Shown: piece by piece, positions 1 to 64,000 of the stretch
Layout: every line of letters begins with the position of its first letter
How positions within the stretch are numbered: the stretch's first letter is position 1
Assembly (NCBI GenBank): GCA_947174665.1
Contig: CAMWJV010000001.1
Location: forward strand, 34,242-98,241
Direction of reading: 5' to 3'
Length of the DNA stretch: 64,000 bases
From: an uncultured Lachnospiraceae bacterium
GTDB taxonomy: Bacteria; Bacillota; Clostridia; Lachnospirales; Lachnospiraceae
Made by a program: the position numbers and the translations under genes
The notes under the pieces: generated by a model
The model's database searches: none
Told to the model about the DNA's origin: nothing
Seen by the model: the letters and a program-made list of their open reading frames with translations, nothing else

Positions 1-1
1 G

Positions 2-526
2 AGCTATTATCTGACCTTTTTGCGGGTGCTGGTGCTCTGGGCACTGGCCCTGCTGGCGGCGCTTTTTGCGGGTGTGCTTATTAACATTTTCAAGGCCGGA
101 TTTCCTCTGTTTCGTTATAGTGTGGCAGTGGTAACCGTGCTGTATCTTGCCCTGTCTTTTGTTCATCCCGATTATATTATTGCCAGGGTGAATGTGGCTA
201 ATATCGCTGTGACAGAGGGCGGGGAAAAGTCTGCGGCAGCATATCATGATTACTGGTATCTGAGCGGGCTGTGCGCCGATGCGGCTCCGGTTCTGGTGCC
301 CTATATGGAGGAGCAGGGATACGCCATGGAGGCGTGGACGGCAGAGGAGACACCAAGAGAATACAGCCGGGAGATCAATGGCGGGCGTGCGGACATAGAC
401 AGGGAGAACACCTTTGGATATACCTGGATGGAGAGGATGCAGAAGCGGACGGAAAACTTTGGCGTGCGTACATTCAATCTGTCCAGATACCGGATGCTAA
501 GGCTGTTGGATAAGGCGGCGGATTGA
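2..526 (+). CDS. C-terminal part of a multi-spanning membrane protein, DUF4173/DUF4153-like (5' end outside window)
   Basis: Open frame continues upstream of the listed ORF (SYYLTFLRVLVLW...); hydrophobic helices followed by DYWYLSGLCADAAPVL. Confidence 0.6.
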   Translation, partial: SYYLTFLRVLVLWALALLAALFAGVLINIFKAGFPLFRYSVAVVTVLYLALSFVHPDYIIARVNVANIAVTEGGEKSAAAYHDYWYLSGLCADAAPVLVPYMEEQGYAMEAWTAEETPREYSREINGGRADIDRENTFGYTWMERMQKRTENFGVRTFNLSRYRMLRLLDKAAD

Positions 527-547
527 ACTTATAAAACGGAGACTTAT

Positions 548-1888
548 ATGTATATAAAATTAATACAGCCCAAAATGATAAAACGTCCCATGGACACAGA
601 TATTAAGCTTCATATGGCTCCCCCGCTGGGGCTGTTGACGATTGTGAATCTGCTCAGGGAAGAACATACAGTTTCATTGGAAAACGAAAACATAGAGAGC
701 ATCGATTACTCTGATAAGCCTGATATAGTCGGAATATCCGTTACTGTTGACACTTTGCCGGGGGCTATAAGGATTGCAAAGAAGTTTCGTGATAAAGGCA
801 TTATCGTTGTGGCAGGAGGAATACATATAACAACTGCGTATGATACCGTTCCGAAGGATGCGTTTGACGTATTGTGCATTGGGGCAGCAGAAGGAACGTG
901 GCCCGATATCATAAAAGATTTTGAAAAAGGAACCTTAAAAACAATATATAAGTGCCATAAAAATTTTAATGGGGAGGATATCGTATCTCCGGCATATGAT
1001 TTTTTGACGAAAGATAAATATTTGTATTGTAATGTGATTCATACCAGCAGAGGCTGTCCGTTTCGATGCGATTTTTGTTATAACAGCGCCGGCGGGCGAA
1101 TGTATGTGAACCGTGATATTGAGGCTGTCCTGCAGGATATAAGAGCGGTCAGATCAAAACATATTATGTTTATTGATGATAATTTTGCGGGAAATCCGGT
1201 ATGGCTCAGGGATTTTTTAAACAGACTTATACCTCTGGATATCAAGTGGAACGCTGCCGTTTCGCTAAACGCTTTATGTGACGCTGAGCTGCTGGACCTG
1301 ATGAAACGCAGCGGATGTCAGGGACTGTTTGTCGGGTTTGAAAGTATACAGGCGGATTCGATCAATAATGTCCATAAAATACAGAATAACACAGAGATGT
1401 ATGAGAAAGCAGTTAAAATGGCGCATGACAGGGGAATTATGATCAATGCCAGCTTTGTCTTTGGACTGGATGGTGATACGCCGGAAACATTCAGAACAAC
1501 ACTTGACTGGATAGTAAAAAATAAAATTGAAACGGTCACATCTCATATATTAACGCCTTATCCCGGTACTGAATTATATAACAGGTTAAAAGAGGAAGGC
1601 AGGATCATATCTGACGATCTGTCTGAGTATAACACGGCCCATGTTGTGTTCCGCCCGGCGCATATGTCGGAACAGGAGTTGTATGACGGATACATATGGA
1701 TCTACAAACAGATATACAGTCTGAAAAATATTTTAAAGAGAATCCCCAGGGATAAAAGTCAGCGGGCGGCATATCTTTTGTTCAATTTTTTATACCGCAA
1801 ATACGGCGGATTTACTGATCTGGTATGTAAAATGATCACATATAAAAATGTCGGAATTATTGCAGAAAGACTGTCCCGATATTTATAA
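548..1888 (+). CDS. B12-binding domain / radical SAM protein
   Basis: HTSRGCPFRCDFCYN cluster motif (CxxxCxxC) after an N-terminal cobalamin-binding-like domain. Confidence 0.88.
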   Translation: MYIKLIQPKMIKRPMDTDIKLHMAPPLGLLTIVNLLREEHTVSLENENIESIDYSDKPDIVGISVTVDTLPGAIRIAKKFRDKGIIVVAGGIHITTAYDTVPKDAFDVLCIGAAEGTWPDIIKDFEKGTLKTIYKCHKNFNGEDIVSPAYDFLTKDKYLYCNVIHTSRGCPFRCDFCYNSAGGRMYVNRDIEAVLQDIRAVRSKHIMFIDDNFAGNPVWLRDFLNRLIPLDIKWNAAVSLNALCDAELLDLMKRSGCQGLFVGFESIQADSINNVHKIQNNTEMYEKAVKMAHDRGIMINASFVFGLDGDTPETFRTTLDWIVKNKIETVTSHILTPYPGTELYNRLKEEGRIISDDLSEYNTAHVVFRPAHMSEQELYDGYIWIYKQIYSLKNILKRIPRDKSQRAAYLLFNFLYRKYGGFTDLVCKMITYKNVGIIAERLSRYL

Positions 1889-3226
1889 TTCAATTTTTTT
1901 TACTGTTGGGAAATAGCTGATAACCAGTATTATATCCGCGCCCAGCCAGGCGGCAATCTCCGCGAAAAAGATGCCGATTTCACCCACTGCAAGGGGCAGC
2001 AGCAGTGCCGTGGAGGTGCGCATGGCAAATTCTGCAATACCGGACAGCATGGGAAGTATGGTGTTGCCCATGCCCTGGATAGCGGAGCGGATAACGTGCA
2101 GAATATACAGGATGGGCAGGCTGATGCTCATGATTGCCAGGTAAAAATAGGCAATTTCCATGGTCTGTTCCACCTCCTCAGGAGTACCGGAGATGAAACA
2201 GCTTAGGATCAGTCTGCCAAACAACAGCATGACGGTGCCGATGCAGACAGAAGTGATCAGAGCAAGACCCAGAGCGGAGCGCATTCCTTTACGGATGCGT
2301 TCTGTTTTTCCTGCCCCCATATTCTGCCCGACATAGGTGATCATGGCGTAGCCGTAGGAAGTGGCCGCAATTTCAAGCAGGCCGTAGAGCTTGTTGGTGG
2401 CGGTAAAACCGGCGATAAAGATGACACCGGCACTGTTGACCACAAACTGGACGATCATGCCGCCGATGGCAATGATACAGTTCTGGAACGCCATGGGAAA
2501 GCCCAGCCACAGGAGCTTTCCGGCCAGACCGCTCTCCGGAAGAAAGTCTTCCCTTGTAAACCGCATGATCTGAATTTTGGAAATGTGGTACAGGCAGTAA
2601 ATACCGGATATAAGCTGGGCGATCAGGGTGGCTGTGGCAGCGCCTGCGATGCCCCGGTTGAAGACCATTACAAAAAGTAAATCCAGAGCAATATTGGCCA
2701 GGGATGCCACTACCATGGCATAAAGAGGTGTCTGCCCGTCCCCCAGGGAGCGCAGGATGCAGGCGAAAAGATTGTATGCCATGACAATGGGTATTCCCAG
2801 AAACATAATGCGGAGGTACAGCAGGGTGTCGTCCATGATAGCTTCCGGGGTCTGGAGCAGGATGAGAACAGGTCTTGCAATCAGTTGTCCCACAGCCATC
2901 AGTAAAAGAGCAAAGACAGCCGAAAGAATGCCGGAACTGCCGATGACTTTGCGGAGTCGTTGGTGGTGCCCGGCACCGAACTCCTGGGCCATAAGGATGG
3001 CAAAGCCCTGAGTGAAGCCCTGGATGATCCCGAGCATCATCCAGTTCAGCCAATCGGACGCTCCCAGCGCCGCAAGGGCGTTGACACCAAGGTATTTGCC
3101 CACTACAGCGGTATCCACTACGGTATACAGCTGCTGGAAGACATTGCCTGCCATCAGCGGCAGAGCAAAGGTCAATATTAATTTGCCGGGTTTGCCCTCG
3201 GTCATACTTTTGATATGAGATGCCAT
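1883..3226 (-). CDS. MATE family efflux transporter
   Basis: 447 aa, 12 TM-like, GKLILTFALPLMAGNVFQQLYTVVDTAVVGKYLG. Confidence 0.9.
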   Translation of the reverse strand: MASHIKSMTEGKPGKLILTFALPLMAGNVFQQLYTVVDTAVVGKYLGVNALAALGASDWLNWMMLGIIQGFTQGFAILMAQEFGAGHHQRLRKVIGSSGILSAVFALLLMAVGQLIARPVLILLQTPEAIMDDTLLYLRIMFLGIPIVMAYNLFACILRSLGDGQTPLYAMVVASLANIALDLLFVMVFNRGIAGAATATLIAQLISGIYCLYHISKIQIMRFTREDFLPESGLAGKLLWLGFPMAFQNCIIAIGGMIVQFVVNSAGVIFIAGFTATNKLYGLLEIAATSYGYAMITYVGQNMGAGKTERIRKGMRSALGLALITSVCIGTVMLLFGRLILSCFISGTPEEVEQTMEIAYFYLAIMSISLPILYILHVIRSAIQGMGNTILPMLSGIAEFAMRTSTALLLPLAVGEIGIFFAEIAAWLGADIILVISYFPTVKKIEL

Positions 3227-3404
3227 GGCTGCCCTCTTCGTATCTTGATTATATACCTGAAAGAACGCTTCTTCACACTAAGCATAGCACAAAACACGGA
3301 AAAAGTCTCCATTGAAGTTGCGGACTTGACATTTAACAGCATTTTTCATAAGGTATCTATTAGGTGTTCGGAAGGTCAGATACGGGAAGGAGGATTTTTG
3401 CGCT

Positions 3405-4127
3405 ATGCTGTTGATCGGAGCAAAAATACAGGAATATCGGAAGAAGGCGGGCCTGAGTCAGGAAGAATTTGCCGACAAGATCGGCGTGACAAGGCAGGCG
3501 GTATCCAAATGGGAGACTGACAAGGCATATCCCGATCTGGATAAATTGGTGGCAATCTGCGATATTTTTCAGGTCAGCATTGAGGAATTGATTTACGGGA
3601 AAATTGTTTCTTCGTTGGAAGAGAAGCCTGCCGGACAAGCCTTGGAAATGAGAGGAATGTCCGCCCGAAAGGCGCGGAGAAAGGGCGTTTACATACGATT
3701 GTGGGTCCTGTTCGCGCTGACAGGGGCGCTGTTTCTGTTTTGCGGAGTGATTTTTCTGACAACGCTGATCCATTATCCCCGAAAAACGGATGATGCGCTG
3801 ATAGAGCGTATACGGGTGGAGAGAGTGTACCAGCAGTATACAAAAGCGGATCTCAGCTTTTTTGATGATGTGTCGCGCAGAGTCGTAAAAACGGTGTGGC
3901 TGGACGTGAACGGTATCAGGGAGGGCGATTTCCTTTTAGCTTACACGGATGAGGAGCAGTTGGGTCTTTACTATGAGTATAATGGCCGTACACTGATTGT
4001 TCTCGGGGCGGTTGTTATTTTTTTTCTAATCCTTTTTTTGATATGCATTGCGGAATTACGACGCCTTGTAAAAGAAAACGGATGGCACATACTGATTGAT
4101 GAGGTGAAGGAGAACGTACAGCCATGA
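3405..4127 (+). CDS. XRE-family HTH regulator with C-terminal transmembrane segments
   Basis: IQEYRKKAGLSQEEFADKIGVTRQAVSKWETDKAYPDLDKL then two hydrophobic segments. Confidence 0.85.
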   Translation: MLLIGAKIQEYRKKAGLSQEEFADKIGVTRQAVSKWETDKAYPDLDKLVAICDIFQVSIEELIYGKIVSSLEEKPAGQALEMRGMSARKARRKGVYIRLWVLFALTGALFLFCGVIFLTTLIHYPRKTDDALIERIRVERVYQQYTKADLSFFDDVSRRVVKTVWLDVNGIREGDFLLAYTDEEQLGLYYEYNGRTLIVLGAVVIFFLILFLICIAELRRLVKENGWHILIDEVKENVQP

Positions 4128-5251
4128 ACAGGATAAAAACAGCGGCTTGTATTGCGGCGTTGGGACTATGGCTGCTTGCGCTTATCGGAGGGTTGTGGTT
4201 TGCAGGTGTTATTTCATTTGATGAAGCAGGCGGTGCCCCTGCGGCGGTAGAATCAACCGTGAGAGAGGGAGATGATGGGCCGCGGGTTTGGAAGGTTGTA
4301 TTTAAAGGAATGCAGTTTACTCTGCAGCAAAAGGGAACGGTATATCTCCATGGAAGCGGTTGTATGAATATCCGGCAGGATGAACGGTATCTGATTCAGA
4401 TACAGATTGGGGTTGATACGTTAGATGAAATGTGGGCGCGCATGGAGGAAAAGAGGGAGTCTCTGATAGCGTTCGGTTACCGTATGGAGAAGGAAGCGGA
4501 GCGGCTGACCGGAGAGGGGCATGACTATGTACGTTATGTGATCAGCCTGGAGGAAGAGAGGGGAAGTGATCTTGACCGTACTTATTTTGAAGTAATGCTG
4601 GCACCGGCGGACGAAGGGAGACACTTCCTGGTTGTTATTCCCTTTGATAAGATCGATGTGGAAAAGCTGGACGAGACAATGCGGGAAAAGATATATGACG
4701 AGGCGCTTGTCAGGGCAAGGGAGGTTTTAGATGCGGCGTACCCAACAGATGAGATAGATGACGAAGTGGGGATGCTCTGGACGGAGGATAAGAGTCTTGA
4801 CCCGGAGCAGCGGTATATTTCGGAGGATACGATCGTGTATGGGAACGGGCAGCACAGCCTGTCTTACGTACTGCCGGATCACTGTATGCTGACTGCAGAC
4901 ACTATTGCCGGAAAAACCTATTATGACGAGGATAATCAGGTCTATATTATGACGAGCGTTGTGAAGTATACATGGATGACGGCGGAGGATATGAAGAAAT
5001 CGGCTGCCGACAGGGAGCTTTCCCGCATTCACACAGAGGGAGAGGTTCAGGTAAACGGCAGAACCTTTTATTATTATACCTACTCTGTTTTAGAATATAA
5101 AAAAATGGAGGCGTCAACGACATACTGTTTTCATGCCTATTGTGACCTGGAGGACGGAAGCATTTACACGATATCCGGCTTTACGGATGATTATCCGGGA
5201 GCTCTTGAGGAAATCTACTATCTGGAATGGATGGATATCAGTGTATCCTGA
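4124..5251 (+). CDS. Membrane-anchored extracytoplasmic protein of unknown function
   Basis: ATGA overlap with upstream HTH gene; single N-terminal TM/signal segment. Confidence 0.6.
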   Translation: MNRIKTAACIAALGLWLLALIGGLWFAGVISFDEAGGAPAAVESTVREGDDGPRVWKVVFKGMQFTLQQKGTVYLHGSGCMNIRQDERYLIQIQIGVDTLDEMWARMEEKRESLIAFGYRMEKEAERLTGEGHDYVRYVISLEEERGSDLDRTYFEVMLAPADEGRHFLVVIPFDKIDVEKLDETMREKIYDEALVRAREVLDAAYPTDEIDDEVGMLWTEDKSLDPEQRYISEDTIVYGNGQHSLSYVLPDHCMLTADTIAGKTYYDEDNQVYIMTSVVKYTWMTAEDMKKSAADRELSRIHTEGEVQVNGRTFYYYTYSVLEYKKMEASTTYCFHAYCDLEDGSIYTISGFTDDYPGALEEIYYLEWMDISVS

Positions 5252-5353
5252 GGAACGGAACTGATAGTTGCGGTTTTGCAACCAGCTTTCGCTTTATTTT
5301 CAGAGCCGGTTTTCATACAATGAAGCTAAAATCTGAAATACAGGAGGAGTTTT

Positions 5354-6223
5354 ATGAAAATTAAAAAAATTATGCTGGCAGGACTTATTATGATAGCGAT
5401 GAATCTTTCTTTGATCGCTTGCGGTAAGGAAGAAAAGGAGGCATCGCGGGGAACGTCTGAGCAGAGGACAGAAAGCACGAAGCAAACGGAGGAAGGCGAA
5501 TCAGGAGAGGAAACGGGCTCGGGAGAAGAGAGTGCTTCAGAAGAAGAGAGTTCTTCAGAAGAAGCCACAGACAGGGAAACAGGGTCAGAGAGCAGTGAAG
5601 AAAGCAGTGAGGCCTCGACAGAATTTGCAGTTCCTATCCAGGAGGATTTCACTCCGGTTGAGGGCTTAAGTGACAAGTATGTGGATTTTGAGAACAGGTC
5701 TTTTGCTTACAATGGAAAGGTTTTCAAGCTTGGAGAGAGCACTCTGAAGGATTTGATTGACGGAGGAATTCCGTTTGATGAAAGTGATCTGAACAATAAG
5801 GGAAACAATGTAAACAAAAATTATGAAACAAGCAGGTATACGGCAGATATTAATAAATATGTGACTATGCAGTTCAAGTTTGTGAACATAACCGGAGATA
5901 CTTTGACGGAGGAAGAGTGTCTGCTGTCATATGTAAGAATAAATTATCTCTATGTGCCGCAGCCTGATTATGATGCGGAGAGGAATGCAACGATAACGGA
6001 GAATATTCTTGACGCAGCGAATACGGTTTGCTTTTCCTTCCCGGCAACCCTTACAAAAGAACAGCTTCTGGAAAACAGCAGTGAAGGCGCGGAACAGGAT
6101 GATTACAATAATGTTGATTACCGCATTAAGTCAGAGGTTTATATGGGCAGCAGCGGTTATCACTTTAGGTTTAACGATACCACAAACCAGATGAAGGAAA
6201 TGACGATGGACTGGCTTCCGTGA
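5354..6223 (+). CDS. Putative lipoprotein of unknown function with Ser/Glu-rich linker
   Basis: Signal peptide with lipobox-like LIAC; SEE/ESSSEE-rich linker; SD caggaggag. Confidence 0.65.
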   Translation: MKIKKIMLAGLIMIAMNLSLIACGKEEKEASRGTSEQRTESTKQTEEGESGEETGSGEESASEEESSSEEATDRETGSESSEESSEASTEFAVPIQEDFTPVEGLSDKYVDFENRSFAYNGKVFKLGESTLKDLIDGGIPFDESDLNNKGNNVNKNYETSRYTADINKYVTMQFKFVNITGDTLTEEECLLSYVRINYLYVPQPDYDAERNATITENILDAANTVCFSFPATLTKEQLLENSSEGAEQDDYNNVDYRIKSEVYMGSSGYHFRFNDTTNQMKEMTMDWLP

Positions 6224-6280
6224 TAACGTCCTGTTAAATACCTTAATCTGAAGATTGTGAAATGAATAATGGAACCGGGG

Positions 6281-6315
6281 AGGGTCGCCGAAGCAGTAGT
6301 CGGCGGCCCTTTTTA
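6281..6315 (+). terminator. Intrinsic terminator
   Basis: agggtcgccga...tcggcggccct followed by T-run. Confidence 0.8.
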
Positions 6316-6460
6316 GATGATGGGCGGATTCCTTGACACTTTTCCAAAATGGATTAAAATAGTAGGTGGAGCAAGGAGATTGCGCGGCGCAAAACAGAAC
6401 ATGGCAAAATGAAACGGCGGTTACACGCCGCGTATGCTTAAGGAAAGGCGGAATCGTAAT

Positions 6461-8209
6461 ATGAAGACAGCGGCGGATTTGCAGACCCTGCTGCGGCAGA
6501 TAGATCATAAAAGCTATCCCGCATACAAGGACACGAGAGGAAAATATCAGTTTCAGCAGTATGTGCTGTCCATAGACCATGTGCAGGGAGATCCCTTTGC
6601 GGCACCCTCCAAGGTCAGCATTATTGTGCCCGGTAAGGTGGCGGGTTTTGATGGAAAATGTTATGACAGCAATGTCAGAAAAATCGCGTTTCAGGATTTT
6701 CTGCTGCGGCGGGTAGCGGCGAAGATCAAGGACTACTCCTTTAAGGCAAAAGGCTCCGGCAAGAGCGGTCTTCTGGGCATCAGCCATCCGGGGCAGGAGA
6801 TACTGGAGCGCAGCGCCTGCACGGTGAACACGGCAAACGGTGATCTGACGGTCCGCATGGAGATAGGATTTCCTGCCAACGGGCGCACTATCAATGCAGG
6901 GGAGCTGGGAAAGATTTTGTTTGACTTCCTGCCCCTGTGCGTAAGACAGACGCTGCTGTCCTCGACCTGTCCTAAGGACGGCCTGGAGAAGGTGCTGTTC
7001 CTGGCGGATGACCAGCAGTATATCCGTGAGGAACTGAAAAGAAAAGAATTAGTTGCATTTGTGGCAGACGGCGCTGTCCTGCCCAGAAAATCGGGAGTCT
7101 CTTCCCTGCCCATGAAGGAGGCGGTCGCTTTTAAAAGTCCCGCATCTATGGAGGTGGTTCTGGAATTGCCCCATCACGGGAAACTCACAGGAATGGGTAT
7201 CAAGAAGGGGGTGACTCTGATCGTGGGCGGCGGCTATCACGGCAAGTCCACCCTGCTGGAGGCTCTGGAACTGGGAGTTTACAATCATATTGCAGGTGAC
7301 GGCAGGGAGTATGTGATTACGGATGAGACTGCAATGAAGCTGCGGGCTGAGGATGGCAGGAGCATTCAGAAGACGGACATTTCCATGTTTATCCGCAATC
7401 TGCCGAATGGCAGGGACACAAAGGCCTTTTATACCGAGGATGCCAGCGGCAGCACTTCCCAGGCGGCAAATACGGTGGAAGCCATGGAGGCGGGAGCGGG
7501 GGTATTTCTCATTGATGAGGATACCAGCGCAACGAACTTTATGATTCGGGACGAACTGATGCAGCGCGTGGTGAGCCGTGATGTGGAGCCCATTATTCCG
7601 TTTATTGACAGAGTGCGGGAGTTGTATGAGAAGTATGGTATTTCCACAATACTGGTGGCGGGCAGCTGCGGTTCTTATTTCCACAAATCGGACTGTATTG
7701 TACAGATGAATAAATACCAGCCCGTGGAGATCACGAAGTTTGCTAAAGAGGAGGCCGAGAGCTACCCTTACACCCTGGGGGATGCCGCCGATGCGGAGAA
7801 ACCGGATTTTTGTCGTATAGTCAGGCGGGATGCCGGTTTTGCAAAGGATGACCGCATCAAGATGAGGACGGACGGCCTGGACGGCTTTTCCATTAACCGT
7901 GAGGAAGTGGACCTGCGGTATGTGGAGCAGCTGGTGGATTCGGAACAGCTGACAGCGCTGGCATACATGATCAAAAACATGAAACTTCATGATTTCGACG
8001 GTAAAAAGACATTAGGAGAAGCTGTGGAGAATATGTATAGCCGTATCAGGGAGAGAAGTTTCGGAGCTTTCTGCGGAGGCGGACAGAACGGCCAGGGACG
8101 CGGCGGGGAAGGCGGTGACGCAGGCTCAGTTCCCGGCAATCTTGCCATGCCCCGGAAGCAGGAGCTGTATGCGGCTCTGAACCGGTGCAGGGAGCTGATT
8201 AGCGTGTAG
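6461..8209 (+). CDS. ABC_ATPase (PF09818-like) P-loop protein
   Basis: Walker A GGGYHGKST, signature-like SGSTSQAAN, Walker B-like FLIDEDTSATNFM; ATG at 6461. Confidence 0.85.
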   Translation: MKTAADLQTLLRQIDHKSYPAYKDTRGKYQFQQYVLSIDHVQGDPFAAPSKVSIIVPGKVAGFDGKCYDSNVRKIAFQDFLLRRVAAKIKDYSFKAKGSGKSGLLGISHPGQEILERSACTVNTANGDLTVRMEIGFPANGRTINAGELGKILFDFLPLCVRQTLLSSTCPKDGLEKVLFLADDQQYIREELKRKELVAFVADGAVLPRKSGVSSLPMKEAVAFKSPASMEVVLELPHHGKLTGMGIKKGVTLIVGGGYHGKSTLLEALELGVYNHIAGDGREYVITDETAMKLRAEDGRSIQKTDISMFIRNLPNGRDTKAFYTEDASGSTSQAANTVEAMEAGAGVFLIDEDTSATNFMIRDELMQRVVSRDVEPIIPFIDRVRELYEKYGISTILVAGSCGSYFHKSDCIVQMNKYQPVEITKFAKEEAESYPYTLGDAADAEKPDFCRIVRRDAGFAKDDRIKMRTDGLDGFSINREEVDLRYVEQLVDSEQLTALAYMIKNMKLHDFDGKKTLGEAVENMYSRIRERSFGAFCGGGQNGQGRGGEGGDAGSVPGNLAMPRKQELYAALNRCRELISV

Positions 8210-8210
8210 A

Positions 8211-8277
8211 GTGTGAGAAGAACTTCTAATGACATCCCATCATAGGATGGGATGCCAAGAAGTTCTAAATCTCACAC
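8211..8277. repeat. Nested palindromic element A
   Basis: GTGTGAGA/TCTCACAC, AGAACTTCT/AGAAGTTCT, CATCCCATC-ATAG-GATGGGATG. Confidence 0.85.
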
Positions 8278-8278
8278 G

Positions 8279-8305
8279 GAAGAATGCCAAGAGAAGGCAT
8301 TCTTC
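8279..8305. repeat. Second hairpin, possible terminator stem
   Basis: GAAGAATGCC-aagagaa-GGCATTCTTC perfect 10-bp inverted repeat. Confidence 0.7.
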
Positions 8306-8363
8306 TCGGAAGCATCTCGGAATGTGTAATTTTTAAAAGTTTTGCAGAGGGTGGATTGAGGGT

Positions 8364-9773
8364 ATGAATGTACGCAGTATGAATCAGCAGGAGAAAGTAG
8401 ACTACATGCTCAATGAGCCGGTGCCCCATCTGGTCTGCCAGATGGCGGTACCCACCATCATCAGCATGCTGGTGACTTCCTTTTACAATATGGCGGATAC
8501 CTTTTTTGTGGGAAGGCTGAATACCCAGGCCACAGCTGCGGTGGGCGTGGTGTTTTCGGTGATGGCAGTGATTCAGGCCTGTGGTTTTTTCTTCGGTCAT
8601 GGCTCGGGAAATTTTATTTCCAGAACGCTGGGGGCAGGGGAGTTTGAGGAATCCAACCGTATGGCTGCCGTAGGATTTTTTACGGCATTTTTTGCGGGCA
8701 TCGTCGCCGGAGTTCTGGGGATTATCTTTTTGACGCCACTTGCAAAGGCGCTGGGCTCCACTCCTACGATTCTGCCATATACAAAGGATTACCTGCGGAT
8801 CATTCTGATGGGATGTCCTTTTATGATGTCCTCACTGGTGCTGAACAATCAGCTCAGGTTTCAGGGCAGCGCATCCTATGCCATGGTTGGAATTGTCACC
8901 GGCGCGGTGCTGAATATAGCGCTGGATCCTTTGCTGATCTATACCTGTGATATGGGAGTGGCGGGAGCGGCGCTGGCTACCGTGATGAGTCAGGTGGTCA
9001 GTTTTGTGATTTTGTTTATCATGAGCAGGAAGGGCGGTAATATCCGAATTTCCTTCCGCAACTTTAAGCCCTGCTGGATGTTCTACAGAGAAATATTCAG
9101 GGGAGGGATTCCCTCTCTCTGCAGGCAGGGGCTTGCCAGCATTGCTCAGGTCTGCCTGAACCATTCCGCCGGATTATATGGCGGCGATTTCAGTGATGCT
9201 GCCATAGCGGCGCTGTCCATTGTGGGACGTATTTCCATGTTTGCCAATTCGGCGCTGATCGGATTCGGTCAGGGCTTCCAGCCGGTCTGCGGTATGAATT
9301 ACGGAGCAAAGCAGTATGGAAGGGTGCGTCAGGCATTTTTCTTTTGCGTCAAATATGCGGCTGTTTTTCTGTTGGTGGTGTCCGTGTCGGGTCTTGTGTT
9401 TGCTAAACCTCTGGTGACCTTATTCAGGAAGGAGGATGAGGAAGTCATTCGCATCGGCACGTTGGCCCTGCGGCTGCAATGTCTGGTATTTCCGCTGAAC
9501 GCCTGGATTGTCATGTGCAATATGATGCTCCAGTCCATCGGTAAGGCTGCCAAGGCATCTCTTGTGGCGGCAGCCAGACAGGGTATTTTCTTTATCCCGC
9601 TGATCTGGATCCTGCCCATGTTTTTCGGCCTGCTGGGAGTGCAGATGAGCCAGACCTGGTCCGACATCTGTTCCTTTGTGCTGTCGCTGCCTTTAGGGAT
9701 AAGCGTGCTGCGGGAGATGAAAGTGCAAGAAGAATTTCTAAGGCGTCAAAATACGCCGCCTAAGGAATTCTAA
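8364..9773 (+). CDS. MATE family efflux transporter
   Basis: VPTIISMLVTSFYNMADTFFVGRLNTQATAAVGV. Confidence 0.92.
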   Translation: MNVRSMNQQEKVDYMLNEPVPHLVCQMAVPTIISMLVTSFYNMADTFFVGRLNTQATAAVGVVFSVMAVIQACGFFFGHGSGNFISRTLGAGEFEESNRMAAVGFFTAFFAGIVAGVLGIIFLTPLAKALGSTPTILPYTKDYLRIILMGCPFMMSSLVLNNQLRFQGSASYAMVGIVTGAVLNIALDPLLIYTCDMGVAGAALATVMSQVVSFVILFIMSRKGGNIRISFRNFKPCWMFYREIFRGGIPSLCRQGLASIAQVCLNHSAGLYGGDFSDAAIAALSIVGRISMFANSALIGFGQGFQPVCGMNYGAKQYGRVRQAFFFCVKYAAVFLLVVSVSGLVFAKPLVTLFRKEDEEVIRIGTLALRLQCLVFPLNAWIVMCNMMLQSIGKAAKASLVAAARQGIFFIPLIWILPMFFGLLGVQMSQTWSDICSFVLSLPLGISVLREMKVQEEFLRRQNTPPKEF

Positions 9774-9783
9774 GTCTTGCACT
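9722..9783. repeat. Nested palindromic element B, overlapping the 3' end of the MATE CDS
   Basis: AGTGCAAGA/TCTTGCACT, AGAATTTCT/AGGAATTCT, GGCGT/ACGCC; aligns with element A. Confidence 0.8.
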
Positions 9784-9833
9784 GGTATTGTAATGTTTAG
9801 TGTGAGTAAGCGGATGAATAAGGAGTGGAATGA

Positions 9834-10547
9834 ATGGACGAATTTTTGTATGAGACTCATATGCACACCTCGGAGGCCAGCGCCTGCGCTTCCAATACCG
9901 GAGCAGAGATGGCCAGGGCATATAAAAAGGCAGGTTACGCCGGTATCATTATCACGGACCATTTCGTCTACGGAAATACGGCGGTAGACAGGAACCTTCC
10001 CTGGGGACAGTGGGTGGAGCGGTTCTGTCTGGGCTATGAGCGTGCGAAGGAAGAGGGGGACAAAATAGGCCTGCAGGTCTTTTTCGGCTGGGAATCGTGC
10101 TATAACGGGATGGAATTTCTGGTGTACGGGCCGGACAAGAGGTGGCTGCTGGAGCATCCTGAAATCAGAGATGCAACGGTGGCAGAGCAGCTGGAGCTGG
10201 TGCATGAAGGCGGTGGGATCATCAGTCAGGCACATCCTTACAGGGAGGCCTGGTATATCAAAGAAATCCGTACCTATCCGGATCATGTGGATGCGGTGGA
10301 GGGCGTAAATGCCAGCCATTCCAGCCTGGAAAAGGAGGAGCGCCACCCGGAGTACAATGATCGTGCGCTGGATTATGCCAAAAAACATAATCTGCCCCTG
10401 ACTGCAGGCTCCGACCAGCACAGCGTGCGGATGCTCCATGGCGGCATGGTCTTTCCGCGGAAGTTGTCAGACATTCATGATTTCGGGTGGGCTGTCCTGA
10501 ACCGGGAGGCAGTGCGCCTTCTGGATGGGACGGAGAGATATATATAA
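9834..10547 (+). CDS. PHP domain-containing protein (metal-dependent phosphoesterase family)
   Basis: ETHMHTSEASAC...ITDHFVYG...SQAHPYR...GSDQH. Confidence 0.85.
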   Translation: MDEFLYETHMHTSEASACASNTGAEMARAYKKAGYAGIIITDHFVYGNTAVDRNLPWGQWVERFCLGYERAKEEGDKIGLQVFFGWESCYNGMEFLVYGPDKRWLLEHPEIRDATVAEQLELVHEGGGIISQAHPYREAWYIKEIRTYPDHVDAVEGVNASHSSLEKEERHPEYNDRALDYAKKHNLPLTAGSDQHSVRMLHGGMVFPRKLSDIHDFGWAVLNREAVRLLDGTERYI

Positions 10548-10703
10548 TAACGATTCAGAGCCCATTCGCAAAACCGCCTCTTCGAGGCTTGCTTATATTT
10601 TGCTCATGTATGGCTTCTCGCCATATAGATTTATAAAAACAGTCTTTATCAAGCAAGCTTGAACAGCCTGTTTTATATAAATCTGCATGGCTCTGAATCG
10701 TTA
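10548..10703. repeat. Palindromic intergenic element (family 1, full copy)
   Basis: 15-bp perfect terminal inverted repeat TAACGATTCAGAGCC...GGCTCTGAATCGTTA with internal hairpins; fills the gap between two convergent genes. Confidence 0.88.
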
Positions 10704-11603
10704 CACATTGTACTTCTTTGCCGTGTCCTGGTAAATTTTGGTGATGTGCTGAAGCACATCGGTGTGGGAAAAGGTTTTGTGGTAGACAATATTGGTCTCG
10801 CGTATCATGCTGAGGTTCTCGATGGGAAGCACGGTAATTTTGCCCTTCCGGAGTTCGTCCATGCAGGCGCTTTTCGGCAGAATGGATACGCCCAGTTCCT
10901 TGCGGACCAGATCTTTGATTGTGGCGATATTGTCCACTTCCATTGTGACATCGAAGTCGCCGATACCTTCATCAATACCCTCCAGAGTAGATTCAAAAAG
11001 CTTCCGGGTTGCGGAGGAAGAGGAGCGGAGGATCAGCCGCTCTTTCTTCAATTCAGCCAGCGTGATCATGGAATGTCCGGAAAGGGGATTATTGTTGGAC
11101 ATGACGCAGACCAGGTAATCCGTATCCAGCATCAGGGCATTAAAATTTAAGTTTGTATTTTTTCCCTCCACAACGGCAATATCAATCTCAAAATTTTCCA
11201 ACATAGTATAAAGATTTTTTATGGTATCAGTGATAACTGTAATGCTGATATTTGGGTTCTCGTTGCTGTATCTGGCAAGAACTTCAATCATCAGATTACT
11301 TTCGGAGGTGTGGGTTACGCCCACTCTGATCTTGTTTAAATCCAGCTTCGCATCCGCAATTTCCGCGCGCATCTGGGAATCCAGCGCCTTAATTCTCTTT
11401 GCGTATTTTACAATGATCTCTCCCTCTTTTGTCAGCATCAGACCGCCCTTTTTGCGCACGAAAAGCTGTTCTCCGTAAGCTTTTTCCAGCTGGCTGATAT
11501 GGTGGCTTACGGCGGGCTGAGTCAGGGATAACATTTCGGCGGCTTTGGTAAAATTCTTCTGTTCTGCAACTACTAACAGGGTTTCAAATTTAGAATCTAT
11601 CAT
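10701..11603 (-). CDS. LysR family transcriptional regulator
   Basis: MIDSKFETLLVVAEQKNFTKAAEMLSLTQPAVSHHISQLEKAYGEQLF. Confidence 0.93.
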   Translation of the reverse strand: MIDSKFETLLVVAEQKNFTKAAEMLSLTQPAVSHHISQLEKAYGEQLFVRKKGGLMLTKEGEIIVKYAKRIKALDSQMRAEIADAKLDLNKIRVGVTHTSESNLMIEVLARYSNENPNISITVITDTIKNLYTMLENFEIDIAVVEGKNTNLNFNALMLDTDYLVCVMSNNNPLSGHSMITLAELKKERLILRSSSSATRKLFESTLEGIDEGIGDFDVTMEVDNIATIKDLVRKELGVSILPKSACMDELRKGKITVLPIENLSMIRETNIVYHKTFSHTDVLQHITKIYQDTAKKYNV

Positions 11604-11730
11604 ATTCTCACCATATAAAAAATTTATTGAAGTTAAAAAAAACATAATTTTACTTTATTGTAGGAATAGTGTAACATATAATAAATTATTTTACAAGGCT
11701 GTTCCGAACAGATGGGAAGAGGGGAAGGGT

Positions 11731-13179
11731 ATGCTGAATTCGTTTTATGAAAAACTGCAGGATTCATCTACGGTAGCTACTATTATCATTTCCGTGGCTT
11801 TCATGCTGTTTTCCGGGTATGCCATGACCCGCATCACAAAAAAGCTGCGTCTGCCCAACGTTACGGCATACATACTGGCGGGAATCCTGCTGGGACCTTA
11901 CTGCTTTAAGATAGTTCCGGCTTCTCTTGTGGAGGGGATGGACTTTATTGCCGACATTGCGCTGGCATTTATTGCCTTCAGCACAGGAGAGTTTTTCAGA
12001 ATTTCCACATTGAAGAAAAACGGTCTGAAGGTAGTGGTTATTACGGTGCTGGAGTCCCTTTTGGCTTCCGTCCTGGTCTTCACGGTTACCTTTTTCCTGC
12101 TGCACCTGGATCTGACCTTCTCTATCGTCCTTGCAGCGCTGGCTGCGGCCACCGCACCGGCTTCCACGGTCATGACCATACGGCAGACAGGGGCAAAAGG
12201 AGATTTTGTGGATACTCTGCTTCAGGTGGTGGCTCTGGATGACGTTGTGGGACTGATCGCATACAGTATAGCGATTTCGGTGGCGCTGGCGGCAAAGACG
12301 GGGGAGTTCAGTGTCGTGAGCATTTTAAAACCGATTCTGGTGAACTTCGGGGTGCTCCTGCTGGGCGGCCTGTTTGGCTGGGTGATGAAGCTGCTGATGC
12401 CAAAGAAGCGCTCCACAGACAACCGTTTGATCATCTCCGTTGCGACATTGTTCGCTTTCTGCGGAATCTGCGCCCTGCTGGATGTGTCTCCGCTGCTGGG
12501 CTGCATGTCTATGGGTATGGTTTATATTAACATTACGGAGGATGACAAGCTGTTTAAGCAGCTTAATTATTTCAGCCCGCCCATCCTTTTGCTGTTTTTC
12601 GTCCGCTCCGGGCTGACGTTTAAGCTGGATGCCCTGGTGGACAATTCCATGTCGGTGGGAGCGGTTCCTCTGCTTGTGGTGGGTGTGCTTTATTTTCTGG
12701 TCCGTATTGTGGGAAAGTATGCAGGGGCCTTTCTGGGGTGCCTGATGGTGAAAAAAAAGAAAGAGGTGCGGAACTATCTGGGACTGGCGCTGATTCCACA
12801 GGCAGGAGTAGCCATAGGGCTTGCAGCCCTGGGAGCGAGGACTCTGGGCGGAGAAATGGGCAGCGCATTGCAGACGATCATTCTGGCATCCAGTGTTCTG
12901 TACGAACTGATTGGCCCGGCCTGTGCGAAACTTTCCCTCTATCTGTCGAAATCCTATTCCAAAGAGCTCGAGGATCTGACGCCGGAAATCACGGCTTTGC
13001 ATGAGGAGAAACTGAGTGAGGTGGAACTGCTGATTCAGCGGATTCAGGCAATTCAAAAGGAACTGCCCGGTCATCCGGGGGCACCGTCGGAGGAAGAGCT
13101 TGCCTTTACGGAGGCAGCGGAAGAACAATACGCCATGATGAGACATTCTCATATGGCAGGCAGGAGGTTTGGAATATGA
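11731..13179 (+). CDS. Cation:proton antiporter (Kef/CPA2-like)
   Basis: ATG at 11731 with gagggg SD; multi-TM VTAYILAGILLGPYCFK...; divergent from LysR. Confidence 0.88.
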   Translation: MLNSFYEKLQDSSTVATIIISVAFMLFSGYAMTRITKKLRLPNVTAYILAGILLGPYCFKIVPASLVEGMDFIADIALAFIAFSTGEFFRISTLKKNGLKVVVITVLESLLASVLVFTVTFFLLHLDLTFSIVLAALAAATAPASTVMTIRQTGAKGDFVDTLLQVVALDDVVGLIAYSIAISVALAAKTGEFSVVSILKPILVNFGVLLLGGLFGWVMKLLMPKKRSTDNRLIISVATLFAFCGICALLDVSPLLGCMSMGMVYINITEDDKLFKQLNYFSPPILLLFFVRSGLTFKLDALVDNSMSVGAVPLLVVGVLYFLVRIVGKYAGAFLGCLMVKKKKEVRNYLGLALIPQAGVAIGLAALGARTLGGEMGSALQTIILASSVLYELIGPACAKLSLYLSKSYSKELEDLTPEITALHEEKLSEVELLIQRIQAIQKELPGHPGAPSEEELAFTEAAEEQYAMMRHSHMAGRRFGI

Positions 13180-13904
13180 ATGATGTGATATATGACCCGA
13201 TTGCGAGACTGCTGGGAGAATGGGCCAGCGACATAGGCATCGCTTCGGTGTGTCTGCGCCTGACAATTGCCGTTCTGTTTGCCGCTGTAATAGGCTGCGA
13301 GCGCGCCAGCAAGCGCCACTCTGCCGGGCTTAGAACCTTCATACTGGTGTCGTTTTCATCTGCTCTGGTGATGCTGCTGGATCTGTTTTTGATGCAGGAG
13401 ACGCCCATGAAATTTCCTCTTTTATCGGCGGCAGCTGTCATCAGTGTTGCCATGCTGAGCGGCAATTCCATTTTGTTCAGTTCCCGAAATCAGATCAAGG
13501 GACTGACTACCTCAGCCGGGCTGTGGTCCTGCGGCATTATTGGTTTGACTGCGGGAGCCGGATTTTACACAGTGACATCGATTTCTTTTGTGCTGCTGCT
13601 GTGTATTTTAACTTATCTGCCCGCGGTGGAGACCTATCTGAAAAACAGATCCAATCATTTTGAAATTCACCTGGAACTGAAGAGCAAGGAAAATCTGCAG
13701 GATTTTGTAACAACAATCCGCAGACTGGGGCTGCGGATTGACGATATTGAAGCAAACAGCGCATACCTGGGATCCGGCTTAAGCGTATATTCCGTTACCA
13801 TTACCATTGCCAGCCAGGAGTTGAAGAAGTATAAAACACACAGCGAGATTATAGAGGCACTGCGCTCACTGGATTACATTTCCCACATTGAGGAGATGAA
13901 CTGA
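13176..13904 (+). CDS. MgtC/SapB family membrane protein
   Basis: CLRLTIAVLFAAVIGCERASKRHSAGLRTFILVS; ATGA overlap with antiporter. Confidence 0.88.
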   Translation: MNDVIYDPIARLLGEWASDIGIASVCLRLTIAVLFAAVIGCERASKRHSAGLRTFILVSFSSALVMLLDLFLMQETPMKFPLLSAAAVISVAMLSGNSILFSSRNQIKGLTTSAGLWSCGIIGLTAGAGFYTVTSISFVLLLCILTYLPAVETYLKNRSNHFEIHLELKSKENLQDFVTTIRRLGLRIDDIEANSAYLGSGLSVYSVTITIASQELKKYKTHSEIIEALRSLDYISHIEEMN

Positions 13905-13906
13905 CT

Positions 13907-15673
13907 TTAGGCAGTTATCTCATGGTGTATCTGCAGCTCATACAGCTTTTTATAGATGCCGTTTTGTGCCAGCAGCTCCTGATGAGTGCCCCGCTCCCGA
14001 ATCTTGCCCTTGTGCATGACCATGATGCAGTCGGCATGCTGAATAGTGGAAAGTCTGTGTGCCACCATGATGGTGGTGCGGCCTTTCATAAGTTTTTCCA
14101 GAGCCTCCTGGATGAGTAGTTCTGTCTCCGTGTCGATGTTGGCGGTAGCTTCATCCATGACCAGGATGCTTGGTTTGTGTGCCAGAGTCCGTGCGAAAGA
14201 CAGGAGTTGGCGCTCACCTGCGGAGAAGGTAGAGCCACGCTCTGAGACAGGCTCTTTATAACCATCAGGCAGCTTTTCAATAAAGTGGGAGGCATTGACG
14301 TACTCAGCCGCTGACTGCAGTTCCTCAGAAGTAATTTCTTCATTGTAAAGCTTGATATTACTTTCCACCGTTCCTTCAAAGATAAACACGTCCTGCTGCA
14401 TCTGTCCGATGGCGCTGCGCAGCTGTTTCTTGCTTAAGTCCCGTATATCGACTCCGTCGATATAGATGTGCCCCCGCTGAATGTCATAGTATCTTCCGAT
14501 CAGGTTCAAAATGGAAGATTTGCCTGCGCCGGTGGCACCCACAAAAGCGACACTCTGTCCGGGCTCAATGACGAAGGACACATCCCGCAGCACATAATTT
14601 TCATCATCATATGCAAACCATACATGATCGAACTCTATACGTCCCTTAATTTCAGGAAGAATAACAGGCTCTTCCGCCTCAGGAACAAGTGCCTTTTCAT
14701 CCATTATGGTGAAAATCTTTTCACCGGAGGCAAGGGAGGACTGGAGGGTGGAAAACTGCTCAGCCAGTTCCTGTATCGGGTCAAAGAAGGACTGGATATA
14801 CTGCACGAAAATGTACAAAGTGCCAATGGGGATGATCTCATCCAGAACATCCAGGCTGCCCTTTCCAAGTACCAGCATCAGTGACAGGATGCTGAGAATA
14901 TAGATCAGAGGGCGAAAGATGGCAAATACCAGCATTTCCCGATAAAAGGCTCTGTAGTATTTATAGTTTTTATCGTTAAATTCCTCAAATTTTCTCTCTT
15001 CCCGCCCGAAGAGCTGGATGATGCGCATACCGGAAAGGTTCTCCGACAGAAAGGTATTCAGGTCGGTGAGGCGGGTTCTGGTAATGCGGTAGGTCCTTCT
15101 GGAAATCTCGCGGAAAACCACGGTCAGTACAACCACCACCGGCAGCAGAACAAAGGAGATCAGTGCCAGCTTCCAGTCCATTATCAGCATAACGGCAGCC
15201 AGTCCCGCGATTTTTACAATATTTCGAAACAGGCGCACCAGAATACCGGAGTACATCTCATTCAGGGCCTCCACGTCATTGGTGACTCTTGTCACCAGCT
15301 TACCCACGGGAGTCAGATCAAAGTATCGGCTGCTTAAGTCCTGAATATGGGAGTAAAGCTCCTTGCGGACGGCATGGATGATCCGCTGTCCGGTTTTTTG
15401 CAGCAGCCATATGGGGACCACTGTAAAAAAGAAGCTTAAGACCAGCACAATGCCGTACTTCACAGCTGTTTCCGTAATGACATTATAATCCCCCTGCTCT
15501 TTAAACAGGTTGATGGCGTCGCCTATCAGAACGGGACGGTAGAGCTCGAGAGCCGTCAGCCCCAGCACCATGATCAGGCAGAGAGTTACCCAGCCCAGAT
15601 ATGGCTTCATATAGGAGAGGAGGCGCAGCAGAACACTTCCTCTGTAATTGGATTCTATCTTGTCTTCCTGCAT
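13907..15673 (-). CDS. ABC transporter ATP-binding protein/permease (exporter half 1)
   Basis: ABC membrane domain, Walker A GATGAGKSS, signature FSAGERQ. Confidence 0.93.
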   Translation of the reverse strand: MQEDKIESNYRGSVLLRLLSYMKPYLGWVTLCLIMVLGLTALELYRPVLIGDAINLFKEQGDYNVITETAVKYGIVLVLSFFFTVVPIWLLQKTGQRIIHAVRKELYSHIQDLSSRYFDLTPVGKLVTRVTNDVEALNEMYSGILVRLFRNIVKIAGLAAVMLIMDWKLALISFVLLPVVVVLTVVFREISRRTYRITRTRLTDLNTFLSENLSGMRIIQLFGREERKFEEFNDKNYKYYRAFYREMLVFAIFRPLIYILSILSLMLVLGKGSLDVLDEIIPIGTLYIFVQYIQSFFDPIQELAEQFSTLQSSLASGEKIFTIMDEKALVPEAEEPVILPEIKGRIEFDHVWFAYDDENYVLRDVSFVIEPGQSVAFVGATGAGKSSILNLIGRYYDIQRGHIYIDGVDIRDLSKKQLRSAIGQMQQDVFIFEGTVESNIKLYNEEITSEELQSAAEYVNASHFIEKLPDGYKEPVSERGSTFSAGERQLLSFARTLAHKPSILVMDEATANIDTETELLIQEALEKLMKGRTTIMVAHRLSTIQHADCIMVMHKGKIRERGTHQELLAQNGIYKKLYELQIHHEITA

Positions 15674-15678
15674 AATGT

Positions 15679-17496
15679 TTACTCCTCCTGCAGTTCCTGT
15701 TCCAGCTGTTGTTTTTCGTTTATGTGTGCGTAGAAGCCGCCCAGGGCCACCAGCTCGTCATGGGTGCCGTACTCCGTCAGCTCGCCCTCTGTCAGCACCG
15801 CGATGTGGTCTGCCTGCTGCAGGGTGGAGATGCGGTGTGCAATGACGATGGTAGTTTTTCCTTTGCGCAGACGCATGAGGTTTTCCAGAATCTGCTCCTC
15901 AGTGTCCGTGTCAACAGCCGACAGGGAATCATCCAGAATCAGCACGGCGGAATCCTTCAACAGTGCCCTGGCAATAGAGCTTCGCTGCTTCTGTCCTCCC
16001 GACAGTGTGACACCTCTTTCTCCCACCAGCGTCAGGTAGTTTTCGGGGAAATCCATAATGTTGTCATGAATACAGGCGTCCCTTGCCGCCTGGTGAATGC
16101 TGTCGCGCAGTTCCGGATGTTCCTGAATGCGCTCTTCCAGGCCGAAGGCGATGTTCTCCTCCAGCGTATCGGAAAACAGGAAATTATCCTGGGGGACGTA
16201 AGCCATATCCCGGTGCAGTATACATAAGGGAATCTCATCTATAGGCTTTCCGTCCAGAAGCAGCATCCCCTTTTCACAATCGTAAACCCGCAGCAGCAGA
16301 TCAGCCAGTGAGGATTTTCCGCTTCCCGTCCGGCCCAGAATACCCAGCATCTCGCCGGGGCGGATATGCAGATTGATATTCTTTAAGACGGGAAGTTCGC
16401 CGTCGGGATAGGTAAAGGTAAGATCGTTAAGACGGATATCGCCCTCCAGATGGAGTTCGCAGTCTGCCTGAAGAGAGGTATCAGCGTCCACAATATCCGG
16501 TACCTCTCGAAAGATGGCTGCCACCCGGTGGAAGGCCGCCGCTGCCTGACTGAAGGTGTTGACACAGTCCCCGCAGGCGATCATAGGCCATACCAGCATA
16601 CCTATGTAGGAATTAAACGCCACAAACTGGCCGATGGATACCTGACCGTTCAGCACCATTTTTCCGCCGAATACCAGTGTCAGCAGGAGGCTTAAGCCCG
16701 TGACCATATCCAGCAGTGCCCCGAAGACTGCCTGGAGTTTTGCCACCGCCAGATTCTTTTCCATATTATTCTTGCTTGCGTCCTCAAAGGATTTGAAGTC
16801 AGCCTCCTCCTGGACGAAAGCCTTCAGCACCCGGATGCCTGCGAGACTTTCCTGAGCTTTGTCGGACAGGTAAGAGAATGCTTCCTGCCGCCTGGTCTGG
16901 CGCTTTTTCTGTTCAATGCCATAGTAGTAACAACCGAAGGCCACCAGAGTAAGAGGGATAAAGGCCAGCAGGGTCAGTTTAAGATCCACATAGACGATCA
17001 TTTTGACAAGCACCATGACCGTCATGACCACGGCATCAAAGGTGGTAATGACTGCCATGCCCACAGCCATGCGGATAGCCTGCAGGTCATTGGTAAAATG
17101 AGCCATCAGGTCACCTGTCTTGTGGCTGTTGTAGAAGCGGGCGGAAAGGGTCTCGAGATGCTGAAACAGGTCATTCCGCATTTTATATTCAATTCCCCGG
17201 GAGGCGCCGATGATAAAAAAGCGCCAGCCGAAGCGCCCAAGCATCATAGCAAGTCCTGCCAGAAGGATTTTCAGCAGGATGGGCTTTACGCCTTCAAAGC
17301 CGAAGGTTCCCTTCGTCAGGCCATCAATGATATCGCCTGTATATTGGGGGATATAAAGGCTGGACATATCCACCAGCAGCAGTACTATGACACCCAGAAG
17401 ATAATGCCATTTATAGCTCCACAAATAGGGAATCATGGATAATTTTTTTTGTTTTGTTTCACTCATCGTAGACTTCATAATCGTTTCCTTTTGCAA
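15679..17496 (-). CDS. ABC transporter ATP-binding protein/permease (exporter half 2)
   Basis: Walker A GRTGSGKSS, signature LSGGQKQR; adjacent to half 1. Confidence 0.93.
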   Translation of the reverse strand: MQKETIMKSTMSETKQKKLSMIPYLWSYKWHYLLGVIVLLLVDMSSLYIPQYTGDIIDGLTKGTFGFEGVKPILLKILLAGLAMMLGRFGWRFFIIGASRGIEYKMRNDLFQHLETLSARFYNSHKTGDLMAHFTNDLQAIRMAVGMAVITTFDAVVMTVMVLVKMIVYVDLKLTLLAFIPLTLVAFGCYYYGIEQKKRQTRRQEAFSYLSDKAQESLAGIRVLKAFVQEEADFKSFEDASKNNMEKNLAVAKLQAVFGALLDMVTGLSLLLTLVFGGKMVLNGQVSIGQFVAFNSYIGMLVWPMIACGDCVNTFSQAAAAFHRVAAIFREVPDIVDADTSLQADCELHLEGDIRLNDLTFTYPDGELPVLKNINLHIRPGEMLGILGRTGSGKSSLADLLLRVYDCEKGMLLLDGKPIDEIPLCILHRDMAYVPQDNFLFSDTLEENIAFGLEERIQEHPELRDSIHQAARDACIHDNIMDFPENYLTLVGERGVTLSGGQKQRSSIARALLKDSAVLILDDSLSAVDTDTEEQILENLMRLRKGKTTIVIAHRISTLQQADHIAVLTEGELTEYGTHDELVALGGFYAHINEKQQLEQELQEE

Positions 17497-17626
17497 GAGG
17501 TATGCGCGCAGTCAGCAATTAATATTCTAACACATTTTGAAAAAATAGAAAAGCGTTAGACTGATTTTGAAAAATATGATAATATAAATCAAATATAAAT
17601 GATGCAATGAAGGGGGAATTTTTAAA

Positions 17627-18085
17627 ATGGGAATGATTTTATACGGAACCCGTGTTTTTACGAAACAGGAAGGATACTTCGGGGAAAAGGAAGAATGCAC
17701 AGTATGCAAAAGAGTGTATCAAAAAGCATATGTACGATACAAAATATGGGCACATTTGAATTACATACCGCTCTTTCCGATAAAGAAGACATATTTTAAA
17801 ATGTGTCCCATATGCGGAAACGGTCAGGAAATAAAAAGTAAAGAAGCAAAAGCGGAAATGCTGAATACGAAAGAAACATCTGATCAGAATCTGGAAGTGT
17901 ATGCAAAACATATTTTAGCAAATAAACCGAAGGGTATACTGTCAACAGATACCAGCTATGAATTATGGGTAAAAGATTTATCCACAGGAGAAGAAATTTG
18001 TGTGACCACCGACCTTTATAAAGATGCGGTAAAAGACATAAAAAAAGAAAGAGGTTTGAAGAAGCTTGAAATCAGAAATGTATAA
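17627..18085 (+). CDS. Zinc-ribbon domain protein
   Basis: Two CxxC motifs (CTVCKR ... CPICGNG). Confidence 0.65.
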   Translation: MGMILYGTRVFTKQEGYFGEKEECTVCKRVYQKAYVRYKIWAHLNYIPLFPIKKTYFKMCPICGNGQEIKSKEAKAEMLNTKETSDQNLEVYAKHILANKPKGILSTDTSYELWVKDLSTGEEICVTTDLYKDAVKDIKKERGLKKLEIRNV

Positions 18086-18740
18086 CACAGTAGTATTTGA
18101 TATGGACGGCGTTTTGTTTGATACGGAGCGCCTTTGTCAGGACAGCTGGCTGGCTGTAGCAGATGAGAACGGACTGCCGGACATGGATAAAATATTTCCC
18201 CGGTGCATCGGCCTGAATGCCAATGACAGCAGACAGATTGTTATGGGAGCATACGGGGAAGACTTTGATTATGAAGGATTCAGGCAGCGTGCATCGGAGT
18301 GGTTTTGGGATTATATAGAAAAGAACGGGCTTCCACTTAAACCGGGTACGGGGGAGATTCTTGCCTGGCTGAAGGAAAACGGCTGGCAGATAGGGCTTGC
18401 ATCATCTACCAGGCGCACCACTGTGTTGAATCACCTGGAACAGGCGGGGCTCAGTGAGTATTTTTCAGTGGTGGTCGCAGGAGATATGGTGGAGCACTCC
18501 AAGCCCCGGCCGGATATTTATCTGATGGCCTGCAAAGAGCTTGGGGCAGAGCCGGGACAGGCTTACGCCATCGAGGACTCGCCAAACGGAATCCGTTCCG
18601 CACATGCAGCCGGGATGACGCCGCTGATGGTGCCGGACATGATCGCGCCGGATGAGGAGATGGTCCGCCTGAGCAGAAAAATATTTAAGGACTTATTGGA
18701 GGTGCTGAGCTTCCTGAAGGCGGAATCGTATTCCCGGTGA
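18066..18740 (+). CDS. HAD family hydrolase (beta-phosphoglucomutase-like)
   Basis: VVFDMDGVLFDTE...ASSTRR...KPRPDIY...EDSPNGIRSAHAAGM. Confidence 0.92.
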   Translation: MKSEMYNTVVFDMDGVLFDTERLCQDSWLAVADENGLPDMDKIFPRCIGLNANDSRQIVMGAYGEDFDYEGFRQRASEWFWDYIEKNGLPLKPGTGEILAWLKENGWQIGLASSTRRTTVLNHLEQAGLSEYFSVVVAGDMVEHSKPRPDIYLMACKELGAEPGQAYAIEDSPNGIRSAHAAGMTPLMVPDMIAPDEEMVRLSRKIFKDLLEVLSFLKAESYSR

Positions 18741-18758
18741 AGTCAGATTATAATTCCA

Positions 18759-19214
18759 ATGAAAAAGAGTCTGGATTGTAGAGGTACAGAGATGCAGGGT
18801 TATAACGTAATTGCAGTATTTAGCGAAAATGCTGATAAAGTCCTGATGTGCAAAAGAAGAAAGAATCCATATAAGGGATTGTCGAATTTTGTCGGTGGGA
18901 AAATTGAAGAAAATGAGACCGGATTAGATGCGGCGTACAGGGAACTTGAAGAGGAAACTGCAATAACAAAAAATGATATTATTCTTTCTCATTTAATGGA
19001 TTTTACATATTATCTTCAAAATTGTTATCTTGAGGTTTACGTTGGAAAGTTGAATAAAACAATAGATATTTGCGGAGATGAAAACGAGTTGTATTGGTCC
19101 GCGGCGGATAAAGATTTTTTTGATGTAACACAATATGCGGGAGAAGGAAATATCGGACATATTATGATGCATATTGATATGTTTCGAGAGGAACTGTTGA
19201 ATGCCTTTCTGTAA
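18759..19214 (+). CDS. NUDIX hydrolase
   Basis: Nudix box GGKIEENETGLDAAYRELEEETAI. Confidence 0.9.
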   Translation: MKKSLDCRGTEMQGYNVIAVFSENADKVLMCKRRKNPYKGLSNFVGGKIEENETGLDAAYRELEEETAITKNDIILSHLMDFTYYLQNCYLEVYVGKLNKTIDICGDENELYWSAADKDFFDVTQYAGEGNIGHIMMHIDMFREELLNAFL

Positions 19215-19343
19215 CAATTTCGAGCCCATTCGCAAGTGGGGCCTCGGCCACCCTTTTATTGCTTCTGAGTGGTTTTATTTATTTGGAATTTTAATTCCAA
19301 GTTGCTCATTAAATGGCTTCTTGTCATATGGATTTAAAAATTC
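19212..19343. repeat. Palindromic intergenic element (family 1, left-half copy)
   Basis: TAACAATTTCGAGCCCATTCGCAA and TTGCTCATTAAATGGCTTCTTGTCATATGGATTTAAAAA match conserved boxes at 10548. Confidence 0.75.
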
Positions 19344-19357
19344 AGGAGGATTCCGGT

Positions 19358-19834
19358 ATGTCAATACAAACGTCTGTACAGGAAACGATAAACACATTAA
19401 ATGCAATTTTTGATAAGCATAAAAATGAGCGCATCTGTGTTTTGGCAACAACATGCTGCGGAAAGACAACCTTGCTGAAGCAAATTCCTGATTGTGTAGA
19501 TTTGGACGATGAATTATGGCCGCAATTGACCACAGAAGAAGCAGACTTTATCAGCCAAAAGCCCTGGACGAAAGAGATAGGCAGCTTTATTGATAAACTT
19601 GTCTATGAGAAAATATCAGTAAAAGCAGGTCATCCGTTATTTACTACAATTATTGTAGATTGTGATGTGGTAGTATATCTGGATATCAGCGATGAATTAT
19701 TAGCTGAGCATTGCCAAAAGCGGGGAAGTAATTTTACAGATTCAAAAAATGTAAAGGAATCTATAGAAGAAGATTGGAATAATCACAAAAAAAGGGGAGG
19801 AAAGGTATTTTATTACTTAACCGTCACAGAATAA
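19358..19834 (+). CDS. P-loop nucleotide-binding protein of unknown function
   Basis: VLATTCCGKTTLLKQIPD (GKT-like); SD caggagg before ATG 19358. Confidence 0.6.
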   Translation: MSIQTSVQETINTLNAIFDKHKNERICVLATTCCGKTTLLKQIPDCVDLDDELWPQLTTEEADFISQKPWTKEIGSFIDKLVYEKISVKAGHPLFTTIIVDCDVVVYLDISDELLAEHCQKRGSNFTDSKNVKESIEEDWNNHKKRGGKVFYYLTVTE

Positions 19835-19900
19835 TTTTTATATCGTCAGCAACACTTTTTCGAAAAGAAATGTAAAAATGCTTAATCAGGAGATGCTGGT

Positions 19901-20389
19901 ATGAAATTAATTATTACCGATTTGGTAAATTTCAATATGCCTGTAGAAGGTGAACATAAGATCATCAGGCCTCAGGGCGATATCAGGAACTGCGTGGGCT
20001 GTTTCGGATGCTGGACCAGGACGCCGGGAAAGTGTGTTATCCATGATGGATATGAGAATACAGGGATTGATATGAGTAAATGTACGGAGCTGATTTTCGT
20101 AAGCAGATGCTATTACGGCAGTGTGAGTCCATTTGTAAAAACCGTGCAGGACAGGGCGATTTCCTATATTCATCCGGACTTTGTGATTCGTAAGGGTGAA
20201 ATGCACCATAAGCGCAGATATGACAATGTAATTTCTCTGTCCGCACATTTTTACGGAGAAAATATCACGGATGCGGAAAAGAAGACGGCACGGAAGATTT
20301 TGGAGGCAAATGCGGACAATTATGACGGGCTGGTAAAGGATATATATTTTTATAGATCAGCAGAGGAACTGGAGGGCATAAGTTTATGA
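19901..20389 (+). CDS. Flavodoxin-like / NADPH-dependent FMN reductase family protein
   Basis: RNCVGCFGCWTRTPGKCVIHD; overlaps next flavoprotein gene. Confidence 0.7.
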   Translation: MKLIITDLVNFNMPVEGEHKIIRPQGDIRNCVGCFGCWTRTPGKCVIHDGYENTGIDMSKCTELIFVSRCYYGSVSPFVKTVQDRAISYIHPDFVIRKGEMHHKRRYDNVISLSAHFYGENITDAEKKTARKILEANADNYDGLVKDIYFYRSAEELEGISL

Positions 20390-21045
20390 AAATTGCACTT
20401 ATTAACGGAAGCCCGAAAGTAAAATCCGGCGCCAGCGGAATACTGTTGGAGGATTTAAAGGCTTATTTAGGGGAAACGGAAGTTTTGGAATTTGGATTCC
20501 ACACCGGCGCTGTCACAGAGGAAGAAGCGGAAGCGCTGAATCAGGCGGATGCGTTGGTATTATCCTTTCCTCTTTATGTGGACGGAGTTCCCGGACATCT
20601 GCTTTCGTGTCTTGCCGGTTTGGAGGAGGCTTCTTTTAAAAACAGAGAAATCCGGGTTTACGGAATTGTCAACTGCGGATTTTTTGAGGGAATTCAGGCG
20701 GAGACCGCGCTGCAGGTTCTGGAAAACTGGTGTGCAAAGACCGGGTATGTCTGGGGAAGTGGTGTGGGTGTCGGCGGAGGCGGAGCACTGGCACAGATGC
20801 CGAAGACAAAATCGGGACATGGCCCGAGAGAACCTGTTGAGAAGGCATTGAAGGTGCTTGCTGATGCGATTCACGCAGGGAAGACACAGGAAATTCAGCG
20901 GGCACAGGAAAATCAATATGTGTCGGTTGCTTTTCCGAGATTCCTGTATAAGCTGGCGGCACAGACAGGGTGGCGCCAAATGATGAAAGCAAACGGCGGC
21001 AAAATGCGGGATTTGGGTAAAAGACCGAAGATCAGCGAACAATAA
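20386..21045 (+). CDS. NAD(P)H-dependent oxidoreductase / flavodoxin-like protein
   Basis: MKIALINGSPKVKSGASGILLEDL...LSFPLYVDGVPGHLL. Confidence 0.75.
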   Translation: MKIALINGSPKVKSGASGILLEDLKAYLGETEVLEFGFHTGAVTEEEAEALNQADALVLSFPLYVDGVPGHLLSCLAGLEEASFKNREIRVYGIVNCGFFEGIQAETALQVLENWCAKTGYVWGSGVGVGGGGALAQMPKTKSGHGPREPVEKALKVLADAIHAGKTQEIQRAQENQYVSVAFPRFLYKLAAQTGWRQMMKANGGKMRDLGKRPKISEQ

Positions 21046-21075
21046 TAAATGTAAGAGCACAGGGGAGACGTGCAG

Positions 21076-21930
21076 ATGGCATCACTGGGCATACCGCGCA
21101 ACACCATAGAGATACTTCAGAAGTATAATTTTAATTTTCAGAAAAAGTTCGGGCAGAACTTTCTGATTGATACCTCTGTTCTGGACAGGATCATTGCGGC
21201 AGCAGAGATAACAGGGGAGGATTGCGTCCTGGAAATCGGCCCCGGGATCGGCACCATGACTCAGTATCTGGCGGAAAATGCCAGAGAGGTGGCAGCGGTG
21301 GAAATCGACAGAAATCTGATTCCCATACTTGAGGAGACGCTTGCAGACTACGACAACGTGACGGTCATCAACGACGACATTCTGAAGGTTGATATCAATA
21401 AAATCGTGGAGCAGAGGAATGGAGGCAGACCGGTGAAGGTGGTGGCAAATCTGCCTTATTACATAACCACGCCCATTATCATGGGGCTGTTTGAGAAGCA
21501 GATCCCCCTGCAGAGCATTACCATTATGGTACAGAAGGAAGTGGCGGAGCGTATGCAGTCAGGCCCCGGCACGAAGGATTACGGGGCGCTTTCTCTGGCG
21601 GTGCAGTATTATGCAAAGCCGGAAGTAGTGGCAAACGTACCCCCGAACTGCTTTATACCCAGGCCGAACGTGGGAAGCGCGGTTATCCGCCTTACCAGGC
21701 ATGCGGAGCCGCCTGTACATGTGGCGGACGAAAAGAAAATGTTTGCTCTCATCAGAGCGTCCTTTGGCCAGCGCCGCAAGACTCTGGTAAACGGGCTTAC
21801 GAACGCGCCGGAGCTGGGAATTTCTAAAGAGCGTGCGACAGCTGCTCTGGAGGAGATGAATCTGTCGCCCATGATTCGCGGCGAGGCGCTGACGCTGGAA
21901 CAGTTTGCGGAGTTAAGCAACCGAATCTGA
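21076..21930 (+). CDS. rsmA: 16S rRNA dimethyladenosine transferase
   Basis: KKFGQNFLIDTSVLDRI...LEIGPGIGTMTQYL...VVANLPYYITTPI. Confidence 0.95.
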   Translation: MASLGIPRNTIEILQKYNFNFQKKFGQNFLIDTSVLDRIIAAAEITGEDCVLEIGPGIGTMTQYLAENAREVAAVEIDRNLIPILEETLADYDNVTVINDDILKVDINKIVEQRNGGRPVKVVANLPYYITTPIIMGLFEKQIPLQSITIMVQKEVAERMQSGPGTKDYGALSLAVQYYAKPEVVANVPPNCFIPRPNVGSAVIRLTRHAEPPVHVADEKKMFALIRASFGQRRKTLVNGLTNAPELGISKERATAALEEMNLSPMIRGEALTLEQFAELSNRI

Positions 21931-21999
21931 TTTTTCCGACGCCGTGGGTTATGTTGTCTTTGCAGGAGATAGAACAGAATTTTATTCTGTTGACGTGCT

Positions 22000-22296
22000 T
22001 CAAGAAATGGAAAGAACACAAAGGAGGCAGATATGGCGCAATCTGAACTTCGGCAATCGGTTAATATCGAGGTCATTATCTAAATTAAAATCATATGTCA
22101 TATAAGCAAGCTGCTGACTATATGCTTTTAAATCCAAATCAAATATGTCCAGCAATATTATAATGTCAATATCTGAATCCGGTCTAAAATCGCCTAGAGC
22201 ATAAGAACCGTACAAAATAATCTGTCATAAATGTGAACCATATTTTTTGGTTTCTGTGATATATTTTTCTATCAAACATTGTATGAATTGTGACAT
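22000..22296 (-). pseudogene. Minimal nucleotidyltransferase remnant, copy 1 (in-frame TGA, truncated C-terminus)
   Basis: MSQFIQCLIEKYITETKKYGSHL*QIILYGSYALGDFRPDSDIDIIILLDIFDLDLKAYSQQLAYMTYDFNLDNDLDI in one frame with TGA at 22225-22227. Confidence 0.8.
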
Positions 22297-22423
22297 GCTA
22301 ATTTTTTTGGTATAGCTTTTGTGATGAAAGAAACACAAATAAGGCAAATATGGCGCGATATAAATATATATCTGCGTTTTGTCAAAGGGTGATGGAAAGA
22401 AATTAGGGAATATTATGAAGGAA

Positions 22424-22711
22424 TTAATTGTCGCGTCTTTGAATATCGTTAATGATAGCCGTGACATGAGCCAACTGTTGATCTGTTAAGCCGCTGACTT
22501 CAATATATTTCCGTTGATCCAGGCCTAATAAATAATCTGTTGAAACGGAAAAGAACCCGGCCAGATGAATGAGCATGTCAATAGACGGTTGAATATTGTT
22601 GTTCTCCCAATTAGATATACTCTGTTTTGTAACACCAAGAGCTTTGGCTAAATCTACTTGTGATAAGTTTCTTGTTATGCGCAATTGTCGGATATTTTCA
22701 TTTAGTGTCAT
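22424..22711 (-). CDS. XRE family HTH regulator
   Basis: NENIRQLRITRNLSQVDLAKALGVTKQSISNWENNNIQPSIDMLIHLAGFF. Confidence 0.9.
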   Translation of the reverse strand: MTLNENIRQLRITRNLSQVDLAKALGVTKQSISNWENNNIQPSIDMLIHLAGFFSVSTDYLLGLDQRKYIEVSGLTDQQLAHVTAIINDIQRRDN

Positions 22712-22884
22712 TTGAATCTCCCTGAATAGTAGTCAAATATTCGTGTACTATTATAAAAAGATAATTGACCCGGTAAAAATACTATAGTATATTAATAATG
22801 GACAAATTGATTGAGAAATATGAAGTAAATATGAAAAAGTATTCAAATCAGACAGCAGACGAAAGGTGGGGGTAGGAGATCAGG

Positions 22885-23733
22885 GTGAAAACGATAGACA
22901 GTGAGATCAAAAAATGCATTGAGAAGTGGATTTGGGGGAGGCATAAAAAAGTTATAATCTTCCCGTTTGGGGCAGTAGGCGTTCAGGTCAAGAATATTCT
23001 CCTTCAAGTGTACAATATAGAGGCGGATTTGATATTGGACAACCATTTGTGCAAATATAATGACAAGATAAAGTCCTTGTCATTTTTGGAAAATTATTCG
23101 ACAGAAGACGCTGTACTTTTTTTGGCCTGTACCAATTCGGATATTTATGAGAATCTTAAAAATAGTGCTCTTGCATATGTTGAGGAAGACGCTATTGTGG
23201 AACTTGACTGCATGACAAATCCTAAAAAAAACATGGCTGTTAATTTTAAAACGGACATTGGTCGTCATTGCTATGGCCCCATTGTAAGAAATCATAGTCT
23301 TATTGCTAAAATTGGTAATTTTTGCAGTTTTGCAGCAGGAGTTGATGTTGTCGGAAATCATCTCATGAATCTTATTACTACAAGTCCAGAGGTTTATGCC
23401 GGACAGATACCACCTCATGAACGTATTTATCTACATAAACGAAGTGTTATTGGAAACGATGTATGGTTAGGGTACAATGTAACAATTATTGAGGGAGTTA
23501 ACATTGGCAATGGGGTTATAGCCGGCGCCGGCTCGATCATTACGAAAGATGTTCCGGACTATGCGGTAGTTGTTGGCGCTCCGGCCAGAGTTATTCGTTA
23601 CAGGTACACGCCGGAACAGATAGCTGCACTTAATAAAATCAAATGGTGGGACTGGACCGATCAGGATATCAGAGAGAGGTATGATGATTTTTATATACCG
23701 ATAGATGATTTTATACAAAAGTATTTAATATAA
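22885..23733 (+). CDS. CatB-related O-acetyltransferase (hexapeptide repeat) with N-terminal Rossmann-like domain
   Basis: IGNFCSFAAGVDVVGNH...VIGNDVWLGYNVTIIEGVNIGNGVIAGAGSIITKDVPDYAVVVGAPARVIRYRY. Confidence 0.88.
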   Translation: MKTIDSEIKKCIEKWIWGRHKKVIIFPFGAVGVQVKNILLQVYNIEADLILDNHLCKYNDKIKSLSFLENYSTEDAVLFLACTNSDIYENLKNSALAYVEEDAIVELDCMTNPKKNMAVNFKTDIGRHCYGPIVRNHSLIAKIGNFCSFAAGVDVVGNHLMNLITTSPEVYAGQIPPHERIYLHKRSVIGNDVWLGYNVTIIEGVNIGNGVIAGAGSIITKDVPDYAVVVGAPARVIRYRYTPEQIAALNKIKWWDWTDQDIRERYDDFYIPIDDFIQKYLI

Positions 23734-23751
23734 AAACAGGCAGGAAACCAG

Positions 23752-23848
23752 GATGACAAAAGCGCAAAAACGGGAAGTGCTAAGCTGCATAGAAAGCTTG
23801 CGGCAGGCCCATAAAGAAATCAAAGATTCCTCTCCGAACTCGCCGTAA
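23752..23848 (+). pseudogene. Truncated 5' fragment of a small ORF (MTKAQKREVLSCIESLRQAHKEIK...)
   Basis: Coherent N-terminus that runs into antisense-coded sequence and stops. Confidence 0.45.
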
Positions 23849-24110
23849 TCAGCAAGATAATCAAGCACCGTTTTCATCTGCCGGGTGAGAGTAAAATGTT
23901 CTGCTTTCACTGGAGCAACTTTGCCTGCAGCAGAGTTCATGTTCGGAAGAATCAGCTTAAAAGTATCGGGAGTGACTTCGATCTTTGGCTGTGCGCTGCA
24001 TTCATGGTAAAGATTATAGATTTTCCGAATGCCCGTCTGTAAGATTCAATCAACTTCAATCGCCGGAAGATCTCCGGGCCTCTTCCGGGTAGTCCTGCAA
24101 TATTCAATAT
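23825..24110 (-). pseudogene. C-terminal remnant of an ATP-binding/AlbA_2-type putative regulator, frameshifted
   Basis: Two frames give GPEIFRRLKLIESY and TGIRKIYNLYHECSAQPKIEVTPDTFKLILPNMNSAAGK...LTRQMKTVLDYLADYGEFG. Confidence 0.6.
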
Positions 24111-24149
24111 GTTCACTTTTGTCAACAAAAAAATGTGAATATTCACTGA

Positions 24150-24300
24150 ACATTCACGTTTTTGTTCATGTTTCGGTCTAAAATTGTCCCTGGCATACGA
24201 ACTGTACAATATAATTTGTCACAAGTGTAAACCTTATATTTTGTAAATTTATGCGATATATTGTTCTATCAAACATTGTATGGACTATGACTCAGTTTAT
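24150..24300 (-). pseudogene. Minimal nucleotidyltransferase remnant, copy 2
   Basis: GLHL*QIILYSSYARDNFRP, alignable in DNA and protein to copy 1. Confidence 0.65.
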
Positions 24301-24582
24301 TCTACAGAGATGGAACAGTCCAGTCAGGCGGCGTGACTTGCTGCAAGGCTGAATTGTTACATGGCTCTGGCAATCATAGAAATCAATCCCTTGTATATTT
24401 TGGGTGTTTGGTATATACTGTCTTCGTAAGATATTTTTTGGTGTTGGTGAAACCGTTGCTGCCTTGTTTGCCGTAAAAACAGTATAACATCCGGAACAGC
24501 GGCAGCCTGTGAATTTGGATATCTTATTGATAAAAGGAATTGGAAATAATTGGGCTTTAACGGAAGGGAAAAGAGACGAATA

Positions 24583-27500
24583 ATGTTGAAAATAAATGCA
24601 CGGAAAGGAAAACGGATCACCGCTCTGTTGGTATGCTTATTGCTCCTCTTACCGAACTTTTCGGTAAATGCGGCGGAACAGGGAAATAACAGGACGGTGA
24701 AAGCGGGCGTTTTCTATTTTGACGGCTACCACATGGAGGATGAGGACGGCGATCTTGTAGGGTATGGTGTGGAATTTCTGAACCTTGTATCCCAATATTC
24801 ACACCTGAACTTTATATACAGCGGATATGACCGGTCCTGGGATGATATGCTCACCATGCTGGATAACGGTGAGATTGATGTGGTGACATCTGCAAGGAAA
24901 ACGGCTGAGCGGGAAGAAAAATATGCTTTTTCGCTTCCGATTGGAAGAAACAGTACAATTTTGTCCATCCGGGCAAATAATACCCGTCTGCTCACCGGCG
25001 ATTATACCACTTATGACGGTATGACGGTGGGCGTTTTGACCGGAAGCAGTCAGAATCAGAGCCTTGCTGCATTCGCAGAGGAGAAAGGCTTCACTTATCA
25101 TGCAGTGGAGTACACGGATGCCGGCCAACTGGCGGCGGATCTGCAAAGCGGAAATATTGACGCCATTCTCTCCAGCAATCTGCGAAGAACGGAAAATGAA
25201 AAAACGCTGGACACGATAGAGACAGATTATTTTTACGCTATTGTCAGAAAAGGCGACAGGGAGCTGCTTGCCGAGATCAATTATGCCATTGACCAGATGA
25301 ATATCAGTGAAGGGGACTGGTCAAATAACCTGTATTACAAATATTACGGGAGTATGTCATCCTACACTTTTTCGTTTACCGACAGGGAGCTTGCCTATAT
25401 TCAGGACGTAGTTTCAGGCAGGAAAAAGATCACCGTTACTTCAATGGGTGACCGAAAGCCCTATTCCTATGTGGAGAATGGTGAATTAAAGGGGATTCTG
25501 CCGGAATATTTTGCAGGACTCATGGATCTTGCCGGGCTTCCCTTTGAGATCGTGGTACCGGAAGACCGGGCTGACTATTACAACCTTGCGGCTAACAACG
25601 GTGTAGACGTAGTCATTGACTGGCGGCAGTTCCATTCGAAAGCGGAGAATCATCAGAACAACGGATTTTATACCGAGACTTATATGAACACAGGTATGGC
25701 ACAGGTGACCAGAAAAGATTTCAACGGTGAAATTTCCACTCTGGCGGTAGCAGATGTGCAGGGCGACATGCCCATTGAGAAAGACCTGATAGGAAATGCC
25801 CGGATTCTGAGCTATCCAACCAGAGAAAGCGCTTTGGAAGCTGTTCTGGCCGGAGCAGCAGATGCTACGTATGTTTATACCTATACGGCGCAGGCATTTG
25901 TAAACAATGATTCTACGGCTTCGCTGCAATTCAGCATAGTCGATTCCATGCGCTTTGACTTCAAAATGTATGTCCGGGACAGCTGCGACCACGAGCTGAT
26001 CACCATACTGAACAAATGCATCCACCGGATGCCGGATGATTCCATGAACAACATTATCACAAAGTATACCGCAAACACGCTCAGAAATGTGTCGTTGAGC
26101 CAGTATATGCGGGCACATCCGGAGTTGTTGGCGCTGGTGGTGCTGTTGTTTGCCGTAGGTCTTTGTGCGTTTATAACCCTTTGGCTGCGCTCGCGATGGA
26201 GAAAAAGAATCAATCGGGAATTGGGTGAACAGCTTGCTATTGTCAACACCCTGAGCCGCGATTATCTTGATGTCTATGCAGTCAATGCCCGGTGTGCAGC
26301 TGCCAGGATCATAAAAATGTCCGGCTGTGACTCCGTCGGATCGGAACAGGATTACAAAAAAGAATTTTCTTATGAAGAGATTCTTCACCGGTATATCAGC
26401 GAATGGGTTTTCACCGAAGACCGACAGGAGCTGACAGAGGCCCTTGCGCTGGACAGAATCGTGGAAAAAATGAATTCCGGCGCAGAATATTCCGGAACCT
26501 ATCGGGTGCTGAACAACGATGCAATACATATTTACCAGTTCACCTGTGTAACACACCTGGCAGAGGATGGAAACAGCGGCAACAGAGGTGACTTTTTCCT
26601 TGTCGGATTTCGGAATATCGACGAAATTGTCCGCAGGGAGCAGGAACAGAAGGCAATCCTGGAGGAGGCTCTCGCGGAAGCGCAGCATGCGAATATTGCA
26701 AAGACTACATTCCTGAACAATATGTCCCATGATATTCGGACGCCAATGAATGCGATCATCGGTTTTACATCTTTGGCGGTTACTCACGTCGATAATCAGG
26801 AGCAGGTAAAAAACTATCTTGGGAAAATACTCACATCCGGCAAGCATCTGCTGAGTCTGATTAACGATATATTGGATATGAGCCGCATTGAGAGCGGCAA
26901 AGTCAAGATTGAAGAGAACGAGGCGAGTCTTCCGGAGATTCTGCATGACCTGAAAACCATTGTACAATCAGATGTCAAGGCAAAGCAGCTTTCGTTCCAT
27001 ATTGATACGCTGGATGTTACAAATGAGACGATTATCTGTGACAGACTTCGCCTGAGTCAGGTGCTGCTGAATATCCTCAGCAACGCCATGAAATATACCA
27101 AGTCCGGCGGAAGCGTCAGCGTCCGCATTATTCAGACGGATGATGCGCCGGAGGGATACGCCTCATATGAGTTCCGGATTAAGGATACCGGTATCGGTAT
27201 GAGCAAAGAATTTCTGGCGCACCTGTTTGAGCCCTTTGAGCGGGAACAGACCACGACCGTCAGCGGTATTCAGGGGACGGGATTGGGGCTTGCCATTACC
27301 AAAAATATTGTTGACCTGATGAATGGAACGATCACTGTGACCAGCGAGGAAGGGAAGGGCTCAGAGTTTGTGGTTTCCTTCCGGTTCCGTGTCAAAGGCG
27401 ACAGCGATGATACGGAATACATGGAGCATCTTAAAGATCTTCGTGCGCTGGTGGTGGATGACGATACCCATACCTGCACCAGTGTGAGCAAAATGCTCTC

Positions 27501-28236
27501 ATCCCTTGGTATGCGGGCTGACTGGACAACGCGGGGAGAGGAGGCTGTCATCCGGGCGGAATTTGCTTTGGAACAAAATGATCCTTTCAACGTGATTCTG
27601 CTTGACTGGCTGATTCCGGACCTCAACGGTGTCGAGACGGCGCGGCGGCTGCGCAGAATCATTGGAGATGAAGCAATCATTATTATCCTCACGGCATATG
27701 ACTGGTCCGATATTGAGGAGGAGGCAAAAGCGGCGGGCGTCACGGAGTTCTGCTCCAAACCACTGTTCCTGTCAGATCTGCGGAAGATTCTGACGGCACC
27801 GTACAAAGAGAAGGAAGAAACCGGGGAAGAGGATGTGTCTATGCAGTTCTTTTCCGGCAAAAAGATCCTTCTGGTAGAAGACAATGAGCTGAATCAGGAA
27901 ATTGCCAGAACGGTCCTGGAGGAAGTTGGCTTTATCATTGATACGGCGGATGACGGAACAGAGGCTGTGGAGAAGATGAAGACGGCGCAGGCCGGCACCT
28001 ACGACCTGATTCTGATGGATATTCAAATGCCGGTGATGGACGGCTATGAGGCCACCCGGACGATTCGTGCGCTGGCTGACCCGGCAAGGGCAAATATTCC
28101 GATTGTGGCAATGACTGCCAATGCCTTTGAAGAAGACCGCCAGCGTGCCTTTGACGCAGGCATGAACGGCCATGTGCCGAAACCGATTGATATTCCGAAG
28201 CTGTTGGAAACCTTGCAGGATATTTTAGCGGATTAG
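24583..28236 (+). CDS. Hybrid sensor histidine kinase: two periplasmic solute-binding-like domains, TM, HisKA/HATPase, two receiver domains
   Basis: Signal peptide; SBP-like repeats; NMSHDIRTPMNAIIGFT; GTGLGLAITKNIVDLM; two REC domains (LLDWLIPDLNG, LMDIQMPVMDG). Confidence 0.9.
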   Translation: MLKINARKGKRITALLVCLLLLLPNFSVNAAEQGNNRTVKAGVFYFDGYHMEDEDGDLVGYGVEFLNLVSQYSHLNFIYSGYDRSWDDMLTMLDNGEIDVVTSARKTAEREEKYAFSLPIGRNSTILSIRANNTRLLTGDYTTYDGMTVGVLTGSSQNQSLAAFAEEKGFTYHAVEYTDAGQLAADLQSGNIDAILSSNLRRTENEKTLDTIETDYFYAIVRKGDRELLAEINYAIDQMNISEGDWSNNLYYKYYGSMSSYTFSFTDRELAYIQDVVSGRKKITVTSMGDRKPYSYVENGELKGILPEYFAGLMDLAGLPFEIVVPEDRADYYNLAANNGVDVVIDWRQFHSKAENHQNNGFYTETYMNTGMAQVTRKDFNGEISTLAVADVQGDMPIEKDLIGNARILSYPTRESALEAVLAGAADATYVYTYTAQAFVNNDSTASLQFSIVDSMRFDFKMYVRDSCDHELITILNKCIHRMPDDSMNNIITKYTANTLRNVSLSQYMRAHPELLALVVLLFAVGLCAFITLWLRSRWRKRINRELGEQLAIVNTLSRDYLDVYAVNARCAAARIIKMSGCDSVGSEQDYKKEFSYEEILHRYISEWVFTEDRQELTEALALDRIVEKMNSGAEYSGTYRVLNNDAIHIYQFTCVTHLAEDGNSGNRGDFFLVGFRNIDEIVRREQEQKAILEEALAEAQHANIAKTTFLNNMSHDIRTPMNAIIGFTSLAVTHVDNQEQVKNYLGKILTSGKHLLSLINDILDMSRIESGKVKIEENEASLPEILHDLKTIVQSDVKAKQLSFHIDTLDVTNETIICDRLRLSQVLLNILSNAMKYTKSGGSVSVRIIQTDDAPEGYASYEFRIKDTGIGMSKEFLAHLFEPFEREQTTTVSGIQGTGLGLAITKNIVDLMNGTITVTSEEGKGSEFVVSFRFRVKGDSDDTEYMEHLKDLRALVVDDDTHTCTSVSKMLSSLGMRADWTTRGEEAVIRAEFALEQNDPFNVILLDWLIPDLNGVETARRLRRIIGDEAIIIILTAYDWSDIEEEAKAAGVTEFCSKPLFLSDLRKILTAPYKEKEETGEEDVSMQFFSGKKILLVEDNELNQEIARTVLEEVGFIIDTADDGTEAVEKMKTAQAGTYDLILMDIQMPVMDGYEATRTIRALADPARANIPIVAMTANAFEEDRQRAFDAGMNGHVPKPIDIPKLLETLQDILAD

Positions 28237-28260
28237 TAGAAATACTAATCCGCCTTTATT
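28228..28260. terminator. Bidirectional terminator between convergent genes
   Basis: GCGGATTAGTA-GAAA-TACTAATCCGC perfect 11-bp stem, T-rich on both flanks. Confidence 0.88.
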
Positions 28261-29603
28261 TCCCTGGGAAAATATTTCCGATAAGTAAACAGAAAGAGCA
28301 CGATTGCCAGGCAGGTGGTTAAATAGTCAGTGATAGGCTGCGCGGCGGCCAGCATGGAAGCAGAGTTAAATATTTGACGTAACAGAAACAGAACCGGCAG
28401 GTAAATGAGGCCCTGGCGGCTGACAGACAGGATCAGGGCCGGCAGGGCAGCACCTGTGGACTGGATTGCATTGATAAATACAAACATCAGTCCGAGAACC
28501 GGGCCGGAATAAATGTATATGCGGGCAAAGGACATGCCGAAGGTAAAGGCGTCTTCATTTTCCAGAAATGCGTGGACCAGAGGATCCGCACCGCAGTAGC
28601 ATATTACAGTCATAACGGCGCTGATTCCAAACGCCAGTATGAGTGAAAATTTCAGGACCGCCAGGTAGCGGGCCCGGTTGCCGGCACCAAAACAGTAGCC
28701 TAAGACCGGCTGGATGCCGGAACCCAATCCGATCAGAAGCATGACCACGATCATGTTGACTTTCATTGCGACGCCGAGCCCGGCCACCGCCATATCGCCG
28801 TAATCGGACATGATATTGTTTACAATAATATTTGAAAGGCTCATCAAAATGCTGTTGAGGGACGCCGGAATGCCGATGGCAAATACGCCGATCGCGATGC
28901 CGCTTCCCACACGATAGTATTTCGGGTGAATAGAGAGCGTTGCTTTTTTGGAGAGCAGATGGCGGATATAAAAGAGGGCTGCAAACACATTGCCCAGTAC
29001 GGTTGCGATGGCGGCACCTGCCACATCCCAGTCAAGAGCAAGGATCATGATCGGATCCAGAACGATATTGATCAGATTTCCGATGATCATACCCAGCATT
29101 GCCACCTGTGCATTCCCCTCGGCACGGATTATATTGCTGAAGCTGTTGCTGAGGATCAGGAAGGGGATGGCGGTGGAGACAATGCGCAGATACTGAGAAG
29201 CATAGCCCACGGTATCCTCACTTGCGCCGATGGCCATGCTTACCGGCGTAGCGGCAAAAAAGATGACTATCATGGCAACAACACCGATGCACAGCCCGGT
29301 CCAGAAGCAGAAGGAAGACGCGTTCTTTGCCTTTTCCTCATTGCCTTCTCCCAGAGTTCTGGAGATCAGGGAAGTGCCGCCGATGCCGAAGAGCATACCC
29401 ACAGCCATAAACAACAGGAAAGCGGGAGTGGCTACGGAAACGGCGGCCACCATATAAGCGTCTTTTGTCTGGCCGATAAAGAATGTATCGGCCAGGTTGT
29501 AGATCAGAACCATGATCATGCTGACGATTGACGGAATCACATTGCTGATGACGGCTTTAGGCACCGGCGCGTCACGAAAAATTTCTGTTGTTTTGTCCTT
29601 CAT
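28245..29603 (-). CDS. MATE family efflux transporter
   Basis: IPSIVSMIMVLIYNLADTFFIGQTKDAYMVAAVSVATP. Confidence 0.92.
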   Translation of the reverse strand: MKDKTTEIFRDAPVPKAVISNVIPSIVSMIMVLIYNLADTFFIGQTKDAYMVAAVSVATPAFLLFMAVGMLFGIGGTSLISRTLGEGNEEKAKNASSFCFWTGLCIGVVAMIVIFFAATPVSMAIGASEDTVGYASQYLRIVSTAIPFLILSNSFSNIIRAEGNAQVAMLGMIIGNLINIVLDPIMILALDWDVAGAAIATVLGNVFAALFYIRHLLSKKATLSIHPKYYRVGSGIAIGVFAIGIPASLNSILMSLSNIIVNNIMSDYGDMAVAGLGVAMKVNMIVVMLLIGLGSGIQPVLGYCFGAGNRARYLAVLKFSLILAFGISAVMTVICYCGADPLVHAFLENEDAFTFGMSFARIYIYSGPVLGLMFVFINAIQSTGAALPALILSVSRQGLIYLPVLFLLRQIFNSASMLAAAQPITDYLTTCLAIVLFLFTYRKYFPREIKAD

Positions 29604-29716
29604 ATGTCTTCTCCTGTCTTCGCTGCGTAATATGAACTACACGTTATAGCAAAAACAGTCAATTGTCAACCATGATTCTCTTTTTGTTCTAAACTCCTTT
29701 CCGGAATAGAACGATC

Positions 29717-30586
29717 TTAATAGTTATGCAGATAAATATACGCATCCTCAAGAGTAACAGAAACAGGCCGACAGTCAATCCCCGGCTTTACCCTGCTCAG
29801 GATTCGCAGCCGGATTCCGCCCTCCGTATACTGTTTGGAAGAAACACGGTATTTTTGCTCTATGTCCCGTGCCTTGACGGGGTCTTCTATCTTACACTCC
29901 CACACATAACCCTCTGCGTTGCTGAGCAGATCCTGCACGCTGCCGGAATACAGGAAATGTCCTTTTTTCATCACGGCAAGCTGATTGCAGGTGGCGGCCA
30001 GATCCTCCACCACATGGGTGGAAAACAGAACGGTTCGCTTTTCCGAGAAATCCACCAGAAGGTTCCGAATTCTGATGCGCTCCTCCGGGTCCAGACCGGT
30101 GGTGGGTTCGTCGATGATCAAAAACGCCGGCTCGTTCAGAAGCGCCTGTATGAGCCCCACTCTTCGTTTCATGCCGCCGGAAAGCTGTTTCATTTTCTTT
30201 TTTCGGTGTTCCGTCAGGCTGGTTTTCTCCAGATAATATTGAATCCGCTCCCTGCAGAGGGGTTTGGAAATGCCGGCCAGAGCCCCCATGTATTCCAGAC
30301 ATTCCTGCACGGTCAGGCCGGGATATAAATCTATTTCCTGGGGCAGATAGCCAATCTGTTTTTGAATCATTTCGTAATTATTTTCGTGATACTGGATGCC
30401 GTCCAGGGTCACCGTGCCCTCAGTGGGGGCCAGGGTGGTTGTCAGCACCCGCATCAGCGTTGTTTTTCCGGCGCCGTTTTCACCCAGCAGGCCGAAGATT
30501 CCGGTGGGAATTTCCAGATCCGCGTGGTCGATGGCAGTCACTTTATTTTGAAAGGTTACAGTCAGATTATTAATTTGAATACTCAT
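29717..30586 (-). CDS. ABC transporter ATP-binding protein
   Basis: Walker A GENGAGKTT, LSGGMKRR, IIDEPTTGLD. Confidence 0.93.
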   Translation of the reverse strand: MSIQINNLTVTFQNKVTAIDHADLEIPTGIFGLLGENGAGKTTLMRVLTTTLAPTEGTVTLDGIQYHENNYEMIQKQIGYLPQEIDLYPGLTVQECLEYMGALAGISKPLCRERIQYYLEKTSLTEHRKKKMKQLSGGMKRRVGLIQALLNEPAFLIIDEPTTGLDPEERIRIRNLLVDFSEKRTVLFSTHVVEDLAATCNQLAVMKKGHFLYSGSVQDLLSNAEGYVWECKIEDPVKARDIEQKYRVSSKQYTEGGIRLRILSRVKPGIDCRPVSVTLEDAYIYLHNY

Positions 30587-30590
30587 GGTT

Positions 30591-31283
30591 TTATCCTCTT
30601 TTCTTTAACAGGGTTGGAAGGAGCAGAAGCATTGCGGCGCAGAGAGCGATGCAGATGCCCTTTCCGGCAAGCCAGCGGAAATCGCCGGCGTCTTCTGCAT
30701 TTCGGTAGGTATAGGAAAATACATTCCGTGGGCCAAAAGTGCGCTGGGCGAAGGCGGAGGTAGTGAGAATCCATAAAAGCAGGCTTCCGCCCATTCCGAA
30801 CCACAGGTTTCGGAAAATACAGGAGATGGTGTTTGCAAAAACGGACCAGAAGGCCAGCGTCACCGCCATTGCTCCCAGATAGACAAAAAACTGTCGGATT
30901 TCGCTGAACGTTTCCGGATGCATGACGCCGTACAGGAGGGGTCTCTGAAAAAGGAAGAACAGTCCGTAACCTGCCGCTGCCAGCAGCAGAAGAAACAATT
31001 CCTGTATCAGCAGTCGCATGCCCACGGAGCGGAGCCTCTTTTTCATCGGATACAGATGCCAGACCTCCGAACGCCTGCCTGTGATCTCCTGCACATAGGT
31101 GTCCGAGCAGAATGCTGCCGCCAGTATCGCCATGGCGGGCTCTATCGCAATCCCTACTTCATAGCTAACCGATACACCGCGGATCAGGCTCAGAATTGTG
31201 ATAAAAAACAGGGCGCAGGCAATTTTATAGAGGGGCAGGGAAATTTTTATCTCTTTGCACATTATACCCGCCTCCGTTTCCAC
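30591..31283 (-). CDS. ABC-2-type permease subunit
   Basis: Multi-TM, between ATPase and second permease. Confidence 0.65.
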   Translation of the reverse strand: METEAGIMCKEIKISLPLYKIACALFFITILSLIRGVSVSYEVGIAIEPAMAILAAAFCSDTYVQEITGRRSEVWHLYPMKKRLRSVGMRLLIQELFLLLLAAAGYGLFFLFQRPLLYGVMHPETFSEIRQFFVYLGAMAVTLAFWSVFANTISCIFRNLWFGMGGSLLLWILTTSAFAQRTFGPRNVFSYTYRNAEDAGDFRWLAGKGICIALCAAMLLLLPTLLKKRG

Positions 31284-32326
31284 AGCTGAGCCGAAATCAG
31301 CAGAATCACAGCGGAAGCTGCCACCAGGAAGCTCTGATTGAGCAGCAGCATGGGCGGTTCGGCCGTATCAAAAAATTGTCCCGGAAACCGCACCATGATC
31401 GCCAGCGCTCTCCCGTAGTAGCCATATACCCCCTCCGCGTTGCGGCCGCCCATATTGGAATACACGATAAGGAGAAATAAAAGCGGTGCCCCGGGAAGCG
31501 GGTTTTTAAACAGCAGGGAGATGAGAACATAAATACATACGATTATGAGCATATTCGGCAGAATATATATGCAGGTCGCCCTGATAAAATCATAGAGCCG
31601 CACTTCGAAGCCGCTGTCCCGAGTGAAGATCAGACAGAGCGCCCAAAACACCAGATTCAGGATGGCCAGCGCGATCAGGCAGACTGAAAATCCGCCCAGG
31701 GCTTTTCCTGCCACATAGTTTCCGGCGCTGATTGGTTTGGTATGGAGAAGCTCATAGGTATATGATCTCGTATCCTGCATAAACAGAACTGACAACATGA
31801 TGGTTGCAAAAAATCCCATAAACAATCCTGCAAAATCCGCAAATTTCCTGGAAAAATACCAGGAGAATGACTTTTGAGACAGGACTTCCGTAAGGTAGGC
31901 GTTGATTTCTTCACTGGTTCCTTTCCGGTATTTTGTGAGTTCGTAAGCAGAGGCTGCACCGATAAAACTGTATTTTTCTTCAAAATATCTGCATGCGTCG
32001 GAGATGTTTAAGTCTTTCATTTCGTCTATGACTGCCGCTGCCTCGGCGCTGCTCAATCCAAACGCCGAGACCAGGGTCTCCTGTATACCTGCTTCCCAGA
32101 ATGCCCGCCTTTCCTCCGGGGTTGCCGGAATATAGCCCTCATTGGGGTCCGCTGCATGGATGGTTTCAGGATAATCGTTGACGATCGTTTCGCCCGGTGA
32201 GAGGTAGCGGATGCTAAAGTAAAAACTGACCTGCGAATAGATGCCCAGTATTACGATTGCCATTCCCAGCCAGAACAGGGGCTGTTTTAAGTAGTTTTTG
32301 ATTTCTCTTGTTAAAATTGCAATCAT
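31262..32326 (-). CDS. ABC-2-type permease subunit
   Basis: Multi-TM MIAILTREIKNYLKQPLFWLGMAIVILG. Confidence 0.7.
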   Translation of the reverse strand: MIAILTREIKNYLKQPLFWLGMAIVILGIYSQVSFYFSIRYLSPGETIVNDYPETIHAADPNEGYIPATPEERRAFWEAGIQETLVSAFGLSSAEAAAVIDEMKDLNISDACRYFEEKYSFIGAASAYELTKYRKGTSEEINAYLTEVLSQKSFSWYFSRKFADFAGLFMGFFATIMLSVLFMQDTRSYTYELLHTKPISAGNYVAGKALGGFSVCLIALAILNLVFWALCLIFTRDSGFEVRLYDFIRATCIYILPNMLIIVCIYVLISLLFKNPLPGAPLLFLLIVYSNMGGRNAEGVYGYYGRALAIMVRFPGQFFDTAEPPMLLLNQSFLVAASAVILLISAQLWKRRRV

Positions 32327-32403
32327 GTTTTGCCTCCTTTTTTGATATCCGTATGTTCACAGGATACACGGCAAATCACAATGAAAAAGCAATGTAGCAG
32401 AAA

Positions 32404-32440
32404 TAAGAAAAAATACCGGATTGCTCAAACAATCCGGCAA
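32404..32440 (-). terminator. Intrinsic terminator overlapping the 3' end of the histidine kinase gene
   Basis: Minus strand GCCGGATTG-tttgag-CAATCCGG followed by TATTTTTTC. Confidence 0.75.
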
Positions 32441-33594
32441 AATACCGCGGTTACCGACGCGCCGCCCTGCTGCAGATTCCCCGACAGAAGCCTGCCGCCG
32501 TGCTTTTCGCAATACAGCCTGCTGATATACATGCCCATTCCTGCATGCTTCAGGCTGTCCTTTGTGGATTTTATGGTTTCTCCGGAAAATCCGGTTCCGT
32601 CGTCGGTGACGCGGATCCGGCACTCGGAACCGGACAGGGTGAGGGTGATCTCCACTTCATTTTTGGCATAACGCAGGGCGTTGGACAGCAGATTCTCCGC
32701 AACCTCCAAAATGATCTCTTTATCGCCCCGGAAGGCTTCTCCTGTGGAGGAATTGTGAAGAATGATATTTTTGCCGGCCTCTTTTTCCAAAATACGGAGT
32801 TCCGCAAGCAGATCTGCCTGCAGCTGTTCCGCCGTGAACTCTTCCGGCCACAGTTCCCGCCGCTCCAGGCTGCTCAGCTTCCGCATGGTCTCCACGAACT
32901 TATCCATGCGCGCAAGCTGTTTTTCACACTCCGAAAGCATCTCCATTGCTTTTTCCATGCTGATAGTTTCATTCGGAAGGTAGTCCGTCAGCATTTCATG
33001 GTATCCCTTTAAGACGGACAGGGGAGAGCGGATGTCGTGGGCGATGGCCGCCCGGAGGACACGTTCCTCTTCGAGACTCCGCCACAGCAGGATATTGTTC
33101 TCTGCAAGCTGTTCTCTCATCCGCTCAAATTCCCGGCACAGCTGCCCCATTTCATCTCTGTTTTCATAGGTGATATGAAAAAGCAGATTGTTTTGGGAAA
33201 TGTTTTGGGAAGCCAGTGTAAGCTCAGCGATGGGGTGTTTTAATTTATTCCGGTAGAAAAGAAAAACAGCTGTACAGCTTCCGGCCATGGATAAAATGAG
33301 TATCGCAAAAGTCTGCAGGAAATCACACAGCTCGGAGATAAAATGATCCTGAGGCGTCATTGCATGGAAAGCTACATATTGGGAGGCGTTCATCGGCGTC
33401 AGTTCTGAATAGTTATCCGGATCAATATAATTTCTCCAGACAGCCACCTGTGTATGCCAGGCCAGCTCGGAAATATATGCGGACAGTAAATAGCTGCAGA
33501 GCAAGCTGACTGACATATATAAAAGAATTGTTTTTCTGACAGATAGATTCCTTATTTTATTTTTTATTTTATCCATCGGTATCCCATCCCCCAT
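32425..33594 (-). CDS. Sensor histidine kinase with HAMP-like linker
   Basis: AIAHDIRSPLSVLKGYHEML; NLLSNALRYAKNEV; DDGTGFS. Confidence 0.9.
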   Translation of the reverse strand: MGDGIPMDKIKNKIRNLSVRKTILLYMSVSLLCSYLLSAYISELAWHTQVAVWRNYIDPDNYSELTPMNASQYVAFHAMTPQDHFISELCDFLQTFAILILSMAGSCTAVFLFYRNKLKHPIAELTLASQNISQNNLLFHITYENRDEMGQLCREFERMREQLAENNILLWRSLEEERVLRAAIAHDIRSPLSVLKGYHEMLTDYLPNETISMEKAMEMLSECEKQLARMDKFVETMRKLSSLERRELWPEEFTAEQLQADLLAELRILEKEAGKNIILHNSSTGEAFRGDKEIILEVAENLLSNALRYAKNEVEITLTLSGSECRIRVTDDGTGFSGETIKSTKDSLKHAGMGMYISRLYCEKHGGRLLSGNLQQGGASVTAVFCRIV

Positions 33595-34235
33595 ACGGTT
33601 TCAATATATTCCGTCTTCGTTAATGCCGAAAGCTTGTTTCTGATCCTGCGGACAAGTTCGGTAATGACACGGCTGTCACCTTCCGCATCATAGCCGCAGA
33701 CCCGTTCATAGATTCTTTCCTTATCAAACACCATTCCCGGATTCGTGGACAAAAATTCAATGATTCCATATTCCGCCTTTGTAAGTTCCAGGCAGGTGTC
33801 GCCAATCTGTACTGTTTTTGCGGTATAATCGATGGCAAGCCCATCCTGAAAAAAGCAGTTTGACAAAACGCTGCGTCTCTGCTCACGCTTCAGGTGGGCC
33901 GTGATCCTGGCATCCAGCTCCTTTAAGCTGAAGGGCTTTGTAATATAGTCGTCGCCGCCTGAGAGCAGGCCGTTAACCCTGTCGTCCTCCTCCACCTTTG
34001 CGGTCAGAAACAAAATGGGGCAGGACACCTTATCCCGGATAAGCCTGCACAAATGAAGCCCGTCCATCTGCGGCATATTGATGTCAAGGAGAATGATGTC
34101 TGGCCGGGCATTGAGCTTTTCCAGCGCTTCCGCGCCGTTTTCGGCAGTCAGGATTTCATATTTTTTCATCTCAAAATGGCTCCGAAGCATGGTAAGGAGC
34201 GCTCTGTCGTCATCGACGATCAATAATTTAGTCAT
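33564..34235 (-). CDS. OmpR-family response regulator
   Basis: KLLIVDDDRALL...ILLDINMPQMDG; C-terminal winged helix DSRVITELVRRIRNKL. Confidence 0.93.
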   Translation of the reverse strand: MTKLLIVDDDRALLTMLRSHFEMKKYEILTAENGAEALEKLNARPDIILLDINMPQMDGLHLCRLIRDKVSCPILFLTAKVEEDDRVNGLLSGGDDYITKPFSLKELDARITAHLKREQRRSVLSNCFFQDGLAIDYTAKTVQIGDTCLELTKAEYGIIEFLSTNPGMVFDKERIYERVCGYDAEGDSRVITELVRRIRNKLSALTKTEYIETVWGMGYRWIK

Positions 34236-34424
34236 GTGATTATGTTTCCTATGCTTTTTTGACTTCCGATACTCAAGAATCCAGCCGCCGCGCGTCTGCC
34301 GCGCTATTCGCTTAAAATCTGCTTCGCAGATTTGATTCTTTCGTTAACATTATACTATAAAAGACAATAAATTCACAATCAAAGGGTCAAATACTATATA
34401 TTGTATTTTTTTTGCCTTTTCTTT

Positions 34425-34454
34425 TTGACATGTGCACTATATCTATGGTACACT
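34425..34454 (+). promoter_or_regulatory. Sigma-70-like promoter upstream of the acidic TPR-like gene
   Basis: TTGACA-N18-TACACT. Confidence 0.55.
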
Positions 34455-34513
34455 TAACAAAATAGTGGGAGAGTATACATTTTGTACGTGCATATTGGAT
34501 AGGGAGTGTTACT

Positions 34514-37500
34514 TTGGATAAATATGAATATAAAGTAAGGGCGGATGAAATTAAAGAGCTGATAGCCGAAGGGGATTACCAGCAGGCGGCGGAAATCGCG
34601 GATACCATTGACTGGCGCAGGGTCAAGAGTGTTATGATGCTCTGCACCATCAGCGATCTGTACAAAATAAACAGGCGGTATGAGGACGCAAAGAACATGC
34701 TGCTGCTGGCATATGAGAGAAGACCGGGGGGAAAAACAATCTGTTATTCCCTCTGTGAGCTTTGTATTAAGACGGAAGAATTTCTGCAGGCCGTTAACTA
34801 TTATAAGGAGTTTGTACAGGTTGCCCCCAAGGACTCAGGGCGTTATATCCTTCAATATAAGCTTTATGAGGCTCAGGATGTTGGACTGGAAGAACGCATC
34901 AGCGTGCTTGAGGAACTGAAAAAGAGGGACTACAGAGAAAAGTGGGCTTATGAACTGGCATATCTGTACCACAGGGTCGGTCTGGCAACGCGCTGCGTGG
35001 AAGAGTGTGATGAATTGATCGTGTGGTTTGGCGAGGGGAAATATGTCATCAAGGCCATGGAACTGAAAATGCTGCATCAGCCGCTGTCCACAAGTCAGCA
35101 GCAGAAATATGACCACAGATTTGATCCGATTAAGGCACCGGCGGAAGAAATAACCGAAGAGAGTGCAGCGGCGGATGCCGGGGCTGTCTGGGCAAAGCCT
35201 GAACAGGCTGTGAAGAAACAGTCCGGTTGGCAGATGCCCGTGGAGAACGTTGGAGAGCAGTCGTTTGCAGAAAGTAGCTCGCCGGTCAGCGGAATGCAGG
35301 CTTTCGATGTGAACCCGGTTGTGGACAGTGCGCCCATGACTCAGCCGGAAGAGGGAATTCCCGGGCAGGGGTCAGCCGCAGATTATTCCGGCTGGTCGGT
35401 ACAGGGTTCAGGGGTTTCGATGGACACCAGGACGGATTGGGTGTTGTCCACTCCGAAGCCGGAGACGCGGGAGAATGTTCTTCCCGCAGCAGTGCAGCAG
35501 CCTGTGCCGGAAGAACTGGATATACAGGTAAAGACCATGGACGTGGGGGCGTACAACACGATTAACCTGCAGGCAGAAATTGCGGCGGGACTGCAGGAGG
35601 TGCTGGCGGAAGACAACACACAGACCGATGCAATTACCCGTTCCATTATTGCTCCCCTGCTGGAATCCGACACGGAGAGTCTGGACCTTCCGGAGATAGA
35701 TGAGGTGGATGAGAATGACCTTGGGCCTGAAGTGGAGATTATGGAGGGTTCGGAGGTGTTTTTCGGTGAGACAGGGGAGCTTGGCACCTTACAGAAAGAT
35801 GAGGAAGGTGCAGGTGCGGGGCCTGTGGCTATGGAACCCGCGGCAGTCGAGCCGGTAACGGAAGAGCCTGCAATGGAGCCCCTCACAGGTGTGGAAGCTG
35901 CAGGTACGGAAACTGTTGTTGAGGAATCTGCGACGGTCGAGTCGGTAGGAGAACAGCCTGCGCCGAATGAGTCTGTAAGCGAAGCGCCTGTACCAGAAGG
36001 GATGGAGGAGCTTCATCCTGATGATACGGCAAAAATAGTGATGGACCAGCTGCGGCTGGAGATGAGCCAGAAGGTGGAGCAGGTGCTGACGGCACAGCCG
36101 CCCAGAGAGCTTGCCGGAGTATTGTCCCAGGAGTCTGACGGGCAGATCAGTCTGGTGGTACCTGAAAGTGAAACGGTGGAAAAGCAGATTACCGGTCAGA
36201 TGAATTTTGAAGAAATACTGGGTGAATGGGAGAAACTGAAGCGGGAAAATGAGGCGAAGCGGCAGGAAGAGGTGCGCCAGCACGTCCTGGAGCAGACAGG
36301 CAATATGTTTACCGAGTTTGAGGCATCTTTGAAGGAGGGCTTACTGGAGCAGCTGGAGAGCGAGCCGGTGGGGCCCGAGGAGGAAGAGTGGGAAGAACCG
36401 GAGCAGCTGGGCGAGATAGAAGAATCGGAAGAGCAGGAAGAATCGGAATGTCCGAATGAATTAGAAGAGCCGGATGAACCGGAAGAGACAGAGCAGCCAG
36501 AAGAGCCGGAGGCGGGATTTGCGGAAGAAGCAGCGGTTGAGCCGGAAACGGAGTCTGAAGAGGAAAAGCCGGAACAGCCGGAAGCAGAGTCTGAGGACGT
36601 AGAGTCTGAAGATGTGGAACCTGAGGAAACAGAATCTGAACCAACGGAATCTGAGGAGACAGAACCTGAGGCAACGGAATCTGAGGAGACAGAACCTGAA
36701 GCAACGGAGTCTGAGGAGAGAGAACCTGAGACAACAGAATCCGAGGGAGCCGAGGAGCAAGAGACCGGGAAACCTGAGTACGAAACAGAGTCTGAGCCTG
36801 AGGAGGAAAAAGTCAAAAAGCAGAAGGAATCAGCACCTGCTCAGCGTGAAAAGGAGACGACGAGAGCGCTGACCCGCGAGGAAAAAGAGCTCTATGCGCC
36901 CTTTATTCAGAGCCGTTCCGGCAGAGAAAACCTGGTGAAAGCGATTGACAGTATCAGCATGGCTGCTTATACCGGAAATGTGATCATTACCGGCGAGAAA
37001 GGGATGGATACGCTTTCCCTTGCGAAAAATATGATTCGCGAGATTCAGATGACTGACAGCAATTTTTCCGGAAAGGCTGCTCAAGTATCAGGACAGGGAC
37101 TGAACTCCAAAAATGTGGAGGAGACGCTGGGGCGTCTGGAAAGCGGTGCTTTGATCATCCTGGAGGCGTCGAAGATGGAGGCTTCCACCGTAGAAATTTT
37201 GCAGAAGGTGCTGCAAAAAGAAAATTTTGGCATTATAGTGTTCCTTGAAGATACTAAAAAGGCCATGGAGCGATTGCTGGCGGCATACCCCAAGCTGCGC
37301 GAAAGCTTTACGGCCAGGCTGGACGTGGAGGCTATGAGCAACGATTCGCTGGTAGCCTTCGGAAGAAAATATGCAAGGGAGATGGAGTATTCCATTGATG
37401 AATTAGGTGTGCTTGCGCTTCATACAAGGATTGAGGAACGGCAGACCCTGGACCATGTGGTGACGGTTCTGGAAGTGAAGGATATCATAGATGAGGCAAT

Positions 37501-37606
37501 TCGTCATGCCAACAGAAAAACAATGGGACATTTCTTTGACATTCTCTTCGCGAGGCGGTATGATGAAGAAGACATGATTATTCTGACTGAAAAAGATTTT
37601 GTATAA
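34514..37606 (+). CDS. Large acidic protein: TPR-like N-terminus, Glu-rich low-complexity centre, AAA-like C-terminal domain
   Basis: TTG start; 10-aa repeats (SEETEPEATE); C-terminus GNVIITGEKGMDTLSLAKNM...GALIILEASKM. Confidence 0.7.
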   Translation: MDKYEYKVRADEIKELIAEGDYQQAAEIADTIDWRRVKSVMMLCTISDLYKINRRYEDAKNMLLLAYERRPGGKTICYSLCELCIKTEEFLQAVNYYKEFVQVAPKDSGRYILQYKLYEAQDVGLEERISVLEELKKRDYREKWAYELAYLYHRVGLATRCVEECDELIVWFGEGKYVIKAMELKMLHQPLSTSQQQKYDHRFDPIKAPAEEITEESAAADAGAVWAKPEQAVKKQSGWQMPVENVGEQSFAESSSPVSGMQAFDVNPVVDSAPMTQPEEGIPGQGSAADYSGWSVQGSGVSMDTRTDWVLSTPKPETRENVLPAAVQQPVPEELDIQVKTMDVGAYNTINLQAEIAAGLQEVLAEDNTQTDAITRSIIAPLLESDTESLDLPEIDEVDENDLGPEVEIMEGSEVFFGETGELGTLQKDEEGAGAGPVAMEPAAVEPVTEEPAMEPLTGVEAAGTETVVEESATVESVGEQPAPNESVSEAPVPEGMEELHPDDTAKIVMDQLRLEMSQKVEQVLTAQPPRELAGVLSQESDGQISLVVPESETVEKQITGQMNFEEILGEWEKLKRENEAKRQEEVRQHVLEQTGNMFTEFEASLKEGLLEQLESEPVGPEEEEWEEPEQLGEIEESEEQEESECPNELEEPDEPEETEQPEEPEAGFAEEAAVEPETESEEEKPEQPEAESEDVESEDVEPEETESEPTESEETEPEATESEETEPEATESEEREPETTESEGAEEQETGKPEYETESEPEEEKVKKQKESAPAQREKETTRALTREEKELYAPFIQSRSGRENLVKAIDSISMAAYTGNVIITGEKGMDTLSLAKNMIREIQMTDSNFSGKAAQVSGQGLNSKNVEETLGRLESGALIILEASKMEASTVEILQKVLQKENFGIIVFLEDTKKAMERLLAAYPKLRESFTARLDVEAMSNDSLVAFGRKYAREMEYSIDELGVLALHTRIEERQTLDHVVTVLEVKDIIDEAIRHANRKTMGHFFDILFARRYDEEDMIILTEKDFV
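36631..36750 (+). repeat. 30-bp coding minisatellite, 4 units
   Basis: agaacctgaggcaacggaatctgaggagac-type units at 36631, 36661, 36691, 36721. Confidence 0.85.
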
Positions 37607-37619
37607 CGGAGGAATAGGT

Positions 37620-39563
37620 ATGGCTAAGGGAGCAGGTGTAGCAAAGGGAGCAGGTGCAGCAAAAGAAGCAGAAAAGGTTTTCATATCGGAGGCGGATCAG
37701 TATCTGTTTTCGCAGGGAACTCACTATGATATTTATAAAAAGCTTGGCGCGCACCCGTCTGTTGAAAATGGTGTGGAAGGCATTTATTTCGGCGTATGGG
37801 CACCAAATGCAGAAGCGGTTCACGTTATCGGCAGCTTTAATGAATGGAATGAGCAGGCAAATCCCATGGAAAAACTTGGACCGGTGGGCATCTGGGGACT
37901 TTTTATTCCGGAAGCGGCGGTGGGGGACATGTACAAGTTTTTGATTACCGCTAAGGATGGCAGGAAGCTCTACAAGGCGGATCCCTTTGCCAATCAGGCG
38001 GAATATCGCCCGGGAACAGCATCCATTGTTGCGGATCTTGCCGGCTTTGAGTGGAAGGACGCGGCATGGATGGAGCAGCGGGATAAGAAAGACGTGAACA
38101 GAGAGCCTATGGCGATTTACGAGTGCCATATCGGATCCTTTATGAAGCATCCGGACGGAACGGAGGAGGGCTTCTATAATTACCGCCAGTTTGCGGACAG
38201 GATAGTGGAGTACTTAAAGGAGATGAAGTATACCCATGTGGAATTGATGGGTATTGCGGAATTTCCCTTTGACGGTTCCTGGGGTTATCAGGTGACGGGG
38301 TATTATGCACCGACCTCCCGTTACGGTACACCTAAGGACTTTATGTATCTGGTGAACCGGCTGCACAAGGCGGGTGTGGGTGTCATTCTGGACTGGGTGC
38401 CGGCCCATTTTGCAACTGATGCCCACGGGCTGGGACAATTCGACGGGCAGTGCATTTTTGAGCATCCGGACCCTCGCAAGGGGGAGCACCCGGACTGGGG
38501 AACCAAGATCTTTAATTATGAGAAGCCGGAGGTAAAGAATTTCCTGATTGCCAATGTGCTGTTCTGGCTGAGGGAATTCCATGTTGATGGTATTCGTGTG
38601 GACGCGGTGGCATCCATGCTGTATCTGGATTACGGCAAGCAGGCCGGTCAGTGGGTGCCGAACAAGTACGGCGGCCATGAGAATCTGGAGGCGATTGAGT
38701 TCTTTAAACATATGAATTCCGTGGTTCGGGGCAGCTATCCCGGTTTCCTTACTATTGCGGAGGAGTCCACTGCCTGGCCGAATGTTACCGGTGAAATCGG
38801 CGGAGAAGGCCTTGGATTCACGTTTAAGTGGAATATGGGCTGGATGCATGATTTCTGTGAATATATGAAGCTGGATCCCATTTACCGCAAGGGCGATCAT
38901 TATGGCATGACCTTTGCCATGAGCTACAACGAGAGTGAAAAGTATATTCTGCCCCTGTCGCATGATGAAGTGGTGCATCTGAAATGTTCCATGGTAAATA
39001 AGATGCCGGGCTATCAGGTGGACAAATACGCAAATCTGCGGGTGGGATATACCTATATGTTCGGCCATGCCGGAAAAAAGCTGTTGTTTATGGGACAGGA
39101 CTTTGGACAGGAGAGGGAGTGGAGCGAGGCGAGAGAGCTGGACTGGTTCCTTCTTGGCGAGAAGAACAACTGTGGGCTGCATGACTATGTGAAAGAGCTG
39201 CTGGCTATATACAGGAAGTATCCCGCAGCCTATGAGCTGGACGATAGCTGGGATGGTTTTGAGTGGATGAACGCAGATGACGCGGAGAACAGTGTGTATT
39301 CCTTTGTGAGAAAGTCCTCCACGGGAAGGAACAGCCTGCTGTTTGTGCTGAACATGACGCCTGTCAGGCGGGAAAACTACCGGGTTGCCGTTCCCAAGAA
39401 CAAGAAATATAAACTGATCCTGAACAGTGACGAGGAGCGCTTCGGCGGCTGGGGCAATGAGCTTCCGGCGGAGATCATGGCGGAGAAGGAACCTTTTCAT
39501 TATCATGATTATTCCTTAACTTTGGACATTCCTCCTTATGGCGCGGCAGTGTTTGTGTTTTAA
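37620..39563 (+). CDS. glgB: 1,4-alpha-glucan branching enzyme
   Basis: VWAPNAEAVHVIGSFNEW...GIRVDAVASMLYLDYG...LPLSHDEVVH. Confidence 0.95.
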   Translation: MAKGAGVAKGAGAAKEAEKVFISEADQYLFSQGTHYDIYKKLGAHPSVENGVEGIYFGVWAPNAEAVHVIGSFNEWNEQANPMEKLGPVGIWGLFIPEAAVGDMYKFLITAKDGRKLYKADPFANQAEYRPGTASIVADLAGFEWKDAAWMEQRDKKDVNREPMAIYECHIGSFMKHPDGTEEGFYNYRQFADRIVEYLKEMKYTHVELMGIAEFPFDGSWGYQVTGYYAPTSRYGTPKDFMYLVNRLHKAGVGVILDWVPAHFATDAHGLGQFDGQCIFEHPDPRKGEHPDWGTKIFNYEKPEVKNFLIANVLFWLREFHVDGIRVDAVASMLYLDYGKQAGQWVPNKYGGHENLEAIEFFKHMNSVVRGSYPGFLTIAEESTAWPNVTGEIGGEGLGFTFKWNMGWMHDFCEYMKLDPIYRKGDHYGMTFAMSYNESEKYILPLSHDEVVHLKCSMVNKMPGYQVDKYANLRVGYTYMFGHAGKKLLFMGQDFGQEREWSEARELDWFLLGEKNNCGLHDYVKELLAIYRKYPAAYELDDSWDGFEWMNADDAENSVYSFVRKSSTGRNSLLFVLNMTPVRRENYRVAVPKNKKYKLILNSDEERFGGWGNELPAEIMAEKEPFHYHDYSLTLDIPPYGAAVFVF

Positions 39564-39612
39564 GGCAGCAGTTCGGCAGGGTGTAAAGAATCTTTTAACT
39601 TTAACCGAAATA

Positions 39613-39645
39613 AAAGGTAAGCGTGTCAGGCGCTTGCCTTTTTTT
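39613..39645 (+). terminator. Intrinsic terminator after glgB
   Basis: GGTAAGCG-tgtcagg-CGCTTGCC TTTTTTT. Confidence 0.85.
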
Positions 39646-39658
39646 ATAAATTATCCTG

Positions 39659-39746
39659 ACTATTCAGAACCAACCTTGAAAACACTGCGTGTTTCCGAGC
39701 ATTCATTGCATATTTCCAGTTCAATTTGCCTGGTTCTGAACAGTTA
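39659..39746. repeat. Palindromic intergenic element, possibly related to family 1
   Basis: TTCAGAACCA (39663-39672) / TGGTTCTGAA (39731-39740) with TGACTA / CAGTTAC flanks; internal AAACAC-tgc-GTGTTT. Confidence 0.65.
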
Positions 39747-39798
39747 CAAATTATCATAAGGGCGGCAGGTGAAAGCTGTCGCAATAGGAGAAAGTATC

Positions 39799-42612
39799 TT
39801 GAGAATATCATTTAATCAGCAGTCAGTAAGTGAGAACCATGCAGTACACGGAAAGGATATGAAGACTCATTCGGGAAAAACCCATCCGGACAGCCCGGCG
39901 GCATCTGATGCAGGAGTTTATGTGCCCGGCGGGAGTTGGGGCTGCATATCGGGGAATGCGCCCGAGAAAGGCAAAAGTCTGATTGAGATTCAGCAGGAGG
40001 CTCAAAATGCGGATGTAGGAATCAGTCAGGATTATATGACACTTATGTCACACACCTTGTCTGAGGAGGATTATGCCAAAGCCCGGGAGGAAGGCTTTGA
40101 TTTCAGCAATATGAATCCGGAAGAAACCGTCACTATTGTAGATAAGATTAAGGCGGAGCTGGTGCGTGCAGGCAAGAATGTCGCAGGCTACACGGATGAC
40201 GTGGATATGGAGACCCTTGCAGCGGCCCTGGGGAGTCAGGCGCTGGCTGAGGCGGTAGCCAAAAGTTTCAGGGAGGCAGATGTTCCGCTGACAGAGGAAA
40301 ATCTGGATAGAGTTGCGGCGGCATGGATGATGGCATCGGAGCTTCAGCCTCTGGAGCAGGGGAGTGTCCGGTATCTGATTGACAATGAGATGGACAGTGA
40401 AATATGGAATCTTTATGTGGCGGAGAACAGCGGCGCTGCAACAGGGATACCGGACGGAATTGCGGGAAATATTCCGGAGGGAGAGATTGCTCGTCAGATA
40501 GACGGCATTATCACAAATTCAGGGCGCCAGGTCAATGAGGAGAGCCGTGGGGATGCAGCCTGGCTGCTGGAGAACGGACTGCCTTTGACGGAAGAGAATC
40601 TGGATCGTCTGGAGGAATTTAAGAATCTGGAAATGCCGGTGTCGCCGGAGCGTTTTGCGGATGCGGCTGCGGATGCGGTTGCAGAGGGTAAAGAGCCTAT
40701 ATACGGGTCCCTTTCAGGAAAAACGGAAAACATATATGAAAAGGCTGTCCGGGCAGAGGCATACTACCAGAGCAGTGAGGTGTGGGAAAAATATGCGGGA
40801 GATATCACTGCGAGAAGGCAGTTGGAGGAGATACGCCTGCGCATGACAGCGGAGGTGAATGTGAAATTGCTGAAGAGCGGCTTTTCCATTGACACGGCTC
40901 CTATGGAGAAGTTGGTGGAGGCGCTGCGGCAGGCGGAAGCACAGCTGGCCGAGCAGTATTTTCCGGGAGATGCGGAAAGCGTAGAAAAGTACCGGAATTT
41001 CCGGGATACGAACGCGGTTCTGCAGGAGTTGCCGGGTCTGCCGGCGGATGTGCTGGGAACCTTTGCGGAGGGGCAGAGCACGGAGACTCTGGAGGATTTC
41101 CACAGGGATGGCAAAGCCCTGCAGGATACCTACAGAAAGGCAGGGGAAAGCTACGAGGCACTGATGACAGAGCCCAGGCGGGACCTGGGGGACAGCATCA
41201 AAAAAGCCTTTGCCAATGTGGACGATATTCTGGAAGATCTCGGGCAGGAGCCTACGGAGGAAAACCGCAGAGCAGTACGCATTTTGGGCTATAACCGTAT
41301 GGAGATGAGTCTGGAAAATCTGGAGAAGGTGAAGGAAGCGGACCGGGTGGTTCAGACTGTGGTGGAAAAGCTGACTCCGGCGGCAACTTTGAAAATGATC
41401 CGTGACGGGGTCAATCCTCTGGAAAAGACCTTTGATGAATTGGAGCAGTATTTCCGGGAACTGCCGGAAGACTATAGGAAGGAGTCCGAGAGCTACAGCC
41501 GTTTCCTTTATGGCCTGGAGAGAAATCATGCAATCACCCCGGAGGAGCGGGAGAGTTATATCGGCATTTACCGCCTGGTGCGGCAGATCGAGAAGACGGA
41601 CGGCGCAGCTGTGGGAGCCCTGGTAAACACTCAGGCGGAGCTTCATTTTGCCAATCTTCTCAGTGCTGTCCGCAGCGGCAGGTTTAAATCCCTTGACGCA
41701 AAGGTGGGAGACAAACTGGGAGCCGTGGTGGAGCGGATTCAAAACGGGGAAAGTATTTCCGGGCAGATTGCAAAGGCCTTTGCGGGAGATGCGGAGAAGG
41801 CTGTGACAGATGTGTCATATAGTGAGGAGGCGGAGTGGACTTACAACAGGGAGCAGCTGGAGCAGTACCGCGAGGCTCTCTCATACGCAGATGAGGAGTG
41901 TACTGCGATGCTGCAGAGGGGAGAGATTCCTGCCGGTGCGGATAATCTGCTTGCCGCCGCTGCCCTGCTTGAGGAAGATGAAAATCTGTTTGCTGACGAA
42001 GGCGAAGAAGAGCAGGAGACGGAGCTTTGGGAGCTTCTTGACGAACCGGAAGAATTTGAGAAGGAATATGAAGGTGTTATTGCTCAGGCAAAAGCTGAGG
42101 TGGAGGAGGCTACCTTCCAATCGGCGGATACCAGCCTGGATGTGCGCCGTATGCAGCTGGCTCACAAGCAGCTTACCATCGCCGGTAATCTGGCAAAGAA
42201 ACAGGAATTTTTCATCCCCATGCAGATCGGCGGCAGGATGACGCGGGTGCATCTGACATTTGACAGGAACGCCGAAGGTGCCGGCACGGTGGAAATCCGA
42301 ATGAAATCAGGGGATGAGCAGGGAATACGGGCCTCTTTCCGCTTTGAAGGCGGAGCCTTGAACGGAATAGTAAAAAATGAAAATAAAAATGAGGTTATGA
42401 AAACGGAGCAGATAGCCGATATTTTTAAAGAGGAAGCCGGTGAGAACTGGAAAATGGGAGACATCAGCGTGGTAACAACAGATGTCCGTTTCCCGGAAGC
42501 AATCGGAATGGGCATGGATGCCGGAACAGAAAACGTGGAATTGTACCGCGTGGCAAAAGTATTTTTGCATGCTGTACAGAGTGAACAGGAAGGAGTTTCA
42601 CATGCGAATTAA
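39799..42612 (+). CDS. Large protein of unknown function upstream of flagellin (DUF6240-like)
   Basis: TTG start with taggag SD; helical repeats (PLTEENLDR); directly upstream of flagellin. Confidence 0.6.
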   Translation: MRISFNQQSVSENHAVHGKDMKTHSGKTHPDSPAASDAGVYVPGGSWGCISGNAPEKGKSLIEIQQEAQNADVGISQDYMTLMSHTLSEEDYAKAREEGFDFSNMNPEETVTIVDKIKAELVRAGKNVAGYTDDVDMETLAAALGSQALAEAVAKSFREADVPLTEENLDRVAAAWMMASELQPLEQGSVRYLIDNEMDSEIWNLYVAENSGAATGIPDGIAGNIPEGEIARQIDGIITNSGRQVNEESRGDAAWLLENGLPLTEENLDRLEEFKNLEMPVSPERFADAAADAVAEGKEPIYGSLSGKTENIYEKAVRAEAYYQSSEVWEKYAGDITARRQLEEIRLRMTAEVNVKLLKSGFSIDTAPMEKLVEALRQAEAQLAEQYFPGDAESVEKYRNFRDTNAVLQELPGLPADVLGTFAEGQSTETLEDFHRDGKALQDTYRKAGESYEALMTEPRRDLGDSIKKAFANVDDILEDLGQEPTEENRRAVRILGYNRMEMSLENLEKVKEADRVVQTVVEKLTPAATLKMIRDGVNPLEKTFDELEQYFRELPEDYRKESESYSRFLYGLERNHAITPEERESYIGIYRLVRQIEKTDGAAVGALVNTQAELHFANLLSAVRSGRFKSLDAKVGDKLGAVVERIQNGESISGQIAKAFAGDAEKAVTDVSYSEEAEWTYNREQLEQYREALSYADEECTAMLQRGEIPAGADNLLAAAALLEEDENLFADEGEEEQETELWELLDEPEEFEKEYEGVIAQAKAEVEEATFQSADTSLDVRRMQLAHKQLTIAGNLAKKQEFFIPMQIGGRMTRVHLTFDRNAEGAGTVEIRMKSGDEQGIRASFRFEGGALNGIVKNENKNEVMKTEQIADIFKEEAGENWKMGDISVVTTDVRFPEAIGMGMDAGTENVELYRVAKVFLHAVQSEQEGVSHAN

Positions 42613-43918
42613 TTACAACGTATCCGCCATGCTCTCTAACAATGCGCTGGCTAATAATGACAATCTTCTGGCGCAGTCTCTGGAAAGACTGTCTTCCGGA
42701 TTAAAGATCAATCATGCCAAGGACAATCCTGCAGGGCTTGCCATGGCAAAGAGAATGAACGCACAGATTGAGGGACTGTCCCAGGCAAATGACAATGCCA
42801 ACGACGGAATCTCCGTGATAGAGACGGCGGACGGTGCCATGTCTGAAATCAGCGAGATGCTGCAGCGGATGAACGAGCTTGCAATCAAATCCGCCAACGG
42901 AACCATGTCCGAAGGCGACAGAAGTATCGTACAGGATGAGGTTTCCCAGCTGAAGGAAGAAATTGCCCGTGTGGCTGAGACCACGGAATTTAACGGTCAG
43001 AAGCTGCTGAACGGAGAGTTTGAACTTAAAGGTTATGTCTACGGCGATATTGATGTTAAGGTTGCCGGTTATTCCAAGGAGGTTCCGGCAAAAAATTATT
43101 TTATTTCCGGAATTACATTACAGAAAGAGATGGTGAAGACTCCCGTAAAGGATGAAAATGGCAATATGCTTGATGCGGCGGGCAATATTGTTGATGATCC
43201 CGACATGGCCGAAATGGAGGATGTGTGGACGGGGGATTATCTGGCTGAAGTGACAGTGCCGACAGGCGGCACATTCCCGGAAAACGGTAATTTCCCGGGC
43301 AAATTTCCGGATGGATATAATATAAAGATGACAAAGGATAACCTGCTGACTATCGCGGGCACCAACGGCTTCGAGATGACGCTGGATCTGTCCAGATTGA
43401 ATCAGGATGAAGAAAATAAGCAGAGTTTAAATTTAAATAAGAAATTCGAAGATTTAGATCCGGGGGAGAAACTTGAATATACACCCGTGGATGCGGATGC
43501 GTTGCGGATAGATGCCACAGGTATCGGGGCCATGAGACTGCAGATCGGAGCCAATGAGGGTCAGGTTCTGCCGGTGGAGATTCCGGCTATTTCCCTGAGG
43601 AATATGGGAATCGAGAACCTCGACGTGTCCACAAAGGAAGGCTCACTGAAGGGAATCGAAGATATTGACGGTGCGGTAAAATACGTATCAAAGGTGCGCG
43701 GTATGCTGGGCGCATATCAGAACCGGCTGGAATCCACGGTCAACAGTCTGGATGTTACATCGGAGAATATGACGGCCGCATACTCCAGAATTATGGATGT
43801 GGATATGGCGGAGGAGATGACAAATTATACCACATATCAGGTGCTGACTCAGGCGGGTACATCCATGCTTGCACAGGCCAACGAGAGGCCTTCACAGGTG
43901 TTGCAGCTGCTGCAGTAA
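42602..43918 (+). CDS. Flagellin
   Basis: MRINYNVSAMLSNNALANNDNLLAQSLERLSSGLKINHAKDNPAGLAMAKRM; C-terminal TTYQVLTQAGTSMLAQANERPSQVLQLLQ. Confidence 0.96.
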   Translation: MRINYNVSAMLSNNALANNDNLLAQSLERLSSGLKINHAKDNPAGLAMAKRMNAQIEGLSQANDNANDGISVIETADGAMSEISEMLQRMNELAIKSANGTMSEGDRSIVQDEVSQLKEEIARVAETTEFNGQKLLNGEFELKGYVYGDIDVKVAGYSKEVPAKNYFISGITLQKEMVKTPVKDENGNMLDAAGNIVDDPDMAEMEDVWTGDYLAEVTVPTGGTFPENGNFPGKFPDGYNIKMTKDNLLTIAGTNGFEMTLDLSRLNQDEENKQSLNLNKKFEDLDPGEKLEYTPVDADALRIDATGIGAMRLQIGANEGQVLPVEIPAISLRNMGIENLDVSTKEGSLKGIEDIDGAVKYVSKVRGMLGAYQNRLESTVNSLDVTSENMTAAYSRIMDVDMAEEMTNYTTYQVLTQAGTSMLAQANERPSQVLQLLQ

Positions 43919-44008
43919 TAGTGTGTAAAGAACGGCATTTTTACTGGTTGTATAGTAATAGACAAATTTTGAACGCAAAGGTTATTAAAAATGGAGATTT
44001 TGGATTAG

Positions 44009-44485
44009 ATGACAAGTGTGGAAAAACAGGATTTTACACTGAGGATATCTCAGGCAAACTCTACACAGATGGTAGTTATCTTGTATGAAATGCTGCTCTG
44101 TTATGTGAGGGATGGGAAAGCGGCTCTGGAACAGGAAAACGAGGCGGAATTTCATGCGGCGATCCGCAGGGCAAGAGGGTGTGTGGGCGAGCTGATGAAC
44201 TCGTTGAATCTGCAATATGAGCCTGCACCCGCACTGCTTGGTCTTTACGGATTCTGCATCAGGAGACTTGCTGCGGCGGAAAGCGGGAAAAAAGCGCTGC
44301 CGCTGGAGGAGGTTGAGCACATTGTCACGCCCCTCAGGGATGCTTATGAGCAGATTGCCGGGCAAAACAGTGCCGGGGCGGTCATGGGTAACTCTCAGAC
44401 GGTATATGCCGGACTGACTTACGGCAGAAACTCTTTAACTGAAAACATGGCTGACCAGGGCGCGAATCGGGGAATGTACGTGTGA
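44009..44485 (+). CDS. fliS: Flagellar export chaperone FliS-like
   Basis: Short helical protein immediately 3' of flagellin; STQMVVILYEMLLCYVRDGKAAL. Confidence 0.75.
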   Translation: MTSVEKQDFTLRISQANSTQMVVILYEMLLCYVRDGKAALEQENEAEFHAAIRRARGCVGELMNSLNLQYEPAPALLGLYGFCIRRLAAAESGKKALPLEEVEHIVTPLRDAYEQIAGQNSAGAVMGNSQTVYAGLTYGRNSLTENMADQGANRGMYV

Positions 44486-44731
44486 GGGTTCCTGTTCGGA
44501 CGCAGATTCCAGAGCGGCCAGTTCTGTGAGATGTTTGTACTTTTTTTGCAGAGAATTAATTTCATAAATGTAGCTGTCGATTAAGTCTGTATCGGTAGCA
44601 TTGTTAAAACCCGCATAGGCGATGTCAAGCGCTCTGTGGGTTTTTTCTATGGATTCCTTAAGGGTTATAGGTGTAAAATCTTCTTCCACGGTCTGAACGG
44701 TGTCTGCCTTTTGGCTGAAATACATTTTCAT
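44435..44731 (-). CDS. YaaL/DUF2508-like small protein
   Basis: LKESIEKTHRALDIAYAGFNNATDTDLIDSYIYEINSLQKKY. Confidence 0.7.
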   Translation of the reverse strand: MKMYFSQKADTVQTVEEDFTPITLKESIEKTHRALDIAYAGFNNATDTDLIDSYIYEINSLQKKYKHLTELAALESASEQEPSHVHSPIRALVSHVFS

Positions 44732-44902
44732 GGTAAATCTTTCCTTTCCTATGGTTGTTACAATTATAATCACAAAACAGGAAAAATATTCCGTAACTTC
44801 CAAAAAATGTTATGGCAGGCGTGCAAAATCCGGATTGATACAAATACTGCGAATATTTCCGCGGGACGGGGCATAGGATGTACAAAAAAAGGACGACACA
44901 TT

Positions 44903-45103
44903 ATGAAAAAAGAATGGCTTCTCAATACATTGCTGCGCAGTATATTCGGAGTAATTGCAATCTATTTTATCAATGCCGCACTTGCAAGTGCGGGAATTTC
45001 TCTGGGGGTAGGCATTAACGGAGCGACTGTTTTGACATCCGGAATCCTTGGAATTCCTGGGATTGCGGCACTTTACGGAATCGGACTCTATAAATTTTTG
45101 TAA
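44903..45103 (+). CDS. Pro-sigma-K processing inhibitor BofA family protein
   Basis: INAALASAGISLGVGINGATVLTSGILGIPGIAALYGI. Confidence 0.85.
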   Translation: MKKEWLLNTLLRSIFGVIAIYFINAALASAGISLGVGINGATVLTSGILGIPGIAALYGIGLYKFL

Positions 45104-45139
45104 ACTATTAACAAAAAAAATATATTTTCATTTTATATC

Positions 45140-45168
45140 TTGCAAAGGAAAAATCCATCGGTTATAAT
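45140..45168 (+). promoter_or_regulatory. Putative promoter of the Tad/Flp operon
   Basis: TTGCAA-N17-TATAAT. Confidence 0.6.
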
Positions 45169-45279
45169 GCGATTACAGTTCGACAGTTGAACTGTTCGGC
45201 AATTATCCTATTTACTCTTAGAGGCAGGTTTCGCCTCGGAATTCAGGTACGAAAAGAATCCGAATACAAAGGAGATGGT

Positions 45280-45786
45280 GTGTTGGCGGTTTTATGTCTG
45301 TTGTTGACAGCTGCCTGTGGATTTGATTATTACAAAAGAAAAATTCCAAACGGTCTGGTGGCAGTTTTGGTCCTGGCGGGAATAGCATTTCGGTTCCGGA
45401 GAGACGGAATGACGGGGGTGCCGCTTTATCTGGGGGAAGCGGCGGCAATTGTGGCGCTGCTGTACTCCTTCTACAAAATCGGCGTGCTGGGGGCCGGAGA
45501 CGTCAAGCTGCTGGGGGCGGCAGCGGGGTATCTTCCATTCAATAAAATCTTTTTATTTTCCTTTGTCTCTTTGCTGATTGCAGCAATTATTTCACTTGTT
45601 AAATTATCGGTAAACAAAAATTTCAGAGAACGTCTGGGCATATTTTTCGGGTATCTGGAAGACATTTCGAAAAAAGGCGCTTTACAATCCTACCCGAAAA
45701 CGGGTAGAGAAAAAAAGTCGGCAAGCGTATGTCTGTCGGGCCCTGTGCTGCTCAGCCTGCTACTCTATCTCGGAGGTGTCTATTGA
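45280..45786 (+). CDS. A24 family prepilin peptidase (TadV/CpaA-like)
   Basis: CGFDYYKRKIPNG and GAGDVKLLGA aspartates; GTG start with ggagat SD. Confidence 0.85.
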   Translation: MLAVLCLLLTAACGFDYYKRKIPNGLVAVLVLAGIAFRFRRDGMTGVPLYLGEAAAIVALLYSFYKIGVLGAGDVKLLGAAAGYLPFNKIFLFSFVSLLIAAIISLVKLSVNKNFRERLGIFFGYLEDISKKGALQSYPKTGREKKSASVCLSGPVLLSLLLYLGGVY

Positions 45787-46781
45787 AGGGTGAGGAAAGA
45801 ATCATGGTGCTGTGTGATACGGAGGATGAATATGCACAGCTTATGACAGAGTTTTTAAAAAAGAACAGAGATTTGCCGTGGAAAATCCATACTTATACTA
45901 ACATACAGGAGCTGGAGAAGGAGGAGAAGAACAGCCCGGAGCTTCTGGTGGTCTCAGAATCTGCATATTGTGAAGAGCTGCAGAAAATTGAAGCACTGCA
46001 GACGGTGGTGCTGAGTGAAAGCGGAGTCATGCGGTGGCAAAATGTCCTCTATGTGGACAAGTATCAGCAGGCGGAAGAAGTGCTGAAGGAACTGCTTCGG
46101 GTATATATGGAGATTGCCGATACCCGGCTGCCGAAACTGAAAAGAAGCGGCAATATCACATTTATCGGCAACTATTCGCCGGTGCGCAGAGCCATGCAGA
46201 CCTCTTTTGCACTCACCATGGGGCAGATTCTGGCGAAAGAACACTCGACTCTGTATCTGAATTTTGAGCACTATGCGGGTATCGGGGAACTGCGTCCTGA
46301 TATCCAGAGCTCAGACATGGCTGACCTGCTTTATTTTCTCCATGGTGACAGGGAAAAGTTCAGACTGCGGCTGCAGTCAATCTGCAAGCGAATGGGAAAT
46401 CTGGATTACATACCGCCCATGAAGTCAGGGCAGAATCTGCTGACGATCACGGAGGCGGAATGGCTGGAGCTGCTTCAGAGAATAGAGGACATGGGGGAGT
46501 ATGAATACGTCATTCTGGATTTGAGTGAGAGTATGCAGGGACTGTTTGAAATCCTCCGCGCATGCAAGGTGGTATTTACGATCACAAAGGAAGACCGTAT
46601 TGCCCGGAGCAAGCTTCTGCAATATGAGCAGATACTGTCGCTGTATGAATATGAGGATGTGCTGGCTAAGACCAGGCGCCTGAAGCTGCCTCATATACAG
46701 CGTCTGCCGGAGGAACTGGAACAGCTGACCAGAGGAGATCTGGCGGCGCTGGTAAATGATTTGCTGAATGGAATAGTGTGA
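45783..46781 (+). CDS. TadZ/CpaE-like protein, Walker A degenerate
   Basis: Position between prepilin peptidase and TadA; GNITFIGNYSPVRRAMQTSFALTMG; YEYVILDLSES. Confidence 0.7.
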   Translation: MKGEERIMVLCDTEDEYAQLMTEFLKKNRDLPWKIHTYTNIQELEKEEKNSPELLVVSESAYCEELQKIEALQTVVLSESGVMRWQNVLYVDKYQQAEEVLKELLRVYMEIADTRLPKLKRSGNITFIGNYSPVRRAMQTSFALTMGQILAKEHSTLYLNFEHYAGIGELRPDIQSSDMADLLYFLHGDREKFRLRLQSICKRMGNLDYIPPMKSGQNLLTITEAEWLELLQRIEDMGEYEYVILDLSESMQGLFEILRACKVVFTITKEDRIARSKLLQYEQILSLYEYEDVLAKTRRLKLPHIQRLPEELEQLTRGDLAALVNDLLNGIV

Positions 46782-46800
46782 AACGCCGCGGAACGGCAGG

Positions 46801-48030
46801 ATGGAGGCTGGAATGGAGTATACGGAGCTGAAGCGGGAACTGTGCAGAAAGGTGCAGGAGAGGATGGGCTATATGAAGGAGATGTCTGACGAGGAGGTGG
46901 AGGAGACCATAGACGAAGTGCTTCTGGAGCAGGAAAATCTGGTGACATATCCGGTTGAACTGCGGTGGAAGCTGAAAAAGGAACTGTTTGACTCGCTGAG
47001 GAGACTGGATATCCTTCAGATTTTTGTGGAGGACAATTCAGTGACAGAGATCATGATTAACGGAACAGAGCACATTTTTATCGAGAGAAAAGGCAAGCTT
47101 CAGGAGCTGGATAAGGGCTTTGACTCGATAGAAAAGCTGCAGGATGTGATACAGCAGATTGTGGCAGGATGCAACCGGGTTGTGAATGAAGCGTCGCCGA
47201 TTGTGGATGCAAGGCTTCCGGATGGCTCCCGAGTCAATATTGTCATGAAGCCGGTGGCGTTGAACGGCCCGATTGTGACAATCCGGCGATTTCCGGACAA
47301 GCCCATCACAATGGACTGGCTTGTCAAAAATCAATCCATATCCGAGCAGGCGGCGTTGTTTCTGGAGACGCTGGTAAAAGCGGGATATAACATTTTTATC
47401 AGCGGTGGAACGGGAAGCGGCAAGACAACCTTTTTGAATGCGCTTTCCCAGTTTATCCCCCCTGATGAAAGGGTTATCACCATCGAAGACAGTGCGGAAC
47501 TTCAGCTGCTGGGCCTGCCGAATCTGGTGCGTCTTGAGACCAGAAACAGTAATGTAGAGGGATGTAAGGAGATCAGTATCCGGGAATTGATCCGCTCCTC
47601 TCTGAGAATGCGGCCGAATCGTATCGTGGTGGGGGAGGTCAGGGGAGCAGAGGCCATCGACATGCTGCAATGCCTGAATACAGGGCATGACGGCAGTATG
47701 TCTACAGGCCATGCCAACAGCGGAAAAGACATGCTGTCAAGGTTGGAAAACATGGTATTAATGGGGCTGGAACTGCCGCTGGCGGCAATTCGGCAGCAGA
47801 TTGCATCAGGGATAGACATTATTGTGCATCTCGGCAGACTGCGGGACAAATCGAGAAGAGTCCTTGAGATTACAGAAATTCTGGGCTATGAAAATAATGA
47901 AATCAGGCTGAATCCTCTGTTTGAATTTGAGGAGGAGGGAGAGGACAGTGAAAGGTGTATTATCGGGAGGCTTAATAAAAAAGGGACGCTCCTTCGGGAA
48001 AACAAGCTTAAAGCGGCAGGACTATCATAG
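46801..48030 (+). CDS. TadA/CpaF-family secretion ATPase
   Basis: FISGGTGSGKTTFLNALSQFIPPDERVITIEDSAELQL; RIVVGEVRGAEAIDMLQ. Confidence 0.95.
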   Translation: MEAGMEYTELKRELCRKVQERMGYMKEMSDEEVEETIDEVLLEQENLVTYPVELRWKLKKELFDSLRRLDILQIFVEDNSVTEIMINGTEHIFIERKGKLQELDKGFDSIEKLQDVIQQIVAGCNRVVNEASPIVDARLPDGSRVNIVMKPVALNGPIVTIRRFPDKPITMDWLVKNQSISEQAALFLETLVKAGYNIFISGGTGSGKTTFLNALSQFIPPDERVITIEDSAELQLLGLPNLVRLETRNSNVEGCKEISIRELIRSSLRMRPNRIVVGEVRGAEAIDMLQCLNTGHDGSMSTGHANSGKDMLSRLENMVLMGLELPLAAIRQQIASGIDIIVHLGRLRDKSRRVLEITEILGYENNEIRLNPLFEFEEEGEDSERCIIGRLNKKGTLLRENKLKAAGLS

Positions 48031-48769
48031 TTACTGCTGGAGGCGATGGGAGTGGGCTGCCGCGGTGCTTACAGCAGCGGCAGTGACGGTGTTTGCAGCA
48101 TTTTTTTTCTATCGGAGTCTCTGGGCGATACTGCCGCTTTTGCCGGTAGGGGTGGCGTTCTTCCGCAAAATCCGGCGGGAAAAAGGTGAACATGAGAGAG
48201 AGGAGCTGAAGGAACAGTTCAGGGAATGTATTCTTGCAGTAGGGGCGCTGCTGGGGGCCGGCTATTCCGTAGAAAATGCCTTTTTGGAGTGCGAGCAGGA
48301 CATGGCGCTGATGTATGGAAAAGACGCTCTGATCTGCGGGGAACTCAGAATGGTGCGCAGGGGACTGAATATCAATGTTTCTCTGGAGGAACTGCTGACG
48401 GATCTCGGTGAAAGAAGCGGCTGTGAGGAGATGGTACAGTTTGCGGAGGTTTTCACGATTGCCAAAAGAAATGGGGGCAACCTGGCGGAAATCATCCGAA
48501 GCTCCGCGGAGCTGATAAGCAGAAAGGCGGAACTGAAGCGGGAGATTGAGACGCTCCTGAGCGGAAAGAAGATGGAGATGAGCATTATGAGACTTATGCC
48601 CTTTGCCATATTGGTATATATTGGCTCAGCAAATCCGGGATATTTTGATATTCTATACAGCGGTTTGTTCGGAAGACTTATTATGACCGGATGTCTTGGA
48701 GCTTATATGGGAGCTTATGCGCTGGGTGAGCTTGTGATAAGGAGGATGAAGAGAGAATGGAACTACTGA
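47948..48769 (+). CDS. TadB-like type II secretion F domain protein
   Basis: EVFTIAKRNGGNLAEIIRSSAELISRKAELKREIETLLSGKKMEMSIM. Confidence 0.85.
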   Translation: MKGVLSGGLIKKGRSFGKTSLKRQDYHSYCWRRWEWAAAVLTAAAVTVFAAFFFYRSLWAILPLLPVGVAFFRKIRREKGEHEREELKEQFRECILAVGALLGAGYSVENAFLECEQDMALMYGKDALICGELRMVRRGLNINVSLEELLTDLGERSGCEEMVQFAEVFTIAKRNGGNLAEIIRSSAELISRKAELKREIETLLSGKKMEMSIMRLMPFAILVYIGSANPGYFDILYSGLFGRLIMTGCLGAYMGAYALGELVIRRMKREWNY

Positions 48770-50103
48770 AAAAAGCGGCAATGTTTTTGTACAAGAAAGC
48801 CTTTATTCTGAAGCTTCCTGTCTTTCGCGGAAAACGCATTGAATCCGATCTGGCACTGCTGCATCCGGGAGAACGGGTGGAGTATGTAAAAACGGATTAC
48901 TATGTAAGAAAAATATCCATGTGCCTTGGGGTTCTGGCAGCAGAGGGATTTCTGGGGCTTTCGGCAACGATAAACGCAGATAGAAACGCGCTTGTGGAGG
49001 CGGGCGGCATCATACGCAGAGGAAGCTATGAGGAAGGGGAAAAGCGGGTGACGCTTGAGGCGGACAACGGAGAGGGAAAATTGCGTTTTGAGATTTCTGT
49101 TTGGCCCAGAACTTTGACTTCGGAGGAGACAGAAGAGCTGTCCGAGGCATTTTTCGAAAAACTGGAGTTTCTTATTCTGAACGGCAATGAAGACACCGGA
49201 CACATTACATCCGATTTGAGTCTTGAGGAGGAATATGAGGGATTTCCCTTTGAGGTGGAATGGGAGAGTGGCAGAGAGGTGATCCTGGACCGCAGCGGAA
49301 GGGTACGGGAGGTGAATGAGCCCGCACAGGTAAAGCTGCGCGCTACGTTAAAGTATCAGGATTTCAGCAAAACAGGGGAAATTGATGTCACGGTGGTTCC
49401 GGCTTGCCTGACAGCCGAGGAGCAGGATTACCTGGAAATGCAGGAATATCTTGTGGCAGAGGAGGCAGGCAGCCGGGGGGAGGAGGGGTGGAGCCTGCCG
49501 GGAGAGTGGAAGGGCAGGGAGATAAGCTGGAGCCTGGCCGCAGTAGATTACAGTCTTTTTATCTGGGCGGCCACTCCTGCCGTTGCAGTGCTGATTTATC
49601 TGTCCTCGGACAGGGACTTGCGAAAGAAACTGGAGAAAAAGCACAGCAGCCTGAGCCGGGAATACCCGGATCTGGTCCATAAACTTGCGCTTTATGTGGG
49701 CGCAGGGATGACGATTCGAGGAGCATTTCAAAAGATAGGGGGTGATTATGAGAAAAAGGTGCAAAAGGGGCAGGCGGTGAGGCCGGGGTGCGAAGAGGTA
49801 CTGTATACCTGCCGGGAGCTGCAGACGGGAGTGGCAGAAGGCGCTGCCTATGAGCATTTCGGGAGAAGAACCGGCCTGCGGGAGTACATAAGGCTCAGCA
49901 CACTCCTGGGGCAGAACCTGAAGCGGGGAAACAGCACACTTCTTGACCGTCTGCGGGAGGAGGCTGAGAAATCCCTGGAAGAGAGCCTGCTCAGGGCAAG
50001 AAAGCTGGGGGAAGAGGCAGGAACGAGGCTGCTGGTGCCCATGGTGCTGATGCTGGCCATTGTGATGGTGATGATCATGGTTCCGGCATTTGGAAACATG
50101 TAA
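48757..50103 (+). CDS. TadC-like type II secretion F domain protein with extended N-terminus
   Basis: YPDLVHKLALYVGAGMTIRGAFQKI...EEAGTRLLVPMVLMLAIVMVMIMVPAF. Confidence 0.82.
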   Translation: MELLKKAAMFLYKKAFILKLPVFRGKRIESDLALLHPGERVEYVKTDYYVRKISMCLGVLAAEGFLGLSATINADRNALVEAGGIIRRGSYEEGEKRVTLEADNGEGKLRFEISVWPRTLTSEETEELSEAFFEKLEFLILNGNEDTGHITSDLSLEEEYEGFPFEVEWESGREVILDRSGRVREVNEPAQVKLRATLKYQDFSKTGEIDVTVVPACLTAEEQDYLEMQEYLVAEEAGSRGEEGWSLPGEWKGREISWSLAAVDYSLFIWAATPAVAVLIYLSSDRDLRKKLEKKHSSLSREYPDLVHKLALYVGAGMTIRGAFQKIGGDYEKKVQKGQAVRPGCEEVLYTCRELQTGVAEGAAYEHFGRRTGLREYIRLSTLLGQNLKRGNSTLLDRLREEAEKSLEESLLRARKLGEEAGTRLLVPMVLMLAIVMVMIMVPAFGNM

Positions 50104-50154
50104 AGTGTGCAAAACTTATGAAAATCAGTTACAAAAAAGGAGGATAAGAAAGGT

Positions 50155-50370
50155 ATGAAAAGAAATCAGGAAGTTTATATGGAAAGCAGAAACAGTGGGG
50201 AGTTGAAGAAATGGCGGGAATTTCTGCAGGAAGAGGATGGCATGGGAACAGTGGAGATCATTTTGATCATTGTGGTTCTCGTTGGGCTGGTTATCATTTT
50301 TAAGGACCAGATAACACAAATCGTCAACAACCTCTTCAGCAAGATTACCGCGCAGACAGGTAAGATATAG
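50155..50370 (+). CDS. Flp-type (Flp1) type IVb pilin
   Basis: EEDGMGTVEIILIIVVLVGLVIIFKDQI: G/xxxxE class III cleavage-like site. Confidence 0.85.
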   Translation: MKRNQEVYMESRNSGELKKWREFLQEEDGMGTVEIILIIVVLVGLVIIFKDQITQIVNNLFSKITAQTGKI

Positions 50371-51810
50371 ATGAAACGGGAAAATGGTTATCTGACAGTC
50401 TATCTTGCACTCTGTCTGACGCTGATCCTGTCCCTGTACCTGGCTCTGATAGACGGAGCCAGGCGGGGCGGAGCTGCCATGGAGGCGACCTGTGCTGCCG
50501 AGATGGGAATGCAGAATATTATGGCGGAATATCATCGCGGGCTTTTGAATCAGTTTAATCTGTTTGCCATTGATTCTTCTTACGGCACGGATGTATGCGG
50601 AAGAAAAAATACGGAAGCACATCTCATGGGATATCTGAAAAAGAATCTGAGTACGGACAGTGTTCTTGGAAAATATCTGTATCGGGATTTCCTGTGCCTT
50701 AGAGCAGATGATGCAGAACTGACGGGAGTGTCAGTTCTGACGGACGAGGGAGGAGCAGTGTTCCGCGGCATGGCAATAGAGGCGGTAAAAAATGACGTGG
50801 GAATGAATCTTCTGGATGAGATACAGGAATGGATGTCAGTGGTGGAAGTAAACGGATTAAGTGAAGTAAGTTATGATGAGGAAAGGAAGAGATTGGACGA
50901 GACTCTGGAGGAGTATGACGGCAAAGAGGTGGAGATTTCGGAGACGGAAACAATATGTTTGGAGGTGGAAAATCCGGCGGCACAGCTGAATGCAAAAAGG
51001 GGACTGGGAATTTTACATTTGGTGACGGAAAACACAGAAAGCCTTTCCGAAAAGGCTATAGACAGTACGATGCTGGTGGGATACCGCATGAAGCAGGGAA
51101 ATGTCAACAGTGGAAATATGAAGGTACAGTCGGTGGACAGCCTTTGGGACCGTATTTTATTTCAGGAATACCTGTTGCGGTATCTGGGGTGTTATGGGAA
51201 CGGAAAAGAAGACGGGGCGCTGGAGTATCAGATTGAGTATCTCGTTGCGGGAAAAAATTATGATACGGATAATTTACAGAGTGTGGCCAACAGGCTGTCC
51301 GCTCTGCGGGAGGCGGCCAATGTAATATATCTGCTCACGGATGCGGAAAAGAACATGGAAATTCATGAGGCAGCAATTCTTGCCTGCGGCTTTATTGCGC
51401 TGCCGGAGCTGATACCCATAGTGGAAGGTGTCATCCTGTTTGGCTGGGCGTATGCGGAGAGCGTATATGATGTGAAAACGTTGCTGGCCGGAGGGAAGGT
51501 TCCTCTCATAAAGGATAAGGACAGCTGGCATTATGCCCTGGAAAATGCTCTGTGGGGCAATACGGATGATGCGGCCGGAGAGGGGAGAGGCCTGACCTAT
51601 CAGGATTATCTGAGAATACTGATGATGCTGACAGACCTTGACACGCTGACAACCAGAGCCATGGACATGGCAGAGGCGGATATACGTCTGACCCCCGGCA
51701 ATGCTCATTTCCGACTGGATGCCTGTTATGCGGGGGTTGAGGCTGTTATGAGGATCAGCAGTTCCTTCGGATATAAATTTGAACTGAGCAGAAAAAGAGT
51801 TTATCAGTGA
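50371..51810 (+). CDS. DUF5702-like membrane-anchored protein of the Tad locus
   Basis: KRENGYLTVYLALCLTLILSLYLALIDGARRGGAAMEATCAAEM. Confidence 0.7.
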   Translation: MKRENGYLTVYLALCLTLILSLYLALIDGARRGGAAMEATCAAEMGMQNIMAEYHRGLLNQFNLFAIDSSYGTDVCGRKNTEAHLMGYLKKNLSTDSVLGKYLYRDFLCLRADDAELTGVSVLTDEGGAVFRGMAIEAVKNDVGMNLLDEIQEWMSVVEVNGLSEVSYDEERKRLDETLEEYDGKEVEISETETICLEVENPAAQLNAKRGLGILHLVTENTESLSEKAIDSTMLVGYRMKQGNVNSGNMKVQSVDSLWDRILFQEYLLRYLGCYGNGKEDGALEYQIEYLVAGKNYDTDNLQSVANRLSALREAANVIYLLTDAEKNMEIHEAAILACGFIALPELIPIVEGVILFGWAYAESVYDVKTLLAGGKVPLIKDKDSWHYALENALWGNTDDAAGEGRGLTYQDYLRILMMLTDLDTLTTRAMDMAEADIRLTPGNAHFRLDACYAGVEAVMRISSSFGYKFELSRKRVYQ

Positions 51811-51843
51811 AAACATATCGATAAAAAGGCGGGGAAAACAGTG

Positions 51844-52749
51844 ATGGCTTTTTTATGGAAAAGAAAAGAGAAACCGAAAACAATTTCACAAAAACCTTCT
51901 TCCGTAAACTATGACAAACAAAGGGATTATGCCCGAAATTCCAAAAAAGTTTCCGTAAAAAAGTCATCACTGTTTCCCCCGTTTTGCAGGAGAGTTAAGG
52001 CGGGAATGACGGTGGAGGCAGCAGTTGTTCTGCCCTTATGCCTTTTGTTTCTTATGAATCTCGGATATGCTGTGGAAATCATACGGCTGCACAATAACCT
52101 GCAGTTTGCGCTGTGGGATGCGGGCAGCAGGATTGCCATATATGGCTGTGAACAGGGCGAGGACAGTATTTCTGTTCTTGCGACGGATTTTTATATCGGA
52201 AACAGGCTGCGGGACAGTGTGGGGGAGGATTATCTCAACAGTTCGCCGCTGGTGCGGGGGAGCAAGGGACTGCAGCTCTGGGAGACAGGATTGTCGGATA
52301 CGGGCAATGAGCTTGATATTAAGATTACCTATCAGGCGGGGCCATTGTCCGTCCTTGCGGGCTTTCAACCTTTTCGCATGACGAACCGCTGTTATGTCAG
52401 GCTGTGGAACGGATATGACGTTACCGCAGTATCAGAGGTGACCACCTATGTCTATGTAGCGGAAAACGGGGTGGTCTTTCACAGGGACAGAAACTGCACT
52501 CATTTACAGCTCTCAGTGCGCAGCATTGGCCGGGGAGAGCTGGAAGACCTGAGGAATCAGTGGGGGCAGAGGTACAGTGCCTGTGAAAAATGCGGAAAAG
52601 GAGAGCTGCCTGACACACTGTTCGTGACAGAAGAAGGACACTGCTATCATTATAGGGAGGATTGTTCCGGAATCAAGAGAACCGTGATATCTCTGACGCC
52701 GGAAGAGGCTGCGGATTATCCTCCCTGCAGCCGGTGTGGGGGGCGGTGA
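51844..52749 (+). CDS. TadE-like protein with C-terminal tandem HxxxxC...CxxC motifs
   Basis: GMTVEAAVVLPLCLLFLMNLGYAVEIIRLHNNLQFALWDAGSR; HRDRNC...CEKC and HYREDC...CSRC. Confidence 0.75.
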   Translation: MAFLWKRKEKPKTISQKPSSVNYDKQRDYARNSKKVSVKKSSLFPPFCRRVKAGMTVEAAVVLPLCLLFLMNLGYAVEIIRLHNNLQFALWDAGSRIAIYGCEQGEDSISVLATDFYIGNRLRDSVGEDYLNSSPLVRGSKGLQLWETGLSDTGNELDIKITYQAGPLSVLAGFQPFRMTNRCYVRLWNGYDVTAVSEVTTYVYVAENGVVFHRDRNCTHLQLSVRSIGRGELEDLRNQWGQRYSACEKCGKGELPDTLFVTEEGHCYHYREDCSGIKRTVISLTPEEAADYPPCSRCGGR

Positions 52750-52761
52750 AAATAATGGAGG

Positions 52762-53202
52762 TTGAATATGTGGAAGGAAGTGCTGACAGCCGTATGGCTG
52801 GTGCCTATGAGTATTATGGATACAAGGAGTAAAAGGGTGCCTGTGTGGATGCTGTGGATTGGATCTGCCGCTGCCATCGGCGTGCTGCTGTACGATGGGA
52901 TAAACGGCGGGCTGAACGGATGGCAGGAATGCAGGGCGCTGTTGCCGGGCGTAATATTGCTGGCAGTTGCATATGCCACCGGAAAAGCAGGCCCGGCTGA
53001 CGGAGTTATCCTGATGCTGCTTGGCGTCTTTATGGGGTATGAAGACTGCGTGGCAGCATCTCTCGGAGGACTTTTTCTGATTGCCCTGTTTTCGGTAGTT
53101 TTGCTGACGCTGCGCAGAGTAAAGAGGGATACAAGGATTCCCTTTGTTCCTTTTCTGGCGGTAGGCTGGTTGATTGTGACCTGCGGAAGGTGGGGTACAT
53201 AA
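52762..53202 (+). CDS. Second A24-like prepilin peptidase
   Basis: PMSIMDTRSKRVPVWML and GKAGPADGVILMLLG. Confidence 0.75.
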   Translation: MNMWKEVLTAVWLVPMSIMDTRSKRVPVWMLWIGSAAAIGVLLYDGINGGLNGWQECRALLPGVILLAVAYATGKAGPADGVILMLLGVFMGYEDCVAASLGGLFLIALFSVVLLTLRRVKRDTRIPFVPFLAVGWLIVTCGRWGT

Positions 53203-53669
53203 TGAAGAGAGATATTTCATTGAAGGAAAACACATCATTAAGGAAAAACGCTTACTTTACGGTGGAGGCGGCATTGGTTCTGCCTTTAGTCATAGGGGCG
53301 CTGATTTTCACTGTTTTTCAGTTTATCTTTCAGTACGACAGATGCCTGCTGGAACAGGATATAAATATGCTGGCAGTCCGGGCGGCAACAGCGACAGCAG
53401 AAAGCAGTGAGGCGCTGGAAGAAATTATTCGGAAGAAGGCGTCGGAAGTATTTATGGACAAGTACGCTGCCTGGACAATGAGCGATCTGCAGATTGCGGT
53501 TAAGGGCAACAGGGTAAGCGTAAGAGGCGGGGGATATCTGACACTGCCGCTGCCGGAATGGAACTTTTTTCGAGAAGAAAACGAGTGGGGAGCGCGGACG
53601 CTCAGGGAGACACTGCGCATTTCTCCGGCAGATCATATCAGGTTATATCGAAAAATCAAAGACGATTGA
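53202..53669 (+). CDS. TadE-like pseudopilin
   Basis: AYFTVEAALVLPLVIGALIFTVFQFIFQYDRCLLEQD. Confidence 0.8.
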   Translation: MKRDISLKENTSLRKNAYFTVEAALVLPLVIGALIFTVFQFIFQYDRCLLEQDINMLAVRAATATAESSEALEEIIRKKASEVFMDKYAAWTMSDLQIAVKGNRVSVRGGGYLTLPLPEWNFFREENEWGARTLRETLRISPADHIRLYRKIKDD

Positions 53670-53689
53670 AAATGAGGAGGAGAATAAAG

Positions 53690-54793
53690 GTGCAGACAGA
53701 ATTTGTGAGAAGCCTTAACTGCAACTATGAAAGAATTCTTTTGGAGGAAAAACCGGAGGAAAAGAGATACCAATATTGTATACTGAACAGAGGAGGTATC
53801 AGAGGACTGCTTCCCTGCAGTCTTCGTTATATTAACGGGTCGGCCTATCTGTACTACAATATATCGTCAAAGCAGAATATAAAACAACTGTTCGGAGGGC
53901 GCTGCATTACCAGAGCATGGATAACGGATTTTATGTGGAGTTTCCGACAGATAGAACAGGAGCTGGGAAGGTTTCTTCTGGACAGAAAAAATATCCTTTT
54001 GTATCCGGAGCAGATTTATCAGGATTTGGAGAGCAATGTGTTTTCCTTTCTGTACATTCCTTATCATGCGGGTGAAAACGGGTTTAAGGAGCTGCTGGAG
54101 TTTTGGGTGGAACAGATTGATTATAATGATGAGGCGCTGACCGCCTGTGTTTATCAGATGTATGAGCAATATGAGAGAAACGGAGACGTCTATCTGCAGA
54201 CAAAAATCTTTGAGGACGCGGAGAGGCTGGAGAATGCGGGCAGGCCGGAGCAATCTGAAAAAGCGGCGGAATCGGCACCTCACACAGAGGCATCTGCCCC
54301 AAATACGGAAGGGGAAACAGAGGCAGAAAGAAAAAAACATTTCTTTGGAATTTTTATGTCAAAGAAAAAGGAGCGGGAAATTCGGGAAAACTATCGTCAG
54401 AACATGCAGGAGAGCATGCAGGGATATGCCGTGGCGGAGGAGACGGTATACGGGGAGGAATACGGAAAGACAATTTATATTGAAGGCTCAGGGGAACCGG
54501 TAAAGACAAAAAGAGAGGTCTGCACTCCGGAGGGCAGGGTCCTGGCGGTGATTGACAGACCGATCACCACTATCGGGAAAAGAAAGGAAGAGGCGGATAT
54601 AGTATTGGAAGACATGTCGGTCAGCAGACTTCATGCGAGAATTGTAAAAGAGAAAGAGAAGTATTACATTGAGGATTTGAATTCCACCAACGGCACATTT
54701 AAGAACGGGCTTCGGCTTCAGCCATATGAGAGGCGCGAACTGGAACAGGAGGATGAGATTAAGACGGGAAGAGTCATTATGGTTTTCAGATAG
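53690..54793 (+). CDS. DUF6382-like / FHA domain-containing protein
   Basis: C-terminal FHA: TTIGKRKEEADIVLEDMSVSRLHARIVKEKEKYYIEDLNSTNGTFKNG. Confidence 0.88.
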   Translation: MQTEFVRSLNCNYERILLEEKPEEKRYQYCILNRGGIRGLLPCSLRYINGSAYLYYNISSKQNIKQLFGGRCITRAWITDFMWSFRQIEQELGRFLLDRKNILLYPEQIYQDLESNVFSFLYIPYHAGENGFKELLEFWVEQIDYNDEALTACVYQMYEQYERNGDVYLQTKIFEDAERLENAGRPEQSEKAAESAPHTEASAPNTEGETEAERKKHFFGIFMSKKKEREIRENYRQNMQESMQGYAVAEETVYGEEYGKTIYIEGSGEPVKTKREVCTPEGRVLAVIDRPITTIGKRKEEADIVLEDMSVSRLHARIVKEKEKYYIEDLNSTNGTFKNGLRLQPYERRELEQEDEIKTGRVIMVFR

Positions 54794-54870
54794 AATGATT
54801 GAAAAAAGGGGTGAACTGTGTTAATCTGTAACTGTTCGGAGTCAGAGGAATTGTTTTGAGGTGACACAAG

Positions 54871-55464
54871 TTGAGCAGATGGAAGGAATTACCGATTGTC
54901 AGCGGGACCCTGGTTGTTGTCAATATTGTGGTATACATTCTGTGCATGTTTATCGGCAGCCGCCTGTACAGGCTGGGAAATCTGAATGCCGCCGATGTGC
55001 TGATAAACCGGGAGTATGGCCGTATTTTATGGGCGATGTTTCTGCACAGCGGGGTTTCTCATATTTTTAACAACATGTTGATACTTTTCTTCATGGGGGC
55101 TATGATAGAAAAAGAGATAGGACATATCTGTTACGCTCTGCTGTATTTTCTTTCAGGGATAGGCGGAAACCTGGTATCGCTTTATTTTAAGGCGATAAAT
55201 TATGACATGTCTGCGTCTATCGGAGCAAGCGGAGCGGTGTTTGGACTGGACGGTGTTCTGCTGGCTATGGTGCTGTTGTCCGGCAGAAAAATGGAGACTG
55301 TGACGCCAACCCGGGTTATAGCAATGATTCTGCTTTCGTTATATAACGGTTTCAGTGTGGATAATATTGACAATGCGGCTCATGTGGGCGGTCTGGTGAC
55401 CGGATTTCTGGGCGGGTGTGTTGTATGCGCTTTGCAGCGGGCAAGACACAGGAGACAGCAGTAG
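54871..55464 (+). CDS. Rhomboid family intramembrane serine protease
   Basis: GVSHIFNNMLILFFMG...SIGASGAVFGL...AHVGGLVTGF. Confidence 0.92.
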   Translation: MSRWKELPIVSGTLVVVNIVVYILCMFIGSRLYRLGNLNAADVLINREYGRILWAMFLHSGVSHIFNNMLILFFMGAMIEKEIGHICYALLYFLSGIGGNLVSLYFKAINYDMSASIGASGAVFGLDGVLLAMVLLSGRKMETVTPTRVIAMILLSLYNGFSVDNIDNAAHVGGLVTGFLGGCVVCALQRARHRRQQ

Positions 55465-55475
55465 GAGGTGTGGAT

Positions 55476-56495
55476 TTGAATATTAATATTTATTACGGGG
55501 GAAGAGGACTGATTGATGACCCTACATTGTTTGTGATCAACAAGATGCAGGAGATTCTGGAGGAACTTCGTGTGAATGTGACCCGCTATAATCTGTATGA
55601 GTGCAAGAGCACGATTCCAACGCTTCCGCAGACGCTGAAGGATGCGGACGGGATTATTCTTGCATCCACGGTAGAGTGGTACGGCATTGGCGGATATATG
55701 CAGCATTTTCTGGATTCATGCTGGCTGTTTGGGGATAAAGAGAAAATTGCAAAGATTTATATGTGTCCGGTGGTTATGTCGACTACTTACGGTGAACGGC
55801 AGGGAAAGCTGAATCTTGAAGTCGCATGGGAGATTCTGGGCGGGCTGCCCTGCAGCGGGCTGTGTGGCTATATCGAAAATACCGTTATGCTGGAGATGAA
55901 CGAGCCGTATATCCGAATCATTGAGAAAAAGGCAGAGAACCTGTACAGGACGATCAATCAGAAGGTGGACTGCTTCCCGGCGAGCAGCCAGGCGGTGAAG
56001 CAGAAAATCGCGGTACCAAAGCCGAATGACCTGACGCCTCAGGAGACAGAGCAGTTGTCCCAGTATGTGTCAGACGACAGCTATGTACAGCGCCAGAAGC
56101 AGGATATACAGGAACTGACCAGCCTTTTCCGCGATATGCTGAGCGAAGAGGGCGCAGACAGCGAGGAGGAGTATCTGGGAATGTTCCGCCGACATTTCAA
56201 ACCGCAGGCGGGGTTCACAGCCACATATTCTGTTACCATAGAGGAGAAGAAGAAAAAGCTGATCATAGATGTGGACGGTCCGAAACTGGAATGTTATTAC
56301 GGAAGCGTGGAGCAGGCTGATGTGGAGATGCAGATGACACGCGCTGCCATGGAGGAGATTGTCACCGGAAGAATGACTTTCCAGAGGGCGTTTATGTCAG
56401 GGGCGATGAAGACGAAGGGGGATTTCAGAATACTGAGAACCCTGGATCAGTTGTTTTTGTTTGAAGAAAAGAATAAGACAACAGGTGAGGTATAG
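55476..56495 (+). CDS. Flavodoxin-like + SCP2 sterol-binding-like protein
   Basis: NINIYYGGRGLIDDPTLFVINKMQEIL...C-terminal DVEMQMTRAAMEEIVTGRMTFQRAFMSGAMKTKGDF; SD aggaggtg. Confidence 0.75.
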   Translation: MNINIYYGGRGLIDDPTLFVINKMQEILEELRVNVTRYNLYECKSTIPTLPQTLKDADGIILASTVEWYGIGGYMQHFLDSCWLFGDKEKIAKIYMCPVVMSTTYGERQGKLNLEVAWEILGGLPCSGLCGYIENTVMLEMNEPYIRIIEKKAENLYRTINQKVDCFPASSQAVKQKIAVPKPNDLTPQETEQLSQYVSDDSYVQRQKQDIQELTSLFRDMLSEEGADSEEEYLGMFRRHFKPQAGFTATYSVTIEEKKKKLIIDVDGPKLECYYGSVEQADVEMQMTRAAMEEIVTGRMTFQRAFMSGAMKTKGDFRILRTLDQLFLFEEKNKTTGEV

Positions 56496-56497
56496 AT

Positions 56498-56908
56498 ATG
56501 AAGAAAGAAGATTGTATTTTCTGTAAGATAGCTGCCGGAGAGATACCGTCCGGAACGTTATATGAGGATGAACAGTTCAGAGTGATTCTTGATCTGGGGC
56601 CGGCGACAAAGGGACATACGTTAATTCTGCCGAAGGAGCATACGGCGAATCTTTATGAGCTGCCAGACGAGACGGCGGCAGAGGCTATGAAACTGGCGAA
56701 AAAAATGGCGCTGCTGCTTAAAGATAAGCTTCACTGTGACGGCCTGAATCTGGTGCAGAATAACGGGGAAGTAGCAGGACAGACTGTTTCCCACTTCCAT
56801 CTGCATCTGATACCCAGGTATAAAGGGGATGGACAAAAGATTAACTGGGTTCCCTCCGAGCCCTCCCGGGAGGAGCTGGAGGCCGTAAGAAAGGAAATTA
56901 CGGAATAG
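56498..56908 (+). CDS. HIT family protein
   Basis: CIFCKIAAGEIPSGTLYEDE...GQTVSHFHLHLIPR. Confidence 0.95.
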   Translation: MKKEDCIFCKIAAGEIPSGTLYEDEQFRVILDLGPATKGHTLILPKEHTANLYELPDETAAEAMKLAKKMALLLKDKLHCDGLNLVQNNGEVAGQTVSHFHLHLIPRYKGDGQKINWVPSEPSREELEAVRKEITE

Positions 56909-57751
56909 ATGCGGACGCTGAATGTAAGTGAGATAATCGGAAACATCAAGGAGATGTGTATCGAAGCAAATCATTTTCTGTCGGAAGATATGAAATGTGC
57001 CATGAAATGTGCGGCGGAGGCAGAAAAATCCCCTCTGGGAAAGCAGATTCTGAATCAGCTTCAGGAGAATCTGGAGATTGCGGGCCGGGAGATGATTCCC
57101 ATCTGTCAGGACACAGGCATGGCCGTTGTTTTTGTGGAAATCGGGCAGGAGGTACATTTTGAGGGGGGACTGCTGGAGGATGCCATTCATGAAGGCGTGC
57201 GGCAGGGTTATACAGAAGGATATCTGCGCAAATCTGTTGTGAAAGACCCGCTGATCCGGGAAAACACAAAGGATAATACTCCGGCGGTTATCCATTATGA
57301 TATTGTGCCCGGCGACAAGGTAAAAATTACAGTGGCACCCAAGGGCTTTGGAAGCGAGAACATGAGCAGAGTATTTATGCTGAAACCGGCGGATGGCATC
57401 GAGGGTGTAAAGGAATCTGTGCTGACGGCAGTGAAAGACGCAGGACCCAATGCATGCCCGCCCATGGTGGTGGGAGTGGGAATCGGCGGCACCTTTGAAA
57501 AGTGTGCTCTGCTGGCGAAGAAAGCTTTGACCAGACCAGTGGATGAGCACTCGGATATTCCTTATGTAAGAGAGCTGGAACAGGAACTGCTGGAAAAGAT
57601 CAATGATTCAGACATCGGCCCCGGCGGACTGGGCGGATGCACAACTGCGCTTGCTGTCAATATCAATACATATCCTACGCATATTGCGGGATTACCTGTA
57701 GCGGTTAATATCTGTTGTCATGTAAATCGCCATGCGGTGCGTGTACTATAA
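56909..57751 (+). CDS. Fumarate hydratase alpha subunit (class I, two-subunit type)
   Basis: PICQDTGMAVVFVEIGQEV...FGSENMSRVFML...GPGGLGGCTTALAVNI. Confidence 0.92.
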   Translation: MRTLNVSEIIGNIKEMCIEANHFLSEDMKCAMKCAAEAEKSPLGKQILNQLQENLEIAGREMIPICQDTGMAVVFVEIGQEVHFEGGLLEDAIHEGVRQGYTEGYLRKSVVKDPLIRENTKDNTPAVIHYDIVPGDKVKITVAPKGFGSENMSRVFMLKPADGIEGVKESVLTAVKDAGPNACPPMVVGVGIGGTFEKCALLAKKALTRPVDEHSDIPYVRELEQELLEKINDSDIGPGGLGGCTTALAVNINTYPTHIAGLPVAVNICCHVNRHAVRVL

Positions 57752-57819
57752 GATTTCAGGAACTGTTTGTGCCGGCTGCGCCGGCAATGATGCCATTAGC
57801 AGCAGAATGAAGGGTGAAG

Positions 57820-58371
57820 ATGGAAAAGTATATTAATGTGCCCCTGGCGGAAGGGGCCGCAGCAGAACTGAGGGCAGGGGATTATGTGTACCTGACCGGG
57901 ACGATATACACGGCACGGGATGCCGCTCACAAGAGAATGTATGAGGCGTTGGAACGAGGAGAGCAGCTTCCCGTAGAAATGGAAAATAATGTGATTTATT
58001 ATATGGGGCCTTCGCCGGCGAGACCCGGAAGACCCATCGGATCTGCCGGTCCCACCACGTCCAGCAGAATGGATAAGTATACCCCGACACTTCTCGACCT
58101 TGGTCTGAAGGGAATGATCGGGAAGGGCAGGCGGAATCAGGAGGTCAGGGATGCGATCGTAAGAAACGGCGCAGTGTATTTTGCCGCCGTGGGCGGGGCA
58201 GGTGCCCTGCTTTCCCGTGCCATTGTATCCTCAGAGGTCATAGCCTATGATGATTTGGGAACAGAGGCAATCCGCAGGCTGGAGGTAAAAGATTTTCCTG
58301 TTATCGTAGTGATGGATGCGGAAGGCAATAACCTGTATGAATCCGGTTCGGCTATCAATCATATGGGGTAA
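57820..58371 (+). CDS. Fumarate hydratase beta subunit
   Basis: GDYVYLTGTIYTARDAAHKRM...YMGPSPARPGRPIGSAGPTTSSRMD. Confidence 0.93.
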   Translation: MEKYINVPLAEGAAAELRAGDYVYLTGTIYTARDAAHKRMYEALERGEQLPVEMENNVIYYMGPSPARPGRPIGSAGPTTSSRMDKYTPTLLDLGLKGMIGKGRRNQEVRDAIVRNGAVYFAAVGGAGALLSRAIVSSEVIAYDDLGTEAIRRLEVKDFPVIVVMDAEGNNLYESGSAINHMG

Positions 58372-58421
58372 GGCATCCCGCTTTTTTTGTTACTGTATCG
58401 CAATAACGAAGGAGAACAATA

Positions 58422-59024
58422 ATGGTAACAAAGGTGTATTTTGTACGTCACGCACAGCCGGAACATATGTGGGAAGATGACAGAACCAGGCCTTTAACCG
58501 ATGAGGGAAAAGGGGACACTGAAATTGTATTGGACTTTTTGAAAAGTAAAGAGATTGACATATTTTACAGCAGTCCTTATAAGAGAAGCTATGATACGAT
58601 TGCAGATACGGCGGCTTTTTTCGGAAAGAAAATTCTGACCGACGAGAGGCTGCGGGAGAGGGAGAAGGGCGTCAATGGCAATAATCATGGTATGTTTGAA
58701 AAGCGGTGGGCCGATCATGATTATCATGAAGAAAACGGCGAGTCGATCAATATGGTGCAACAGAGGAATATAGCGGCACTTACAGAGATATTGCTGGGAA
58801 ACAGAGGTAAGAGAATTGTAATAGGCACACATGGAACAGCTCTCAGTACAATTTTGAACTACTATGATCCTGAGTTTGGGTGCAGCGATTTTCTGCGTAT
58901 TATAGATTGGATGCCATATATTATTGAACTTGATTTTGCTGGAGATAAGCTGCTGTCAATAGTGGAACACTGTTACATAGAAAAAGTATTTCAGGGAAAG
59001 GAGCGAGCTGATAAAAAAGGATGA
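58422..59024 (+). CDS. Histidine phosphatase family protein
   Basis: VYFVRHAQPEH...FYSSPYKRSYDT...IVIGTHGTALS. Confidence 0.92.
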   Translation: MVTKVYFVRHAQPEHMWEDDRTRPLTDEGKGDTEIVLDFLKSKEIDIFYSSPYKRSYDTIADTAAFFGKKILTDERLREREKGVNGNNHGMFEKRWADHDYHEENGESINMVQQRNIAALTEILLGNRGKRIVIGTHGTALSTILNYYDPEFGCSDFLRIIDWMPYIIELDFAGDKLLSIVEHCYIEKVFQGKERADKKG

Positions 59025-59111
59025 TACCATGGGACAAATTGGTGCAAGCGCGAACAGGACTTTCAAAGTGTGATCAGCTATAATCGATGCATACAAGGAG
59101 GAGAAAACAAA

Positions 59112-59999
59112 GTGTCGATACAGCTTATACAGCAGGCAATATGCTACATGGAAGAACATATTTTTGATGATATAAGTTATGTCGAGGTTGCCAAAAGTGT
59201 GCATATGTCAAGCTACAATTTTCATCGGACATTCAGTTTTATTGTAGGAATGACGGCTACTGAGTACATTAGAAAGCGTCGTCTTACATTAGCGGCTCAG
59301 GAGCTTCAGACAACGGATATATCGGTGATCGATGCGGCATATAAGTATGGCTATGAATCGCCGGAGAGCTTTTCCAAGGCTTTTTCACGATTTCACGGCT
59401 CAACTCCAAAGCAGGCAAAGCATAAAGGTGCAAAACTTCATTTGTTTAATCCTCTTGTGATAAAAATCATATTGGATGGAGGCAGTATTATGGATTACAG
59501 AATTGAGCACAGAGAGAGTCAGCAATTTCTTGCATTGGTAAGAGCTTTTTCGAATGAAAGCAGCAATGATGACAATGGCCGCAGTATCCCTGATTTCTGG
59601 ACAGAATGTTGGGATAAAAACCTGATTGACCCTGTGAAATTGCTTCGCGTTGAAGGGAAAAGAGATTTGTATGGTTTATGCAGCCCTTTGAAAGACAGCG
59701 AGACTCATTTCAATTATGGGATTGGTATTATGGTTGATGAGAATACTGATACCACGAAATTGGAGAATTTTACAAAAAATGGTTATGTCATATGGGAAAC
59801 GGAACCTGCCGACTATGCAGTATTTAAATGCGTTGGTCCTGATGGCGATTGTCTGGGTGAAACGTGGAACAAGTTTTTCAAGGAATTTGTTCCGCAAACA
59901 GGTTACACGCAGACAGACGACACCGACTATGAAATATATTTTGAAAAGGGTGAAAGCGGTGTGTTCTGCGAGTTATGGGTTCCCGTTAAGAAAATCTGA
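59112..59999 (+). CDS. AraC family regulator with C-terminal GyrI-like effector domain
   Basis: YNFHRTFSFIVGMTATEYIRKRRLTLAAQEL...YESPESFSKAFSRFHGSTPKQAK. Confidence 0.9.
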   Translation: MSIQLIQQAICYMEEHIFDDISYVEVAKSVHMSSYNFHRTFSFIVGMTATEYIRKRRLTLAAQELQTTDISVIDAAYKYGYESPESFSKAFSRFHGSTPKQAKHKGAKLHLFNPLVIKIILDGGSIMDYRIEHRESQQFLALVRAFSNESSNDDNGRSIPDFWTECWDKNLIDPVKLLRVEGKRDLYGLCSPLKDSETHFNYGIGIMVDENTDTTKLENFTKNGYVIWETEPADYAVFKCVGPDGDCLGETWNKFFKEFVPQTGYTQTDDTDYEIYFEKGESGVFCELWVPVKKI

Positions 60000-60078
60000 A
60001 AGTCGGGCATCCGGTTGGGCGGAGCCAAGCGGTCAGGGGCAACGGCCTAAAGTGCTGTTGCCCATAACGTCGCTCTGA

Positions 60079-60537
60079 TCAGGAGTCAAGCTTGTACTGC
60101 ATGAATTTATTGTTTGACACAAAGCCAAAATCCGTATAAAGTAATACTCCCATATCTGAAGCTGTAATCTGCACAACCCCACAGCCGTATTTTTTCGCTT
60201 CATCCACAACGCGGGTTAGTAATTCTTTTGCAATACCCTGTCTTCGATATTCAGGAGAAGTGAACATGCTTGAAAGCAATCCTATCTTTCCGTTTGGGCA
60301 GCCAAAATACGGCGGTTTCTCGACAAATGACATTCCGCTGGTTCCGACGATTTTATCTTCATCAAAGGCCAGCCACGAGACAAATGTGCCGTCTGACATA
60401 TGCCGATTATAATAATCCAGCAAGGCCGGCTTTAAATCAATTTCCTCCTTTGCACCTTCTTCACGAAGCTGATTTATTCGTATTTGAATAAATGTATCCA
60501 ATTCTTTTTCTGTCAGTCTTTTATAATTTATTGCCAT
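60079..60537 (-). CDS. GNAT family N-acetyltransferase
   Basis: LLSSMFTSPEYRRQGIAKELLTRVVDEAKKYGC. Confidence 0.9.
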   Translation of the reverse strand: MAINYKRLTEKELDTFIQIRINQLREEGAKEEIDLKPALLDYYNRHMSDGTFVSWLAFDEDKIVGTSGMSFVEKPPYFGCPNGKIGLLSSMFTSPEYRRQGIAKELLTRVVDEAKKYGCGVVQITASDMGVLLYTDFGFVSNNKFMQYKLDS

Positions 60538-60598
60538 AGTCAGGTTTCCTCCATATTCATTTTTGGCAATATCGGTTCCCGGCAGTTAAGTTTTGCGG

Positions 60599-60790
60599 TC
60601 AGTTCCACCGATTATCAGTGTATTCAATATATGGTTTTGCTACAACCTCGTCTTTGTTAATTCCATACCATTCAAACGCTTGATTTAGTCTTTCTTTCAA
60701 AGGCATAGTTTGATCCTGTACCCTCATCTGAATAAACACGTCAGTCAACCTGTGTGTGCTATGAATACCTTACCATATTTTTGCCGGCAT
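60599..60790 (-). pseudogene. 3' remnant of an unidentified gene (frameshifted, <60 aa)
   Basis: KYGKVFIAHTG / LTDVFIQMRVQDQTMPLKERLNQAFEWYGINKDEVVAKPYIEYTDNRWN* in two frames. Confidence 0.4.
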
Positions 60791-60871
60791 CACCACTGCT
60801 TTCAATATAAACTTGCCTTTTTCTTATTTATTTTGTATCATTACCATACCAATGATTAGGAGATTAGTGCT

Positions 60872-62371
60872 ATGATTCGCCCTGTTGAAAAGTGTGAGAT
60901 TGATAAGTGTGTTGAAGTGATCAGAAAAAGTTTCTTAACAGTTGCTCAGGAGTATGGGTTTACGGAGGAAAATGCGCCTCGTTTTACAGCGTTTGCAACT
61001 ACATCCGAAAGACTTTATCGTCAGTATGATGAAGGCAGACCCATGTATGGGTATTTTGATGAGAATAGGCAGATTCTGGGGTACTATTCGCTGCATATGC
61101 AGGGAAATGAAGAATGTGAGTTAAATAATTTATGTGTTTTGCCGGAATATCGGCATAGACATATCGGAGAAATTTTGTTTTTTCATGCACTTACCACAGC
61201 AGATAACAGAGGCTGCAAAAAAGTGAACATCGGCATCGTGGAGGAAAATCAAAAGCTTCGTATATGGTATGAAAAACTGGGTGCAAAACATATCGGTACT
61301 AAAAAATTTGACTTTTTTCCTTTTACCTGCGGATATATGGAAAAAGACATTAAGGGAAAAAGCATGGAATGCAAACAGAGCATAGAATTATGGGATGCCT
61401 ATCATGAGGATGGAACATTGGCCGGATGTGACCTGATACGTGGTGAAAAAATCCCAAACGGATTGAGACATATGGTTGCAGAAGTTTTTGTGATGCACAA
61501 GGATGGCTCTATTCTTTTGATGCAGAGAGATTTTGATAAACCGAATTATCCGGGCTTTTGGGAAAGCGGTGCCGGTGGCTCTGTGCTGAAAGGAGAGAGT
61601 GCCCTGGATGGAGCCAGGAGAGAACTGCTGGAAGAGACAGGAATCATTGCGGATGATGACCTGGAAAATTTATATTATGTTGTTACAGATACAACAATAT
61701 ATCGGGGATATTTATGCGTGACCGATATTTCTAAAGAAAACGTACAGCTCCAAAAGGGCGAGACTATTGCATTCCGCTGGGCCGATAAGCAGGAATTCAG
61801 GGAAGTTTTTAACTCAGATCAATATGTAGATAAACTGAGGGAAAGATTAAGTGAATTTGCAGCACACGATTTCCAAAAAGAATATGATTGCTGCATTTCG
61901 AGAAACCGTTACTACTTCAGGTATCGCGCCGCAGCTATTATTATAGAAAATGGTGCTGTTCTGATGGCGCGAAACGATATTGATGATTATTATTACAGTA
62001 TAGGCGGAGGCGTTCATTTGGGTGAAACATCGGAGCAGGCTGTAATCCGTGAAGTTTTTGAAGAGACCGGTGTGCATTATGAAGTGGACCATCTTGCGTT
62101 TGTGAACGAATGTTTTTTTGAGGGAGAAGGGTCGCTTCAAGGGAAAGAATGTCATGGAATCGAATTTTATTATCTTATGAAGCCGAGAGGGACAAGAGAA
62201 TTGGGCAGTAACAATGCAGATGTGGGAATGATGGGCGGAAAAGAATACATGTGCTGGCTTCCTGTCGACAAATTGGGTGAATATAAATTATTTCCGACAT
62301 TTTTCAAAGAAAGGCTCATTAACCTTAATAAAGAAATTCAACATCTGATTTCCGATGATAGAAAGACATAA
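60872..62371 (+). CDS. GNAT-NUDIX-NUDIX fusion protein
   Basis: GNAT core LCVLPEYRHRHIGEILFFHAL; Nudix boxes GGSVLKGESALDGARRELLEETGI and GGVHLGETSEQAVIREVFEETGV. Confidence 0.88.
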   Translation: MIRPVEKCEIDKCVEVIRKSFLTVAQEYGFTEENAPRFTAFATTSERLYRQYDEGRPMYGYFDENRQILGYYSLHMQGNEECELNNLCVLPEYRHRHIGEILFFHALTTADNRGCKKVNIGIVEENQKLRIWYEKLGAKHIGTKKFDFFPFTCGYMEKDIKGKSMECKQSIELWDAYHEDGTLAGCDLIRGEKIPNGLRHMVAEVFVMHKDGSILLMQRDFDKPNYPGFWESGAGGSVLKGESALDGARRELLEETGIIADDDLENLYYVVTDTTIYRGYLCVTDISKENVQLQKGETIAFRWADKQEFREVFNSDQYVDKLRERLSEFAAHDFQKEYDCCISRNRYYFRYRAAAIIIENGAVLMARNDIDDYYYSIGGGVHLGETSEQAVIREVFEETGVHYEVDHLAFVNECFFEGEGSLQGKECHGIEFYYLMKPRGTRELGSNNADVGMMGGKEYMCWLPVDKLGEYKLFPTFFKERLINLNKEIQHLISDDRKT

Positions 62372-62394
62372 AACTAAAACATAAGAAAAAGCGA

Positions 62395-62423
62395 TTGACA
62401 AATAAGGTGGGCTTAGGTATAAT
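62395..62423 (+). promoter_or_regulatory. tRNA promoter
   Basis: TTGACA-N17-TATAAT upstream of tRNA-Ser. Confidence 0.8.
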
Positions 62424-62487
62424 GATTCTTGCGTCGTGAATTGCAGGCGTGATAATCAAATATTGGCAGAGACGTAGTTCGGATTAA

Positions 62488-62575
62488 GGAGAAATACTCA
62501 AGAGGCCGAAGAGGCGCCCCTGCTAAGGGTGTAGGTCGGGCAACCGGCGCGAGGGTTCAAATCCCTCTTTCTCCG
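62488..62575 (+). tRNA. tRNA-Ser (anticodon GCT)
   Basis: GGAGAAA...TTTCTCC acceptor stem, CTGCTAA anticodon loop, long variable arm, GGTTCAAATCC T-loop. Confidence 0.95.
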
Positions 62576-62642
62576 TTAGCAAATCTGCCAGGAGGAGAGA
62601 TGCTTGAAAATCAGGCATCTCTCTTTTGTTTCTTGGCAATAT

Positions 62643-63431
62643 TTATCCTCCATAATATTTTCTATAGCATCGAAAAAGGCAGAGCCATTGTATATACAGA
62701 GTTTCTCCGCTTGGAGGGATAGGTGGCAGGTTTGCCAGCCTCAGGGCAGCAGACACCTGCTTTTTTGTGAGCAGACCGGTGCCTCCGGTAAATCCGCAGC
62801 GCAGGGAATGCTCAATAAATTTTTCAAAGGAAGCCAGTTCTCTTTTTCCTAAATCCGGCTCCGCTTTTTTTGTCAGGTGAAGCAAAACGGAATCCACCGA
62901 TGGCATGGGATGAAAATCGCATTTGGCAAAGTGATATAGGATTTTCATATTCCAGTTGACCTTGAGCAGCAGGGATTTCTTTGTCTCTTTCGGTATCCCC
63001 AGAAAACGCTTTGCGGCGCCTTTTTCCATGATAAGCCACATGTCCGTGGGCGGGTTGGGGGCACCGGTTAGTTTGTCTAAAATCGGTGTGGTTATGAAAT
63101 AAGGAATATTTGCAAATACTTTATACTGTCCCCTGACAGGCAATGATTGTTTCAGAAAATCCCCATAAATCAGTTTGAGATTGGATTGAGGGGAAAGCTT
63201 TTCCTTTGCTTTTTCAAACAGTTTCCGGTCAATTTCGACAGAATACAGGAATCCGCATTTTTGACACAGAACCTGTGTCAGATGTCCTTTTCCCGTGCCG
63301 ATTTCCCAGACAGTATCTTCCCTTGTGATGCTGCTTATGTTTACGATCCTGTGGAGCAGCCGGGTGTCCGTTATAAAGTTTTGTGAATTTGACAAGTGTT
63401 TTGGGCCGTTGGGTCTTCGCTCTCTTCTCAT
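62643..63431 (-). CDS. erm: Erm-type 23S rRNA adenine N6-methyltransferase
   Basis: LSNSQNFITDTRLLHRIV...VWEIGTGKGHLTQVL...VFANIPYFITTPIL...FHPMPSVDSVLL. Confidence 0.85.
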   Translation of the reverse strand: MRRERRPNGPKHLSNSQNFITDTRLLHRIVNISSITREDTVWEIGTGKGHLTQVLCQKCGFLYSVEIDRKLFEKAKEKLSPQSNLKLIYGDFLKQSLPVRGQYKVFANIPYFITTPILDKLTGAPNPPTDMWLIMEKGAAKRFLGIPKETKKSLLLKVNWNMKILYHFAKCDFHPMPSVDSVLLHLTKKAEPDLGKRELASFEKFIEHSLRCGFTGGTGLLTKKQVSAALRLANLPPIPPSGETLYIQWLCLFRCYRKYYGG

Positions 63432-63442
63432 ATGATGATACC

Positions 63443-63511
63443 TCCTGCATTTTCATTACAAAAAAGGCAATAAAAATGCAGGATATACTCTCATAATGAG
63501 CGTCTCCTGCA
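63443..63511 (-). promoter_or_regulatory. Putative translational attenuator of erm (alternative hairpins plus leader ORF)
   Basis: TCCTGCATTTT (63443-63453) / AAAATGCAGGA (63473-63483), and TGCAGGA (63477-63483) / TCCTGCA (63505-63511) share the middle segment. Confidence 0.78.
63456..63494 (-). CDS. 12-aa erm leader peptide MRVYPAFLLPFL
   Basis: ATG...TAA with caggag SD 9 nt upstream; the ORF spans the middle attenuator segment. Confidence 0.7.
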   Translation of the reverse strand: MRVYPAFLLPFL

Positions 63512-63706
63512 GACTGCATGTACAACAGCATCAAATAAAGCAGGGCAAAAATGCCCTCGCATATCCGGCAAACCTGTGTTTCGAATGTATTCGCACGCAA
63601 AAAAAGCTCATTCTCATGAGAAGATTCAACTGCCTTTTTATTGCCTTATCAGCGAATACGAGCTATTAACACACGTAAGCCACCTTTCCGTTTATAATCT
63701 GAATTT

Positions 63707-63735
63707 AGTGTAGCATCATCTCATTTCATTTTCAA
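63707..63735 (-). promoter_or_regulatory. Putative erm promoter
   Basis: Minus strand TTGAAA-N17-TACACT. Confidence 0.6.
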
Positions 63736-63769
63736 GAGAAAAAATATTTGAAAAACACAAAATAAATTA

Positions 63770-63894
63770 TTGACAAATGGAGAAAGTTGGGATACTATAA
63801 AATTCCACCGTTAAAAGTGGAAAAGCTTTTTGCTGAATAAACTTTTGAAAAAAATAAAAAAGTTATTGACAAAGAGCAAAGCTCGTGATATTAT
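63770..63894 (+). promoter_or_regulatory. Tandem strong sigma-70 promoters, probably of an rRNA operon beyond the window
   Basis: TTGACA-N17-TACTAT (63770-63798) and TTGACA-N17-TATTAT (63866-63894), followed by hairpin-rich leader. Confidence 0.8.
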
Positions 63895-64000
63895 AAACGA
63901 GTTGCGGCCAAGGATGGCCGGTAGCTCTTGTGAAAGCAAGAGATTTTGTTCCTTGACAAACAAACAGTAATGCAACCCTGAAAGATTCCATAAGAGGGCA

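Follow-up and report, generated by a model that had tools for sequence, protein, structure and literature searches.

A conserved R-X-R leader as the likely sensor of a proposed multi-gate attenuator upstream of an Erm-like gene in an uncultured Lachnospiraceae bacterium

Introduction

Antiterminator/anti-antiterminator control with simultaneous release of the Shine-Dalgarno sequence (SD) has been worked out for vmlR of Bacillus subtilis (PMC9226507). There, the upstream ORF lies within the anti-antiterminator hairpin and encodes the tripeptide MIN, the response is to lincosamides, one terminator is present and the controlled gene is an ABC-F gene (PMC9226507). In the tlrB (yxjB) system of the same species, a terminator is combined with SD sequestration on an rRNA methyltransferase gene, and the codons of a 9-aa leader ending in RYR pair within the SD-sequestering hairpin (PMC6851288). 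R-X-R is a known macrolide/ketolide arrest motif; in tlrB, the ribosome stalls while X is in the P site and the final Arg occupies the A site, and stalled ribosomes give toeprints ~16 nt downstream (PMC6851288). As cited in PMC4335068, erm(K)/erm(D) of Bacillus licheniformis has the leader MTHSMRLRFPTLNQ and two adjacent intrinsic terminators upstream of an erm gene. The mefA/msrD leaders, MTASMRLR and MYLIFM, include an R-X-R leader and act by transcriptional attenuation, each with its own terminator, and no SD hairpin is described in the available parts of the sources (PMC10314930, PMC4335068). In erm(C)-type genes, a hairpin hides the SD, and its opposite arm overlaps a short ORF; these genes have no terminators, and the SD-proximal ORF is itself the stalling leader.

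Here we analyse the region upstream of an Erm-like gene in a 64,000-nt stretch of DNA (the window) from an uncultured Lachnospiraceae bacterium. We propose that this region is an attenuator under ribosome control, in which a single sensor, a short leader that we call leader 1, governs three gates, and put the probability of this reading at roughly 0.6. The switch logic resembles that of vmlR, tlrB and erm(K). This locus differs from vmlR in its R-X-R leader, its additional terminator (T1) and its erm gene. It differs from tlrB, which has one terminator and no described counterpart (PMC6851288) of the module formed here by an element P and a second terminator, T2, in that segment B lies ~150 nt upstream of the gene and the SD is hidden by a hairpin of its own. 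We found no description of this combination, or of this erm clade, in the open-access literature. If the reading is true, a widespread and largely unnamed gut-bacterial erm clade would be under tight drug-inducible control through stacked transcriptional and translational gates.

Results and discussion

An Erm-like gene with many relatives

From its profile and structural matches, the product of the gene downstream of the attenuator is an Erm-like, putative 23S rRNA methyltransferase (Table 1). We use the name 'Erm-like' because the protein scored 201.9 bits against the broad Erm model NF000499, under the curated cut-off of 212. The RsmA-like gene of the same genome, a separate ORF at window positions 21070-21930, scored 171 bits against this model. 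The protein is nearer to Erm than to RsmA, with 114.7 bits for ErmC' (4.7e-32) and 85.7 bits for the best RsmA, and it is only distantly related to the erm(K)/erm(D) protein. Relatives comprised 79 loci from genome contigs and more obtained through genus, family and order searches, giving 83 distinct upstream regions; counts for the SD-proximal ORF and for element P use 39 non-redundant loci and T2 fold means use 36.

Table 1. Coordinates of the Erm-like gene and of the upstream elements in the window
Feature	Position	Strand	Remarks
Erm-like 23S rRNA methyltransferase gene (putative)	62643..63431	-	262 aa; NF000499 match; best solved relative ErmC'
erm Shine-Dalgarno AGGAGG	63441..63446	-	read from sequence
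Segment 3	63443..63459	-	GTAATGAAAATGCAGGA; 3' arm of SD-sequestering hairpin
Putative second leader MRVYPAFLLPFL, stop included	63456..63494	-	leader of the original prediction; not conserved
Segment 2 (plus one base)	63466..63483	-	TCCTGCATTTTTATTGC at 63483-63467; partner common to segment 1, segment 3 and P
Terminator T2	63472..63511	-	segments 1:2 and T tract; GCAGGAA...TTCCTGCTTTTTTATTGCC in relatives
Segment 1	63511-63505	-	TGCAGGA
Hairpin H	63542..63557	-	AGGGCATTTTTGCCCT; weak T tract; present in L068 with altered loop
Segment B	63575..63595	-	pairs with leader codons (A:B, proposed anti-antiterminator)
Terminator T1	63599..63664	-	hairpin of -14.7 kcal/mol using leader codons, then T tract
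Element P	63630..63645	-	GGCAATAAAAAGGCAG; proposed antiterminator strand, complementary to segment 2
Leader 1, MLIARIR, stop included	63649..63672	-	GTG start; R-I-R arrest motif; codons form segment A
Leader 1 SD	63680..63687	-	AAAGGTGG; kept in many relatives
Sigma-70-like promoter	63707..63735	-	TTGAAA-17-TACACT, TG before -10; consensus scan 9/12

The hairpins beside erm include a terminator

The original prediction described three segments beside erm as a translational attenuator. All three are present on the minus strand at the positions given for them, and pairings 1:2 and 2:3 are indeed mutually exclusive. The 2:3 fold hides the erm SD, as in erm(C)-type genes, and is longer than had been claimed, with 17 contiguous pairs that include AGGA of AGGAGG. 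Folding of 63420-63535 gave -41 kcal/mol, compared with -25.1 +/- 3.2 for shuffled sequences (z -4.9; 0/200 as good). In relatives, SD sequestration is kept with covariation: the anti-SD strand, which follows T2, pairs with the SD region of its own locus with a mean of -13.0 and with swapped partners at -11.6 (0/10000 permutations).

Hairpin 1:2 (-15.0 kcal/mol), with 7 bp and an inner stem, precedes TTTTTATTGC, and comparison with related erm loci, where its homologues read as intrinsic terminators of ~-11 to -19 kcal/mol, indicates that it is a conserved intrinsic terminator, T2. The element would thus act on transcription as well as on translation. The Erm-like gene, the SD-hiding hairpin and a probable control by ribosome stalling survive from the earlier logic. 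Intrinsic terminators between leader and gene, as expected of R-X-R attenuators, are represented by both T1 and T2 on the basis of sequence and conservation. A generic consensus terminator scan of the window, confined to loops of 3-8, listed neither of them, and an Rfam scan of the region returned no curated family except tRNA.

A conserved upstream leader ends in R-X-R

The stall peptide had not been recognised among the classical types, but ~180 nt upstream of the SD-proximal ORF MRVYPAFLLPFL lies leader 1, MLIARIR, with R-X-R at its end. A leader of this type was assigned in at least 75 of the 83 distinct upstream regions; with an SD and R/K-X-R/K, relatives encode MGIIIRIR, MTHSMRIRK, MLHSVRIRK, MLICVFRRIRIQGR, MGIIIRCARTRIQGQ and MFVIRIRK, among others. 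This conservation suggests that the seven-residue leader 1 is the true sensor and that the hairpins in the MRVYPAFLLPFL region form the distal part of a longer switch; a leader picked solely for its proximity to the SD can be the wrong one. The promoter match upstream is weak, with about as many matches of 9/12 expected by chance, and its position fits the conserved leader. The leaders MTHSMRIRK (L057) and MLYSMRIRK (L064) are similar to MTHSMRLR of erm(D)/(K), despite only a distant relationship between the Erm proteins. L064 sits in a MAG labelled Sphaerochaeta (Spirochaetota) and hence represents either transfer or mis-binning.

Leader 1 is followed by proposed exclusive pairings that reach the T2 region

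Segment A, formed by the leader codons, pairs with segment B with an own mean of -18.96 as opposed to -14.62 for swapped partners (0/10000 permutations, non-redundant set). The leader codons and the 3' arm of T1 were also considered as a covarying stem, which was rejected because no signal was found (permutation 4918/10000). Between B and T2 lies a perfect 6-bp hairpin, H, which is possibly an RNA polymerase pause hairpin.

Segment 2 had been assigned segments 1 and 3 as its only partners; a third, P, lies outside the region described at the time and had been missed. The relatives whose constrained folds first revealed P also served to test it. It is complementary to segment 2 in 39/39 relatives examined, and the P:T2 duplex of the window reaches -23.5 kcal/mol; at L008, an Erm(D)-like locus, the best match of P to a terminator 3' arm reached only -9.8, which is not comparable. 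The mean for P and segment 2 from the same locus is -23.76, compared with -21.03 after swapping (0/10000 permutations). At its non-homopolymer end block (GGCRRT with RYTGCC), 231/234 cells pair, with an additional T in each of five loci (L004, L035, L052, L098 and L100) counted as a bulge, and 0/5000 shuffles reach this count (mean 225.4, maximum 230). A MAFFT alignment without bulge adjustment gave 90.8% pairing for the end block and 34-66% for slid partners, with 4/500 shuffles as high. Compensatory types occur in the block, A-U/G-U/G-C at one position and C-G/U-A at another. The partner-swap and end-block tests ignore relatedness among loci, and on the tree P position 5 changes three times and its partner once, too few changes for an independent-pairs test at this position to be informative; the covariation is therefore suggestive rather than decisive. 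A:B and P:T2 cannot coexist without a pseudoknot, and thus, as in vmlR-type systems, a leader hairpin (anti-antiterminator) and an antiterminator exclude each other, with both pairings supported by comparison.

P also keeps a nearly constant distance from the arrest motif. Measured from the first base of codon X in R-X-R, it starts 13 nt downstream in 32/39 loci and 12-14 nt downstream in 37/39, whether 0, 1 or 4 residues follow R-X-R; of the two exceptions, L112 reflects a misplaced pattern, its GG being at +13. Given this spacing and a toeprint ~16 nt downstream, a ribosome stalled at R-X-R would leave P exposed apart from its first bases, and the same geometry suggests that a ribosome at the leader stop codon covers more of P than one at R-X-R. 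The near-fixed distance from arrest codon to long-range antiterminator offers a clean comparative case for studying how RNA may read out the position of a stalled ribosome.

These observations bear on the idea, which we consider unlikely, that leader 1 governs T1 only, T2 and the SD hairpin being unregulated dampers and the P:T2 match a by-product of A-rich and T-rich sequence. Such control would suit the sister group, which has one terminator and no T2, and the lack of thermodynamic switching in about half of the loci (see below). However, the match extends into the ends GGCRRT and GCAG, which are not homopolymeric and show compensatory types, the distance of P from the arrest codon is nearly fixed, and the best T2-matching place in the transcript is the leader stop in nearly all loci.

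A proposed mechanism and its folding in silico

The attenuator with leader 1 as its sensor joins elements supported by sequence comparison (the leader, T2, A:B, the P:T2 complementarity and the anti-SD pairing) through steps that we infer, namely stalling, the order of events, SD release and the identity of the drug. In the uninduced state, leader 1 would be completed and the ribosome released, allowing T1 to form; the A:B hairpin would enclose P, T2 would terminate read-through transcripts, and in whatever transcripts were left the erm SD would be hidden by the pairing of segments 2 and 3. By analogy with tlrB and from the motif itself, a macrolide-type drug would stall the ribosome on MLIARIR when Ile occupies the P site and the final Arg the A site. 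The stalled ribosome would cover A, and A:B and T1 could consequently not form. P, starting approximately at the leading edge of the ribosome, would stay free and pair with segment 2 ~150 nt downstream, and because P captures segment 2, T2 would be prevented and the anti-SD strand removed. P would thus be a position-coded strand, exposed by stalling and covered during normal termination, through which one stall at R-X-R opens three gates, including T2 and the erm SD hairpin ~150 nt away; we hold this part tentatively, as a little short of an even bet. If it is true, conservation of the Q-G-Q/R tail found in many leaders would concern the RNA and not the peptide.

When the nascent RNA of the window was folded to the end of T2, covering leader 1 with a ribosome lowered the probability of T2 from 1.00 to 0.08 and raised that of P:T2 to 0.79. 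Across the 36 loci the mean T2 probability fell from 0.89 to 0.45 upon covering leader 1, with about half of them switching; the T2 switch was absent from the folds of about half of the relatives. The fold run behind the T2 and SD values of the window left out the last three loci. In the full-length RNA of the window at equilibrium, 2:3 still wins with leader 1 covered, and the SD is unpaired with a probability of 0.17 either way. Segment 2 is common to P:T2 and the SD hairpin, yet the equilibrium folds keep the SD paired, and SD release would therefore have to rest on co-transcriptional kinetics or on ribosomes translating the second ORF. On these models, SD release is the weakest step of the proposal.

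The SD-proximal ORF is rarely kept

The scheme of the original prediction is a classical translational attenuator in which a ribosome stalled on a drug-sensing MRVYPAFLLPFL would sit on segment 2, leaving the erm SD open. The ORF is present, with an ATG and the SD AGGAG, and placing the P site of a ribosome at codons 1-4 lifts SD accessibility from 0.21 to ~0.8; occupation of segment 1 would block T2 as well. Against this, SD and ATG are in frame in only 4/39 non-redundant relatives, and 1-nt changes in the length of the U tract disrupt the frame, for example in L061 and L004. The peptide lacks R-X-R, and segment 2 is conserved even in relatives without any MRVYPAFLLPFL-type ORF; a conserved SD-proximal stalling leader, as in erm(C)-type genes, is thus not found here. 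In L085 the ATG is gone, and in L068 a 2-nt insertion moves the stop, which now overlaps the erm start. We consider the classical scheme improbable and reject MRVYPAFLLPFL as a general sensor. L068 retains codons 1-12, and MRVYPAFLLPFL could be a recent second sensor in this sub-lineage, but both L068 and L085 carry damaged erm genes and are for this reason weak witnesses either way. An upstream 23-codon ORF, MRGHFCPALFDAVVHAVCRRRSL (63491-63562, minus strand), whose stop overlaps the start of MRVYPAFLLPFL (TTATGA), was rejected as it is not kept in L068.

Relatives, evolution and surroundings

That the locus is decaying and its attenuator no longer works seems very remote: the two nearest relatives are damaged, L068 (also L101/L108) by an erm frameshift from a 1-nt deletion and L085 (also L106) by an internal erm deletion of ~50 codons and an insertion of ~140 nt that splits P, but none of the erm frame, leader 1, P, T1, T2 and 2:3 shows damage in the window.

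Judging from the upstream regions compared, dozens of related gut bacteria appear to carry the same switch as the proposed attenuator. The P/T2 module is confined to one strongly supported branch of the Erm tree, which includes that of the window. On this branch, L050 and L051 were not scored as P/T2; L050 was missed by the search pattern, although both elements can be recognised in it by eye, and L051 has a changed leader. The other branch has R-X-R leaders, a single terminator, no T2, and B beside the erm SD, a tlrB-like plan.

No relative was found on viral contigs and plasmid erm genes matched only at <60% identity, and we therefore see no sign of mobility. The window (positions 34242-98241 of contig C1) reaches the end of C1 (at 64000 of the window), and the last 55 bases of C1 (63946-64000) are found again on contig C172, ~110 nt 5' of a 16S rRNA gene; the erm gene thus probably adjoins an rRNA operon and is transcribed away from it. 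On its other side, a tRNA-Ser(gct) gene (62488-62575, plus strand) converges with erm, 67 nt from the erm stop, and a further gene (60872-62371, plus strand) encodes a 499-aa protein with a GNAT-like acetyltransferase region and two Nudix regions.
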